From: a virus
IMG/VR virus record: IMGVR_UViG_3300047586_000121
Coordinates: 1 to 40,335 of that record
DNA length: 40,335 nt
Reading direction: 5' to 3' (one strand)
Shown: positions 1 to 40,335 of the stretch, in pieces
How the letters are laid out: every line of letters starts with the position of its first letter
Position numbering within the stretch: the first letter of the stretch is position 1
Notes under the pieces: generated by a model
Seen by the model: the letters and a program-made list of their open reading frames with translations, nothing else
Database searches by the model: none
What the model was told of the DNA's origin: nothing
Translations under genes and position numbers: made by a program

Positions 1-127
1 GTACTTCCCGAGATCCCACACGCCGTACTTGAATTCACGGTTCGCGACGGTCCTGCGGGGCACAATCTGCTCCACCGCGAACCCACCGCCAGTCCCGTAC
101 TCGACAGCGATCGCCGTGAGCAGTGGG
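1..127. repeat. Terminal direct repeat, also a copy of part of the major capsid gene
   Basis: These 127 bases are identical to the last 127 bases of the window, so the contig closes into a circle of about 40,208 bp. The same 127 bases also lie inside the major capsid gene. The length 127 is a common assembler word size, so the end overlap itself is probably an assembly signature. It starts exactly where the two genomic copies diverge, as expected if the assembler broke the circle at a true repeat. It is not evidence for packaged terminal redundancy. Confidence 0.95.
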
Positions 128-300
128 CTCGTGTGCCGCTCAATCGCCTTGCGGAAGTACGCCTCGCGCACCTGCGGCCGGCCGTTCACCTTTGTTACTG
201 GGAAGAGGCCCAGCTTCGCCCAGCGGCCGATCGTCTTCGTCGAGCGCCCCGCGAGCGCGGCGCATTCGGCGTACGAGAGCAGGCGGAGGTTGGCGATCAC
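1..300 (-). CDS. Excisionase-like HTH protein fused to a capsid-gene fragment (5' part; continues across the circle junction)
   Basis: GTG start at 300 inside a GTGA overlap with the stop of the preceding gene. Residues 1-57 form a short winged/MerR-like helix-turn-helix (SYAECAALAGRSTKTIGRW, then LGLFPVTKVNGRPQVREAYF), like phage excisionases and AlpA-type regulators. From residue 59 the frame enters an exact copy of major capsid residues 11-54. The ORF runs off the left end in frame and resumes at 40208, ending at 40185 after VDGDA, giving 107 residues. Without the 132-bp insert the ORF would be 63 residues and would end ERHTSVDGDA. The position downstream of a Cro-like gene and near the integrase fits an excisionase or early regulator, which is inference. 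The chimera could be real or a library/assembly product. Confidence 0.7.
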   Translation of the reverse strand, partial: MIANLRLLSYAECAALAGRSTKTIGRWAKLGLFPVTKVNGRPQVREAYFRKAIERHTSPLLTAIAVEYGTGGGFAVEQIVPRRTVANREFKYGVWDLGKY

Positions 301-767
301 GCCCTCCCCCTCTCGACGCTGTATTCCACGTCCTCAAGTTCTCGCTCGGCCTTGTGGATCTTGCGCCGCATGTCTTCGATTTCCCGGGGCGAAACGCTCG
401 GTGCCGCGAGGATTCGCTCCGCGCATGCGAGCGCTGCGGCCGTTGCCTCGGTCGCCTCTGCGACCTCCAGGAGTGGCGGCAGTTCGGGCGAGGGCGCGTC
501 CTCGATGAGGGCACCCAGGACGAACGCGCGCTCCGACATCGAAAGGCCGGAGACCAATTCAACAAAGCGGGCGAGGCTGCACGGTGTCCCGCGGTGGAGG
601 ACGGCGGAGACGTACTGCGGCGAGGCGCCCGGCACCGCTACCTTCTGGCGGCCGGCGTAGGTCTCGCGCAGGCGCTCGAAAGCATCATCAAGGCGGGAGT
701 TGAATTCTGCGGCCGGGTCAACTTGTGCCCGGGGAAGACGCGGCCCAGTATGACGGTGGGAGGACAT
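297..767 (-). CDS. HTH / coiled-coil regulatory protein
   Basis: 156 residues, ATG at 767, ending in a GTGA overlap with the next leftward gene. Residues around 40-75 read like a degenerate XRE-type helix-turn-helix (PGASPQYVSAVLHRGTP then SLARFVELVSGLS). The C-terminal third is alanine/glutamate-rich and likely coiled coil. It is the second gene of the leftward early operon, between the Cro-like gene and the excisionase-like gene, so a regulatory role is plausible. I do not recognise a specific family. Confidence 0.65.
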   Translation of the reverse strand: MSSHRHTGPRLPRAQVDPAAEFNSRLDDAFERLRETYAGRQKVAVPGASPQYVSAVLHRGTPCSLARFVELVSGLSMSERAFVLGALIEDAPSPELPPLLEVAEATEATAAALACAERILAAPSVSPREIEDMRRKIHKAERELEDVEYSVERGRA

Positions 768-774
768 CGTGATC

Positions 775-981
775 TCAGGCCGCCTTGCCGAAAAGATCTG
801 TCAGTTTGATCTCGGGGTCGCGCTTCTGCAGTGCGTGCAGAAGGCAGGCCAGATTCTCACCGCCCGGGACGTGGTGACCGTTCACCCAGCGGGAGACCTG
901 CTCCTCTGTGACGCCAAGTTCGGAGGCCAAGTCCTTTTGTTTCAGTCCGATACGATCTAGAAGGGGGCCAAGGTTTGTCAT
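775..981 (-). CDS. Cro-like XRE-family repressor
   Basis: 68 residues from ATG 981, chosen because a GGAG sits 7 nt upstream; a TTG at 996 would add five residues. The protein is a single HTH_3 domain: LKQKDLASELGVTEEQVSRW is a textbook helix-turn-helix with the conserved Q..LA..LGV....S.W pattern. It is the first leftward gene after the TTGACA promoter at 1030 and is divergent from the repressor-like gene at 1065, the arrangement of a Cro repressor in a lysis/lysogeny switch. Cro identity is inferred from position. Confidence 0.85.
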   Translation of the reverse strand: MTNLGPLLDRIGLKQKDLASELGVTEEQVSRWVNGHHVPGGENLACLLHALQKRDPEIKLTDLFGKAA

Positions 982-990
982 TGACTTACT

Positions 991-1061
991 CCGCAATATT
1001 CAACCTAGAGCCTCTTGCGGTATTTGTCAAGGGCCTTGGGCCGCAGAATGGTAGGTTGCGG
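991..1061. promoter_or_regulatory. Candidate operator region between divergent regulators
   Basis: Three copies of a TTGCGG half-site lie in the short divergent interval: CCGCAA at 991-996 and TTGCGG at 1015-1020 (inverted to each other, 18 bp apart), then TTGCGG again at 1056-1061. They bracket the leftward promoter and approach the rightward start codon, where Cro/CI-type operators would sit. Binding is inference. The rightward promoter is not obvious; TTGTCA at 1025 has only a weak -10 match. Confidence 0.35.
1002..1030 (-). promoter_or_regulatory. Leftward early sigma70-type promoter
   Basis: On the minus strand, TTGACA (1030-1025), a 17-bp spacer and TAGGTT (1007-1002) precede the Cro-like gene's GGAG and ATG. 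This should drive the early operon leftward through position 1 and across the circle junction into the 40-30 kb genes. Confidence 0.7.
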
Positions 1062-1064
1062 GCG

Positions 1065-1448
1065 GTGTCAAGTTCGAATCTGCGCTCGACTGTCCTCAAA
1101 CGGCTCTTGGAACGCATCCCGGAGCGCCGTCAAAAGCGCGTTGCGCAGTTCGCCGGTATGAACGAGTCAACCATCTCTCGCTGGAAGAACGGCAAGGAGC
1201 CATTCAACCCGACGCTCGAATCACTTGAACGGCTAGCCGAAGCGGTAAGAACCCCCGTCGCTGATCTCATCATCGAAACCCCCGGCCATGATCAGGAGCG
1301 CCATCTAACCTCGGCGCCTGCCCCCGAGCCAGAGGAATTCCTGAAGATCCGTCTCAAGTGCCCGCACTGCAATGGAGCGATCAAAATGTCGTGCGACCTT
1401 GGGGAAAACGTGGGCGAGGCGCCGAACGTCACAAAGGAGAGGGCGTGA
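1065..1448 (+). CDS. HTH lysogeny regulator (CI or CII-like) with Cys motif
   Basis: 127 residues from GTG 1065, chosen because the longer ORF begins upstream inside the promoter and the Cro-like coding region. The helix-turn-helix (KRVAQFAGMNESTISRWKNG) has the T/S-ISRWK signature of phage CII and XRE regulators. The C-terminal part has CPHCNGAIKMSC, a possible metal site. It is divergent from the Cro-like gene and is the first gene of a translationally coupled operon ending in integrase. Repressor versus CII-like activator cannot be decided; no RecA-cleavage/LexA-type domain is visible. Confidence 0.75.
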   Translation: MSSSNLRSTVLKRLLERIPERRQKRVAQFAGMNESTISRWKNGKEPFNPTLESLERLAEAVRTPVADLIIETPGHDQERHLTSAPAPEPEEFLKIRLKCPHCNGAIKMSCDLGENVGEAPNVTKERA

Positions 1449-1681
1449 CCTTCCTGATCGCTCTGGCGGTCGTCTGCGCGATCATCGGCTACTTCATCGG
1501 CCAATCGAAGGGGCGCCCCGCAGAGGGTGCGGCATTCGGGTGCATCCTCGGACCGATCGGCAACCTGATTGCGCTCTTTCTCACCGACAGGAGACGGAAG
1601 TGCCAGTTCTGCCGTGAGTCTGTGCAGACCACCGCCACCGTGTGCCCCCATTGCCAGCGCGATCTCGAGTGCCTAGGATGA
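1445..1681 (+). CDS. Small membrane protein with C-terminal zinc ribbon
   Basis: 78 residues from GTG 1445 in a GTGA overlap, with AAGGAG about 6 nt upstream. The N-terminus is a transmembrane helix (TFLIALAVVCAIIGYFIG), then a glycine-rich hydrophobic stretch, then paired cysteines CQFC...CPHC as in a zinc ribbon. Co-expression with a lysogeny regulator and integrase suggests a prophage-expressed membrane protein, possibly superinfection exclusion, but nothing in the sequence proves that. Confidence 0.75.
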   Translation: MTFLIALAVVCAIIGYFIGQSKGRPAEGAAFGCILGPIGNLIALFLTDRRRKCQFCRESVQTTATVCPHCQRDLECLG

Positions 1682-1932
1682 CCCCCATTTTCGCTTCGTT
1701 CCAGCTCATCGATGAATGCGGCGAGGGCGAGTTCCAGGAGTGCGTCATCGCCGAGAGCGGCGGCCCGGACTCCGCGCCGTTGCTCCACGTCCGTTTCGAG
1801 CGGCCGGCGGAGATCGGCTCGCGCTTCGACTACCGCGGCCTGGTGTGGGAGTTGACGGAGGAGAAGTTCGCCAAGCGCGGCGCGATCGCGGGCGGCGAGA
1901 CGTTCTGGGCAGCGCGGCCGGTGGAACAGTGA
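1678..1932 (+). CDS. Small conserved-looking protein of the lysogeny operon, function unknown
   Basis: 84 residues from ATG 1678, ATGA overlap with the upstream stop and GTGA overlap with integrase downstream. The composition is acidic and beta-rich (LLHVRFERPAEIGSRFDYRG, WELTEE), with no motif I recognise. The tight coupling on both sides is the main evidence that it is translated. Confidence 0.65.
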   Translation: MTPIFASFQLIDECGEGEFQECVIAESGGPDSAPLLHVRFERPAEIGSRFDYRGLVWELTEEKFAKRGAIAGGETFWAARPVEQ

Positions 1933-3047
1933 AGTACCGCGGTCGAATCGGACGCGAGGTGTTGCCGAGTGGTAAAGCGGTCTTCCGGGCCCGTACGCTG
2001 GTCCGCGGAAAGGTGCGGAAGTACAGCCACAAGAACCGGGTGATGGTGGAGCAGTGGCTCGAGGAACGCGACCGCGAGCGCGCCGGCCTACCAGCTTCCG
2101 GCCGTACGCGTCACCACCAGATCCGCCAGGCGCTCGATGGCTACCTCGCCGAACTCAAGCGATACGGGCGGCCCAGCACAACGGTCGAGTACTACCGGAA
2201 CAAGTTCGGCCAACTCCGAGAGGGACTCGGCGAGGACGGCTTCGTCGACTGGCTTGGGCAGGTTGAGATTGACGCCTACATTACCGAACGCCTGGAGCAC
2301 GTCGGCGTGGGGACAGTACTCAAGGAACTGCGCGCCTTCGCCACCGTCACGAAGTGGCTCAAGCTCCGCAGAGATTGGGAGATCCCGCGCATGCTCGCGG
2401 AGTCGCACAAGCCGCGGCGGAAGCGGATCCCCACCGTGAAGGTCGCGGCCCAACTCTGGCAGCGGCTCGAGCCGCCGGCGAAAGCGGCGATGGGTCTGTG
2501 CCTGCTCGCGGGCTGGCGTGCACAGGAGGCGCGGCGAGCAACTGCGGCCTGGTGCGACTTCCGGGCCCGGGAACTGTATCTACCTGAAGAGGGCACGAAA
2601 GAGCACGAGCCGAATCGGACCGCGATGGTGGCCACGCTTGCCAGGGTACTCCCGCGCGCGGGGCGCTTGGTGCCGGTCACCGGTGGCCAACTCGCTGGTG
2701 CGTTCAAGCGCGCTTCAAAAGCGGTTGGCATTGAGCCAACGATTCAGGGACCCGGCATCTTCCGCCACTGCGCAGGCACGTGGCTTGCCGAGTTGGGGTA
2801 CGGCACCGACGACCGGCGACTCATCCTCTCCCACGCCCATGGCGACGTGACCGAGCGCTACACCCACTCACAGCTTGTCGGTCGAAAGCGCCAGATGCTC
2901 CGCAAACTCGAGGCGTACTTCCTGCGGGCTGTGGAAGCCACGCGCGGACACCGGAAACCAGGTACGAAACGGGTACGGTCGGCGTCCTCCAATGCACCGC
3001 AACGGGCACCCCGCCCTCGGGTGAGAGCCGGCGAGCCGATCAACTAA
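1929..3047 (+). CDS. int: Tyrosine-recombinase integrase
   Basis: 372 residues from GTG 1929 (GTGA overlap). The N-terminus resembles an arm-binding domain, residues 65-155 a SAM-like core-binding domain, and the C-terminal half the catalytic domain. Catalytic positions visible: R197 (AGWRAQEARRAT), K224 (EGTKEH), R279 (GIFRHCAGT), H302 (LSHAH) and nucleophile Y311 (RYTH). The histidine normally three residues before the second arginine (HxxR) is glycine 276 here, an unusual substitution. The last 40 residues are basic and overlap a candidate arm-site repeat in DNA. It should integrate the phage at attP just downstream, at a host attB that is not visible here. Confidence 0.95.
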   Translation: MKYRGRIGREVLPSGKAVFRARTLVRGKVRKYSHKNRVMVEQWLEERDRERAGLPASGRTRHHQIRQALDGYLAELKRYGRPSTTVEYYRNKFGQLREGLGEDGFVDWLGQVEIDAYITERLEHVGVGTVLKELRAFATVTKWLKLRRDWEIPRMLAESHKPRRKRIPTVKVAAQLWQRLEPPAKAAMGLCLLAGWRAQEARRATAAWCDFRARELYLPEEGTKEHEPNRTAMVATLARVLPRAGRLVPVTGGQLAGAFKRASKAVGIEPTIQGPGIFRHCAGTWLAELGYGTDDRRLILSHAHGDVTERYTHSQLVGRKRQMLRKLEAYFLRAVEATRGHRKPGTKRVRSASSNAPQRAPRPRVRAGEPIN

Positions 3048-3214
3048 GTCCTTTAGTTAACCGGCGTTAGGTTGGTTCCGGAGGCGAGAGCCGAAGCCAC
3101 ACACACGGGCGCGTGGGGGGTTCGATGTCCCCCATAAGGTTAAGGCGCTCAGCACTTTGTGGCCTTCGTTTCACGTGAAACGCCCCAGGCGACTCGGGTA
3201 CGGAACGGGTACGG
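2961..3214. other. Candidate attP region with paired 18-bp repeats
   Basis: GGTACGAAACGGGTACGG at 2961-2978 and its 17/18 match at 3197-3214 are direct repeats 236 bp apart, each containing two tandem GGTACG/GGGTACG units. They lie in and just after the 3' end of int, the expected place for arm-type integrase sites. Between them, 3115-3133 has GGGGG-GTTCGATGT-CCCCC, resembling a tRNA T-arm, so the core may match a host tRNA 3' end. The inverted repeat AACTAA...TTAGTT around the int stop codon is another possible core element. The assignment is by position and repeat structure only. Confidence 0.45.
3167..3182. promoter_or_regulatory. parS-like ParB-binding palindrome
   Basis: CGTTTCACGTGAAACG is a perfect 16-bp palindrome whose central 14 bases are identical to the core of the widely conserved bacterial parS site (TGTTTCACGTGAAACA). 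No parA or parB gene is present in the window, so a host ParB would have to act here. It sits between the candidate attP core and the right arm repeat. Confidence 0.6.
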
Positions 3215-3394
3215 GTGACGTGGACCGGCACCGCTCCAAATGGCCAGCGCGCGCGCCAGCGCGGCCCAGGGCAGACGATCGGCCTCACGGCGTAGGGTGA
3301 TCTCTATGCGTGCCCGTCCTGGGGCAAAATCTAGGCCCCCACCGGTACATTGCACCTATGCAACTCCCGTGCCATCAGGTCCGGGTTGCACCCC

Positions 3395-3423
3395 TTGACA
3401 GATGGGGCCTCCGGCCCCATATT
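3395..3423 (+). promoter_or_regulatory. Rightward promoter with a dyad operator in its spacer
   Basis: TTGACA (3395-3400), a 17-bp spacer and CATATT (3418-3423). The spacer and -10 edge contain the dyad ATGGGGCC-TCC-GGCCCCAT, so a dimeric repressor bound there would block polymerase directly. It is the only strong promoter before the three rightward genes at 3474-4375. The rest of 3048-3394 holds the attP/parS elements and no convincing gene. Confidence 0.65.
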
Positions 3424-3473
3424 GAGAGGTGAGAGTACAGCACCACACGAGTAGTGGACGAAGGGAGAAGAGC

Positions 3474-3749
3474 ATGAGCAACTGCTACCAACATCAGGGA
3501 TTAGCCAACACCATCACGGTGACCGTAAGCCGGCGGGGCTGGCTCGTCGCCCGCGACAGCCAGTGGCAGGGCACGCAATCCGATGAGTTGTGGTGGGTGC
3601 CGTACCAACCGGACGCACCCCGGGGAGCCGACCTCAATGCCGATGCCGGCTGCACGATGCCAATGCCGCTCGGTATGTACATCGCGGAGGTACTCTGCAC
3701 ACACGATCATGGTGCGCGTTGCCTGCGGCACGGCCACAAAGTTGTGTAG
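3474..3749 (+). CDS. Hypothetical protein, first gene behind the dyad promoter
   Basis: 91 residues from ATG 3474, preceded by GGGAGAAGAGC. An upstream in-frame start at 3429 lies almost on the promoter and is not used here. The protein has a short beta-rich start (ITVTVSRRGWLVARD) and ends with CTHDHGARCLRHGHK, a Cys/His cluster that could bind metal. No family recognised. It is separated from the next gene by a hairpin. Confidence 0.6.
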   Translation: MSNCYQHQGLANTITVTVSRRGWLVARDSQWQGTQSDELWWVPYQPDAPRGADLNADAGCTMPMPLGMYIAEVLCTHDHGARCLRHGHKVV

Positions 3750-3756
3750 CTCGCCC

Positions 3757-3778
3757 GGTAGGTCCTGCGGGGCCTACC
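3757..3778 (+). promoter_or_regulatory. Hairpin in the leader of the next gene
   Basis: GGTAGGTCC-TGCG-GGGCCTACC forms a 9-bp stem (one G-U) with a 4-nt loop. No T-tract follows, so it is a poor intrinsic terminator. It ends about 15 nt before the ATG at 3793 and could protect mRNA or influence translation of that gene. Confidence 0.45.
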
Positions 3779-3792
3779 TGGGGAGGGACACG

Positions 3793-4023
3793 ATGACCGC
3801 GACCTCCGGCCGCCTCCGCGCCATGATGCGCGAGTACCATTTGACTCGCCGGGCCACCGCCGAGTTGCTCGGTATCAGCATTGAGACAGTGCATCACTGG
3901 CTTGCGCCCGAGAGCAACCACAAGTACCGCGTGATGCCAGCGCGAATGCTGAGGCTACTGGAGCTGGAGTTGCGTGCGCAGGGGATTGCAAATCCGGCCG
4001 CGAAGGCCGAAACTGAGAAGTGA
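3793..4023 (+). CDS. Small HTH protein
   Basis: 76 residues from ATG 3793, with GGGGAGGG upstream. LTRRATAELLGISIETVHHW is a clear helix-turn-helix with the usual A.LLGIS..TV..W spacing, and the rest is helical (MLRLLELELRAQG). A plausible regulator of the promoter at 3395 or of the lysogeny switch; the target is unknown. Confidence 0.75.
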   Translation: MTATSGRLRAMMREYHLTRRATAELLGISIETVHHWLAPESNHKYRVMPARMLRLLELELRAQGIANPAAKAETEK

Positions 4024-4042
4024 GAACCGCCGGAGGCGCCCC

Positions 4043-4375
4043 ATGAAACGCTCGATCCTTACAACCATCATCGCGTTCTTCGCCGTCCTCCTCCTGGTCG
4101 TCGTGTGCATCTTGGTGCTCCCCCGCCAGAGCGCGGCGCAGACGCCTTGCCCGCCTGGGCAGGTCTGCACCATCATTCCCCCCGGCCCCGGTCTGATCTC
4201 AGACGGAACTCCGGCCGCAGACGAGGCGCTCTGGCAGATCAAGCATGCGCTCGCGCGTGGCGGTTGCCAACTTACCTACCAGGTGCGCGTCAACGGCGAC
4301 GGGACCACGACACCTCAAATCCTCGTGCAGCAAGTCCAGCTCAAGGTTCCGCCCTACACCATCTCGCCTGATTAG
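4043..4375 (+). CDS. Secreted or membrane-anchored small protein
   Basis: 110 residues from ATG 4043 with CGGAGG upstream. The N-terminus is a signal peptide or anchor: MKRS, then a long hydrophobic run (ILTTIIAFFAVLLLVVVCI), then RQSAAQ, a plausible signal-peptidase site. The mature part has two close cysteines (CPPGQVC) and a beta-rich end. As the last gene of a separately controlled rightward unit it may be a lysogenic-conversion gene. No homologue recognised. Confidence 0.65.
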   Translation: MKRSILTTIIAFFAVLLLVVVCILVLPRQSAAQTPCPPGQVCTIIPPGPGLISDGTPAADEALWQIKHALARGGCQLTYQVRVNGDGTTTPQILVQQVQLKVPPYTISPD

Positions 4376-4380
4376 TACGT

Positions 4381-4422
4381 GAAAAAGAGGCCCGCTGTGA
4401 GCGTACCGGCGGGCCGAGTTTT
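4381..4422. terminator. Bidirectional intrinsic terminator
   Basis: Stem GGCCCGC (4389-4395) / GCGGGCC (4409-4415), with a T-run (GAGTTTT) on the right for rightward transcripts and AAAAAG on the left, which is CTTTTT for leftward transcripts. It lies exactly between the convergent rightward unit and the leftward late genes. No gene is seen from 4423 to 4472. Confidence 0.8.
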
Positions 4423-4472
4423 CGACACCGCGGTGGAGGAACAGGCCCGCGGCAAGCTGACTCAATAGGGCC

Positions 4473-4769
4473 CTACCGAGGCTTCGCCGGCTGGGGCGCC
4501 ACCGCGTAGGCGGCGAGCAGCTCCTCGAGTTTCGCCGAGTACCCCTCCAGGAGCACCAGCGCGGTGAGTTGCTTCGCCATGCACTCCACCTCCGTGTCGG
4601 CCGGGAGACAACGCTCGACCGCGGGGCGCGGCGGGACCTTCGGCGGCGGGCACGGGACCGCGACCGGCAACAGGACCGGCTTGACCGGACAGCCTACGGC
4701 GGCGAGGATTGCCAACGCAGGCAGAACACGTTGTACTGCTCTCGCGCCCATTTCAAAACGTCTTCGCAT
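4473..4769 (-). CDS. Rz1-like outer-membrane spanin lipoprotein
   Basis: 98 residues; its first 76 bp overlap the 3' end of the inner-membrane spanin gene in another frame, the classical Rz/Rz1 arrangement. The N-terminus is basic and hydrophobic and leads to a lipobox-like AAVGC, followed by a proline-rich mature part (VAVPCPPPKVPPRP), both typical of o-spanins. The C-terminal half is helical. It would join the i-spanin across the periplasm to fuse membranes at lysis. The lipobox -3 residue is Ala rather than Leu, a mild deviation. Confidence 0.8.
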   Translation of the reverse strand: MRRRFEMGARAVQRVLPALAILAAVGCPVKPVLLPVAVPCPPPKVPPRPAVERCLPADTEVECMAKQLTALVLLEGYSAKLEELLAAYAVAPQPAKPR

Positions 4770-5143
4770 GGAACCGTCCCTCCCTCTACGGCCGGCGTCG
4801 GCGCCGGACCTGGCAACACCACGGCGGGCGGGCCCGCCACCACGGGCTGCAGCTTCGGCATGTAGTCACGCAGCGCCTTGATGCGCGCTGCCGTCTCCGC
4901 CTCGATGGCCGGGATGCGCGCCTCGGCCGCCGCGACCTTCTGGGCCATCCTGTCGCCCTCAGCCTTCCACTCGCGGACCTTGGCGTTCTGGAGCTCGACG
5001 AGCGCCTGCTGACTCGCGACGCGCACCTCGAGGCGGGCGATCTCTGCGGCGTCCCACTTGTGCATCCCGTAGGCGCCGAGCGAGAGCGCGATCGCGAACC
5101 CGACCGCCCCGGCTATCAGTTTCGCTTGCAGAGTAAATAGCAT
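4694..5143 (-). CDS. Rz-like inner-membrane spanin
   Basis: 149 residues from ATG 5143. One N-terminal transmembrane helix (LIAGAVGFAIALSLGAYG) is followed by a long periplasmic coiled coil (about residues 30-95) and a Pro-rich linker (PGPAPTPAVEGG), the layout of an i-spanin. The Rz1-like gene starts inside its 3' end. Together they imply a host with an outer membrane. Confidence 0.8.
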   Translation of the reverse strand: MLFTLQAKLIAGAVGFAIALSLGAYGMHKWDAAEIARLEVRVASQQALVELQNAKVREWKAEGDRMAQKVAAAEARIPAIEAETAARIKALRDYMPKLQPVVAGPPAVVLPGPAPTPAVEGGTVPCEDVLKWAREQYNVFCLRWQSSPP

Positions 5144-5155
5144 CCTATCCTCCGA

Positions 5156-5410
5156 TCATCCACCACCGGCTATCGGGGGTGCCGGCGTTGCCTTGACACT
5201 CTGCACCACGTTCGCGGTGAGGTAGGCGCCGACGACTCCGAGGACGATCGCGACGACCGACCCACCGTCGAGCCTGCTCCACGCGCACAGGTGGAACGTG
5301 CAGGAGAGCGCGAACAGTACGACGATGAACTTGCGGAACCCCGGCCGTACGTCGGCCGTCTTGAGCGCGTTCTCCACCTTCACGATCACGTCTGGAAGAT
5401 TCGTGGGCAT
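5156..5410 (-). CDS. Putative holin (two transmembrane segments)
   Basis: 84 residues. Two hydrophobic segments are visible (FRKFIVVLFALSCTFHLCAW and VVAIVLGVVGAYLTANVV) separated by a short polar loop, with a charged N-terminal tail. Size and topology fit small class II holins, and the gene lies directly upstream of the spanins. An overlapping ORF in another frame has no such pattern and was ignored. Holin function is inferred from topology and position. Confidence 0.65.
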   Translation of the reverse strand: MPTNLPDVIVKVENALKTADVRPGFRKFIVVLFALSCTFHLCAWSRLDGGSVVAIVLGVVGAYLTANVVQSVKATPAPPIAGGG

Positions 5411-5413
5411 ACT

Positions 5414-5527
5414 TCACTTCCCGAAAGTCCGGACCTTGTCGTACCAGGCCGGGTTGTTGCGGAGCGCGAGGGCCATGCCGGCCGCACCCACCACGAGGAA
5501 GACCACCGCCACGATGATGTACGCCAT
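5414..5527 (-). CDS. 37-residue single-span membrane protein
   Basis: ATG 5527 with GGTGAGGTG upstream; stop 5416-5414, 3 bp before the holin start. It has one N-terminal transmembrane helix (AYIIVAVVFLVVGAAGMALA) and a short basic tail. Its size and place beside the holin suggest an accessory holin or antiholin, which is inference. The stretch 5528-5622 shows no gene. Confidence 0.6.
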   Translation of the reverse strand: MAYIIVAVVFLVVGAAGMALALRNNPAWYDKVRTFGK

Positions 5528-5622
5528 TTCACACCTCACCTTTCAATACCTAGAAGATCCTCACCGCTGGCGCAGCACTTGGAACCGAGCCGCGCCAGGG
5601 CAAGGAGAATCAGTGCGCCGAC

Positions 5623-5991
5623 CTACCCGATCCTCGGGCCGGGCGTGTCCGGCGGCGGGGGAGGCGGCTCGACCGGAGGAATGACCGGCGGAGCGGCCGG
5701 GGGCGCGGCCAGCGTGTTCGCCGCAACCGCAGCGGCGAGCGCGGCCGTCTTCGCGTCCAGCGCGTCGATGACCGCCTGCAGCCGCGCCGAGTCGTTGGCT
5801 GCCACCGCATCCTTGAGTTGCTGCGAGAGGCCGGTGAGCAGCACAACCGCACTCTGCTCCACCGCTGTGACCTTCGCGACTTCCGCCTCGAGAGCGTCCA
5901 GAATGTTCGCCATGGCGTGAATCTCCTTTCGCAAGCTGTCCACTGCTAGGGTTAGGGCTTTGAGTTGCTTCGCCGTGTTCCAGGGCCACAT
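5623..5991 (-). CDS. Coiled-coil protein with polyproline tail, possible dual start
   Basis: 122 residues from ATG 5991 (AGGGAGGTGACC just upstream). A second in-frame ATG at 5913 also has a strong site (AAAGGAG, 9 nt away) and would give a 96-residue product starting MANILDALEAEV. The middle is a long alanine-rich coiled coil; the end is proline-rich (PPVIPPVEPPPPPPDTPG). It lies between the lysis genes and a secreted protein. Small phage proteins with a MANILDAL-type start are common, but I know no function. Confidence 0.65.
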   Translation of the reverse strand: MWPWNTAKQLKALTLAVDSLRKEIHAMANILDALEAEVAKVTAVEQSAVVLLTGLSQQLKDAVAANDSARLQAVIDALDAKTAALAAAVAANTLAAPPAAPPVIPPVEPPPPPPDTPGPRIG

Positions 5992-5993
5992 GG

Positions 5994-7748
5994 TCACCTC
6001 CCTGCGCACGGGGGGCACGGATTCATCAGTCTCCCCGCATTACAGCCTCCGTTGAGACGGTACGAGGGGTCCGGTGCCCAGCACGTCGAGGTCATTGAGT
6101 CGTAGCAGCACGGGCCGCCTAGTGGCACCGTCGGGACGACCGTGGGCGTCGGCCGCGGGGTCGCGATCGGCGTCACGCAGGGGCACGGACAGAGGCAACC
6201 TGACACAGGCGGGGGCGTGGCCACGGGGGGCGGCGTTGGTGGCGGGGTCGTGGGGGTGGGCACTGTTCCACTGCACGGCACCTGTGACTTCGCCCAGCCG
6301 GGCTTGCAGTCCTGGCCCAAAAGATCCGGCCACACCTCCTCACAGTGCCCAAGGGCGTCGCGGCAATACCCGTGCGTGCCCAGCGGGGCCGCCGTGGGCC
6401 GCGGAGTCGGGCTCGCTGCGGGCGTTGGGGTGGCCGTCGGCCCAGGGCCGGCCGTCGGCGTGGGTGCCGGCGTCGGCTGCGGACCTGGAGTCGTGCAGAC
6501 CGAGACGACGTTGCCGTAGACGTAGAGGGAGCGCGCCGCGTACTGGCGCCCGCCTACCACGAACGGCGTGACCTGCACCGCGCCCACGTAGTATGGCCCC
6601 GAGCAGCGCCGCGTCTCGACCGTCACGCCGTCCTGATCCGGCAATCGCAGGGGAGCAGCCCCGCCGAGGTACAGGTAGCCGACTTTCCCGGCGCTCCAGA
6701 CTGTCAGCAAGTCGCCCGAGAGCGCAATGCCGACTCCATTTACCGGCCCAGCCGCGGAGTGCCAGCGTACGGAACCCATCGCCACAGGCGCCCCGACGGT
6801 CGAGGTGTTGAATACGTTGAGGACCGCGTCCACCCCCGTTGCGACGTAGAGCCGGGACCTTGCCCCGTCCCACGTCCAGGAGCCGTTGAACAAGTTCGCG
6901 TCGGCGCCGGGGTATGTCCACATCCCGACCGTGCGCGGAGCCACCGGGTCGGACAGATCCACGACCGCGGCGGCGAGCGAGTCTGATAGGTTGCGGATCG
7001 CGAGGTAGCGCCGGCCGCCTTGCTCGAACACGTCGAAGGTCAGCGAGCCAGCCCCCCCGAGCGGGAAGGACCTATAGGCCCCGTCCATGCTGGAGCCCAG
7101 CGGGATGCGCGCGATGGAGTGCTCCTGGAGGGAGGTCTGCGAGAGCATCTCCGGCGTGACGGCCGGCGGATCGTAGACGAGGTAGACCCACACCGACGAA
7201 TCGCCGCCAGCGTAGAGGCCCTGGCCCACCAGGTAGACCTTGCCCGCGTGCCAGAACATCGCGCCCGCCCGGTAACTCTGGGTGACCTGGAGCACCTGCT
7301 CCGGCTGATAGCCAACACTCAGGAAATGGTTGTCGGCCTCGCCTGGGCCGAACTTGAGTAAGTCCCAGCCGAAGGTGTGCAGGCCGGCGAACGCGTAGGG
7401 GAACCCGTCGAGGACGGCTAGCTTTCGAATGTGGTCCGTGATGCCGCTCCCGGTCCCCCCGCCTTCGGGCCACCACGGGAGGCCGAGTTGGCCCCCGGTG
7501 ATCTTGACCGGGCTGAGAGGACTATTCGCGTTGAACACGTCGAGCGCATTCGGATACGCCCAGATGAGGTAGGTGACCCCGCCCACGGTCGCGACCGCGT
7601 TCTGCGATGACCCCGCGTTCTGGTAGTCACTTTCGGACGGATTGCCGCAGAGGTCCCGCAGGTACGCCGAGGATGAGTAGCAACCTTGCGCCGGGGCCCA
7701 CGCCGCCACCAGGGCGGCCACTAGAAAGCCGAGGATTCGCTTGTTCAT
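5994..7748 (-). CDS. Large secreted beta-rich protein with Pro/Thr linkers and Cys-rich tail
   Basis: 584 residues from ATG 7748; GGAGGGACAG directly upstream makes this start preferable to the in-frame codon at 7760. Signal peptide: NKR then ILGFLVAALVAAWAPAQG. Residues about 25-400 show repeated short beta-strand units (for example GGRRYLAIRNLSDSLAAAVV, AAVVDLSDPVAPRTVG) suggestive of a beta-propeller. Then come Pro/Thr/Ala linkers (PTPAPTPTAGPGPTATP) and two Cys-rich segments. A signal peptide on a protein coded between endolysin and holin is unusual: it would be exported by the host late in infection or from a prophage. It could bind surfaces or aid release. No specific family recognised. 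Confidence 0.75.
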   Translation of the reverse strand: MNKRILGFLVAALVAAWAPAQGCYSSSAYLRDLCGNPSESDYQNAGSSQNAVATVGGVTYLIWAYPNALDVFNANSPLSPVKITGGQLGLPWWPEGGGTGSGITDHIRKLAVLDGFPYAFAGLHTFGWDLLKFGPGEADNHFLSVGYQPEQVLQVTQSYRAGAMFWHAGKVYLVGQGLYAGGDSSVWVYLVYDPPAVTPEMLSQTSLQEHSIARIPLGSSMDGAYRSFPLGGAGSLTFDVFEQGGRRYLAIRNLSDSLAAAVVDLSDPVAPRTVGMWTYPGADANLFNGSWTWDGARSRLYVATGVDAVLNVFNTSTVGAPVAMGSVRWHSAAGPVNGVGIALSGDLLTVWSAGKVGYLYLGGAAPLRLPDQDGVTVETRRCSGPYYVGAVQVTPFVVGGRQYAARSLYVYGNVVSVCTTPGPQPTPAPTPTAGPGPTATPTPAASPTPRPTAAPLGTHGYCRDALGHCEEVWPDLLGQDCKPGWAKSQVPCSGTVPTPTTPPPTPPPVATPPPVSGCLCPCPCVTPIATPRPTPTVVPTVPLGGPCCYDSMTSTCWAPDPSYRLNGGCNAGRLMNPCPPCAGR

Positions 7749-7761
7749 CTGTCCCTCCATT

Positions 7762-8250
7762 TCATCCGCTCATGCCCAGGTCGTAAAAGACGTGCTTCGG
7801 CGTCCGGTACGTCTCCGGCTTCCCGTGCGTCCACTCCGGCGGCCATACCTTCGCCGTTGGGGGCGCCTTGATTGCGTGGTAGTGCGTCGCTCTGTGCGTG
7901 ACGTCGAGTAGCGTCCCGTCCACCGCCCGCTGCGCTATCCCGAGAGCGAGCGCGAAGTGGTGGTCCGCCTCCGCCGTGACCGCGAGCAACTTCTCCCGGT
8001 TCACGTCGTTTGGGTTCCAGCACGAGAACTGCCATGGCCACTCACACGCGCTCGCAAGCGTCCCGTCGCCATAGAGTGGGTGCGGGAAACCGTGCCTCCA
8101 CACCCAGAGGGCAGCGAGCGCCGCGCGGTTCACGGCGACGCAGATGACCGCCTCCATGCCCTCCTCCACCTCTGGGGTTGAGAGGTCATCGTCGCCTCGG
8201 GCCTCCGCCCAGCCCGTCCGCGCGGTCACGTCCGCGTCGCGTTCGCTCAT
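7762..8250 (-). CDS. Endolysin, SleB-type cell-wall hydrolase
   Basis: 162 residues. It matches the Hydrolase_2 (SleB/CwlJ) pattern: RTGWAEARG near the N-terminus with the likely catalytic glutamate E16, then a helix with AVICVAVNRAALAALW, then PWQFSCWNPNDVNR, then ATHYHAIKAPPTAKVWPPEW, and HVFYDLG at the end. These enzymes cleave the peptidoglycan glycan strand. There is no signal peptide, so it needs the holin for release. ATGA overlap with the gene upstream. Confidence 0.88.
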   Translation of the reverse strand: MSERDADVTARTGWAEARGDDDLSTPEVEEGMEAVICVAVNRAALAALWVWRHGFPHPLYGDGTLASACEWPWQFSCWNPNDVNREKLLAVTAEADHHFALALGIAQRAVDGTLLDVTHRATHYHAIKAPPTAKVWPPEWTHGKPETYRTPKHVFYDLGMSG

Positions 8251-8474
8251 GGTCCAGGTCCCTTCGCGAGAGTCTCGATTGCGGTCGCGATCTCGACCTG
8301 CTCGTCCTGCAATGCCTTGATTCTCGCGTCCAGCGTGGCGAGTTGTCCCGGCAGTTCGGCGAACGCCCGCGCCTGGGCGTCAACGAGGTTCGTTCGCAAC
8401 TGCGTCAACCGGGCGATCTCGGCTTTTCTCGTCTCGCCGGCTACCTTCAATTCGGTGGTTGCTAGGTTGCTCAT
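8247..8474 (-). CDS. Small coiled-coil protein, function unknown
   Basis: 75 residues, almost entirely amphipathic helix (ETRKAEIARLTQLRTNLV, LDARIKALQDEQVEIATAIE). It is coupled by ATGA-type overlaps to the endolysin downstream and the membrane protein upstream. Possibly a lysis or virion accessory; no family recognised. Confidence 0.7.
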   Translation of the reverse strand: MSNLATTELKVAGETRKAEIARLTQLRTNLVDAQARAFAELPGQLATLDARIKALQDEQVEIATAIETLAKGPGP

Positions 8475-8773
8475 TTGACCCCCGCTGACAACCGCTCAAG
8501 GATTCGATCGAGCCGAAGATTCATGCTGAGGAGACCTTCACGCACCTCACCTCTCAGCTCCCCAATCGAGACTCGCAGTTCCGCACTCTGCACTGTGGTT
8601 TCTCCCCTGAGTCGAGTCCCGACGGAACAATCGCGCTGGTGTTCGAGGACGGTCGTCTCGGAGATGGCCTTCATTTTCTTCTCGCTCCTCGAAAGTAGAA
8701 GAAGTGCGGCCGCGATGACGCCACCAGCTCCGGAGACTGCCGAGTACAAAGCGCTTGGGTCGAATCCATTCAT
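8471..8773 (-). CDS. Small membrane protein with C-terminal coiled coil
   Basis: 100 residues from ATG 8773 (AGGGGG upstream); longer readings of this frame lie inside the tail-tip gene. One transmembrane helix near the N-terminus (AVSGAGGVIAAALLLLS) is followed by a helical tail with heptads (LSMNLRLDRILERLS). The arrangement recalls XhlA-type holin-associated proteins but with the helix order reversed. Probably part of the lysis cassette. Confidence 0.65.
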   Translation of the reverse strand: MNGFDPSALYSAVSGAGGVIAAALLLLSRSEKKMKAISETTVLEHQRDCSVGTRLRGETTVQSAELRVSIGELRGEVREGLLSMNLRLDRILERLSAGVK

Positions 8774-8789
8774 CAAGTCCCCCTTATCC

Positions 8790-11156
8790 TCACCTCGCCG
8801 TCGGCACCTTGACCTCGGCAAAGTCAACATCGAGCTGGCCCGCGCTGAGGAACGCGGACAGGTACGCGGTCGGCGTCGTGACTGCGACCACCTTGTTCCC
8901 GCTCGCGACCGTCGCCCCCTGCGTCGCCGTCCAATACGCGGTACCGTCCGCGGCGCACCACGCCTCGATGACGATCCAGACGTTCGCGCCGAAGTCCACC
9001 CCGGTGTCCACTGCGTCCACCCAGAGTGAGTACGTCCCGGCCGGCGAGTCGCGGGTGAACCGCCAATCGAACACGCCAAGGATGCCGCGATAGTACGTCC
9101 CACTCCCGAGCGTGCCGAAACGCACGATCCACTTCTGCCGCCACACGGAGTCGGGCGCGAACATCGCGCCGGGGTTACTGAGTGCGATCCCGCCAGCCCC
9201 GTCAATGTGGACGATCCCGGCGTGGTCCGTCTCGGTGAGGTAACTGAGCGTCGGGGTCCCGCTGATCGTCCAGCCCTTCTCGCCGACGTAGCCGCTCACG
9301 ATGTCTCCCGACGTGAAGTCGTCGCGGATGGACTGGAACTTGACCTTGCTGCTCGCGCTCGGGATGGTGGCGCCGTCTATTACCGGCACCTCCTCCCGCG
9401 CGAAGTCGGTCCAGTCGTATTCCTGGAGCGCGAGCGAGAACTTTCCGAACCCCTGCGTGATGCCCTTCACCCGGAACCACTTGCCGACGAGCGAGCCTGT
9501 CGTGCACCACACCGCGACCACATCGCCTGGGGCGATAGCGCACCCGTGCATCGGGACGGCCGCGCTCACCATGTTCGAGCGCGCGGTGGTCCGCTGCCAC
9601 TGGAGCGCCAAGCGGTAGCCCTGGCCCGGCCCCGCGCACGCGAGCATCTGCTGCCGCAGTTCATCGGGCTGCACGGTACCGTCCATCACGTCCGCCGACT
9701 CGTACCGCATCGGCTTGACGATCCAGTCCGCCACGTCGTAACAACTCACCACGACAACGCGCGGGGCCGAGGTCTTCGCGCGGGAGAAGGTCACGACGTC
9801 GTCGGTCCCCACCGGAAGGAGCGGCATCTGGCCGGCCACCGCGGTTAGGTAGTCGCACAACTCGTGGTCCGCGTAGTGGACCTGCGTCCAGAAGTCCTTC
9901 GTGCTCTCCTGCACCCACGCGCCCCCGGTGTAGTTCCACGAGCATCCGCCCGCGTACAGGCTGGTGGCGGTCTGGTGCCAGGTCACGCCCGTGGTCGCCA
10001 GGAGCACGAGGTAGTACGTCGCCCCCACCGTGAGCCGAACCGCGGACAGGTCGAAGGTGATCTCCTGATTCGTGCCGGACGCAAGGCCCGCCGGCGTGGA
10101 GGTCGCGAGGTCCGCGCCCGCGAGCGTGGAGCGGAGGCGCAGGGTCGGGAGCGTGAAGCCGCCGGCCAGGTCGAGCTTGAGGACGGCCTTGATCCGCAGG
10201 CCGGGAGCCGTGAAGCTCTGCGCGCGGTCGGTCGTGCCGACCGGGGTCGTGCCCGTGAGCGGCCGGCACCCAACGACGTGCTGCTCGTCCAAGCCCGCGT
10301 ACCACTGTCCGTCGGCGTAGTACACGAACCCCGCGCACGTGGTCTTGAGGAGATCCCTCACGACTTCGATGGCGGTGTTCCTATCGGTCACGGCGAACGC
10401 AGCCCGCCACCTCGCCTCGCCGTTCACTACCTCATCGCACCTATTCGCGCACGCCGTCCAGCTCGCGGCGTCGAAGTCCGCCGTGACCATGCGCGCGCCG
10501 AACTCCGAGTTCATCAGGATGTCGCGTGCGATCACGAAGGGGTTCTCGGTCCAGGCCGTCATCGAGGTGCGCCAGTCGAGGCACTTCCGGCCCTTGTAAA
10601 TGATCGTGATGTCGGGGTTCCCCCCGGTCATGTCCGCGACCAGCGTGTCGAAGATGATGTAGACCAACGCGCGGCCGGGGAACGAGGAGTCCCACGAGGC
10701 ATTCGGGACGGCCGTCAACTCGGTCTGCGCCGCGGTGCCAAGCCGGACCGTCACGGTGAAGCCGGCTTTTGCCGTCGGGTATATCTCGTCGGCGCCGTGG
10801 AGCACCTGCACAACGGAATCGACCTCGCCGTAGCCGAGGTCATAGACCATATGCAGCCGCTGGTCGGTGACGTTGCCCGCGTTGATCTCCGCGTCGCACA
10901 CCGGGGGCGTGACCTTCTGCCAACCGTATCCCACGCGGATGACTCGGGACTCCGGTGTGTCCGAAAGGTCGATGGAGTTCTCCCGCTGCGTGATCGTGGG
11001 CGAATCGTAGTTCGGGGTCGTGTCGTACGTGACAATGTTCGGGGGAGGAGGTATGTCTCCGCCTCCCTTCACGATAAGGGGTGGCGGGACTGCTCCACCA
11101 CTCCTGACGGTCAAAGTTGGAGATGAGGGGATGACCTTGCGCGGGAAGTCCGCCAC
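8790..11156 (-). CDS. gpJ-like tail tip / central fibre protein
   Basis: 788 residues from GTG 11156, whose G is shared with the upstream TAG. Residues 1-40 are a Gly/Pro repeat shared with the gpL-like protein. The middle matches the gpJ / phage-tail_3 family: YKGRKCLDWRT, TENPFVIARDILMN, SWTACANRCDEVVNG, DRNTAIEVVRDLLKTTCAGF, YYADGQWYAGL. The last about 170 residues, beginning DDFTSGDIVSGYVGEKGW, look like a jelly-roll lectin domain. It would form the tail tip and contribute to receptor binding. It is the last structural gene of the tail cluster. Confidence 0.85.
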   Translation of the reverse strand: MADFPRKVIPSSPTLTVRSGGAVPPPLIVKGGGDIPPPPNIVTYDTTPNYDSPTITQRENSIDLSDTPESRVIRVGYGWQKVTPPVCDAEINAGNVTDQRLHMVYDLGYGEVDSVVQVLHGADEIYPTAKAGFTVTVRLGTAAQTELTAVPNASWDSSFPGRALVYIIFDTLVADMTGGNPDITIIYKGRKCLDWRTSMTAWTENPFVIARDILMNSEFGARMVTADFDAASWTACANRCDEVVNGEARWRAAFAVTDRNTAIEVVRDLLKTTCAGFVYYADGQWYAGLDEQHVVGCRPLTGTTPVGTTDRAQSFTAPGLRIKAVLKLDLAGGFTLPTLRLRSTLAGADLATSTPAGLASGTNQEITFDLSAVRLTVGATYYLVLLATTGVTWHQTATSLYAGGCSWNYTGGAWVQESTKDFWTQVHYADHELCDYLTAVAGQMPLLPVGTDDVVTFSRAKTSAPRVVVVSCYDVADWIVKPMRYESADVMDGTVQPDELRQQMLACAGPGQGYRLALQWQRTTARSNMVSAAVPMHGCAIAPGDVVAVWCTTGSLVGKWFRVKGITQGFGKFSLALQEYDWTDFAREEVPVIDGATIPSASSKVKFQSIRDDFTSGDIVSGYVGEKGWTISGTPTLSYLTETDHAGIVHIDGAGGIALSNPGAMFAPDSVWRQKWIVRFGTLGSGTYYRGILGVFDWRFTRDSPAGTYSLWVDAVDTGVDFGANVWIVIEAWCAADGTAYWTATQGATVASGNKVVAVTTPTAYLSAFLSAGQLDVDFAEVKVPTAR
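11031..11127 (-). repeat. Gly/Pro peptide repeat, copy in the tail-tip gene
   Basis: It encodes SPTLTVRSGGAVPPP then LIVKGGGDIPPPP at the N-terminus of the tail-tip protein. The same units occur at the C-terminus of the gpL-like protein (12697-12822) in the same orientation, so the two copies flank the intervening tail gene as direct repeats. Confidence 0.8.
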
Positions 11157-12697
11157 TAGACCTCCTCCCCCGTGAGGTTCGCCGTGATGGTGTACAGATC
11201 CGCATCAACCGTCTTCGGCTGCACGTCCGAGGTGCAGCGCCCAAGCAAGAGCCGCTGGCCCTCGTACGTGATCGTGACTGCGGCGGCACTGACCGGCACG
11301 CTCCCCTCGACAAACACGACACGCTCGCGCCCGAGCGAGTCCGCCGTGATCGCGGTCTCCTGCGTAGGGATGTAGCCCCAGGCGGCGGACGGATCGCTGA
11401 GGTTCGCGTCTGTCCAGGCCGCCCAGGGGTGCCAGAGGGTGAAATCGAGGGAGTCGCCGGCGTCCAGAGCACAGAAGCCAAAGTACCGGCCAGTCGAACC
11501 GTCACCTACCGATGACAGAGAAATGGGAGTCCAACCCGTCCCGTGCACGACGGTCTGCAGCACTCCCGAGAAATCTGTGATCTTAAGATCTTTCGTCCCG
11601 TCCACCTTGATGTAGCCATAGAGACAGGTTTTCGAGCCGAGAGGCGGCATACCCGCCAACGAAGAAAAGATCTTGAGTATGCCTGTCCCGCCGCTCGTCA
11701 CGATCCTTGTCGCCGTGGCAGGGCCGGACGGGGCCGCCTGGCCTGGAGTCATCACCACCGTCGCGCCGGAGTAGACCATCCACCCCGCGCTCGCCGCAGT
11801 TCCGCCGAGCGCCCACGCGCCGGGAAGATTCGCGTTGACGATTTGGAGACCATCAACGTAGAACGTCACAGCCTGGACGGAATCGGTGCGGATACTCAAA
11901 TTGACGGACGTGTCCCCGGCGGCGACGACGCCGCTCATCACGATCGTCATCCACCTCTCGGCCAGGGTGACCGACACGACGTCAAGGACAGTGCCGGAAG
12001 GCTGCGAGACGAAAATCAACACCAAACTGCCAGCCCCACGAAACCGGACGGACGCCGACGCAGGTTGCGCAGCGGCGAGAGGCACACCGGGATTCAAGTA
12101 GAAACCTTCCCCGCTGCCCGATCCCGGGCAGACGGCCTTGAGCGACTTGGTGCCAAAACGCGCGTAGCTACTCGACGCTGAAAGCGTAGCCGCACCAAGA
12201 ACTCCAAATCCAGTCGTGTCGGTCTCCACGCTGCTCTGATTCGCCGTGAGCAGGTTCGTCAGTCCCGCCACCATGCGGGGATCTTCCGAGAACAGGAGCC
12301 GGTTCGCGTACCCGAGGAAGTAGTCGGTGCCCGCCACTTTCGCGACCGTCGCGACCTTGACGACCTCGCGCGTGCGATACGCCTCGCGCCCAGCGAACGG
12401 GAACGCCGCCGTCAGCCCGTCGCCCGTGCCGCAAGCGACGTCGTCGAATGGGAGTGAGCTAGGTGTGTAGAAGTAGAACTTGACCGCCGGTCCCCGCTGC
12501 GTCCGGAAGAACCGCAGGATCTCCGCCGTCGTCAACCCGTTGTTGGTCCAGGTCCCCTGCAGGTTCCACCGCGGTGCGGTCCTGCGCTCGCGCGTCTGAA
12601 GCGGACCCGTCGGCCCTGAGAGCACGGAGGCGTCCCACGCCGGCATCGGGTCCGAGCCATAGTCCACTTCCCAGCGGGGCTTGAGCAGGTCGGTCAT
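11156..12697 (-). CDS. DUF2460-like tail protein with inserted carbohydrate-binding-like module
   Basis: 513 residues from ATG 12697 (ATGA overlap); a longer reading starting at 12988 lies inside the neighbouring gene and is rejected. Residues 1-130 resemble DUF2460-type distal tail proteins (LRFFRTQRGPAVKFYFYTP, CGTGDGLTAAFPF). The last 100 residues return to a beta-rich fold ending TITANLTGEEV. From about residue 147 a jelly-roll module begins NLLTANQSSVETDTTGF, the same motif as in the gene at 19007-19945. The insert could bind glycans on the cell surface. DUF2460 assignment is moderate. Confidence 0.7.
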   Translation of the reverse strand: MTDLLKPRWEVDYGSDPMPAWDASVLSGPTGPLQTRERRTAPRWNLQGTWTNNGLTTAEILRFFRTQRGPAVKFYFYTPSSLPFDDVACGTGDGLTAAFPFAGREAYRTREVVKVATVAKVAGTDYFLGYANRLLFSEDPRMVAGLTNLLTANQSSVETDTTGFGVLGAATLSASSSYARFGTKSLKAVCPGSGSGEGFYLNPGVPLAAAQPASASVRFRGAGSLVLIFVSQPSGTVLDVVSVTLAERWMTIVMSGVVAAGDTSVNLSIRTDSVQAVTFYVDGLQIVNANLPGAWALGGTAASAGWMVYSGATVVMTPGQAAPSGPATATRIVTSGGTGILKIFSSLAGMPPLGSKTCLYGYIKVDGTKDLKITDFSGVLQTVVHGTGWTPISLSSVGDGSTGRYFGFCALDAGDSLDFTLWHPWAAWTDANLSDPSAAWGYIPTQETAITADSLGRERVVFVEGSVPVSAAAVTITYEGQRLLLGRCTSDVQPKTVDADLYTITANLTGEEV

Positions 12698-13530
12698 ATC
12701 TCCCCTCCACCGACCACGATAAGGGGCGGCGATGGCGGCATGTCGCCGCCGCCCTTCACGGTCAGAGCCGGCGACGGCGGGACCGCTCCACCACTCTTTA
12801 CGGTTAGGGTTGGGGATGGAGTTGGGTTCGGTTGCTGCGCTCCCACCGTGATCCCGAACCGCTGCGAGGATGCCCCCGGCGTGGCGACGAAGTAGCTGAT
12901 CCGCGAGTTGAGCGTCGGCATGATCCGCATGGCGCCGAAGCGCCCTTGATTCCCCAGCACCACGCACCTGGCTCGCGTGTGGTCGCACCAGGTCTCAGCC
13001 CCGACGTAGCCGCACAGTTCCCCGTAGCCGAGGGCGCGCGCCGCCGGCGAGCCGAATGTATACGGGCAGGCATACCGGCTGCAGTAGACGCCCACCTTCC
13101 CGGCGTCGGACACCGCCTTGTGGGAGAGCGTGAGCTTCGCGACCAGGCCGCCGTATACGCAGCCCACCACGATCGCGCCGCCCAGGAGTTCGTCCTCCCC
13201 GAGCTGGGCGCCGGCTGCGGACCACAGGACTTCGTAGAGCGTGGCCGCCTTGCCCTCAAGGGCCCCCCGAGGCGAGCCGTCCAAGTCCACCAGGGAGACG
13301 GCGTTGTCAACGTTGGAGAGCTGCACCTCGAGCGACGGCGAGTCTCCGATCTGCCAGTCGCTCATCGCGAGCAGGCCATACGCGTAGGCATTCCCGCCGA
13401 TCGTGACACCGGCCGGGAGGTCCGTCACCCGGATGGGTGGGGTGGTGTTGAGTTGGAAAGCGAAGCCGCCGCGGTAGGCGTCACCAGACGCCGCCGATGC
13501 GTGGCCAGTTGGAAGAATGCGCGGACTCAT
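12694..13530 (-). CDS. gpL-like minor tail protein with cysteine cluster
   Basis: 278 residues, ATGA overlaps at both ends. The N-terminal half is beta-rich (SLEVQLSNVDNAVSLVDL). The C-terminal half has a cysteine set (VYCSRYACPY, GELCGYVGAETWCDHT, ARCVVLGN, then RFGAMRIMP) like the lambda gpL C-terminal domain, whose cysteines hold an iron-sulfur cluster. The tail end is the Gly/Pro repeat. Located directly after the tape measure, it likely belongs to the distal tail complex. Confidence 0.75.
   Translation of the reverse strand: MSPRILPTGHASAASGDAYRGGFAFQLNTTPPIRVTDLPAGVTIGGNAYAYGLLAMSDWQIGDSPSLEVQLSNVDNAVSLVDLDGSPRGALEGKAATLYEVLWSAAGAQLGEDELLGGAIVVGCVYGGLVAKLTLSHKAVSDAGKVGVYCSRYACPYTFGSPAARALGYGELCGYVGAETWCDHTRARCVVLGNQGRFGAMRIMPTLNSRISYFVATPGASSQRFGITVGAQQPNPTPSPTLTVKSGGAVPPSPALTVKGGGDMPPSPPLIVVGGGEI
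12697..12822 (-). repeat. Gly/Pro peptide repeat, copy in the gpL-like gene
   Basis: It encodes three units: LTVKSGGAVPPSPA, LTVKGGGDMPPSPP, LIVVGGGEI. DNA similarity to 11031-11127 is high in the core around GAGTGGTGGAGC. See the matching copy in the tail-tip gene. Confidence 0.8.
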
Positions 13531-16500
13531 GAGGACCTCGAGGGGATGGCTATTGGAGCCGTCACAACGGCCGGAGCGAGTATCGAGAGCAAAGCCTCTG
13601 CGGCAGACGTGGCGGCGTAAGTGAGCGCGGTGAGAGCATCAACGGACGCGGTGGCTGAACCGGTCAAGTCGTCAAGGGCTGTCGTGGTAGTGGCGGCCGA
13701 GTTGGCGAGAGTCCCCGTGGCCCCGGTTGCCGCCTGCAGTGCGAGGGTCTGCGCATCTAGCGCCGCCTTGAGCGTGGCGTTCGCGTCTGCAGCCTCCTTC
13801 TCCCACCCGGCGATCTTCGCTTGCGCCGTGTCCTCGACCGTCTTCAGCCAGCCCTCCACCCACGCCCTGTATGCGTAGTCGGCGGTGTTGCCGGTCGCGT
13901 CGGCGTTGAGGCTCCACAGCGATTGGCTGTACTTCAGAATCTCCGTCATGATCGTGTTGACCTGCTCGCCGGATGTAGCCCCGCCAAGTTGCGCTTGCAG
14001 GGCGGCGAGTTGGTCCTTGTAGAACGCAGCCAGGTCCGTCGGGCCGGCTTCCTTTGCCTTCTGCTCCGCCCATCCTGCGTACGTGTCCGAGACCGACTTT
14101 GCGATGCCCTTGCTGTAGCCTTCGAGCTGCGAGATGTACTGGAGCGTGGCGTTGTACTGCTGCTGGCCGAGCGTCACGAGTTCCTGTGCGTTGGCAACCT
14201 GCTCCGATGAGAACAATTTGTCGGTGTTCGCCGTCAGGTCCTTCACCCGGTCCATCACATCGGAGAACCCGGAGAGGAACCCCTCGCGCAACGTCTCATT
14301 CACCTTCGCGCGCAACTCGTCCGGCGTGGAGCCGAGCAGTTTGCTCGTGTCGGTCAGGCCAACAAGCGCGGTGACGAAGTCCTTGAGAGCGCTCATCGCC
14401 TTGGCGAAGGTCTCCGTGTCGAACGCCCCCATGAGTTGACCGGCGCGCGCGCCCGAGACGCCCATGCCAGTGAGGCCAGCGGTCAGCATTGGCGTGTAGG
14501 CCTTGAGGACGAGTTGCGGGAGGATATTATTCAGCATGTCCGACATGATCTTGCTGGCGTCGGTCGTGTTCCCGCTGTAGTACGCGCCCATCCCGGCCGG
14601 GATGGTCGTGAAGTCGGTCTTCATCGTCTTGAGCACGTCGCGGAACCCAAGCGTGGTACTCATCAAGGCTTCGTTGACCTGTTTCGCCTGGTTCTGCATC
14701 GTGCTGGTGTCCGGCCCTCCATAGCCGAACAGAACCTTGGAAGTGTCGAGGCCCGCGGTGATGTTGTAGAAGTAGTCCTTCGCACCTGAGGATGAGAAGT
14801 AGGCGATCAGGCCGCCGACGAGTGCGCCGACAACGGCGCCGATCGCGGTTCCAATACCAGGAACGATCGAACCAATCTCAGCGCCAGAAACTGCACCCGA
14901 GACCATTCCACCGACCACGCCGATGGTTCGATTCTGCGTAGCCTGCGCGTAGAACGAGAGGGCGGTACCGAACGCGGCGCCGGCCGCCTCCCACTTCTGC
15001 GTGCTGGTCATGTCGCCCCAGCCGCCCTGGAGGATTCCCTGGAACCCCTTGTCACCAGAGAGCGGGCCCGCGCCACCGAATAGCGCTTCCTTCATCGTGT
15101 CGGAGAGCAGGGTCGCAGCCGTTGCCGCCAAGGCGCGCCACGTCTTGTCCCAATCCTTCGAGAAGTCAACACGAGTGAACGCGTCGTTGACCGCCGCCGC
15201 AAATCCGTAGGAGAGGATCTTCCCGCCGTAGGTGACGATCTCGTTGAAGTACGCATCGAGGGTCGCCTGCTGAATCATCTGGAGCGTGATCGTGACTACC
15301 GGCCGCGTGACGGACGCCTTATCGAGCTGAACATTCAACGCCTGAAGGAGCGTGATGTTCGTCGTGTAGACCTTGTTTACGTCGCCGAGCACCTGCTCAG
15401 TGGCCGCGAGTTGTCCGCGGTGGATCGCCTCCTTCGACGCCGCGTCCTCGATGTACTTTGTGACGCCGAGTTGCATCTGGCCGAGCGTGGCGAGCGCCTC
15501 TTGCCGGTCGTTTTCCCTCTGCCGCACGACATCGAGCTCGCCGCCGAGCGTGTTGAGCGCCGCGCGGTAGTCCTCTTCGGAGATCGCCTCGGCCTCGTAC
15601 GCGCCCCTGAGCGTCTTCAGCTTTTCGTTGTAGTCGTCCGTCGCCCTGCGCACCGGGTCGAGTGACTGCAGCAACTTGTCGAGTGCCTTTTGTTGCTCCT
15701 CTGTGAAGCCGGTAGCCTTGTCGGTCGCTGTGGCGGCCGCGTCCTCCGCGATCTTCTTTTTCTCCAGTTCGGCGTTGGCAGCGGCCAGCATAGCGGTGGA
15801 GTTGCCGATCGCGATCCTGTATTTTTCTATGGCTGCCGTGTCGTCCCCGGCCGCCTTCGCCGAGTCCTTCATTCGAGCGATCGATGTTTGAAGCAGGGTG
15901 ATCTGGCCCTGGAGTCCCGCGGTATTCATCAGGACCAATGCGGACTTGTACTGGTTGATCTTCTCGGTGTCCGACTCGGTGAACATCCCCCCGATGAGCG
16001 CGATCGCCGCCGTGAGCGGGTCTCTCGCGTCCATCAACTTCCCCACCGTCTCCGAGAGGCGCTCGCCCCACACCTTCGTTGCAAGGGCCGCGTCCGTCAC
16101 CGACCCGGTCCAGAAGTCCACGACCGTTTTGAGGCCCGTCACCTGGAGAATGACGCCGCCGCCTGCCTCCTTCAACACGCCGAACTGTGTCGTCATCTTT
16201 TCCAACGAGCCAGAGGTTGTGGACGCCATCGCCGCGTCGAGGCCGCTCACCCGGGCCTCAACGTCCTTGAGGATCGCCGCGTCCGCGGACTGAATGTCGC
16301 CCGCCGCGACGAAGGCCGCAATCTGCTCCTTCTCCGTCTCGGTCAAAACGATGTGCGCCCTGCGGAGCCCCAGCGCCGCGTTCGCCGGGTTCTCCATCGC
16401 GCGGCCGAGCGCCATCGCCATGCTGCTGAGGTCGCCGCCGAACATGGCGGCCAAGTCCCCCGCCGCCTTGAGCGTCGGCTCGAACGCCGCGCCCCGCACC

Positions 16501-16895
16501 ATCGTGAAGGTCGTCAGGATCGCAGCCGCCGCCTCCACCGACTCGTGCGAGCGCCCGGTGAGGGTCTGCATATCCTGCGCCATATTTCGGATCTGGTCGC
16601 CCGTCAGCCCGGCTGAGTAGCCCGTCGCCCTGAGCGCCGCGTCGAGCCGGACGACGGAGTCTTCGGCTGACATCGCCTCCGTGATCGAGTCCTTGATCGC
16701 CCCGAAGGCGGCCGTCACCGTGACGTACGAGCCAAACCCAGCGACGAGGCTCTGCCAATGGTCTTGAAGGAAGCCGAATTGACTCCCCGCGTCCTGGGAG
16801 GACTGCCCAACCTCGCCTTTGAACGCGCGGAGGTTCGTGATCGCGCCCGACGCGTCGAGTTCCGCCTTGAAGAGGATGTCGGCGTTATTCGGCAT
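13527..16895 (-). CDS. Tape measure protein
   Basis: 1122 residues from ATG 16895. Long helical and coiled-coil character; an N-terminal segment (ALRATGYSAGLTGDQIRNMA, ALGRAMENPANAALGLRRAH) typical of phage tape-measure proteins; and a glycine/alanine-rich hydrophobic stretch near residues 645-700 (GAEIGSIVPGIGTAIGAVVG) of the kind that inserts in membranes. It sits between the tail chaperones and the tail-tip genes as usual. At about 1.5 angstrom per residue the length suggests a tail near 170 nm, which is an estimate. Confidence 0.95.
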   Translation of the reverse strand: MPNNADILFKAELDASGAITNLRAFKGEVGQSSQDAGSQFGFLQDHWQSLVAGFGSYVTVTAAFGAIKDSITEAMSAEDSVVRLDAALRATGYSAGLTGDQIRNMAQDMQTLTGRSHESVEAAAAILTTFTMVRGAAFEPTLKAAGDLAAMFGGDLSSMAMALGRAMENPANAALGLRRAHIVLTETEKEQIAAFVAAGDIQSADAAILKDVEARVSGLDAAMASTTSGSLEKMTTQFGVLKEAGGGVILQVTGLKTVVDFWTGSVTDAALATKVWGERLSETVGKLMDARDPLTAAIALIGGMFTESDTEKINQYKSALVLMNTAGLQGQITLLQTSIARMKDSAKAAGDDTAAIEKYRIAIGNSTAMLAAANAELEKKKIAEDAAATATDKATGFTEEQQKALDKLLQSLDPVRRATDDYNEKLKTLRGAYEAEAISEEDYRAALNTLGGELDVVRQRENDRQEALATLGQMQLGVTKYIEDAASKEAIHRGQLAATEQVLGDVNKVYTTNITLLQALNVQLDKASVTRPVVTITLQMIQQATLDAYFNEIVTYGGKILSYGFAAAVNDAFTRVDFSKDWDKTWRALAATAATLLSDTMKEALFGGAGPLSGDKGFQGILQGGWGDMTSTQKWEAAGAAFGTALSFYAQATQNRTIGVVGGMVSGAVSGAEIGSIVPGIGTAIGAVVGALVGGLIAYFSSSGAKDYFYNITAGLDTSKVLFGYGGPDTSTMQNQAKQVNEALMSTTLGFRDVLKTMKTDFTTIPAGMGAYYSGNTTDASKIMSDMLNNILPQLVLKAYTPMLTAGLTGMGVSGARAGQLMGAFDTETFAKAMSALKDFVTALVGLTDTSKLLGSTPDELRAKVNETLREGFLSGFSDVMDRVKDLTANTDKLFSSEQVANAQELVTLGQQQYNATLQYISQLEGYSKGIAKSVSDTYAGWAEQKAKEAGPTDLAAFYKDQLAALQAQLGGATSGEQVNTIMTEILKYSQSLWSLNADATGNTADYAYRAWVEGWLKTVEDTAQAKIAGWEKEAADANATLKAALDAQTLALQAATGATGTLANSAATTTTALDDLTGSATASVDALTALTYAATSAAEALLSILAPAVVTAPIAIPSRSS

Positions 16896-17729
16896 GGCGG
16901 GTCTTCTTGTCCTTGGCCTGATCGCGTCGCTTGGAGGAGACCGCCAGGAACGCGCTCTCGATCACCTGAAGCCCGGCCCATACGGCCGGCGTGTCAAGGT
17001 CGGGGGAGCCTTGGAGCCGAGCGGCCACGCCTTCGTATCGCATCCCCACCGCCCCTCCGAAGGTCACGTTCCACTGACTCGCGACCAGTTCCCATGCTTC
17101 CCAGCACTGCCACTCCCAGGATCCTAGTTTTGCGCGCCATCCTGATTCGGGGCCGAACTTGAACCGACGAACGGCGGAGGCGAAGAGCCTTTTTTTGCCG
17201 CGTCTTTCGAGAGCCCGCGCTCGCGCGCCCTCCCCAGCACCAGGAAGAACACGTCGAGGGCGTGACACAGGCCGTCGCGCAGCTTCGGCCCGTACTCCAG
17301 GCCGACAACCTCGCCGGCATCCGTCACGCCGAGCAGTGTCCGACCGCCCTTGATGATCTCCTCGCCAAGCGCAAGCCTCATGTCGAGGTCGAGTAGTGTT
17401 TTTCCGGTTCCGGTGGACGCCTTACCTTTGCAGACCGGGCACGGCTTCCTGACCACTACACCGGCTGCGATCTCCGCGGCCTTGTCCGTCACGTCCGCGT
17501 CGGCGTTGATCTCTGCGATCTCCAGAACCGTCATCGGCCTGACCTCGGGTACTTCAGTGGTGCCGTCGCACCGGCGGCAGATGCCGAAGCGCTCCTCCAT
17601 GCCGGCCAGGTCTCCCTGGGTGAACGGCTTGATGAGTAGTTCGGCGACGGGCTGCCCCTCGCCGTTGATCTCAGGGAACTTCTCCCAGGAAGGCTCCTGG
17701 AAGCCACTCTGTACGCTCGCTGGCAACAT
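16885..17729 (-). CDS. Tail assembly chaperone GT, -1 frameshift product
   Basis: Ribosomes translating the G-like gene can slip -1 on A-AAA-AAA (plus-strand T-run 17190-17196) and enter the overlapping frame, which reads on from the slip as KKRLFASAVRRFKFG to ...AKDKKTRHAE and stops at 16885. The added C-terminal domain of about 100 residues contains WEWQCWEAWELVASQW. In lambda and most long-tailed phages G and GT are made this way just upstream of the tape measure gene, as here. The downstream frame has no good start of its own near the overlap. Confidence 0.85.
17124..17729 (-). CDS. Tail assembly chaperone G-like protein
   Basis: 201 residues from ATG 17729 (GGAGGAACGACA upstream; an in-frame GTG at 17753 lacks such a site). 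It begins with EPSWEKFPEINGEGQPVAEL, a typical chaperone start. It carries two Cys pairs, CRRC (near residue 54) and CPVC (near residue 98), which may form a zinc site unusual for this role. It lies between the tube gene and the tape measure gene and ends after the slippery run, so non-shifted ribosomes make this short form. Confidence 0.85.
   Translation of the reverse strand: MLPASVQSGFQEPSWEKFPEINGEGQPVAELLIKPFTQGDLAGMEERFGICRRCDGTTEVPEVRPMTVLEIAEINADADVTDKAAEIAAGVVVRKPCPVCKGKASTGTGKTLLDLDMRLALGEEIIKGGRTLLGVTDAGEVVGLEYGPKLRDGLCHALDVFFLVLGRARERGLSKDAAKKGSSPPPFVGSSSAPNQDGAQN
17190..17196 (-). other. Slippery heptamer for programmed -1 frameshift
   Basis: On the minus strand the codons are GCA AAA AAA GGC, so the heptamer A AAA AAA allows both tRNAs to re-pair after a -1 slip and read AGG CTC TTC. 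It lies inside the overlap of the two chaperone frames. Confidence 0.8.
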
Positions 17730-17760
17730 TGTCGTTCCTCCGTTTCGATTCACTCCTCGC

Positions 17761-18765
17761 TTACTGCATGAGGCCGATGTACGTGGCCGTCAGGTTGACC
17801 AGGTTCACGGCGATGCTCGTCGCATCGGCGCCGTCCTGGTAGTAGCCGTATCCCTCGATGGTGACCTCGCGCTCGTTCGTCCCGGCGGCGACCGTGTCCA
17901 CGGCCGTCCGATAGATCATCTGCTCGGGGAACAGGAACGACAGAAAGTGAGCGGGCGTGGTTGGGTGGTAGTACTTGAACTCGACCTTGTGCTCCGCCTC
18001 GCCTGTGGCGAGTACCATCAGCGTGTCGGCGTCCTCACGCAGACCCGTGAGGCTCACGGAACAGGTGGTCACGCCACCGAACAGGATGTACTTGGCGAAC
18101 CTGTCCCCGTTCGGGATGTAGCGGACGGAGACCTGGCGCTGGATGGAGAACTTGCCGGAGACGGCGAAGTCGGACTGCGCGGTGTCGATGAGGATTCGCG
18201 CGTCCGCCATGTTCCAGAACGCGTCGGTGTACGCGGCTGGGGTCGCCTGCTCACGCGAGGCTGTGCCGAAGTTGCCTTTGCCCATGCCCGCGACGGTGAA
18301 CGTGAGGCCCGCCTCGGTATCGGTCGTATCGATGTCGCCCTCGACGCCGACGATGGCGCACCCGTCTACAACTTCGCCCTTGGCCGCCTCGGTATCCCAC
18401 GACTCGAAGCCGCAGGACAGACCGTCGGTGTGAACGGCGCCCGGCTTCATCTTGAACGTGTGGACGTAGGGCGAGCCGGCGACGGCGTAGTTCGGGAACA
18501 TCTTGAACAGCAGAAGGCCGATGGCCGCCCTCTCGATGGGGACCACCAGCTTGTCCCCGTCCATGTGGAACCTGCCGCGCGGCGGCTGCGCCGGGTTGAT
18601 GTCGCCGCGCAGCACGCGCGACTTCCCGATCGTCTGGGTCCGCCCGAGGTTGTGCGAGATCAACGGGAGCGTCCCCGCCTTCGTGACCGGCGACGGCCTT
18701 GTCCCGGCTGTGACCTCGCCCCAGATGGCGAGGGTGTTCTGCGGTGCGGTTCGGATGATGGCCAT
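17761..18765 (-). CDS. Major tail tube protein (Phage_tube_2-like)
   Basis: 334 residues. Motifs of the long siphovirus tube family: SRVLRGDINPAQPPRG, GDKLVVPIERAAIGLLL, YVHTFKMKPG, LSCGFESWDTEA, DGCAIVGVEGDIDTT. It lies directly upstream of the tail chaperones, in the conserved tube-chaperone-tape measure order. It forms the tail tube by ring stacking. Confidence 0.88.
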   Translation of the reverse strand: MAIIRTAPQNTLAIWGEVTAGTRPSPVTKAGTLPLISHNLGRTQTIGKSRVLRGDINPAQPPRGRFHMDGDKLVVPIERAAIGLLLFKMFPNYAVAGSPYVHTFKMKPGAVHTDGLSCGFESWDTEAAKGEVVDGCAIVGVEGDIDTTDTEAGLTFTVAGMGKGNFGTASREQATPAAYTDAFWNMADARILIDTAQSDFAVSGKFSIQRQVSVRYIPNGDRFAKYILFGGVTTCSVSLTGLREDADTLMVLATGEAEHKVEFKYYHPTTPAHFLSFLFPEQMIYRTAVDTVAAGTNEREVTIEGYGYYQDGADATSIAVNLVNLTATYIGLMQ

Positions 18766-18768
18766 GGC

Positions 18769-18996
18769 CTACTCCTTTTCCTTCCTGCGGAATGCCTTCT
18801 CAGGATCCGCGTCCTGTACTTGGTTGACCGGCTCGACGATGACGCCGTGCTGCCGCATCGACCGCGCCTGGTCCTCGGTCAACTCCACCGGCTCGGAGGG
18901 GGTTGTGGTGATCTTCAGCGTCTCCAGCCCCCAGAACGTCCGGCAGTCCGCCGCGAAGGCGTCGTCCTCTGCCAACTTCACGATGTACCTCGCCAT
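18769..18996 (-). CDS. Small tail-region protein, function unknown
   Basis: 75 residues, 3 bp upstream of the tube gene. Begins MARYIVKLAEDDAF and ends in a charged tail (DPEKAFRRKEKE). Small proteins of this type often precede the tube gene in such phages, but I know no function. Confidence 0.7.
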   Translation of the reverse strand: MARYIVKLAEDDAFAADCRTFWGLETLKITTTPSEPVELTEDQARSMRQHGVIVEPVNQVQDADPEKAFRRKEKE

Positions 18997-19006
18997 AACT
19001 CCTCCC

Positions 19007-19945
19007 TTATCCCGCCTGCCAGTAACTCCATCGCTGGGCGTACAGGAGGCCGCCCGCGGGTAACTTCTCGATCAGGATTGCCTCGTCAACGGCCCTTAGG
19101 ATTCGGTGCGCGGTTCCGACCGTCACCTCAAGGCCCATGAGCGCGTCTGCTCCGGTCTCCATGAGCGAGAACACGTCCGTGCCTGCGGCGAGGCCCGGGT
19201 ATGGCCCAGCGCCCGCGTAGTAGACGATCCACGAACGGTCGCAGTTCTGCCGCTTGCCATTGACCGTCGTGCGCCTCGCCTCGAACTTCCGGCCCTCGAA
19301 TCCGACGCCGACCGAGGGCAGCCGCCTAAGGATCGCGTCAAACGCCTCCTTCGTGTTGATGGTCTCGATGGTCACCGGCCCCCATGCGGGCCCCAGAACC
19401 CAGGCACCAAGGGTGGTCGTCTGCGCGATCTGCAGGCAGTCGAGCCAGAAGGTCGCGGCTGCTATCCCGGTGGTCTGTACCGACATTGCCGAGTAGAACG
19501 CCGTCGCGGGAGCCATCATGGTGACGGAGAACCGCGCCCACGTTCCTACCGGCAACGTGAACGCGAAGTCGGTATGGGAAATCGCCGCGCCGGCCACCGT
19601 GTAGAACTCGATCCGCAGAACTACAGGGGTTGCCACTGCTCCCATAACCGAGACTGAGGCGACGTACGAAACGCTCGGCACGACCGGCACCCCGTCCAGG
19701 CCGGCCAAGGTCGTGGGGCCCTCACCCACTCCGATGCCGGGAGTGACAACCTTGAGCGATGCGACCCCGTCGACGAACTGCGCCGTGTCCCTCGTGATGG
19801 TCGCCCCAGCGAGTGACGCAAAGCCAGTCGTGTCCACCTCGACGGAGGACTGATTCGGCGTGAAGAGGTTCACCGCGCCCAGTCCTAACGAGGTCTGCAT
19901 CAGCGCGCGGACCATCGCGGAGCGTACGGTGGCGACTTCGCTCAT
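19007..19945 (-). CDS. Tail completion/terminator-like protein interrupted by a carbohydrate-binding-like module
   Basis: 312 residues from ATG 19945 (ATGA overlap). Residues 1-25 and about 195-312 look like one small tail-terminator-type protein (EAFDAILRRLPSVGVGFEGR, CDRSWIVYYAGAGP, DALMGLEVTVGTAHRILRAV). Between them is a module starting NLFTPNQSSVEVDTTGF with alternating beta strands, a jelly-roll/CBM-like fold, also found in the gene at 11156-12697. Position between the Mu-G-like and tube genes supports a head-tail joining role. The terminator assignment is by position. Confidence 0.65.
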   Translation of the reverse strand: MSEVATVRSAMVRALMQTSLGLGAVNLFTPNQSSVEVDTTGFASLAGATITRDTAQFVDGVASLKVVTPGIGVGEGPTTLAGLDGVPVVPSVSYVASVSVMGAVATPVVLRIEFYTVAGAAISHTDFAFTLPVGTWARFSVTMMAPATAFYSAMSVQTTGIAAATFWLDCLQIAQTTTLGAWVLGPAWGPVTIETINTKEAFDAILRRLPSVGVGFEGRKFEARRTTVNGKRQNCDRSWIVYYAGAGPYPGLAAGTDVFSLMETGADALMGLEVTVGTAHRILRAVDEAILIEKLPAGGLLYAQRWSYWQAG

Positions 19946-20472
19946 GCTCCCTCCGTCATGGTCGCGCGGCAATAATCGGTGATCTTGCCCGCGCTCGCGC
20001 TCGACAAGCCGACGAAAGATCGCTTCGGCATGATGAAACGACCGCGCCTGGAGCCAGTCTCTCCGCCGAACTGGTGGATGGCTGCATAGGGGAGGGGTGT
20101 GGTGCCACCCCAAAACATGACCTTGCCGGTGGCGCTGACCTCGTGGCCGGACCGCACGGCGCGGTGCAGCCTCCCACTATCCTCGAGGGTTGTGGTGCGC
20201 GTCGGTGACCTGAATGACTTGCCGGCAAACGCCCGCTGTTCCGCCTTGTAGAGCCTCGACTGAAATGCCGCTCGCGCCCTCCTGCTCGGTGGCCACGGGA
20301 TACCCGTGCTCGGGTCCGCCTGGTTGCGGAAGGACTGGTTGCTGTCCTTGAACACCTGGGCGTCAGCGAATGCGCCGATCTTCTCAAGGTCGCTCCCGGT
20401 CCACCGCTTCACCAGCGCGTTGACCCGCGCATCGAAGCGGGAGAGATCCGCCTTCATCGAGAAGCCGGACAT
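19942..20472 (-). CDS. Virion morphogenesis protein (Mu gpG-like)
   Basis: 176 residues. Conserved pattern of the Phage_tail_S / virion morphogenesis family: ADPSTGIPWPPSRRARA, then TTTLEDSGRLHRAVRSG, then LPYAAIHQFGGETGS, then IMPKRSFVGLS near the end. These proteins act in head-tail joining or tail completion. Overlaps neighbours at both ends. Confidence 0.85.
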   Translation of the reverse strand: MSGFSMKADLSRFDARVNALVKRWTGSDLEKIGAFADAQVFKDSNQSFRNQADPSTGIPWPPSRRARAAFQSRLYKAEQRAFAGKSFRSPTRTTTLEDSGRLHRAVRSGHEVSATGKVMFWGGTTPLPYAAIHQFGGETGSRRGRFIMPKRSFVGLSSASAGKITDYCRATMTEGA

Positions 20473-20897
20473 CAGATATCGGTCCCCCAGCCGATGTCAT
20501 CGTCAGACGAAACGGCGGTCCCACCAGAAACGAGATCCTCCGTTGAGCGCACCGCCTCCGGGGGTATGAGTTGGCGCTGCGTGATGCGTTTCAGTTCGTC
20601 CTCGGCTCCCTTCACGACGGCGTCGAGGGTGGTCTCGACCTGCGTCTCTGGCCTCCGGCTGTACAACCCGGCGAGGCAGAGCCGGGCACAGAGCGAGATC
20701 AGGAACGCCCCGGGGACAGCGACCGGCACGACGAAGCTAGCCGACAGGAGCGCCGCATCGATCCGCGCCGACGCGTTCGTGAGTGCCCCTGTCAACACGG
20801 CCGCGTCCGCTATCCCGTCCGCGTTGTCGTCGGCTAGCAGGATCAGCGTCTTGCTGTCAACGTAGGTCGTGAGATCCGCAGCAACCGCGTAGGGCAT
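20472..20897 (-). CDS. DUF1320 (Mu gp36-like) head-tail connector
   Basis: 141 residues beginning MPYAVAADLTTYVD, with ASARIDAALLSASFVVPV and a helical core (LISLCARLCLAGLYSRRPE), the usual DUF1320 pattern. It lies between the capsid genes and the Mu-G-like gene, the normal location. The acidic C-terminus (SSDDDIGWGTDI) is typical too. Confidence 0.82.
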   Translation of the reverse strand: MPYAVAADLTTYVDSKTLILLADDNADGIADAAVLTGALTNASARIDAALLSASFVVPVAVPGAFLISLCARLCLAGLYSRRPETQVETTLDAVVKGAEDELKRITQRQLIPPEAVRSTEDLVSGGTAVSSDDDIGWGTDI

Positions 20898-21175
20898 TAG
20901 ACCTTACCCTTGCCACCACGCGGCACGGCGTTGACCTCCTCAGGCGTGGCGACCATCGTCTCGACGGCCAGAGGGGCCGAGGGAGCTTCCAGGTCGTACC
21001 GATCGGTGGCGGTCATCATCACAACCTCCACCGGCTCCGTCACCGGATGAGCCTCGATCTCGATCACCATGTCAGGCGTAACCATCGCCTTGTAGCGAGG
21101 ACCGAGTGAGTCAATCGGCGTGAACGCGGGAGCGAGTCTGTCCCCGAGGATCACGTTGAACTTGAGCACCTTCAT
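20897..21175 (-). CDS. Small protein between capsid and connector genes, unknown
   Basis: 92 residues, ending in a 1-bp overlap with the DUF1320 gene. Beta-rich start (MKVLKFNVILGDRL) and a basic glycine tail (PRGGKGKV). No motif recognised; position suggests a head or connector accessory. Confidence 0.65.
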   Translation of the reverse strand: MKVLKFNVILGDRLAPAFTPIDSLGPRYKAMVTPDMVIEIEAHPVTEPVEVVMMTATDRYDLEAPSAPLAVETMVATPEEVNAVPRGGKGKV

Positions 21176-21195
21176 GAATCCTCCCTTGAGTCACG

Positions 21196-21215
21196 CGGAC
21201 CGGGAGCCGGGTCCG
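21196..21215. other. Hairpin downstream of the major capsid gene
   Basis: CGGACC...GGTCCG pair around an 8-nt loop in the 104-bp gap 21176-21279 after the capsid stop codon. No T-tract, so not a classical terminator; it might stabilise capsid mRNA. Nothing else is seen in this gap. Confidence 0.3.
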
Positions 21216-21279
21216 GTTCCGCACCGCTGGCCCGGCCCCCGCCGCCTTCATGGCCGCCCCTAGTTGCGGCCTTCGCGCC

Positions 21280-22230
21280 TTACGTCAAGACGCCGTTCAT
21301 GATGTAAATGCACGGCGCGGCGACTTCCATGTCCCACACGTTTTCGACTGAGTACCACTGCGTCTTGGCGCTCAGGTCGGGGTCACGCCAGGTCACGACG
21401 GGGAAGTCCCCGCCGCCCGGGAATCCGGTCTGCCCGAATTCCTCCACGCTGGTCATTGCCTCGGGGTCGGTTGCGGCCGCGGGGTTGACGTAGAACAGCG
21501 TGGCGTTGGCGACGTTCCAGATCCGCGCGAGCGCCGGCGCGATGCCGGCCGCTGACGCGTTGACCACGCCGCCAGGTACCACGACGTTGAGCCCGAACAC
21601 TACGGGCGGCAACTCGCCGTTGATGAGCAGCCGATCGTCGGTGAACTTGCGCAACACCCGTACCGTCGGGTCGCGCTTGAACACCTTGGCGACGAGCGGG
21701 GGGAGCAGGAGGTGCGTCGGTTCCAGACCGCAGGCCAGCAAGAATGCTTCCTTGGCCGCGTCGATGTTCGCCTCGATGACCACGTTGGCCGCCGCGTCCC
21801 ACCGGACTGCAGGCTGCGCGTGACCATAGAGTCCGGTGTTGCCGGCGATGGTGCGGAGTGCGAGTTCCTTGCCGCGCCGGATCGACCACACCATGCGCTG
21901 AATCTTGGCCCGCTCGAGGCCGGCCGGGTTCGGTGTGTTGGCGAGGTCCTCGTCGGTGATCTTCTGCTTCTTCGCGTGGGCATACGCCATGCCCGTGACC
22001 CAGGTCAACCCAGCATCGGTGTCCTGGTTGGCGGGTGCCCCCGGCGCACGCAGATCGGCCGTGTCGTCACTCGTGTACTTCCCGAGATCCCACACGCCGT
22101 ACTTGAATTCACGGTTCGCGACGGTCCTGCGGGGCACAATCTGCTCCACCGCGAACCCACCGCCAGTCCCGTACTCGACAGCGATCGCCGTGAGCAGTGG
22201 GTCTGGCCTCAGATCCCTCGGTCCTAACAT
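21280..22230 (-). CDS. Major capsid protein
   Basis: 316 residues from ATG 22230 (AGGAAGG 8 nt upstream; a TTG at 22236 is less likely). Capsid-like features: an N-terminal arm (TAIAVEYGTGGGFAVEQIVP), a helix with RRGKELALRTIAGNTGLYGH, THLLLPPLVAKVFKRDP, and a late beta segment (VTWRDPDLSAKTQWYSVENV). It lies between the decoration-like gene and the connectors. The size fits Mu-type and other HK97-fold capsids. Residues 11-54 are the donor or twin of the exact copy in the HTH gene at the circle junction. Confidence 0.85.
   Translation of the reverse strand: MLGPRDLRPDPLLTAIAVEYGTGGGFAVEQIVPRRTVANREFKYGVWDLGKYTSDDTADLRAPGAPANQDTDAGLTWVTGMAYAHAKKQKITDEDLANTPNPAGLERAKIQRMVWSIRRGKELALRTIAGNTGLYGHAQPAVRWDAAANVVIEANIDAAKEAFLLACGLEPTHLLLPPLVAKVFKRDPTVRVLRKFTDDRLLINGELPPVVFGLNVVVPGGVVNASAAGIAPALARIWNVANATLFYVNPAAATDPEAMTSVEEFGQTGFPGGGDFPVVTWRDPDLSAKTQWYSVENVWDMEVAAPCIYIMNGVLT
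22068..22201 (-). repeat. 134-bp segment of the capsid gene duplicated at the circle junction
   Basis: Identical to 40202-40335 (of which 40209-40335 equals 1-127). It encodes capsid residues 11-54 and two extra bases. The flanks differ immediately on both sides: T versus A on the left, TCTGG versus CTCGT on the right. Confidence 0.95.
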
Positions 22231-22260
22231 TGTCAAAGCCTTCCTTTCCCCTACTCACGC

Positions 22261-23013
22261 TTAGGCGGTGAACAGGATCGCGCCGGAATGAAGCACCGTG
22301 CCGTTCGGCAGGATGATGTTGAGGTAGATCGTGTTGGCGCCGGTGAACGCGAACGTCAGGTCGAACAGGCCCGTGGCGCTTGTGGTGATGTTCCACACGA
22401 GCTTGGTCGTCTCGATGGTGTTGATGTAGCCGTTCGTGACACAGGTCGCCTCGTTTGTGAGCGTCGTGCTGCAGGCCACCAACCCGGCCGCGTCGTTCGA
22501 CAGATAGGCGGTCACCCCGATGGACTGCGTCAGGGCGTTGCCCAGGTAGTCGAGCAGGGCGACCAGCACCTTCATGCTGTGCGAGGACGCCGGGACAGTG
22601 ATCGTGCCCTGCGTCGGCAGGCTCGCCGTGCCGCTGTACTTCGTCTGCGGCCACAGGAACACGTTGCAGAGCTCACCGATGCCACCCGTGACGTTCTGCG
22701 AGTAGCCGACGATGTTCTGGTCGCCGGTTGCGCCGGCGGCGACGACGCGGCCAACCGCGTCAGACACCAGCGCGGTTCCCGGGGTTGCCAGGGCCGCGCC
22801 GCACTCGATCGGCACGATGCCGGCCATGAGCACGTCAACCGCGTCGAGCGCGTGAGCGGAGTTCTGAACCACCCCCAGGGCCCGCGCGTTCGCCGTGCAC
22901 ACGATCACGAACTGCGGATCGGTGTCGGGTTTCACGAGACGGTTCGGGAGCAGAATCACGCTCGTCGCCCGTGTCGCCTGTAAAGAGACCTGTGTTTCCA
23001 GCTTGAGTGCCAT
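22261..23013 (-). CDS. DUF2190-like capsid decoration protein
   Basis: 250 residues from ATG 23013 (GGAGGATGAG upstream). The N-terminal 140 residues follow the DUF2190 pattern: LMAGIVPIECGAALATPG, LVSDAVGRVVAAGATGDQNI. The C-terminal part is a beta sandwich with NTIYLNIILPNGTVLHSG. DUF2190 proteins decorate or stabilise the capsid surface; position directly upstream of the capsid gene agrees. Confidence 0.8.
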   Translation of the reverse strand: MALKLETQVSLQATRATSVILLPNRLVKPDTDPQFVIVCTANARALGVVQNSAHALDAVDVLMAGIVPIECGAALATPGTALVSDAVGRVVAAGATGDQNIVGYSQNVTGGIGELCNVFLWPQTKYSGTASLPTQGTITVPASSHSMKVLVALLDYLGNALTQSIGVTAYLSNDAAGLVACSTTLTNEATCVTNGYINTIETTKLVWNITTSATGLFDLTFAFTGANTIYLNIILPNGTVLHSGAILFTA

Positions 23014-23023
23014 CTCATCCTCC

Positions 23024-23515
23024 TCAGTTGCTCTTGGCGGCCGCAGCGCCCAGAGCCTCGTACGCCTCGCCGAGGCTGCACTTGTGTTCCTGGGCGTAGG
23101 CGGTGACCTTCTTGACCACGGCTTCACGATCGTCCTCGTCGGCAGGCGACAGCGACAGGGCGAGACGCCCAGCCGGTGCCAGCGGAGTCGGCGGTGCAGA
23201 CGCGAGCCACTCCTTGAACAGCGGCTCGCTCGTCTCGGCGAGCTGGCGCGCGAACGCGCGCGCCTGCTTCTGCTCAGCGGTAAGCTTCTCGCTCTCGAAC
23301 GGGATCCGCCCGAGCGCTTCCGCGCGGAACATGGCGGACTCGACCTTGAACGCCTTGAGACTGGCCTCGGCCGTCTCGACCCGCTTGTTGGCCTCGGCGA
23401 GTTGAGCGGAAAGCGGCTCCGCTTTGGCGGCCTTCTCACGCAGCCCTGTCAGCTCCGAGAGCGCCGTCTTCACCTCTTCGACCGAGGCGTACCCCAGTTC
23501 CTTGAGTACGTCCAT
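23024..23515 (-). CDS. Probable internally initiated scaffold protein
   Basis: An in-frame ATG at 23515 (MDVLKELGYASVEEV) has AGGGAGG 5-6 nt upstream, inside the protease gene. It would make a separate 163-residue helical scaffold, as lambda Nu3 and Mu Z are made from inside their protease genes. The product is coiled coil (LAEANKRVETAEASLKAF) with a small C-terminal domain (AQEHKCSLGEAYEAL). Confidence 0.7.
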   Translation of the reverse strand: MDVLKELGYASVEEVKTALSELTGLREKAAKAEPLSAQLAEANKRVETAEASLKAFKVESAMFRAEALGRIPFESEKLTAEQKQARAFARQLAETSEPLFKEWLASAPPTPLAPAGRLALSLSPADEDDREAVVKKVTAYAQEHKCSLGEAYEALGAAAAKSN

Positions 23516-24457
23516 GTTGCCCTCCCTTTCGGCGCCGTCCTCGGCGCTCTCGTCCTCCTCGCTCGATGCGAGTAGGTTTGCACTTGCGGCAACGGCCTGG
23601 AGGCCGTGAATTGCTGGGCTGTTGGTGAGTCCCGCACCCAGGATCTCCGGGAGCACCTCGCCGGTGCTCCGGTCCCGCCGTATGACCGCGCTCATGTAGC
23701 GGTACTCGCGATCGCGGATCCGGCGCAAGCCCTCGGGGGTCCACTCCGGTTGCAGCCAGACGCCTGCCATCGATTCGGGCTTGGAGGCCAACGCAACCGC
23801 CTCCGGTCTGTCGATCTGGAGCGCCGTGATCCAGCCGGCCGCCGGCGCGTCGTGGAAGTCGGTGAGCGAGGCGTGGTTGTAGTCGATCGGCAGATCGACC
23901 TTGCGGTTGGCGAAGTTGCTTTCCATCTGGGCAGCGAATGCCTCGTCAATGACGATCGGAGGCCGGCCGTCCACCCGCACGTTGATACCCCAATGGAAAA
24001 GCTGCGCTGGCTTGATGGGTTGTCCCTCGATGGTCGGGCTTTGCAGTAGGTCGATAGCGGCGAAGGCGTAGCCGCGGTCCAGATCCTCAAACGTGACCGC
24101 AATGGACCGGACGGCGTTCGCACTCGTGCCGTCGATCTGGTCAAGCAACCGGGCCGCCGCTTCGGCGATTGACGTCGCCCCCTGCTGCGCAGCCCGGCTC
24201 TTGATCGCAATGACGGCGCGCCGGAAGACCTTGCCGCTCTTGCCGAACGGGTAGTTGTACCTGGCCTTCGTTTCCGGCTTCGCGCTATCGTCGGTGCCGA
24301 GGAACCATGAGGCAAACCCATCCCAATTCGGAGGGTCACCGAGCATCGCGTTCTCTTCGTCGGCGCTGATCGCCCACGCGGAGGACTTGTCCACTTTGCC
24401 CGAAGAGATGAGCGACTTCGCGTGCTTCTCTGAGGCTGTGTTCAATTTGACGCTCAC
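23024..24457 (-). CDS. Mu gpI-like head maturation protease with C-terminal scaffold
   Basis: 477 residues. Residues 1-105 form an N-terminal domain seen with such proteases (YNYPFGKSGKVFRRAVIAIK, AQQGATSIAEAAARLLDQID). Residues about 145-310 match the Mu-like protease: VDLPIDYNHASL with the likely catalytic histidine, AAGWITALQI, REYRYMSAVI, LGAGLTNSPAIHGLQ with the likely serine. The remainder is a coiled-coil scaffold. It would self-assemble inside the procapsid and cleave head proteins. Confidence 0.88.
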   Translation of the reverse strand: MSVKLNTASEKHAKSLISSGKVDKSSAWAISADEENAMLGDPPNWDGFASWFLGTDDSAKPETKARYNYPFGKSGKVFRRAVIAIKSRAAQQGATSIAEAAARLLDQIDGTSANAVRSIAVTFEDLDRGYAFAAIDLLQSPTIEGQPIKPAQLFHWGINVRVDGRPPIVIDEAFAAQMESNFANRKVDLPIDYNHASLTDFHDAPAAGWITALQIDRPEAVALASKPESMAGVWLQPEWTPEGLRRIRDREYRYMSAVIRRDRSTGEVLPEILGAGLTNSPAIHGLQAVAASANLLASSEEDESAEDGAEREGNMDVLKELGYASVEEVKTALSELTGLREKAAKAEPLSAQLAEANKRVETAEASLKAFKVESAMFRAEALGRIPFESEKLTAEQKQARAFARQLAETSEPLFKEWLASAPPTPLAPAGRLALSLSPADEDDREAVVKKVTAYAQEHKCSLGEAYEALGAAAAKSN

Positions 24458-26019
24458 GCTGCCCTCCCTTCATCAGGCGGTGCGAGGCGCGGGTTCACAG
24501 ACAAACCGGCCTGCAGGATCTGGTCGAGCAGGCCCTGTTGGACTTCCGCAGTGAGGCCATTGACAGAAGGCGGCGCGTCGAATCCCGGGGCGATGTGGTC
24601 CAGGGGTGGCGGCCCCTCGTGCATCGTGGCGCCGAGCTTGTCGAGCTCGTCAGCGTCCGCGGGGATCACGGTGCAACGGCAGTTGCTACAAACGAGTCCG
24701 GCAGCTATAATGAGGCCGGTCGTAGATTGGAGATCGTAGACATGGCCGGACCAATCAACCTCGCAAACATCAATGACCTCATCGAGCGCCACAAGAGCGG
24801 GGTATCGCTCAAGCAACTCTCGGAAGAGACCGGCGTCAGCCGTGACTCCCTCCGCCGCCAGTTCCTGAAGTGCGGCGTCCAGCCTCGCGGTCGCTCCGAC
24901 GCGGCGGTATGGAGGGGTCGACGTGACCCCGGCCATGTTGCCCGACGCCTCGCCGCTATGTGGGCCGCCCGCCGGGGTTCCAGGTGTTCCGATTCGGTCA
25001 AGGCGAACGTCACCCGGGGACGTGCTAGAAACATCACTCACGTTGGACGGTTCGAGCCGGAGGTGCTTGCAATCGCCTCCGACTTTGCCAGCGACGCGGT
25101 CCCTCAGCACCCCCTCGGATCCCGCAATATCGACGTGGCCATTCCCTCGCTCCGCATCGCCGTGGAAATCACCACTCACGATGTCAGCGGTGCGCATGCC
25201 AAAGATCTCAACGAGCGCGCCGAAGACTTCGTCAATGCGGGCTGGCTCATGCTGATCGTCGCGTGTTTCAGGCGTCGGCCTCGGACCTTTGGCGGCCCTC
25301 ACTTTTTCAGCGCCGACGCAGTGCGCGAGCACCTTGCTACCCTTGTTGAGTTCGCACGCGGCGACGAAACCCGAGGGGGTGGCTATCGGGTGATTCGGGG
25401 TGACGGCGAGGTGATTTCCCCTCGCAGTCTCAAGCTCGATCACCTTCCCCGCGTATAGCATCCGCGTTCCAGCGACGAACGATCCGGACACTGCGGTTTC
25501 GGGCCGGAACGAGTTGTAGTGAATCGGGGTCCACAACTCCGGCGGGAACTCATCGCGCGGCCACGTCTGCCCGTCGAGCGCGAGACACTCCTCGTCAACG
25601 CGGTCATCGTCAATCGCGTCCCACACCAGGAATTCAACGTTCGGGTTGCCGGCGAGCAGATCGTACCGCTCGCCCTCCATGACCGTCCCGAGCGTGGTGT
25701 TGAAAATCGTCTTCTCATGCCCGGCGCCCAGAGGTGAGCGCCACCCGAGGTCATCGAGCATCGAGAGCCAGTCACGGAGAGTGCCGCCCTCCTGCATGAT
25801 CGTGACCAAGGACTCGCGCAGGCTTTCCAGGACCGAGAGGTCGGTGACGCTGGCCACGCTCCACGCCAGATCCCACACCCCATCACCGAGTTCGCCAGCG
25901 ATCCGCGCTATTTCGTCCGCCGGTAGGGCGAGTTTGTCGGCGAGGATCTTGACCATCGCATCGGGCGACACAGGCGTCCACACCGGCAGGAATGGCGGGG
26001 TCGAGGGGGCGTTAGGCAC
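24454..26019 (-). CDS. MuF-type head morphogenesis protein containing an intein
   Basis: 521 residues from GTG 26019, overlapping the portal stop. Residues 1-169 and 447-521 together form a MuF (SPP1 gp7-like) minor head protein; joined, the junction reads ELWTPIHYN-CRCTVIPADAD, the usual MuF CRC motif. Residues about 170-446 are an intein: SFVAGTRMLYAGKVIELE (block A), HLAVTPNHPIATPSGFVA (block B with TxxH), and GHVYDLQSTTGLIIAAG then LVCSN (blocks F/G) before Cys+1. The C-terminal Asn446 and Cys447 are intact. The first residue is Ser rather than Cys, and the penultimate His is Ser. The centre is antisense to a nuclease gene. MuF proteins join portal and procapsid. Confidence 0.88.
   Translation of the reverse strand: MPNAPSTPPFLPVWTPVSPDAMVKILADKLALPADEIARIAGELGDGVWDLAWSVASVTDLSVLESLRESLVTIMQEGGTLRDWLSMLDDLGWRSPLGAGHEKTIFNTTLGTVMEGERYDLLAGNPNVEFLVWDAIDDDRVDEECLALDGQTWPRDEFPPELWTPIHYNSFRPETAVSGSFVAGTRMLYAGKVIELETARGNHLAVTPNHPIATPSGFVAACELNKGSKVLAHCVGAEKVRAAKGPRPTPETRDDQHEPARIDEVFGALVEIFGMRTADIVSGDFHGDAERGNGHVDIAGSEGVLRDRVAGKVGGDCKHLRLEPSNVSDVSSTSPGDVRLDRIGTPGTPAGGPHSGEASGNMAGVTSTPPYRRVGATARLDAALQELAAEGVTADAGLFRELLERYPALVALDEVIDVCEVDWSGHVYDLQSTTGLIIAAGLVCSNCRCTVIPADADELDKLGATMHEGPPPLDHIAPGFDAPPSVNGLTAEVQQGLLDQILQAGLSVNPRLAPPDEGRAA
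24683..24711 (+). promoter_or_regulatory. Promoter of the antisense endonuclease gene
   Basis: TTGCTA (24683-24688), 17-bp spacer, perfect TATAAT (24706-24711). The same bases, read leftward, encode the intein C-terminal block (Ile-Ile codons produce TATAAT; Val-Cys-Ser-Asn codons cover the -35). Confidence 0.75.
24742..25458 (+). CDS. Probable homing endonuclease (HTH + PD-(D/E)XK/Vsr-like) antisense within the intein
   Basis: 238 residues from ATG 24742, GGAG 9 nt upstream, promoter at 24683. This is the only rightward gene between 4.4 and 40 kb. Residues 8-42 are a helix-turn-helix (VSLKQLSEETGVSRDSLRRQ). Residues about 105-175 have a PD-(D/E)XK/Vsr-like core: HPLGSRNIDVAIP (D131), LRIAVEITTHD (E142), then AEDFVNAGWLMLIV. 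The end GYRVIRGDGEVI also looks family-typical. It spans exactly the stretch between intein blocks B and F and shares codon boundaries with the MuF frame. It likely cuts intein-less MuF genes to spread the intein. Confidence 0.8.
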   Translation: MAGPINLANINDLIERHKSGVSLKQLSEETGVSRDSLRRQFLKCGVQPRGRSDAAVWRGRRDPGHVARRLAAMWAARRGSRCSDSVKANVTRGRARNITHVGRFEPEVLAIASDFASDAVPQHPLGSRNIDVAIPSLRIAVEITTHDVSGAHAKDLNERAEDFVNAGWLMLIVACFRRRPRTFGGPHFFSADAVREHLATLVEFARGDETRGGGYRVIRGDGEVISPRSLKLDHLPRV

Positions 26020-27697
26020 TCTGAGCCGCCTTACGCTTGCGGGCCCGCTCTGCCTGTGCCATGCCGAGCAGCCGGCCGTTGAGACGCGCTGCGAGGATCG
26101 CCTTCTGCAGCACGAGGGCGGCCGGTTTGATGTTCTCGGCGGTCAAAGCCTCCTGGAGTGCGCGGTCCACCTCGGTCAGCGTCATGCCGTCGTGTAGCCG
26201 CGCCTTGAGGCCGGCCATCAGGCCGCCGTCGAGCGCCTCACGGAGGGGCCCTGAGGACGCGGCCGCGATGCCATCGAGCGCCTTGTGCATCGTCCCGACG
26301 CCAGCGCGGTACTCCTCCACGTCTCCCGGGGTGCGCGTGAAGACGCTGCGGATTGCCCGCAGGAGGCGCGCAGCAAGGCCGGTAGGCGGTTGAGTATCTG
26401 CGGCGCCCTGCGCGCCGTCACCGGCCGCCGCAGCGCCGTCCTGACCTACCTGGCCAGCCGCCTTGGCCTTGGTTTGCGCCTCAAGGAGCGCGATCTGCTG
26501 TTCGGTCTTAGCGGCGTCGGCCGCGAGTTGATCGTCGCTCGGCGCTTCGAGGCCCAGCTCCTCACGTACCGCCTCGTGGTCGAATTCAATCCCTGCCTTA
26601 AAAGCGGTAAGCACAATCTCCGCACGGTGGAGTGGAGTTGTCTCGCGCTCCCACGAAAAAACGGTGTGCATCACCTTCTTACCGCCGGCGTGAATCTTTT
26701 CGACCTTGCTGACAACCTGGGAGTCGATGGCGTCGGCGATCACCCGGGCATCCGCCTCGACGAGCGAGTCAAACGTGCGCTCGCGGACTTCATCGGACGC
26801 CCTCGCCCCGCCGGTGCCCTTGGTCACGGTGCTCTGCTGCCCGATGATCGATTGGGTCATGCCCGCATTGCAGCGATCCCACAAGGTGTCAAAGTTGGCG
26901 GTCGCGGCACCGCGCGGGTCGCTCATCAGGTCGATCGTCACGTTGTTCGCGTGGACGATCAGACCGTGTGCGCGCATATCCTCGAGCGCGTCGAGGAGGG
27001 TCTGTTGAGGGGTCTTCGCGCCCTCAGGCGGTGGCGGTGCATTGGGATCGTAGGAAGCTTTGAGGATCGGGTCGCCGAAGCGTTCAAGGTACTTGCGCCA
27101 GTCCCGCGCGAGATACGCCTTGGTGATCCACAGGCCGACACAGCGGCGCAGGCGCGCCGCGCCGGAGGGATCATGCTCGCTCGCGCGGATCGCGAGGACC
27201 CTGTCAGCGATCTCCGGGTCATCGGTCGTGAGCCACTTCCCGGTGGCGAGGGCGACGTAAATCGTGCCCAGCATCGCGTAGCCTGCGGCATAAGGAAGCT
27301 CATGCAGGGCGATGACGCTCCAGTCAGGCGCCCACTCGATCTCAAGGTTGGCGTAGCCGAAGAGGCGGAACATCGCAGCGTGTTCGAGGGCAAGTTGGTT
27401 GAATGCCGTGTCAGGTAGTTTGTCCTGGACGCGCTTCACGTCGGCGTCACTGGCGTTGTCAACCGGCTCAAAGCGCCATCGGGCACCAGCGAGCGCGAGG
27501 CAGCGCTGGTCAACCGCGTTGCCGAGGTCCGTGTCGCGCGCGATCATGGTCTCGAAGAGCCGGCGCTGCCCGTCCGAGCTGGAGGACCCGGCTATGACGC
27601 GACCGAGAACGACCTCAGGCGTGAGACCCGTATCATAGGCTTTGAGTTTTTGCCACGGAGAGATAAGCGCGCCGAGGCGGTCAGTCGACGCGCCCAT
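26012..27697 (-). CDS. Portal protein (DUF935, Mu gp29-like)
   Basis: 561 residues. DUF935 pattern: an opening with a stem helix (RLFETMIARDTDLGNAVDQR), CLALAGARWRFEPV, RLFGYANLEIEW, DWRKYLERFGDPILKASYD, and a long helical C-terminal end. The Mu-like order terminase-portal-MuF-protease is kept. It forms the portal ring for DNA entry. Confidence 0.88.
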   Translation of the reverse strand: MGASTDRLGALISPWQKLKAYDTGLTPEVVLGRVIAGSSSSDGQRRLFETMIARDTDLGNAVDQRCLALAGARWRFEPVDNASDADVKRVQDKLPDTAFNQLALEHAAMFRLFGYANLEIEWAPDWSVIALHELPYAAGYAMLGTIYVALATGKWLTTDDPEIADRVLAIRASEHDPSGAARLRRCVGLWITKAYLARDWRKYLERFGDPILKASYDPNAPPPPEGAKTPQQTLLDALEDMRAHGLIVHANNVTIDLMSDPRGAATANFDTLWDRCNAGMTQSIIGQQSTVTKGTGGARASDEVRERTFDSLVEADARVIADAIDSQVVSKVEKIHAGGKKVMHTVFSWERETTPLHRAEIVLTAFKAGIEFDHEAVREELGLEAPSDDQLAADAAKTEQQIALLEAQTKAKAAGQVGQDGAAAAGDGAQGAADTQPPTGLAARLLRAIRSVFTRTPGDVEEYRAGVGTMHKALDGIAAASSGPLREALDGGLMAGLKARLHDGMTLTEVDRALQEALTAENIKPAALVLQKAILAARLNGRLLGMAQAERARKRKAAQSA

Positions 27698-27755
27698 ATT
27701 CCACCCCCGCCCATGCCACCCCGACCGCCATCAACTGCCCGCCCTCCACACCCAA

Positions 27756-27847
27756 TGACCCCTAGAGGGTCACCACGCACAATCAATCTGCGGCCGGACA
27801 GGTACCGTTGTCAAGAAAAGCTACAGGTAGCGTGCCTACAGGTTGCG
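27756..27847. promoter_or_regulatory. Intergenic region with hairpin and repeated ACCTGT sites
   Basis: The 154-bp gap 27698-27851 between terminase and portal is one of the few non-coding stretches. It holds TGACCC-CTAGA-GGGTCA (27756-27772) and three minus-strand ACCTGT motifs (within 27796-27807, 27821-27832 and 27836-27847; the last two are 11/12 identical 12-mers 15 bp apart). A TTGACA on the minus strand (27814-27809) has only a weak -10. It could be a late promoter with activator sites or a packaging signal. Confidence 0.35.
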
Positions 27848-27851
27848 CCGT

Positions 27852-29309
27852 TTAGATGTCAGCAGTCCCGCCAGCCCAAGAGCGGGCGCCACCGACGGCG
27901 ACGGTGATCGGGGCCGTGCCCTTGAGCAGATCGTAGGCCGCGGCGAGAGCGTCCACCTGGTCGTCGGCCGCGTCGTTGATACCCGTGAACGAGGCAATCT
28001 CACTCACGAACGCGTCGAGCCAGGGAGCCTCGCGCGGGACGAGGACAGTGCCCTGCTGGCGCTCTTCGGGGTTGCCGTTCCACGCCGCCGCTACCGGCTG
28101 GGCGCGGACGAACTTGTCGGCGGTCGCCGGCTCGCCGGCAAGGTGCAGCGACGACTTCAGCTCGTTCATGAGGTCGATCACGCCCTTTTCCGCGCCGGCG
28201 TAGTAAAAGCGCATCGGCGCCCATGGGAAGCGCACCCGCAAGGTCTTGAGTGTCGACGCGAACTCGTTCGCCTGCACCTGGCGGCGGATCACGTCGAGCA
28301 CGTAGAAGAACCTCCCGTCACAGGCCAGGACAATGGCGACGGACGAATTGGCCGATGTCTTCGCGGTGAACGCCAGGTCGACGCCGATCGCGATTCGGTA
28401 ACCAAGCGCCGGCGGCGCATTGTAGAACTGCACGTCGCGGAAGACCGAACCGCCACGGGGCCGCGGGCTGCCATCGTACAGGCTCGCCCAATCGTACGCG
28501 CCGACCTCGATCCGCTTCCGCGCAAGCGCCTCCTCCGGCCAACGCGAAGGCCAAAGCGCCGCGCCGAGAGGTCGGCCGAGTGCATCTCCGGCCTGAGCGA
28601 TCGCCGGCAGGTTGATTGACTCCCAGCCGACCGCCGCATCCTTCGACAAGCGCCCGATCAGGTCATCGGGATGCCAACGGCCGTGCACGACGAAGACCGA
28701 ACCCCCGGGCTCGATGCGCGTCATAAGCGTCGAGGTGAACCACTCGTGAATTTGGTCGCGGAACGTCTTCGACTCCGCCTCCGCGCGGTTCTTGTGGGGG
28801 TCGTCAACCAGCGCGAGCTCGAGGCCGTGGCCAGTGAGAGGGCCTCCGATGCCGGTCGCGAGCAGCCCGCCGAGTTTGGGTGTGCGCCACTCGTGGAGTG
28901 CGGCGCTGTCCTCGCGCAGCACGACGCCGGCGCGCAACGCGTAGTCGCGGGCGAAACGGCTCTTGCTCCGCGCGAGCTCCGCGGCGTAGGTCACGTAGCC
29001 GATCGTGTGCTCGGGCCGGCGCTTGAGCCACCAGGCGATCGTGTGAAGCAGTAGTTCCGTCTTCCCGTGCCGTGGCGGCAGGGAGATGAGGACGCGGGCC
29101 TCGTCGCCATGCTCGGCGCGCTCGAGCGCCTCGACGAGCGGACGCAGGTGGTCGGGTCGCTCCCAGTGCGGCGTGAGCCAAGGGACGAAGTCGGCAAGGC
29201 CGATCGAGCCCGTGCCGCCGCTATCGGAGCAACTTAATCGTTGCGCCAGGCCCAGCGCCGACCGTTCGAGCAAGTTCCTGCCCGATGAGATCGAGGGTTT
29301 TGGGGTCAC
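27852..29309 (-). CDS. terL: Terminase large subunit
   Basis: 485 residues. ATPase: Walker A SLPPRHGKTEL (residues 76-86), Walker B LELALVDDPH (163-172). Nuclease: IGVDLAFTAK with D311, and a late DDQVDALAAAYD. This is the Terminase_6 type pattern. It packages DNA and cuts it. The start is uncertain: GTG 29309 lies inside the upstream gene; a TTG (residue 13) is an alternative. Confidence 0.92.
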   Translation of the reverse strand: MTPKPSISSGRNLLERSALGLAQRLSCSDSGGTGSIGLADFVPWLTPHWERPDHLRPLVEALERAEHGDEARVLISLPPRHGKTELLLHTIAWWLKRRPEHTIGYVTYAAELARSKSRFARDYALRAGVVLREDSAALHEWRTPKLGGLLATGIGGPLTGHGLELALVDDPHKNRAEAESKTFRDQIHEWFTSTLMTRIEPGGSVFVVHGRWHPDDLIGRLSKDAAVGWESINLPAIAQAGDALGRPLGAALWPSRWPEEALARKRIEVGAYDWASLYDGSPRPRGGSVFRDVQFYNAPPALGYRIAIGVDLAFTAKTSANSSVAIVLACDGRFFYVLDVIRRQVQANEFASTLKTLRVRFPWAPMRFYYAGAEKGVIDLMNELKSSLHLAGEPATADKFVRAQPVAAAWNGNPEERQQGTVLVPREAPWLDAFVSEIASFTGINDAADDQVDALAAAYDLLKGTAPITVAVGGARSWAGGTADI

Positions 29310-30018
29310 TGATATACTTTCTGACTGCCGCCTCCAACATCGCCATGAGAGTTTCGGCCTGCTTAGCTGTGAGCACCTGTTGCTGCTCGACTAGTCGCTG
29401 GCGCTCAGATTCCACCAACCGCGCGCGGTGGTTGACAATCTGCACAATTTGGGTCCAACGCTCATACTCTGAGGAGCCCGTTTGGATCGCCGACTCGATT
29501 TCCATCAGGGCAGCGATCACCTTCTCGGACGTGACTATCTCGGCAAGGGCCGCACGGAGTGCACGGTACGCGTTGGCAAGGACATGCCACGTCGCGCCGC
29601 TCTCTGCCGATCCAAGGCGCGCGAGCAACTCGTCGCGCCGCGCTTTGAACAGTGCGATGTCATCGAGTAGTTCGAGGATCTCGGGATCGTTGCGGGCTTC
29701 GAGGAATCGCGCTCGCAACTCCGGCGACATGATGGCGCGGATGGCTTTCGCGTCCTTGCCTTTGCCCTTGCCTTTCCAGTGGGGGGACGCAGGACCCGAA
29801 GGGGTGCGGCCGCCATGGTTGTAGCACTTGCCTTCGCCTAGGTGTTCCGTGTCTTGTCCCGCTACATTGAGGCACAGCGCGCCGCCCTTGTTTTTCGAGT
29901 GGCCAGTGCAGTAGGCGCGGCCGTCCCTCGTCCTCCGGACGCCGTCCTCTCCAATGAAAACCTGGCGCGACCGTCGGACCTTCTCCGGCGCTGCGGGCTG
30001 GATTGCCTGATCGGTCAC
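29221..30018 (-). CDS. Putative terminase small subunit with Cys/His motif
   Basis: 265 residues from GTG 30018 (GTGA overlap), overlapping terL by 89 bp. The N-terminus holds a Cys/His motif (CTGHSKNKGGALC, then GKCYNHGGRTPSGP) as in a family of small DNA-binding phage proteins next to terL. The rest is helical with a coiled coil (ARLVESERQRLVEQQQ). Small-terminase function is inferred from position and the HGG motif. Confidence 0.65.
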   Translation of the reverse strand: MTDQAIQPAAPEKVRRSRQVFIGEDGVRRTRDGRAYCTGHSKNKGGALCLNVAGQDTEHLGEGKCYNHGGRTPSGPASPHWKGKGKGKDAKAIRAIMSPELRARFLEARNDPEILELLDDIALFKARRDELLARLGSAESGATWHVLANAYRALRAALAEIVTSEKVIAALMEIESAIQTGSSEYERWTQIVQIVNHRARLVESERQRLVEQQQVLTAKQAETLMAMLEAAVRKYISDPKTLDLIGQELARTVGAGPGATIKLLR

Positions 30019-30191
30019 TTCTTGATCTCCGAACCGCAGGGATACTTCCCGTTGAGAACCTGATGGTAGGTGAATTCAACTGTTCCATCCGCCCTTTTCT
30101 TACGAACGATCTTTAACATGCCGCAGCGCGTGCAGGTTTGCACCAAGACCTCGGAGTTGCGCGGCTGCCAGTCGTGATCCTGATCGCTCAT
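30015..30191 (-). CDS. Small zinc-finger-like protein
   Basis: 58 residues from ATG 30191 (GAGGTGACA upstream). CTRCGMLKIVRKKR and a late Cys (KYPCGSE) suggest a small zinc ribbon; WQPRNSEVLVQTC resembles short phage zinc proteins. GTGA overlap with the next gene. Confidence 0.65.
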   Translation of the reverse strand: MSDQDHDWQPRNSEVLVQTCTRCGMLKIVRKKRADGTVEFTYHQVLNGKYPCGSEIKK

Positions 30192-30198
30192 TGTCACC

Positions 30199-30597
30199 TC
30201 ACTCCGCGGTTTCCAGCATTGCCCTTCGGTATTGCTCGATCACGGTCCGCCACAGTTCCGGCTTGTCAAGAAGTCGAGCGACCGCATCCTCCATGGTTTC
30301 AGCGCTTGGAAACTGTTTGATTCCGGCTCGGAGCCGCGCGGTCCCATCCTCGGCATCCCGCTTGTCTTGGACGTACCCGGTTGCTCCGGCTGCCATCCGC
30401 AGGGCCTCGCCTGGGTGCATCGCGTGCTGTTCGGCCATGCGTTGAGCGATGTCCGCGAGTCGCGAGGCCGCCTCCAACTCCTCTGCGGTTGGGACGTGAG
30501 AAAAACCGCTGATCGCGATTTCCCACCTCGCTTCATCCTCCAGCCGTTCGCGAGCACTTCTGAAGGCCAGCCGCAACGTTCTCAGCCATCCAAACAT
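30199..30597 (-). CDS. Helical protein of unknown function
   Basis: 132 residues, mainly alpha-helical (LRLAFRSARERLEDEARWE, EELEAASRLADIAQRMAE, VARLLDKPELWRTVIEQY). No motif recognised. First gene upstream of the packaging block. Confidence 0.6.
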   Translation of the reverse strand: MFGWLRTLRLAFRSARERLEDEARWEIAISGFSHVPTAEELEAASRLADIAQRMAEQHAMHPGEALRMAAGATGYVQDKRDAEDGTARLRAGIKQFPSAETMEDAVARLLDKPELWRTVIEQYRRAMLETAE

Positions 30598-30622
30598 CGC
30601 TCACCGCCTTTCCTCCGCCGCT

Positions 30623-30928
30623 TCATTGTACGATCTCCAGTTTTGGGGGCACCTGCTTGGTCACGGTCCACAGCCAGGCCTTCGTCGCCGGGTCCTGCTT
30701 TCTGTTCATCGTGTAGCTGGGCTCCAGTTCCTCGGGCGTGATCATGGCGGTGCCTCCCTGCTGCACGACGAGGGCGCAGAAGCTCAGCGTCGACGCGCGA
30801 AGCTGGTCCGCCATCTTCGCTATGCCCGCGTCGGCTATCTGCAGCCGTGTCTTGAGCTCGTCGATCTCGACCTGGGCCATTCGCAGCATCGTCTCGACCT
30901 TGACAATTCCGGTTCCTAGCTCTGACAT
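30623..30928 (-). CDS. Small coiled-coil protein, unknown
   Basis: 101 residues; N-terminal coiled coil (VETMLRMAQVEIDELKTRLQ), then a beta-rich tail with WLWTVTKQVPPKLE. Overlaps the upstream zinc protein by 13 bp. Confidence 0.6.
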   Translation of the reverse strand: MSELGTGIVKVETMLRMAQVEIDELKTRLQIADAGIAKMADQLRASTLSFCALVVQQGGTAMITPEELEPSYTMNRKQDPATKAWLWTVTKQVPPKLEIVQ

Positions 30929-31149
30929 GATGCCACCTTTCCCCTGTGCGCCTTGCGACGTTTGCGCTTCTCGAGGACGTAGAGTCCGTGCTTGACCTGG
31001 CCCAACGAGTGACGGTACTCACCCGTGCCCTCTTCGATCGCGCCACATTCGCACCGATAGACACGTAGGCGAGCAAGCCGCGCACCAGGCGCGTCGTTCG
31101 GCCTGCTGTTCACGCATTTCATCGGCCGGCCACAGTGGGAGCAGATCAC
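30916..31149 (-). CDS. Small zinc-ribbon protein
   Basis: 77 residues. CSHCGRPMKC near the start and YRCECGAIEE later give a two-pair zinc ribbon, followed by a basic tail (LEKRKRRKAHRGK). It resembles short NrdR/Ogr-like phage zinc proteins, but assignment beyond zinc binding is not possible. Confidence 0.68.
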   Translation of the reverse strand: MICSHCGRPMKCVNSRPNDAPGARLARLRVYRCECGAIEEGTGEYRHSLGQVKHGLYVLEKRKRRKAHRGKVASCQS

Positions 31150-31156
31150 GGGCGCC

Positions 31157-31390
31157 TCACGTTTTCGAATCGAAGCGACTCACAAACGTTCCGCCCAGCC
31201 TCGTTGAGAGACTGGAGTCAACGACCCATCCCACGGGCATATTGGTTCCGTCCAGGACGAACCTCGGCGTGAGTCGAATGCCGTCGATGAACATTCCGGT
31301 GTTCCCCTGAAAACGCATGAGGAGGACGCCGATCGCGCGCTCACATTCGGCCTTGAGTTGTGCAATCTCCGCTACGGTTTTGCCTTCCAT
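31157..31390 (-). CDS. Small protein, unknown
   Basis: 77 residues from ATG 31390, with AAAGGAG 5 nt upstream deciding the start over a longer reading. N-terminal helix (VAEIAQLKAECERAIGVLLM) and a beta-rich C-terminal half. No family recognised. Confidence 0.62.
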   Translation of the reverse strand: MEGKTVAEIAQLKAECERAIGVLLMRFQGNTGMFIDGIRLTPRFVLDGTNMPVGWVVDSSLSTRLGGTFVSRFDSKT

Positions 31391-31441
31391 GGAATCTCCT
31401 TTATGGTCACCTGATTCTGGCACGCCCCGACCTACCACAGA

Positions 31442-31738
31442 TCACGCCTTCCGCCTCTCCTCCATGTCGAGTACGGCTGCGAGGGGCTGCCGGCGGCCAG
31501 CGGCGCCACGCCGACTCGCGCGCGCCAGCTCAAGTACGAGGGCAAGCGGCTCAGAAGCGTACGCCCAGCCCAACCGTACCGCGTCCGAATACCAGCGCAG
31601 CGCGCAATTCGCGCACAGGACCCGCGAGCGCACCTTCCCGCTAGTCACGACCTGCGGATTGAGGGCGGCGTGCTCTCCATGCCCGCCATCGCACAGGACG
31701 GGCCCGCGGCGGGGCCTACCGACTGACGGGCGTTTCAT
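31442..31738 (-). CDS. Small Cys-containing protein, unknown
   Basis: 98 residues from ATG 31738 (GGAGGGAGG upstream). VLCDGGHGEHAAL and RVLCANCALRWYSDA suggest a zinc site; the remainder is helical. No family recognised. Confidence 0.58.
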   Translation of the reverse strand: MKRPSVGRPRRGPVLCDGGHGEHAALNPQVVTSGKVRSRVLCANCALRWYSDAVRLGWAYASEPLALVLELARASRRGAAGRRQPLAAVLDMEERRKA

Positions 31739-31919
31739 CGAAGCCTCCCTCCTCAAGGTGACGCTGTTCCGTGAGCTGCGGGCGGTGCAGGTACATCGCG
31801 ACGCCCGGGTCGAGAGGGCGAGGCGCGCGCCGAGTCTGCAGCCAATCCACGAGGCAGAGCACGCCCGTGACCGCGGCGAGTCCGCCCACCGAGCAGAGGA
31901 TCCATGCGAGGGCGGTCAT
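31716..31919 (-). CDS. Small membrane protein
   Basis: 67 residues. One transmembrane helix (ALAWILCSVGGLAAVTGVLC) and a polar tail. ATGA overlap with the upstream gene. Function unknown. Confidence 0.6.
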   Translation of the reverse strand: MTALAWILCSVGGLAAVTGVLCLVDWLQTRRAPRPLDPGVAMYLHRPQLTEQRHLEEGGFDETPVSR

Positions 31920-32401
31920 GTTGGGTCTTCCCCCTTATCGACTTGCCTCTTGATCGCTGGGTGATGTTCGGCGTACTCGGTCGCCGCGCGGTGCACCGCG
32001 GACATGGCCTCGAACCAGCGCGGATCTCGCGAGGGCGTGCGCGCCATCTTCACGGCGAGCAGGGCGACTCGCTGCGCCTCGTGGTCCTGGCCGGTGGGCA
32101 ACTCTGCGAGGAGCGCTGTTGCGACCCGTGTGACCACCTCGCGGATGAACGGGCAGGGACCGGTGCACTGAGACGATTCGACTGACGCGCGGAGCACCTT
32201 GGCCTTGGACTCAGGCGGCGCGACAGTATCCACCCCAGCCCGGCGGGCCTTGGTTTCCACCCGCCCGGCGTCCTGCTTTGCCTGGAGTTCCGCCCGTTGC
32301 TTCGGTGTCATCGCTGCGTTGCGGGCGCGCATCCGCTCGGCCGCGGCCGCTCGCATCTCAGGAGTCCACCGGTTAGGATCTGCTCCACCCTTTCCAGGCA
32401 T
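31916..32401 (-). CDS. Helical protein, unknown
   Basis: 161 residues from ATG 32401 (TGATG overlap). The N-terminal half has a charged motif (WTPEMRAAAAERMRARNAAM, TPKQRAELQAKQDAG) like a NUMOD/AT-hook-style DNA-binding segment. The C-terminal half is helical (HEAQRVALLAVKMARTPS). Function unknown. Confidence 0.62.
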   Translation of the reverse strand: MPGKGGADPNRWTPEMRAAAAERMRARNAAMTPKQRAELQAKQDAGRVETKARRAGVDTVAPPESKAKVLRASVESSQCTGPCPFIREVVTRVATALLAELPTGQDHEAQRVALLAVKMARTPSRDPRWFEAMSAVHRAATEYAEHHPAIKRQVDKGEDPT

Positions 32402-32649
32402 CACTCGCCTCCTTTCGCAGCAGCAGGTTCAACGCCAACCGAGCGCAGAATGATGGCCTTGAGTCGTGCGATCTCCGCCTGTGCCTCGGCAAGCGCGGCG
32501 CGATCAGCCTCCAGATAGCGCAGCAACGAACTGCCCTTGAGGTATAGCTCATCGATCTCTGCCAGCGCCTCGAACATTCGCTCACGAGTACGGAGACGAA
32601 AGCCGTAAAGTACCGCCTGATGATTCAGTCCGGGTGTGTTCTCACTCAT
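32401..32649 (-). CDS. Small coiled-coil protein, unknown
   Basis: 82 residues; long amphipathic helix (EALAEIDELYLKGSSLLRYL, DRAALAEAQAEIARLKAIIL). Overlaps both neighbours. Function unknown. Confidence 0.62.
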   Translation of the reverse strand: MSENTPGLNHQAVLYGFRLRTRERMFEALAEIDELYLKGSSLLRYLEADRAALAEAQAEIARLKAIILRSVGVEPAAAKGGE

Positions 32650-32998
32650 CCCCGCCTCCCTTCGGCCGCGCCAGCACCGCCAGCGCCTTGTCCCAGTCCG
32701 CGAAGCGCCAGAGGTGGTATTCCTGCCCGGCCGCAGAAAGCACGGCGGCCCACCACGCCTGATCGAGAGTCAGTTGCCCGGCATCACTCTTGAGTTCGGC
32801 GAACACGATCCGGTTCCAGCGCTGGTGTGCGAGCACTAGGTCAGGGAATCCCGGCTCGCTGCCGCGGCTGTTGAGTGTGTGGTACGCCCTCCACCCGAGC
32901 CGCTTTGCCGCCTTCACGAGTTGCGCTTGAAAGTCGGCCTCGTCAGCGAAAGGCGCGCGAGTGGCGAACCAGGCGGCGGAGACGCGGAGAGGGGTCAC
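32642..32998 (-). CDS. VRR-NUC domain nuclease
   Basis: 118 residues from GTG 32998 (GTGA overlap; a longer reading lies in the upstream gene). The VRR-NUC pattern is clear: DFQAQLVKAAKRLGWRAYHT, SRGSEPGFPDLVLA, RIVFAELKSDAGQLTLDQ, with D in PGFPD, E-x-K in AELKS and Q in LDQ as catalytic or metal residues. These small PD-(D/E)XK nucleases are common in phage replication blocks and may act on Holliday junctions or flaps. Confidence 0.88.
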   Translation of the reverse strand: MTPLRVSAAWFATRAPFADEADFQAQLVKAAKRLGWRAYHTLNSRGSEPGFPDLVLAHQRWNRIVFAELKSDAGQLTLDQAWWAAVLSAAGQEYHLWRFADWDKALAVLARPKGGGDE

Positions 32999-33276
32999 GA
33001 CTGACCCTCGTACTTCTGCTTCAGTCGCGCCAATTCCCACCGCTCGCGTTGTTCCAAGAGATCGGCCTCCTTGCGCTTCGACGGGAAACCGGCGATCCCC
33101 GAGCAGTACTCATCACATCGCTCGCACGCCTCGGCTTCCTCCGGCGTCTCATGGTCATGTGTGGTGTCCCCAAATGGGCCGCCACCATCCTCGTCGCTCG
33201 TTGCCGTGAGCCGCCATCTCCCGGTTGGTTCCCCGTCGGTATCGGCGATCTCGCGGGCTTGAATGAACCATGCCAT
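32995..33276 (-). CDS. Small acidic protein with Cys pair, unknown
   Basis: 93 residues from ATG 33276 (GGAAGGTAGCA upstream). MAWFIQAREIADTDGEP opens the protein; CERCDEYC in the middle may bind metal; the end is a charged helix (KEADLLEQRERWELARLKQK). Function unknown. Confidence 0.65.
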   Translation of the reverse strand: MAWFIQAREIADTDGEPTGRWRLTATSDEDGGGPFGDTTHDHETPEEAEACERCDEYCSGIAGFPSKRKEADLLEQRERWELARLKQKYEGQS

Positions 33277-33278
33277 TG

Positions 33279-33455
33279 CTACCTTCCCTTCCCCTTCTCC
33301 AGCACCAGCCTTGCCCCGCAACTGCACACCTTCGCCGGTCGCTCCCTCACCAGCGGGTCGAGCGTGTGAAGCCGACCGCAAGGGCACTGCACCGCGACCA
33401 GCACGCGACCGTTGACGCGGAGAGAAGTGCGGCGGGGGAGAGGCGCGGGGGTCAT
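33279..33455 (-). CDS. Small zinc-ribbon protein
   Basis: 58 residues from ATG 33455 (ATGA overlap). Paired cysteines CPCGRLHTLD and VCSCGARLVLE form a compact zinc ribbon. Function unknown. Confidence 0.65.
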   Translation of the reverse strand: MTPAPLPRRTSLRVNGRVLVAVQCPCGRLHTLDPLVRERPAKVCSCGARLVLEKGKGR

Positions 33456-33667
33456 GGACCAACCTTCGACAATGCCCGAAATTTCACTCGCGCCAGCGCC
33501 GCGCATGCCATGCCAAGGGTGACATCGAGATCCCCAACGTCGAGACCCCACTTGAATAGGTCAAACGCATCGGTAAGCTCAAGCACCTTTGGATAGACCT
33601 CTGCGAGACGTTCAATGCGCCGCTCAAGTTCGTACGCCACGCTGATGTACCCAGACGGTGCGCTCAT
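33452..33667 (-). CDS. Small helical protein, unknown
   Basis: 71 residues from ATG 33667 (ATGA overlap at both ends). Helical throughout (SVAYELERRIERLAEVYPKV, DAFDLFKWGLDVGDLDVT). Function unknown. Confidence 0.62.
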   Translation of the reverse strand: MSAPSGYISVAYELERRIERLAEVYPKVLELTDAFDLFKWGLDVGDLDVTLGMACAALARVKFRALSKVGP

Positions 33668-34074
33668 GGCCGCCACTCGATGCCCGGATGCCCTGGGGCG
33701 AACAACTCGCTCACTACAGGATCACCCGGCAAGGTGATCGCTCGGTACTTGCGAGCGTTGGCGAATTCCTTGGCACCCCGCTTCTCGCAGAGCACGGCAG
33801 CGCGTTCGCGCTCCTGGGGCGTAGCGCGGACCGCGAGCTTGAAACCGTGGCCGGCGGAGAGTACGGGATGATCGCTGTCTCGCAATTCCTCGAGGGCGTC
33901 CCGCACGCGGCGGCCAGCGGTCGAGCGCTTCCACCGAAGGCCCAGCCGCTCGCAACCGTAGTCGAGCACTCGCTCGGTCAGAACATCCCGGGGGACCGCT
34001 GCGGCTGTGCAGCCGAGCGACGCGAGGATGCATTCCCTCACCCAGGCACGGGAATCGTCACGCTGGCTTCTCAT
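33664..34074 (-). CDS. Possible winged-helix DNA-binding protein
   Basis: 136 residues. VRECILASLGCTAAAVPR, RVRDALEELRDSDHPVLSAG and GFKLAVRATPQERERAA suggest a winged-helix fold like other phage early proteins that control gene expression or replication. Overlaps neighbours. The assignment is tentative. Confidence 0.6.
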   Translation of the reverse strand: MRSQRDDSRAWVRECILASLGCTAAAVPRDVLTERVLDYGCERLGLRWKRSTAGRRVRDALEELRDSDHPVLSAGHGFKLAVRATPQERERAAVLCEKRGAKEFANARKYRAITLPGDPVVSELFAPGHPGIEWRP

Positions 34075-34450
34075 CGGATACCTCCAAGGGTGGCTGAGGT
34101 TCCACCGCTGGCTTCGTGTTCATGAGGTTGACTGCAGCACGAGCAACAAAATCCGCTCTTACATCCTCGGGCGCGATCTTGTTGCGATCGAGAAATTCCC
34201 ATCCGCGGTGTGTCAGGCATTTCGGATGGTGTCTCTTGTCCTTGAATCCACACCACGCGCATCCGATCCGATTCCGCTTGTCAACCGGAACGCCGCGCCT
34301 TTGTTCAAGAGCCTCGCGCAAAAGCCCACGGGCCTCGTACAATTCCCCCGCCATTCCAGCCAGGATCCGCAGGGCGTCGTGGAGCGTGAGCGTCTCGGCC
34401 TGCTCATACTCCTCAAGCGCGGTCACGAGTTTGCTTGGCACTTCGGGCAT
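34058..34450 (-). CDS. Small protein with zinc-finger motif; ends within a 33-bp inverted repeat
   Basis: 130 residues from ATG 34450 (AAGGA upstream); starts inside the 3' end of the replication gene. N-terminal helix (LVTALEEYEQAETLTLHDAL), then CAWCGFKDKRHHPKCLTH, a likely zinc finger. The last 12 residues (QPPLEVSDEKPA) are encoded by the 33-bp repeat whose inverse copy codes NWLLIGYLQGWL at 37030-37062. Confidence 0.65.
   Translation of the reverse strand: MPEVPSKLVTALEEYEQAETLTLHDALRILAGMAGELYEARGLLREALEQRRGVPVDKRNRIGCAWCGFKDKRHHPKCLTHRGWEFLDRNKIAPEDVRADFVARAAVNLMNTKPAVEPQPPLEVSDEKPA
34063..34095 (+). repeat. 33-bp inverted repeat, left copy
   Basis: Plus strand reads CTGGCTTCTCATCGGATACC and continues to TGGCT at 34095. 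It is identical to the minus strand of 37062-37030. Here it lies at the 3' end of the leftward gene 34058-34450. Confidence 0.95.
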
Positions 34451-35463
34451 AGCGGGTTTTCCTTTGCCTCTCGGGCGGTAAGTTGGCCGTGACAGTCGGT
34501 GCAGAATGCGAGCTTCGAACTTGGAGGCGCCGTTGACGGCGAGGCGTTCTCCTCTTTCCAACGCTCCTCCCAAGTGGTACAGGCGTCCTCCCAACTCTTC
34601 ATCGCGTTCCTACCGACTTTCCAACCGTTCGAGTTGTAGTGGGAGACGAAGGCCGCGGCTGAGAAGTGGTACCCCTTCTCGGTGACTCGTTGTGCTACCT
34701 GTTCGAGTGAGGGTTTGGCGAACGCGGGCGCAGAGCGCCCCGTCTCCGTCTCTGTCTTAGAAGGGGGAAGGGGCAATCCAGAGAGAGGCAATACAGGAAG
34801 AGGCAATACAGGAAGAGGCAATACAGAAGAGGGGGCTACTAGCCCGGGATCATCGGGCCTACCTTGAGCCGACGTTGGGTCAACCTTGACCCGACCTTGA
34901 GCCGACGTTCGATTGTTCTTTCCGCTGTTGCACTTACGGCAGAGCGTTTGGAGGTTGACCTGATCGTTCGTGCCACCCTTCGACCGCGGCCTGATGTGGT
35001 CGACGGTGAGGTCTTTTCGGCTCCCGCAACGCTTGCATTTCTTCCCGTCGCGCTCGATGACCGCGATCCGCACATCCTCCGGCACTCCACCGACCACGAC
35101 GCCACTATCCTGCCAATCCGGGGCCGCGGGTAGGACGCTGGGTGCTTCCTTGTAGTGAGGCTGCTGGTGCTTCACGAAGTTGACGATCTGGATGAACCGA
35201 TGGCCTTCGAGCTCGTAGCGCAGGAGGAAAGCTGGGTGGCCATTGGACTCGTGGATGGCGGCGAGCTCTTCAAGGAGGCGATCCGCGTCGAGGTCCTCGT
35301 AGGGGAAGATCTCGGCTCGAAGCCGACGTGGCCGGTCCTCGAGCCGCCCCTCTCGGTCGGCGATCGTCCAAAGTCCAGCGAACAGGAGTCGGGCCGCATG
35401 GCTGCACTCGGCGAGTTGGTCGTTCTGGAAGAACCCCGGCTTGAGTTGTCGGGCTCGTGCCAC
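34423..35463 (-). CDS. Replication initiator/organiser-like protein with internal HNH domain
   Basis: 346 residues from GTG 35463. Residues 1-110 match the N-terminal domain of phage replisome organisers (ARQLKPGFFQNDQLAECS, LFAGLWTIADREGRLEDRP, IQIVNFVKHQQPHYKE). Residues 130-185 are an HNH endonuclease motif: C143-x2-C146, D155-H156, N170, C175-x2-C178. A proline-rich linker (LPLPVLPLPVLPLSGLPLP) comes from tandem DNA repeats. The C-terminal part holds WKVGRNAMKSWEDACTTW and a zinc ribbon (CTDC...CPKC). It likely starts replication at an origin inside its own gene. HNH could be a nickase, a homing insertion or a relic. Confidence 0.75.
   Translation of the reverse strand: MARARQLKPGFFQNDQLAECSHAARLLFAGLWTIADREGRLEDRPRRLRAEIFPYEDLDADRLLEELAAIHESNGHPAFLLRYELEGHRFIQIVNFVKHQQPHYKEAPSVLPAAPDWQDSGVVVGGVPEDVRIAVIERDGKKCKRCGSRKDLTVDHIRPRSKGGTNDQVNLQTLCRKCNSGKNNRTSAQGRVKVDPTSAQGRPDDPGLVAPSSVLPLPVLPLPVLPLSGLPLPPSKTETETGRSAPAFAKPSLEQVAQRVTEKGYHFSAAAFVSHYNSNGWKVGRNAMKSWEDACTTWEERWKEENASPSTAPPSSKLAFCTDCHGQLTAREAKENPLCPKCQANS
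34772..34825. repeat. Iteron-like tandem repeats inside the replication gene
   Basis: Four copies of GGCAATACA (first one GGCAATCCA) start at 34772, 34787, 34802 and 34817, an exact 15-bp period. As in lambda O, repeats inside an initiator gene are candidate replication origin iterons. They also encode the Pro/Leu linker, so coding repetition is an alternative. Confidence 0.5.
34861..34909. repeat. Second direct repeat pair in the replication gene
   Basis: ACCTTGAGCCGACGTT at 34861-34876 and again at 34894-34909, with a partial copy (ACCTTGACCCGAC) between. Codes TSAQGR twice. It lies 36 bp from the iteron-like block. Confidence 0.6.
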
Positions 35464-35466
35464 GCC

Positions 35467-35577
35467 TCACCCCCCACCTTTCCTCTGCCGTTCGATCCGC
35501 CGGTTGTCCAGCTCCATGAGGACGACGGCGAGCACGAGAACCGGCGCCCAGCCCCACGCGAGGAACCAAGAGAGCAT
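35467..35577 (-). CDS. 36-residue membrane peptide
   Basis: ATG 35577 in a TGATG overlap with the upstream stop. One transmembrane helix (WFLAWGWAPVLVLAVVLM) and a basic tail (DNRRIERQRKGGG). Ends 3 bp before the replication gene start. Coupling supports translation; function unknown. Confidence 0.5.
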   Translation of the reverse strand: MLSWFLAWGWAPVLVLAVVLMELDNRRIERQRKGGG

Positions 35578-35789
35578 CAGGCGCCGGCCTTCGCCACGTT
35601 GATGATTCCGTGCTCAATCTGCCGCCGGCGGCGCGCACACTCGCGCTCGCGGTTGAACTTCGTGTAGATTTTGCTCGTGTGGCCTCTGGCCAACCGAGGC
35701 ATGAGGCCTCTTAGACCTCGGTTGCGCTGCTGCTCCAGCAGTCCAATAGCAGCCAGGAGCGCGAGAGGATGCCAGGAGGAGGGTCTCAT
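35577..35789 (-). CDS. Small basic protein, unknown
   Basis: 70 residues from ATG 35789 (GAGGTG 7 nt upstream, ATGA overlap). Very basic C-terminal half (KFNRERECARRRRQIEHG) after GHTSKIYTK suggests nucleic-acid binding. A start at an internal ATG (MPRLARGHTSK) is possible. Confidence 0.5.
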   Translation of the reverse strand: MRPSSWHPLALLAAIGLLEQQRNRGLRGLMPRLARGHTSKIYTKFNRERECARRRRQIEHGIINVAKAGA

Positions 35790-35845
35790 TGCCGCACCTC
35801 AACCTTCCCGTCCTGCAGGTAGACCACCGTGTCGGTGGCGCTCAC
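35786..35845 (-). CDS. 19-codon coupled micro-ORF
   Basis: GTG 35845 overlaps the upstream stop (GTGA) and its own stop overlaps the next ATG (ATGA). It encodes MSATDTVVYLQDGKVEVRQ. The product may be a real peptide or the ORF may serve only to carry ribosomes between genes. Confidence 0.4.
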   Translation of the reverse strand: MSATDTVVYLQDGKVEVRQ

Positions 35846-36495
35846 AGTTCCGCCTCCTGCTTCTCCGCCCCGACGTTCGCGATGCCGAGCGGGTCAGAGT
35901 CGCAGAAGTCGGAGCACTCGCACATGTCGCAGCCGGTCCCGTCGCGATGGTCGCTGCGCAGGTCACCGCAGAGGCAGACATCATCGGGAGACGGGTAGGA
36001 CGGCCGCTTGAGCGTTGTGCCCTCCCCCTCCCCGGCCGGCGCCGTGACGCCAGCCGGATCGTCGGGGGACTGCTGTGCGGGCGGCTGAGGGGCCTTGATT
36101 ACACCCTCGCCGGGGGTGGCGGTCACGGCCGTGGTCCCCCCTCCCTCTTGACAGAGTTTTGGATTCCCCATTACCGGTGGCAGTGCCTCGTCGAACGGCG
36201 CGCCGCGCTCTACGGCCTGTACGTCGGGGTCGCTGTCATCGAGCGTGACGGTCGGCGTGTGAGCCACAGCGAGTTTTTCGTTGAGGGTCACGGTCTCCGG
36301 GCCAAGCGGCAGGCTCGGCTGGAACGCGTTGCCCTCGATCTCGGCGGATAGCGCCTCGATCGCCTCCTCCAGGCCCTTTATGTCCTTGTTGTACTCGGCC
36401 ACCACGCCGGTCTTCTCCTCGCGGGTCTTGACCCACGAGGCCACGAGTGTGGCGAGCCGGTGCTCTGCGTCCTGACGGGTTGGGTTAGTGGTCAC
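35842..36495 (-). CDS. Coiled-coil protein with Cys-rich C-terminus
   Basis: 217 residues. N-terminal coiled coil (VAEYNKDIKGLEEAIEALSA), a long disordered Pro/Gly/Thr middle, and a C-terminal cluster CLCGDLRSDHRDGTGCDMCE followed by CSDFCDSD, a strong candidate metal-binding domain. GTGA overlap with the gene upstream. Function unknown. Confidence 0.65.
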   Translation of the reverse strand: MTTNPTRQDAEHRLATLVASWVKTREEKTGVVAEYNKDIKGLEEAIEALSAEIEGNAFQPSLPLGPETVTLNEKLAVAHTPTVTLDDSDPDVQAVERGAPFDEALPPVMGNPKLCQEGGGTTAVTATPGEGVIKAPQPPAQQSPDDPAGVTAPAGEGEGTTLKRPSYPSPDDVCLCGDLRSDHRDGTGCDMCECSDFCDSDPLGIANVGAEKQEAEL

Positions 36496-36776
36496 AGTTT
36501 CTCCTTCACGTATGCCCGGCGCAGGCCCACCAAGCCAGAGATGGCCCAGCTAAGCGCCAACTCCTCATTGCCTGGTATGGACATGGCATCCCTAGCGCTC
36601 AGGTAAACTCCAACCGCCGTGTGGAGTGCCTGGTAGCCTTCGCTCTCTATTCGGGCATCACGGAGATCAAGCGCTAGATTTCTCAGGCTGATGTGGCACT
36701 CGTGGCCCTCTCTCAAATAACCAACGACGGCAACGCTCTCAGAGAGCAAATCGACTACTTCATTGCAAACCCTCAT
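36492..36776 (-). CDS. Small helical protein, unknown
   Basis: 94 residues. Helical (VDLLSESVAVVGYLREGHEC, LALSWAISGLVGLRRAYV). Starts 3 bp after the upstream stop. Function unknown. Confidence 0.62.
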   Translation of the reverse strand: MRVCNEVVDLLSESVAVVGYLREGHECHISLRNLALDLRDARIESEGYQALHTAVGVYLSARDAMSIPGNEELALSWAISGLVGLRRAYVKEKL

Positions 36777-36779
36777 CGC

Positions 36780-37079
36780 TCACAGCTCACTCTCTGCCTT
36801 CGGCTCAGCCTCGGCCTTCGGCATCCCTCTCCCGAGACGCTTCGTGCCCTTGTCCGCGCGGGGCTTGCGTGGGGCCTTCGGCTTGACCGCGCCCTTACCG
36901 CGGATGGCGGCGAGGGCTTTGTCGAGAGCAGCCTCGACGCGGAGCTGGTGCTCGTGCTTGGCCTTCTCGAGAGCCACCTCGAGCTGGGGCTGGTACTCTT
37001 CCTCGATCAACGTCTGCAGTGCGTCCCGAAGCCACCCTTGGAGGTATCCGATGAGAAGCCAGTTGGCGTCTTCAGACAT
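36780..37079 (-). CDS. Helical, lysine/proline-tailed protein; N-terminus lies in a 33-bp inverted repeat
   Basis: 99 residues from ATG 37079 (GAGAGGTTCG upstream; overlaps the RecT-like stop). The longer frame upstream is antisense-type noise. Residues 6-17 (NWLLIGYLQGWL) are encoded by the 33-bp sequence repeated inverted at 34063-34095. The middle is coiled coil (LEVALEKAKHEHQLRVEAAL), the tail basic (VKPKAPRKPRADKGTKR). Function unknown; next to RecT it may be a recombination or DNA-binding accessory. Confidence 0.6.
   Translation of the reverse strand: MSEDANWLLIGYLQGWLRDALQTLIEEEYQPQLEVALEKAKHEHQLRVEAALDKALAAIRGKGAVKPKAPRKPRADKGTKRLGRGMPKAEAEPKAESEL
37030..37062 (-). repeat. 33-bp inverted repeat, right copy
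   Basis: Exact reverse complement of 34063-34095, about 2.9 kb away. Here it codes NWLLIGYLQGW near the start of the leftward gene 36780-37079. Confidence 0.95.
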
Positions 37080-37899
37080 CGAACCTCTCCTCTCTCTTGT
37101 CGTCACGGAATAGGTCGCCGGACTCGGCGTCTGCATGGACCGTCTCCAGTGCCGTCTGTACGGGCCTCGCTTCCTCGGCACTCCGCTGCTTGATGACTTC
37201 CAGGCGACCCCTGAGCGCGTCCTGCTTGTCGGTGACGCTGGGCACCGCCGGCCCGAGGATCTCGATGTCCTCCGCCTCCTCACGCACCGACATGCCCTTG
37301 AGCACGTCAGCGAAAGCATCGCGGAGTGCGAAGGCGCGCGCGCGCATCTGGAGCATACGGTTCGGGTAGGTGATCCAGGGAGTATCTTGGCCATCCTTGC
37401 CCTTCTTCTCCCAGAGTTTTGCCTGCCGGGCATCGGCTTCGGTGAACGACCGGACGACTTCCTGCTCGACGCCGCGGCGCTTGGCGTGGCACGTCCAGCC
37501 GGTGAGTTTGCCCTTCTCGATGATCGGTTCCTCATGGACGTACTCACAGACCGGCGAGGACAGAACGAGGGCCAGGACGGCATCGCCCCACAGACTCGGG
37601 TGTCCGTTGATGACGGCGATGTTCTGGACAGCCTGCATGGGAGAGAGCCCGACCTCGAGCCCGAGCTGGACCGCGACGAAAATCTGCTCCGGCCTCGTGA
37701 CGCCCTTGGGCATCATCTCGGACTTGGCCATGATGACTGCGAGACGCCACAGCGCGTCAAACGTCGTCGGCATGAGACCGCTCCTGCCAATGACGATGCC
37801 AGCCTTAGCGGACTCATCACGGCTTGCCAGCGCCGTCCCTGGCGCCTCGGTTGCGGCGTGGACCGCGGGTGCGGCTACGGTTTCTGGTTTGCTTGCCAT
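37072..37899 (-). CDS. RecT-family single-strand annealing protein
   Basis: 275 residues from ATG 37899 (GGGAGGAACACG upstream). RecT pattern: WRLAVIMAKSEMMPKGV, PEQIFVAVQLGLEVGLSPMQ, AVINGHPSLWGDAVLALVLS, PWITYPNRMLQMRARAFALR and DAFADVLKGMSVREEAED. It anneals complementary strands made by the neighbouring exonuclease, 14 bp upstream, forming a two-gene recombination module. Confidence 0.9.
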   Translation of the reverse strand: MASKPETVAAPAVHAATEAPGTALASRDESAKAGIVIGRSGLMPTTFDALWRLAVIMAKSEMMPKGVTRPEQIFVAVQLGLEVGLSPMQAVQNIAVINGHPSLWGDAVLALVLSSPVCEYVHEEPIIEKGKLTGWTCHAKRRGVEQEVVRSFTEADARQAKLWEKKGKDGQDTPWITYPNRMLQMRARAFALRDAFADVLKGMSVREEAEDIEILGPAVPSVTDKQDALRGRLEVIKQRSAEEARPVQTALETVHADAESGDLFRDDKREERFDV

Positions 37900-37913
37900 C
37901 GTGTTCCTCCCTT

Positions 37914-38891
37914 TCAGATTGCGAAGATGCGGAGCGGACGCGTTATGATCGGTCGCTCATACTTGGCGGCGATTTCGGGTTGCTCCGCTCGCAGCAGCCT
38001 CGTGTCGATCTTCTTGGACGTTTGAGCGCGGAAGTAAACCCGGAACCCCGGCACCTCGACGGCGGTCAGATGCCAGATGGACTGCCGCACCTTCTCGCGG
38101 CAGACTTCTAGGACAGCATCAGCCTCGGTTGAAAGTTCGGCGGCTTCCTGCTCCTCACGCAACAACTTGACGAGGGCCGGATCGTCGAGCCTCTGCACGT
38201 CGCCACTCTCGCCGGCCGCGTCAAGAATCGCCTGACCCTGGCAGGTGTGCCGGAATGGGCAGCCTTGGCAGCGGCGGTCCTTCGTGTCGAGGCGATGAGG
38301 GGCCGGCCCGAATTCGGCCATCCGCATGAAGCGATCGCCGACCTCGCGCATGAGATCGAGCAGCGTCTCGTCGCGCGTCACCGGAACCGTCAGGTAACGG
38401 TCGCCGTCCGGCCAGTAGACGAAGAGCGTGCCCCAACCGTAGCCGGATAGACCGAGGTAGTGCTGCACCTGAGCGGGGAACCGCTGCGGCACGCCGTCCC
38501 GTTTGATCTGCCGCCAGATCCACTCGCCGACTGTCTTGACCTCGAGGATCCCCGGGCCGCGTCCGTCGCCGTTGTCGATGATCGCTCGGTCGACATGGCC
38601 GCCCCACCAGGCGGGCATCGCGACCTCGCGGAAACTGTCCCGCCGCATGGTCCTCCGCCCGGAGGTCTGTTCGTAGAGCTCTACCGCAACGTCCTCGAGC
38701 CGGTTGCCCCGGCTCATCGGGCCGGTGACTTCCTCCGGGTAGTCGGGTGCTTCGCCACGCTTCACGTACCACACGCGCCGCGTGCAGCCGTACGGGCGCT
38801 CGCCCTCGGGCATCACCTCGCCAAGCAGGTTTTCCCAATCTGCCCCGCCTATGAACCCTCTCCGCTGGGAGACGTCAGGATTGGCGTTCAT
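37914..38891 (-). CDS. RecB/Cas4-like exonuclease with probable Fe-S cluster
   Basis: 325 residues from ATG 38891 (GGGAGGGCGAG upstream; ATGA overlap). PD-(D/E)XK motifs: RGNRLEDVAVELYE (E66), GGHVDRAII (D101), GILEVKTVG (E117, K119), QVQHYLGLSG. C36 near the N-terminus plus C208-x2-C211-x5-C217 match the four-cysteine iron-sulfur clamp of AddB, Cas4 and Dna2 nucleases. It should resect duplex ends for the RecT protein. Confidence 0.88.
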   Translation of the reverse strand: MNANPDVSQRRGFIGGADWENLLGEVMPEGERPYGCTRRVWYVKRGEAPDYPEEVTGPMSRGNRLEDVAVELYEQTSGRRTMRRDSFREVAMPAWWGGHVDRAIIDNGDGRGPGILEVKTVGEWIWRQIKRDGVPQRFPAQVQHYLGLSGYGWGTLFVYWPDGDRYLTVPVTRDETLLDLMREVGDRFMRMAEFGPAPHRLDTKDRRCQGCPFRHTCQGQAILDAAGESGDVQRLDDPALVKLLREEQEAAELSTEADAVLEVCREKVRQSIWHLTAVEVPGFRVYFRAQTSKKIDTRLLRAEQPEIAAKYERPIITRPLRIFAI

Positions 38892-39193
38892 CTCGCCCTC
38901 CCGCACACGAGCAGTTGTGCGAACCTGCGCACTGCCGGATCGATCGCAGGGCGCGGGATCCGCCTGTAACTCCACCGCCCCGGCCTGTGGACCGCCTTGT
39001 TGTGATCGGAGAGCAGACGGAACTTCTCCGTGCCCTCAGCAGTCAGACAGCCCGACGAACAGTAGGACCGACCGTAGCGACGCAGCGGGACCGGCGGGAG
39101 ATCTCCGTCGCAGTACGAACACGAGGGGATGATCTCGGGCTCCCAGGGGAATTCGTCGGAGGACCAGCGCGCGGGACCGTGGCAAGAGCACAT
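38888..39193 (-). CDS. Zinc-binding protein, unknown
   Basis: 101 residues from ATG 39193 (GAGGAGCGGCC upstream). Several Cys pairs: CSCHGPARW, SCSYCDGDLPP, SYCSSGCLTAEG, likely two zinc sites. Upstream of the exonuclease with a 4-bp overlap. Function unknown. Confidence 0.65.
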   Translation of the reverse strand: MCSCHGPARWSSDEFPWEPEIIPSCSYCDGDLPPVPLRRYGRSYCSSGCLTAEGTEKFRLLSDHNKAVHRPGRWSYRRIPRPAIDPAVRRFAQLLVCGRAR

Positions 39194-39202
39194 GGCCGCT
39201 CC

Positions 39203-39517
39203 TCAGTCCAGCGTCTTCACGGCGTCAGCCCAGCGCGTACCGGACGGTGCGAAAGAACCGTCATGCTTCACTCCGGTGACCCAGCGCCAGAAGTGCCGAA
39301 ACCGCGAGTGCTTGAATTCACACGCATGGACGCTGGTTCCCAAATGACGCTGGGAAAAATAGGCAGCATCACCCAACACGAGGAACACACCGAGCGGTCC
39401 GCATTTCGCTTTTGGTCGCGTCCACCGGCCCTTCGCGTAGTGCACCGCACCTGGGCCGTGCACCCAAGCCGACCAACGACTTTCCCGTAGAACCTTCCAA
39501 CCCTCGTGAATAATCAC
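39203..39517 (-). CDS. Small protein, unknown
   Basis: 104 residues from GTG 39517 (GGGAGGAAACC upstream). Rich in Trp and aromatic residues (WKVLRESRWSAWVHGPGAVH, FRHFWRWVTGVKHDGSF). No family recognised. Confidence 0.6.
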   Translation of the reverse strand: MIIHEGWKVLRESRWSAWVHGPGAVHYAKGRWTRPKAKCGPLGVFLVLGDAAYFSQRHLGTSVHACEFKHSRFRHFWRWVTGVKHDGSFAPSGTRWADAVKTLD

Positions 39518-39527
39518 GGTTTCCTCC

Positions 39528-39734
39528 CTAGTTTCTCGATCCGATCACGGGCACGACATTCCCCTTGTGCAGGGCGTCCGAGTGGACACGGCGGAGGCGC
39601 AGGCCCGGAGCAACGTGGTTGTGCGAGCGCGCGAGCACCCATACCGCCGCACGCTCCAGCAGGTACCACGCGCGCGATTCGGCACCCTTGACGATCACCC
39701 GGACAAGCATTAGGATTACTTGCAGCAGTCGCAT
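39528..39734 (-). CDS. Small hydrophobic protein, unknown
   Basis: 68 residues from ATG 39734, 4 bp after the upstream stop; longer readings enter that gene. N-terminal amphipathic or membrane-like helix (MRLLQVILMLVRVIVKG), then a basic tail. Function unknown. Confidence 0.5.
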   Translation of the reverse strand: MRLLQVILMLVRVIVKGAESRAWYLLERAAVWVLARSHNHVAPGLRLRRVHSDALHKGNVVPVIGSRN

Positions 39735-39738
39735 CGCT

Positions 39739-40188
39739 TCAGTCGCTTTCCGGCCCGGGTCGCTCCGGGCCGCTGTTGTGTTGAGGGTGGGCGCTGGCCG
39801 GACTCGCACCGGCGCTCCCGCCTTCTTGCTTGGCGGTTAGGGCCTCAGCGCCCGTACTGTCTTCTACTTTTTGGGGGTCCACTTCGCCAGCGTCGTGCCG
39901 ATCATCCCGACCGAGTTGTGGGCCTTGGACCGATGCCGCTTGTGGCCTGTCAGGTGATGCCGACGCGCCTTCGTGCAGCCGCTCTTTTTCTTCTCTTCCA
40001 TGCTCTTCCTCCAGGGGTACGACTGCGCAATCCGGGCAGAGATCCTCGGCCGTGATGTAGCCGTTCGCGAGCCGGCGGGTGCTCAGGTGCCAGCGGTGGA
40101 ACGCCGACGCTTGGTCGAGATCCCACACGTCAGCGACCTCGAACACGTCCGACTGAGGGCAGCGCGAGCAGTGGAGCGTGACCTTCAT
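39739..40188 (-). CDS. Small zinc-site protein with disordered C-terminus
   Basis: 149 residues from ATG 40188, ATGA overlap with the junction-spanning HTH gene. CSRCPQSDVFEVAD and DLCPDCAVVPLEEE give a two-pair zinc site in the first 60 residues. The rest is low-complexity and contains a tRNA-like DNA element. First gene after the excisionase-like gene in the early operon. Confidence 0.6.
   Translation of the reverse strand: MKVTLHCSRCPQSDVFEVADVWDLDQASAFHRWHLSTRRLANGYITAEDLCPDCAVVPLEEEHGREEKERLHEGASASPDRPQAASVQGPQLGRDDRHDAGEVDPQKVEDSTGAEALTAKQEGGSAGASPASAHPQHNSGPERPGPESD
39788..39853 (-). ncRNA. D-armless tRNA-like element inside a coding region
   Basis: Minus-strand fold: 8-bp acceptor GGGCGCTG/CAGCGCCC with discriminator A; a 9-nt link AGGCCCTAA instead of a D-arm; 5-bp stem CCGCC/GGCGG with a 9-nt loop AAGCAAGAA; 4-nt variable region; T-arm GCCGG-TGCGAGT-CCGGC. 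All 18 pairs are Watson-Crick. It lacks U33 and a normal anticodon loop, so decoding is unlikely. It lies in frame in the gene 39739-40188. Confidence 0.5.
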
Positions 40189-40335
40189 GCGTCACCGTCC
40201 ACACTCGTGTACTTCCCGAGATCCCACACGCCGTACTTGAATTCACGGTTCGCGACGGTCCTGCGGGGCACAATCTGCTCCACCGCGAACCCACCGCCAG
40301 TCCCGTACTCGACAGCGATCGCCGTGAGCAGTGGG
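40185..40335 (-). CDS. 3' part of the junction-spanning HTH-capsid chimera
   Basis: Continuation of the gene that starts at 300. The capsid-derived part ends GKYTS, then VDGDA and stop TGA 40187-40185, overlapping the next ATG (ATGA). Bases 40202-40335 are the 134-bp duplicate. The five native codons after the copy, plus the coupled stop, show that the gene's own 3' end is preserved. Confidence 0.7.
   Translation of the reverse strand, partial: PLLTAIAVEYGTGGGFAVEQIVPRRTVANREFKYGVWDLGKYTSVDGDA
40202..40335. repeat. Junction copy of the 134-bp capsid segment
   Basis: Identical to 22068-22201. Its last 127 bases equal the first 127 of the window. Left flank ACA/CTCGTGT and right flank CTCGTGT (positions 128-134) share a 7-bp sequence that also occurs at the donor's left edge, a microhomology footprint. 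Confidence 0.95.

Follow-up and report, generated by a model that had tools for sequence, protein, structure and literature searches.

The window analysed here is a stretch of 40,335 nucleotides of viral DNA (IMG/VR record IMGVR_UViG_3300047586_000121), in which the terminase, portal, MuF and further head genes all run leftward, with the portal and terminase ORFs located upstream of MuF. The MuF gene (24454–26019, minus strand) encodes a MuF/SPP1 gp7-like minor capsid (head morphogenesis) protein, as recognized from the ORF itself, a match to Pfam Phage_Mu_F (E 2e-4) and similarity to PHROG head proteins. We found that its N-extein (25513–26019) and C-extein (24454–24681), both on the minus strand, flank an unsplit intein of 277 aa (24682–25512, minus strand), which extends from Ser1 to Asn277, is followed by a +1 Cys and is delimited by its boundary pattern, Pfam matches and the existence of empty alleles. 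The flanking residues are ...IHYN on the N-extein side and CRC on the C-extein side, and the boundary pattern, mostly N/C...N/CRC (slashes mark the junctions), is common to 56 homologues. These limits agree with those of an earlier note on this DNA, made from the sequence alone, which had recognized a leftward MuF gene with intein blocks A/B and F/G.

Block B (VTPNHPIATP; 25375–25404, minus strand) contains T38, N40 and H41, which are invariant in alignment A8, while blocks F/G (GHVYDLQSTTGLIIAAGLVCSN; 24682–24747, minus strand) double on the reverse strand as a putative promoter, ribosome site and start codon. The window thus holds the residues typical of splicing blocks, i.e., Ser1, TPNH at 38–41, Asn277 and the +1 Cys. 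The Pfam Intein_splicing family (PF14890) is matched by 44 of the 47 sense proteins and Phage_Mu_F by 32; the Intein_splicing match of the window's own MuF protein is weak (E 0.034). The penultimate residue of block G is Ser in the window (CSN) and His in many relatives. A penultimate His is common in block G, yet not universal, and known inteins can lack it. Since Ser rather than His precedes Asn277, splicing of the window intein may be atypical.

In the AlphaFold2 model of the sense reading, the splicing halves (residues 1–65 and 241–277) are confident and rich in beta-structure, and residues 139–224 (24841–25098, minus strand) form a predicted disordered linker with pLDDT below 50, around 30–39 across most of it, which shows antisense-type substitutions in relatives. 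Much of the sense middle of the intein is, according to this model, a linker. Profile searches with the window and the 47 sense proteins gave no nuclease family match on the sense strand, where the earlier note had recognized no nuclease either. A conserved DFHGDG segment (intein residues ~93–131; 25120–25238, minus strand) is predicted with fair confidence though it lies opposite the nuclease core described below; it could represent either a small element encoded by the sense strand or a mere reflection of the nuclease.

On the opposite strand we detected a homing-endonuclease-like gene of 238 codons plus TAG (24742–25458, plus strand), assigned from its ORF, homologues and predicted fold. 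It is codon-aligned with MuF: its codons pair exactly with the MuF codons over the whole of 24742–25458, as had been noticed before. The ORF starts at the codon of block F His257, where CAT reads backwards as ATG. The previously proposed span, precisely from block B to block F, holds for one end only: the ORF begins exactly at block F, whereas its other end passes through block B and stops just downstream of block A. Given the intein residues and the local codon use, an open antisense frame in the window alone has a chance of P ~0.027; this locus by itself would therefore not settle the question, and the proof is carried by the family.

A tblastn search with the 238 residues retrieved 53 phage records, the inspected matches being antisense to MuF or head-morphogenesis genes, and full-length homologues antisense to MuF are encoded by Gordonia, Cronobacter, Pseudomonas, Vibrio, Salmonella and Pantoea phages. 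Scans of viral contigs pooled 127 relatives (80 kept) and 35 more; a scan with the window's antisense product (P0001) as a single protein found nothing and alignment A1 was too diverse for scanning, but narrower alignments worked. In all 130 homologous loci, which represent 93 distinct cores and range from 38% to 71% GC, both the nuclease frame and the codon-aligned MuF frame, the latter through the intein, are open, while the remaining four frames hold stops. For the locus of lowest GC, as many as 16 to 27 stops would be expected, given the protein of the other strand and the local codon use. The profile match crosses a stop in a dozen loci, at its extreme N-terminal edge and upstream of the likely start. 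Because 130 of 130 loci keep both frames open and the other four frames hold stops, chance openness of the antisense frame is excluded across the relatives.

As these loci had been chosen by their open antisense frame, we also sampled from the sense side, searching with 34 residues of the C-terminal end of the intein. This yielded 80 loci, of which four are cut by contig ends, and the antisense nuclease is intact in 76 of the 76 that can be scored, with no decayed nuclease copy among them; inteins of the GHVYNL type are over-represented in this sample. Homologous inteins with an antisense frame routinely broken by stops, which the earlier note had named as the outcome that would speak against its reading, were thus not encountered. 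Most annotated records that we examined do not list the nuclease as a gene. In the record of phage Snoke the intein is annotated and the antisense gene is absent from the listing; hypothetical genes without a name, antisense to MuF and matching the nuclease, are found in a few Salmonella phage records, and the record of Salmonella phage PK2 (L004) lists unnamed antisense ORFs at 2414–3223 and 2700–3101 (plus strand), which correspond to it.

The antisense product is, on the basis of alignment and predicted fold, a protein composed of a helix-turn-helix (HTH) and a Vsr/EDxHD-type nuclease domain. The HTH (residues 10–43; 24769–24870, plus strand) is supported by profile matches and by structural matches to HTH proteins 4go1 and 8b4h, and probably binds DNA. 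Some relatives have a longer N-terminus with additional repeats of the HTH unit. The distance from block B to block F in loci L151–L230 falls into classes near 200, 250 and 300 residues, probably depending on whether the nuclease N-terminus comprises one, two or three HTH units. The Vsr/DUF559/EDxHD-type domain (residues 99–233; 25036–25440, plus strand), recognized by profile and fold, has E105, Q122, N129, D131, A140 and E142 as invariant residues, the acidic active-site residues E105, D131 and E142 being invariant in 32 members. A His follows E142 in many members, though not in all, and since no catalytic His is invariant, nuclease activity is not certain.

The earlier note had read an HTH and a PD-(D/E)XK/Vsr-like core on the plus strand and had named a lack of nuclease-family similarity there as evidence against its reading; profile searches do reveal such similarity. 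REase_MTES_1575 is matched by 28 of the 32 family members, DUF559 by 8 of 32 and HTH families by many, and the family profile matches the solved endonuclease-like protein 3hrl (E 2e-6), I-Bth0305I (3r3p, E 7e-5) and, weakly, Vsr (1cw0). With the window product alone, searches of Pfam, PHROG and NCBIfam gave at most weak HTH matches, so the class assignment rests on the alignment and the fold; a DUF5588 match of this product was taken as noise. The AlphaFold2 model of the nuclease frame reaches a mean pLDDT of 90.8. Foldseek alone found no significant PDB match for this model; against a viral library it returned mismatch endonucleases and DUF559 proteins, and after VIA re-alignment the best structural matches were Vsr 1cw0 (Z 9.8), 3hrl (9.2), 1vsr (9.1) and I-Bth0305I 3r3p (8.8).

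Start signals for the nuclease seem to be written in the codons of the intein. A sigma70-like promoter, TTGCTA-17-TATAAT (24683–24711, plus strand; 10 of 12 positions matching, 1 found versus 0.1 expected), lies inside the intein as the only promoter-like site in the kilobase scanned. It is followed by a Shine-Dalgarno sequence GGAG (24729–24732, plus strand), 9 nt before the ATG, which is supported by its sequence and by a family-wide codon bias; the predicted start region is located entirely inside the intein. Across 121 loci, the nuclease start codon opposite the block F His is ATG in 101 and GTG in 20, the ribosome site GGAG/GAGG is positioned opposite [DN]-L-[QE] codons, and an exact TATAAT opposite block G occurs in 41 loci (28 at -51, most others at -32 to -36). 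We compared these counts with a null in which the intein residues are fixed and the codons of the 121 loci are resampled from local usage. Under such synonymous resampling, TATAAT is expected 4.0 times (sd 1.8) against the 41 observed, the extended -10 element TGnTATAAT 0.6 times against 22, ribosome sites 26.7 times against 79, and ATG rather than GTG 52.9 times against 101. The N-extein control gave 1 observed versus 1.3 expected. As the loci are related, their counts are not fully independent, but clustering at 75% identity (103 clusters) left the start-signal result unchanged. By this codon statistic, the C-terminal codons of the intein are chosen to spell a promoter, a ribosome site and a start codon, and the nuclease would be expressed from these embedded signals. 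In phage STP-1 (L246) a stop interrupts the antisense frame a few codons ahead of the conserved start Met (VINM), which is consistent with translation from this Met rather than from farther upstream.

The register, in which the third codon positions of the nuclease are the first positions of the intein, allows the selection on the two strands to be told apart. Counted over ten independent close pairs, the substitutions at positions 1/2/3 of the nuclease codons number 233/103/425 (P 3e-14), all pairs pointing in the same direction, while the exteins of the same genes show a normal sense pattern, the reverse of that in the overlap. As judged by these substitutions, the nuclease frame is under purifying selection in every independent close pair. 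Along the intein the pattern is of sense type at residues ~1–60, antisense at ~60–220 and sense again from ~240 to the end; the first and last stretches of the nuclease, opposite the splicing blocks, are shaped mainly by selection on the intein. For the DFHGDG segment, which faces the nuclease core, two lineages show a mixed pattern and two an antisense one, and both proteins may therefore be important in this region.

A full-length free-standing homologue of the nuclease was found in a Thermoleophilia MAG (L132; 4001–4696, plus strand). It is convergent with an intein-less MuF gene (4680–5726, minus strand; empty site HPQ/CRC) and overlaps the 3' end of the latter, and the frame opposite this nuclease contains two stops. 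The protein shares 30% identity with the window's product (E 3e-19) and up to 39% with other phage antisense frames (best E 2e-29). As a sequence that exists outside of any intein, L132 is independent proof that the predicted antisense product is a protein. In the tree it is placed within the intein-borne copies (support 0.84 and 0.91), which suggests that it is an escapee from an intein rather than the ancestor of the family, an origin that we do not favour for the same reason. Searches with the L132 protein revealed no other free-standing full-length copy in viral contigs and only the same copy in ~1,200 genomes drawn from two phyla and one class; weak genome matches of 36–40 bits were taken as ordinary DUF559-type relatives and not as family members.

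Alignment of MuF genes with and without the insert revealed ten Jersey-type alleles (L138–L147) that are empty at exactly the homologous site, AHPN/CRS, while near relatives carry the insert. Several phage pairs share 95–100% identity in the intein while their N-exteins share 67–70%: for jersey UPWr_S1 and dunkel the identity is 100% across the 816 nt of the intein versus 70.4% in the N-exteins, and for PK2 and LSPA1 it is 96.4% versus 69.3%. The presence/absence and the horizontal spread of the intein are therefore apparent from sequence comparison. The C-exteins of LSPA1 (L137) and dunkel (L245) are ~85–93% identical to Jersey-type alleles (L004, L150 and the empty L138–L147) and their N-exteins only ~70%, as if gene conversion had carried the intein and the C-extein together. 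In L110, inteins occupy two sites of one MuF gene, and each of them has an antisense nuclease of its own. A similar organization was observed in L112, whose MuF gene (minus strand) has two inteins at different sites, each with an antisense nuclease of the same family.

Taken together, it is very likely that the phage capsid gene in the window harbors a mobile intein whose homing endonuclease is encoded by the complementary strand. Translation of the MuF strand would give a single precursor, from which the splicing halves (~1–65 and 241–277) would excise the intein, and the central sense segment would mostly need only to stay stop-free. The promoter and ribosome site in the codons of blocks G and F would drive translation from the ATG opposite the block F His, so that a separate gene on the other strand would yield the HTH and Vsr/EDxHD-type nuclease. 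This enzyme would cut intein-less MuF at the insertion site, the cut site being assumed to equal the empty MuF site, and repair would copy the intein in. The sequences show the two genes, the selection on the nuclease frame, its fold class, the start signals in the codons, and the presence/absence and horizontal spread of the intein, whereas splicing, transcription, cleavage and target are inferred, homing cleavage from the nuclease family and its distribution.

Were only the intein real, high G+C content and the codon-aligned phase could keep the antisense frame open and make it seem conserved. Such an account would fit the chance calculated for the window alone (P ~0.027), the fact that codon-aligned antisense frames share second positions and the location of the nuclease YRVIRG motif opposite block B, where selection is mostly of sense type. 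It is nevertheless extremely improbable: the reversed codon-position substitution pattern and the free-standing L132 are both counted as refuting it, the frame stays open at 38–45% GC with up to 27 stops expected, the antisense frame gives a confident nuclease fold where the sense frame gives disorder, and the start signals are encoded in the choice of codons. It is very improbable that the nuclease was inactivated recently and that its frame persists as a relic because the intein opposite keeps it open. The catalytic His is not invariant, as a relic would allow, but a relic should display sense-dominated or neutral patterns and scattered antisense stops. The latter are absent from the 76 sense-first loci, and all independent close pairs show the nuclease frame to be under purifying selection.

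The antisense protein might also be real and now serve another purpose, such as MuF regulation or the restriction of intein-less co-infecting phages, homing then being of minor importance or no longer taking place. A promoter that reads antisense within a late gene could influence the transcription of MuF, and phage homing endonucleases can act as competition weapons, a role that would suit this explanation. We consider it improbable, as horizontal spread and presence/absence at a fixed site are what homing predicts, and regulation by RNA would not need a conserved nuclease core.

The mobile intein with an opposite-strand endonuclease quite probably represents a class, in which one segment comprises an unsplit intein and, on the other strand, an endonuclease gene that forms a transcription unit of its own, with signals in the C-terminal splicing codons, and which is widely distributed among the MuF inteins of numerous phage lineages and also found at a second insertion site. 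It is a naturally occurring and widespread example of DNA in which either strand encodes a full-length protein and selection can be followed at each codon, and makes the reality of long antisense protein overlaps directly testable in laboratory phages. It also illustrates a way for an intein to uncouple splicing and mobility, as neither domain need fit the other. Since the nuclease is apparently made from its own promoter, it could be produced when MuF is silent, e.g., in a prophage. Our literature search found no antisense nuclease inside an intein; a preprint on actinobacteriophage inteins of non-canonical architecture (10.1101/2025.01.02.630785, "Actinobacteriophage Inteins ... Non-Canonical Architecture", cited in PMC11855218) was outside its reach, and prior notice there is possible.

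Canonical mobile inteins with in-frame LAGLIDADG or HNH domains resemble the present one in that blocks A/B and F/G enclose a middle coding for a nuclease, that a single site of an essential gene is occupied and that alleles differ in presence/absence of the intein. Their nuclease, however, is in frame and on the same strand, whereas here it is a separate protein of the Vsr/EDxHD class encoded opposite a sense middle that is largely linker. The "fractured genes" with split inteins, reportedly described by Dassa et al. in 2009, are said to bear a Vsr-like homing endonuclease between the halves. They share with our system a Vsr-related, separately made nuclease associated with phage inteins, yet it lies between two gene halves, while here the intein is unsplit and the nuclease gene overlaps it in antisense. 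I-Bth0305I (PDB 3r3p), an EDxHD phage homing enzyme, is alike by profile (E 7e-5) and fold (Z 8.8), but is encoded in a phage group I intron, in contrast to an antisense gene in an intein whose product probably binds DNA by an N-terminal HTH.

Antisense homing endonuclease genes are found in nuclear group I introns, as for I-DsqI and Dir.S956-2, and are likewise transcribed from the strand opposite the host gene (PMC9548176). Their intron RNA is not translated with the host (PMC9548176), whereas here the opposite strand must encode the intein as well and the bases are read twice. A group I intron with an antisense endonuclease was rejected for the window itself, where Rfam gave no match at E up to 1 within positions 24000–26200 and the frame is open through the insert. 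The ShiLan domain, a hidden out-of-frame HNH in a phage methylase for which its authors found no ribosome site, is similar in being a phage insertion that leaves the host frame open and encodes a nuclease in a different one (PMC11855218). It uses the same strand and the HNH class and has no splicing domain (PMC11855218), where our system uses the opposite strand and has one. Nuclease-bearing inteins, Vsr-like enzymes beside split inteins, antisense homing genes in group I introns and same-strand hidden HNH domains are already known, and what appears to be new is the predicted genetic architecture, an unsplit intein overlapped in antisense by its own endonuclease with the start signals in intein codons.
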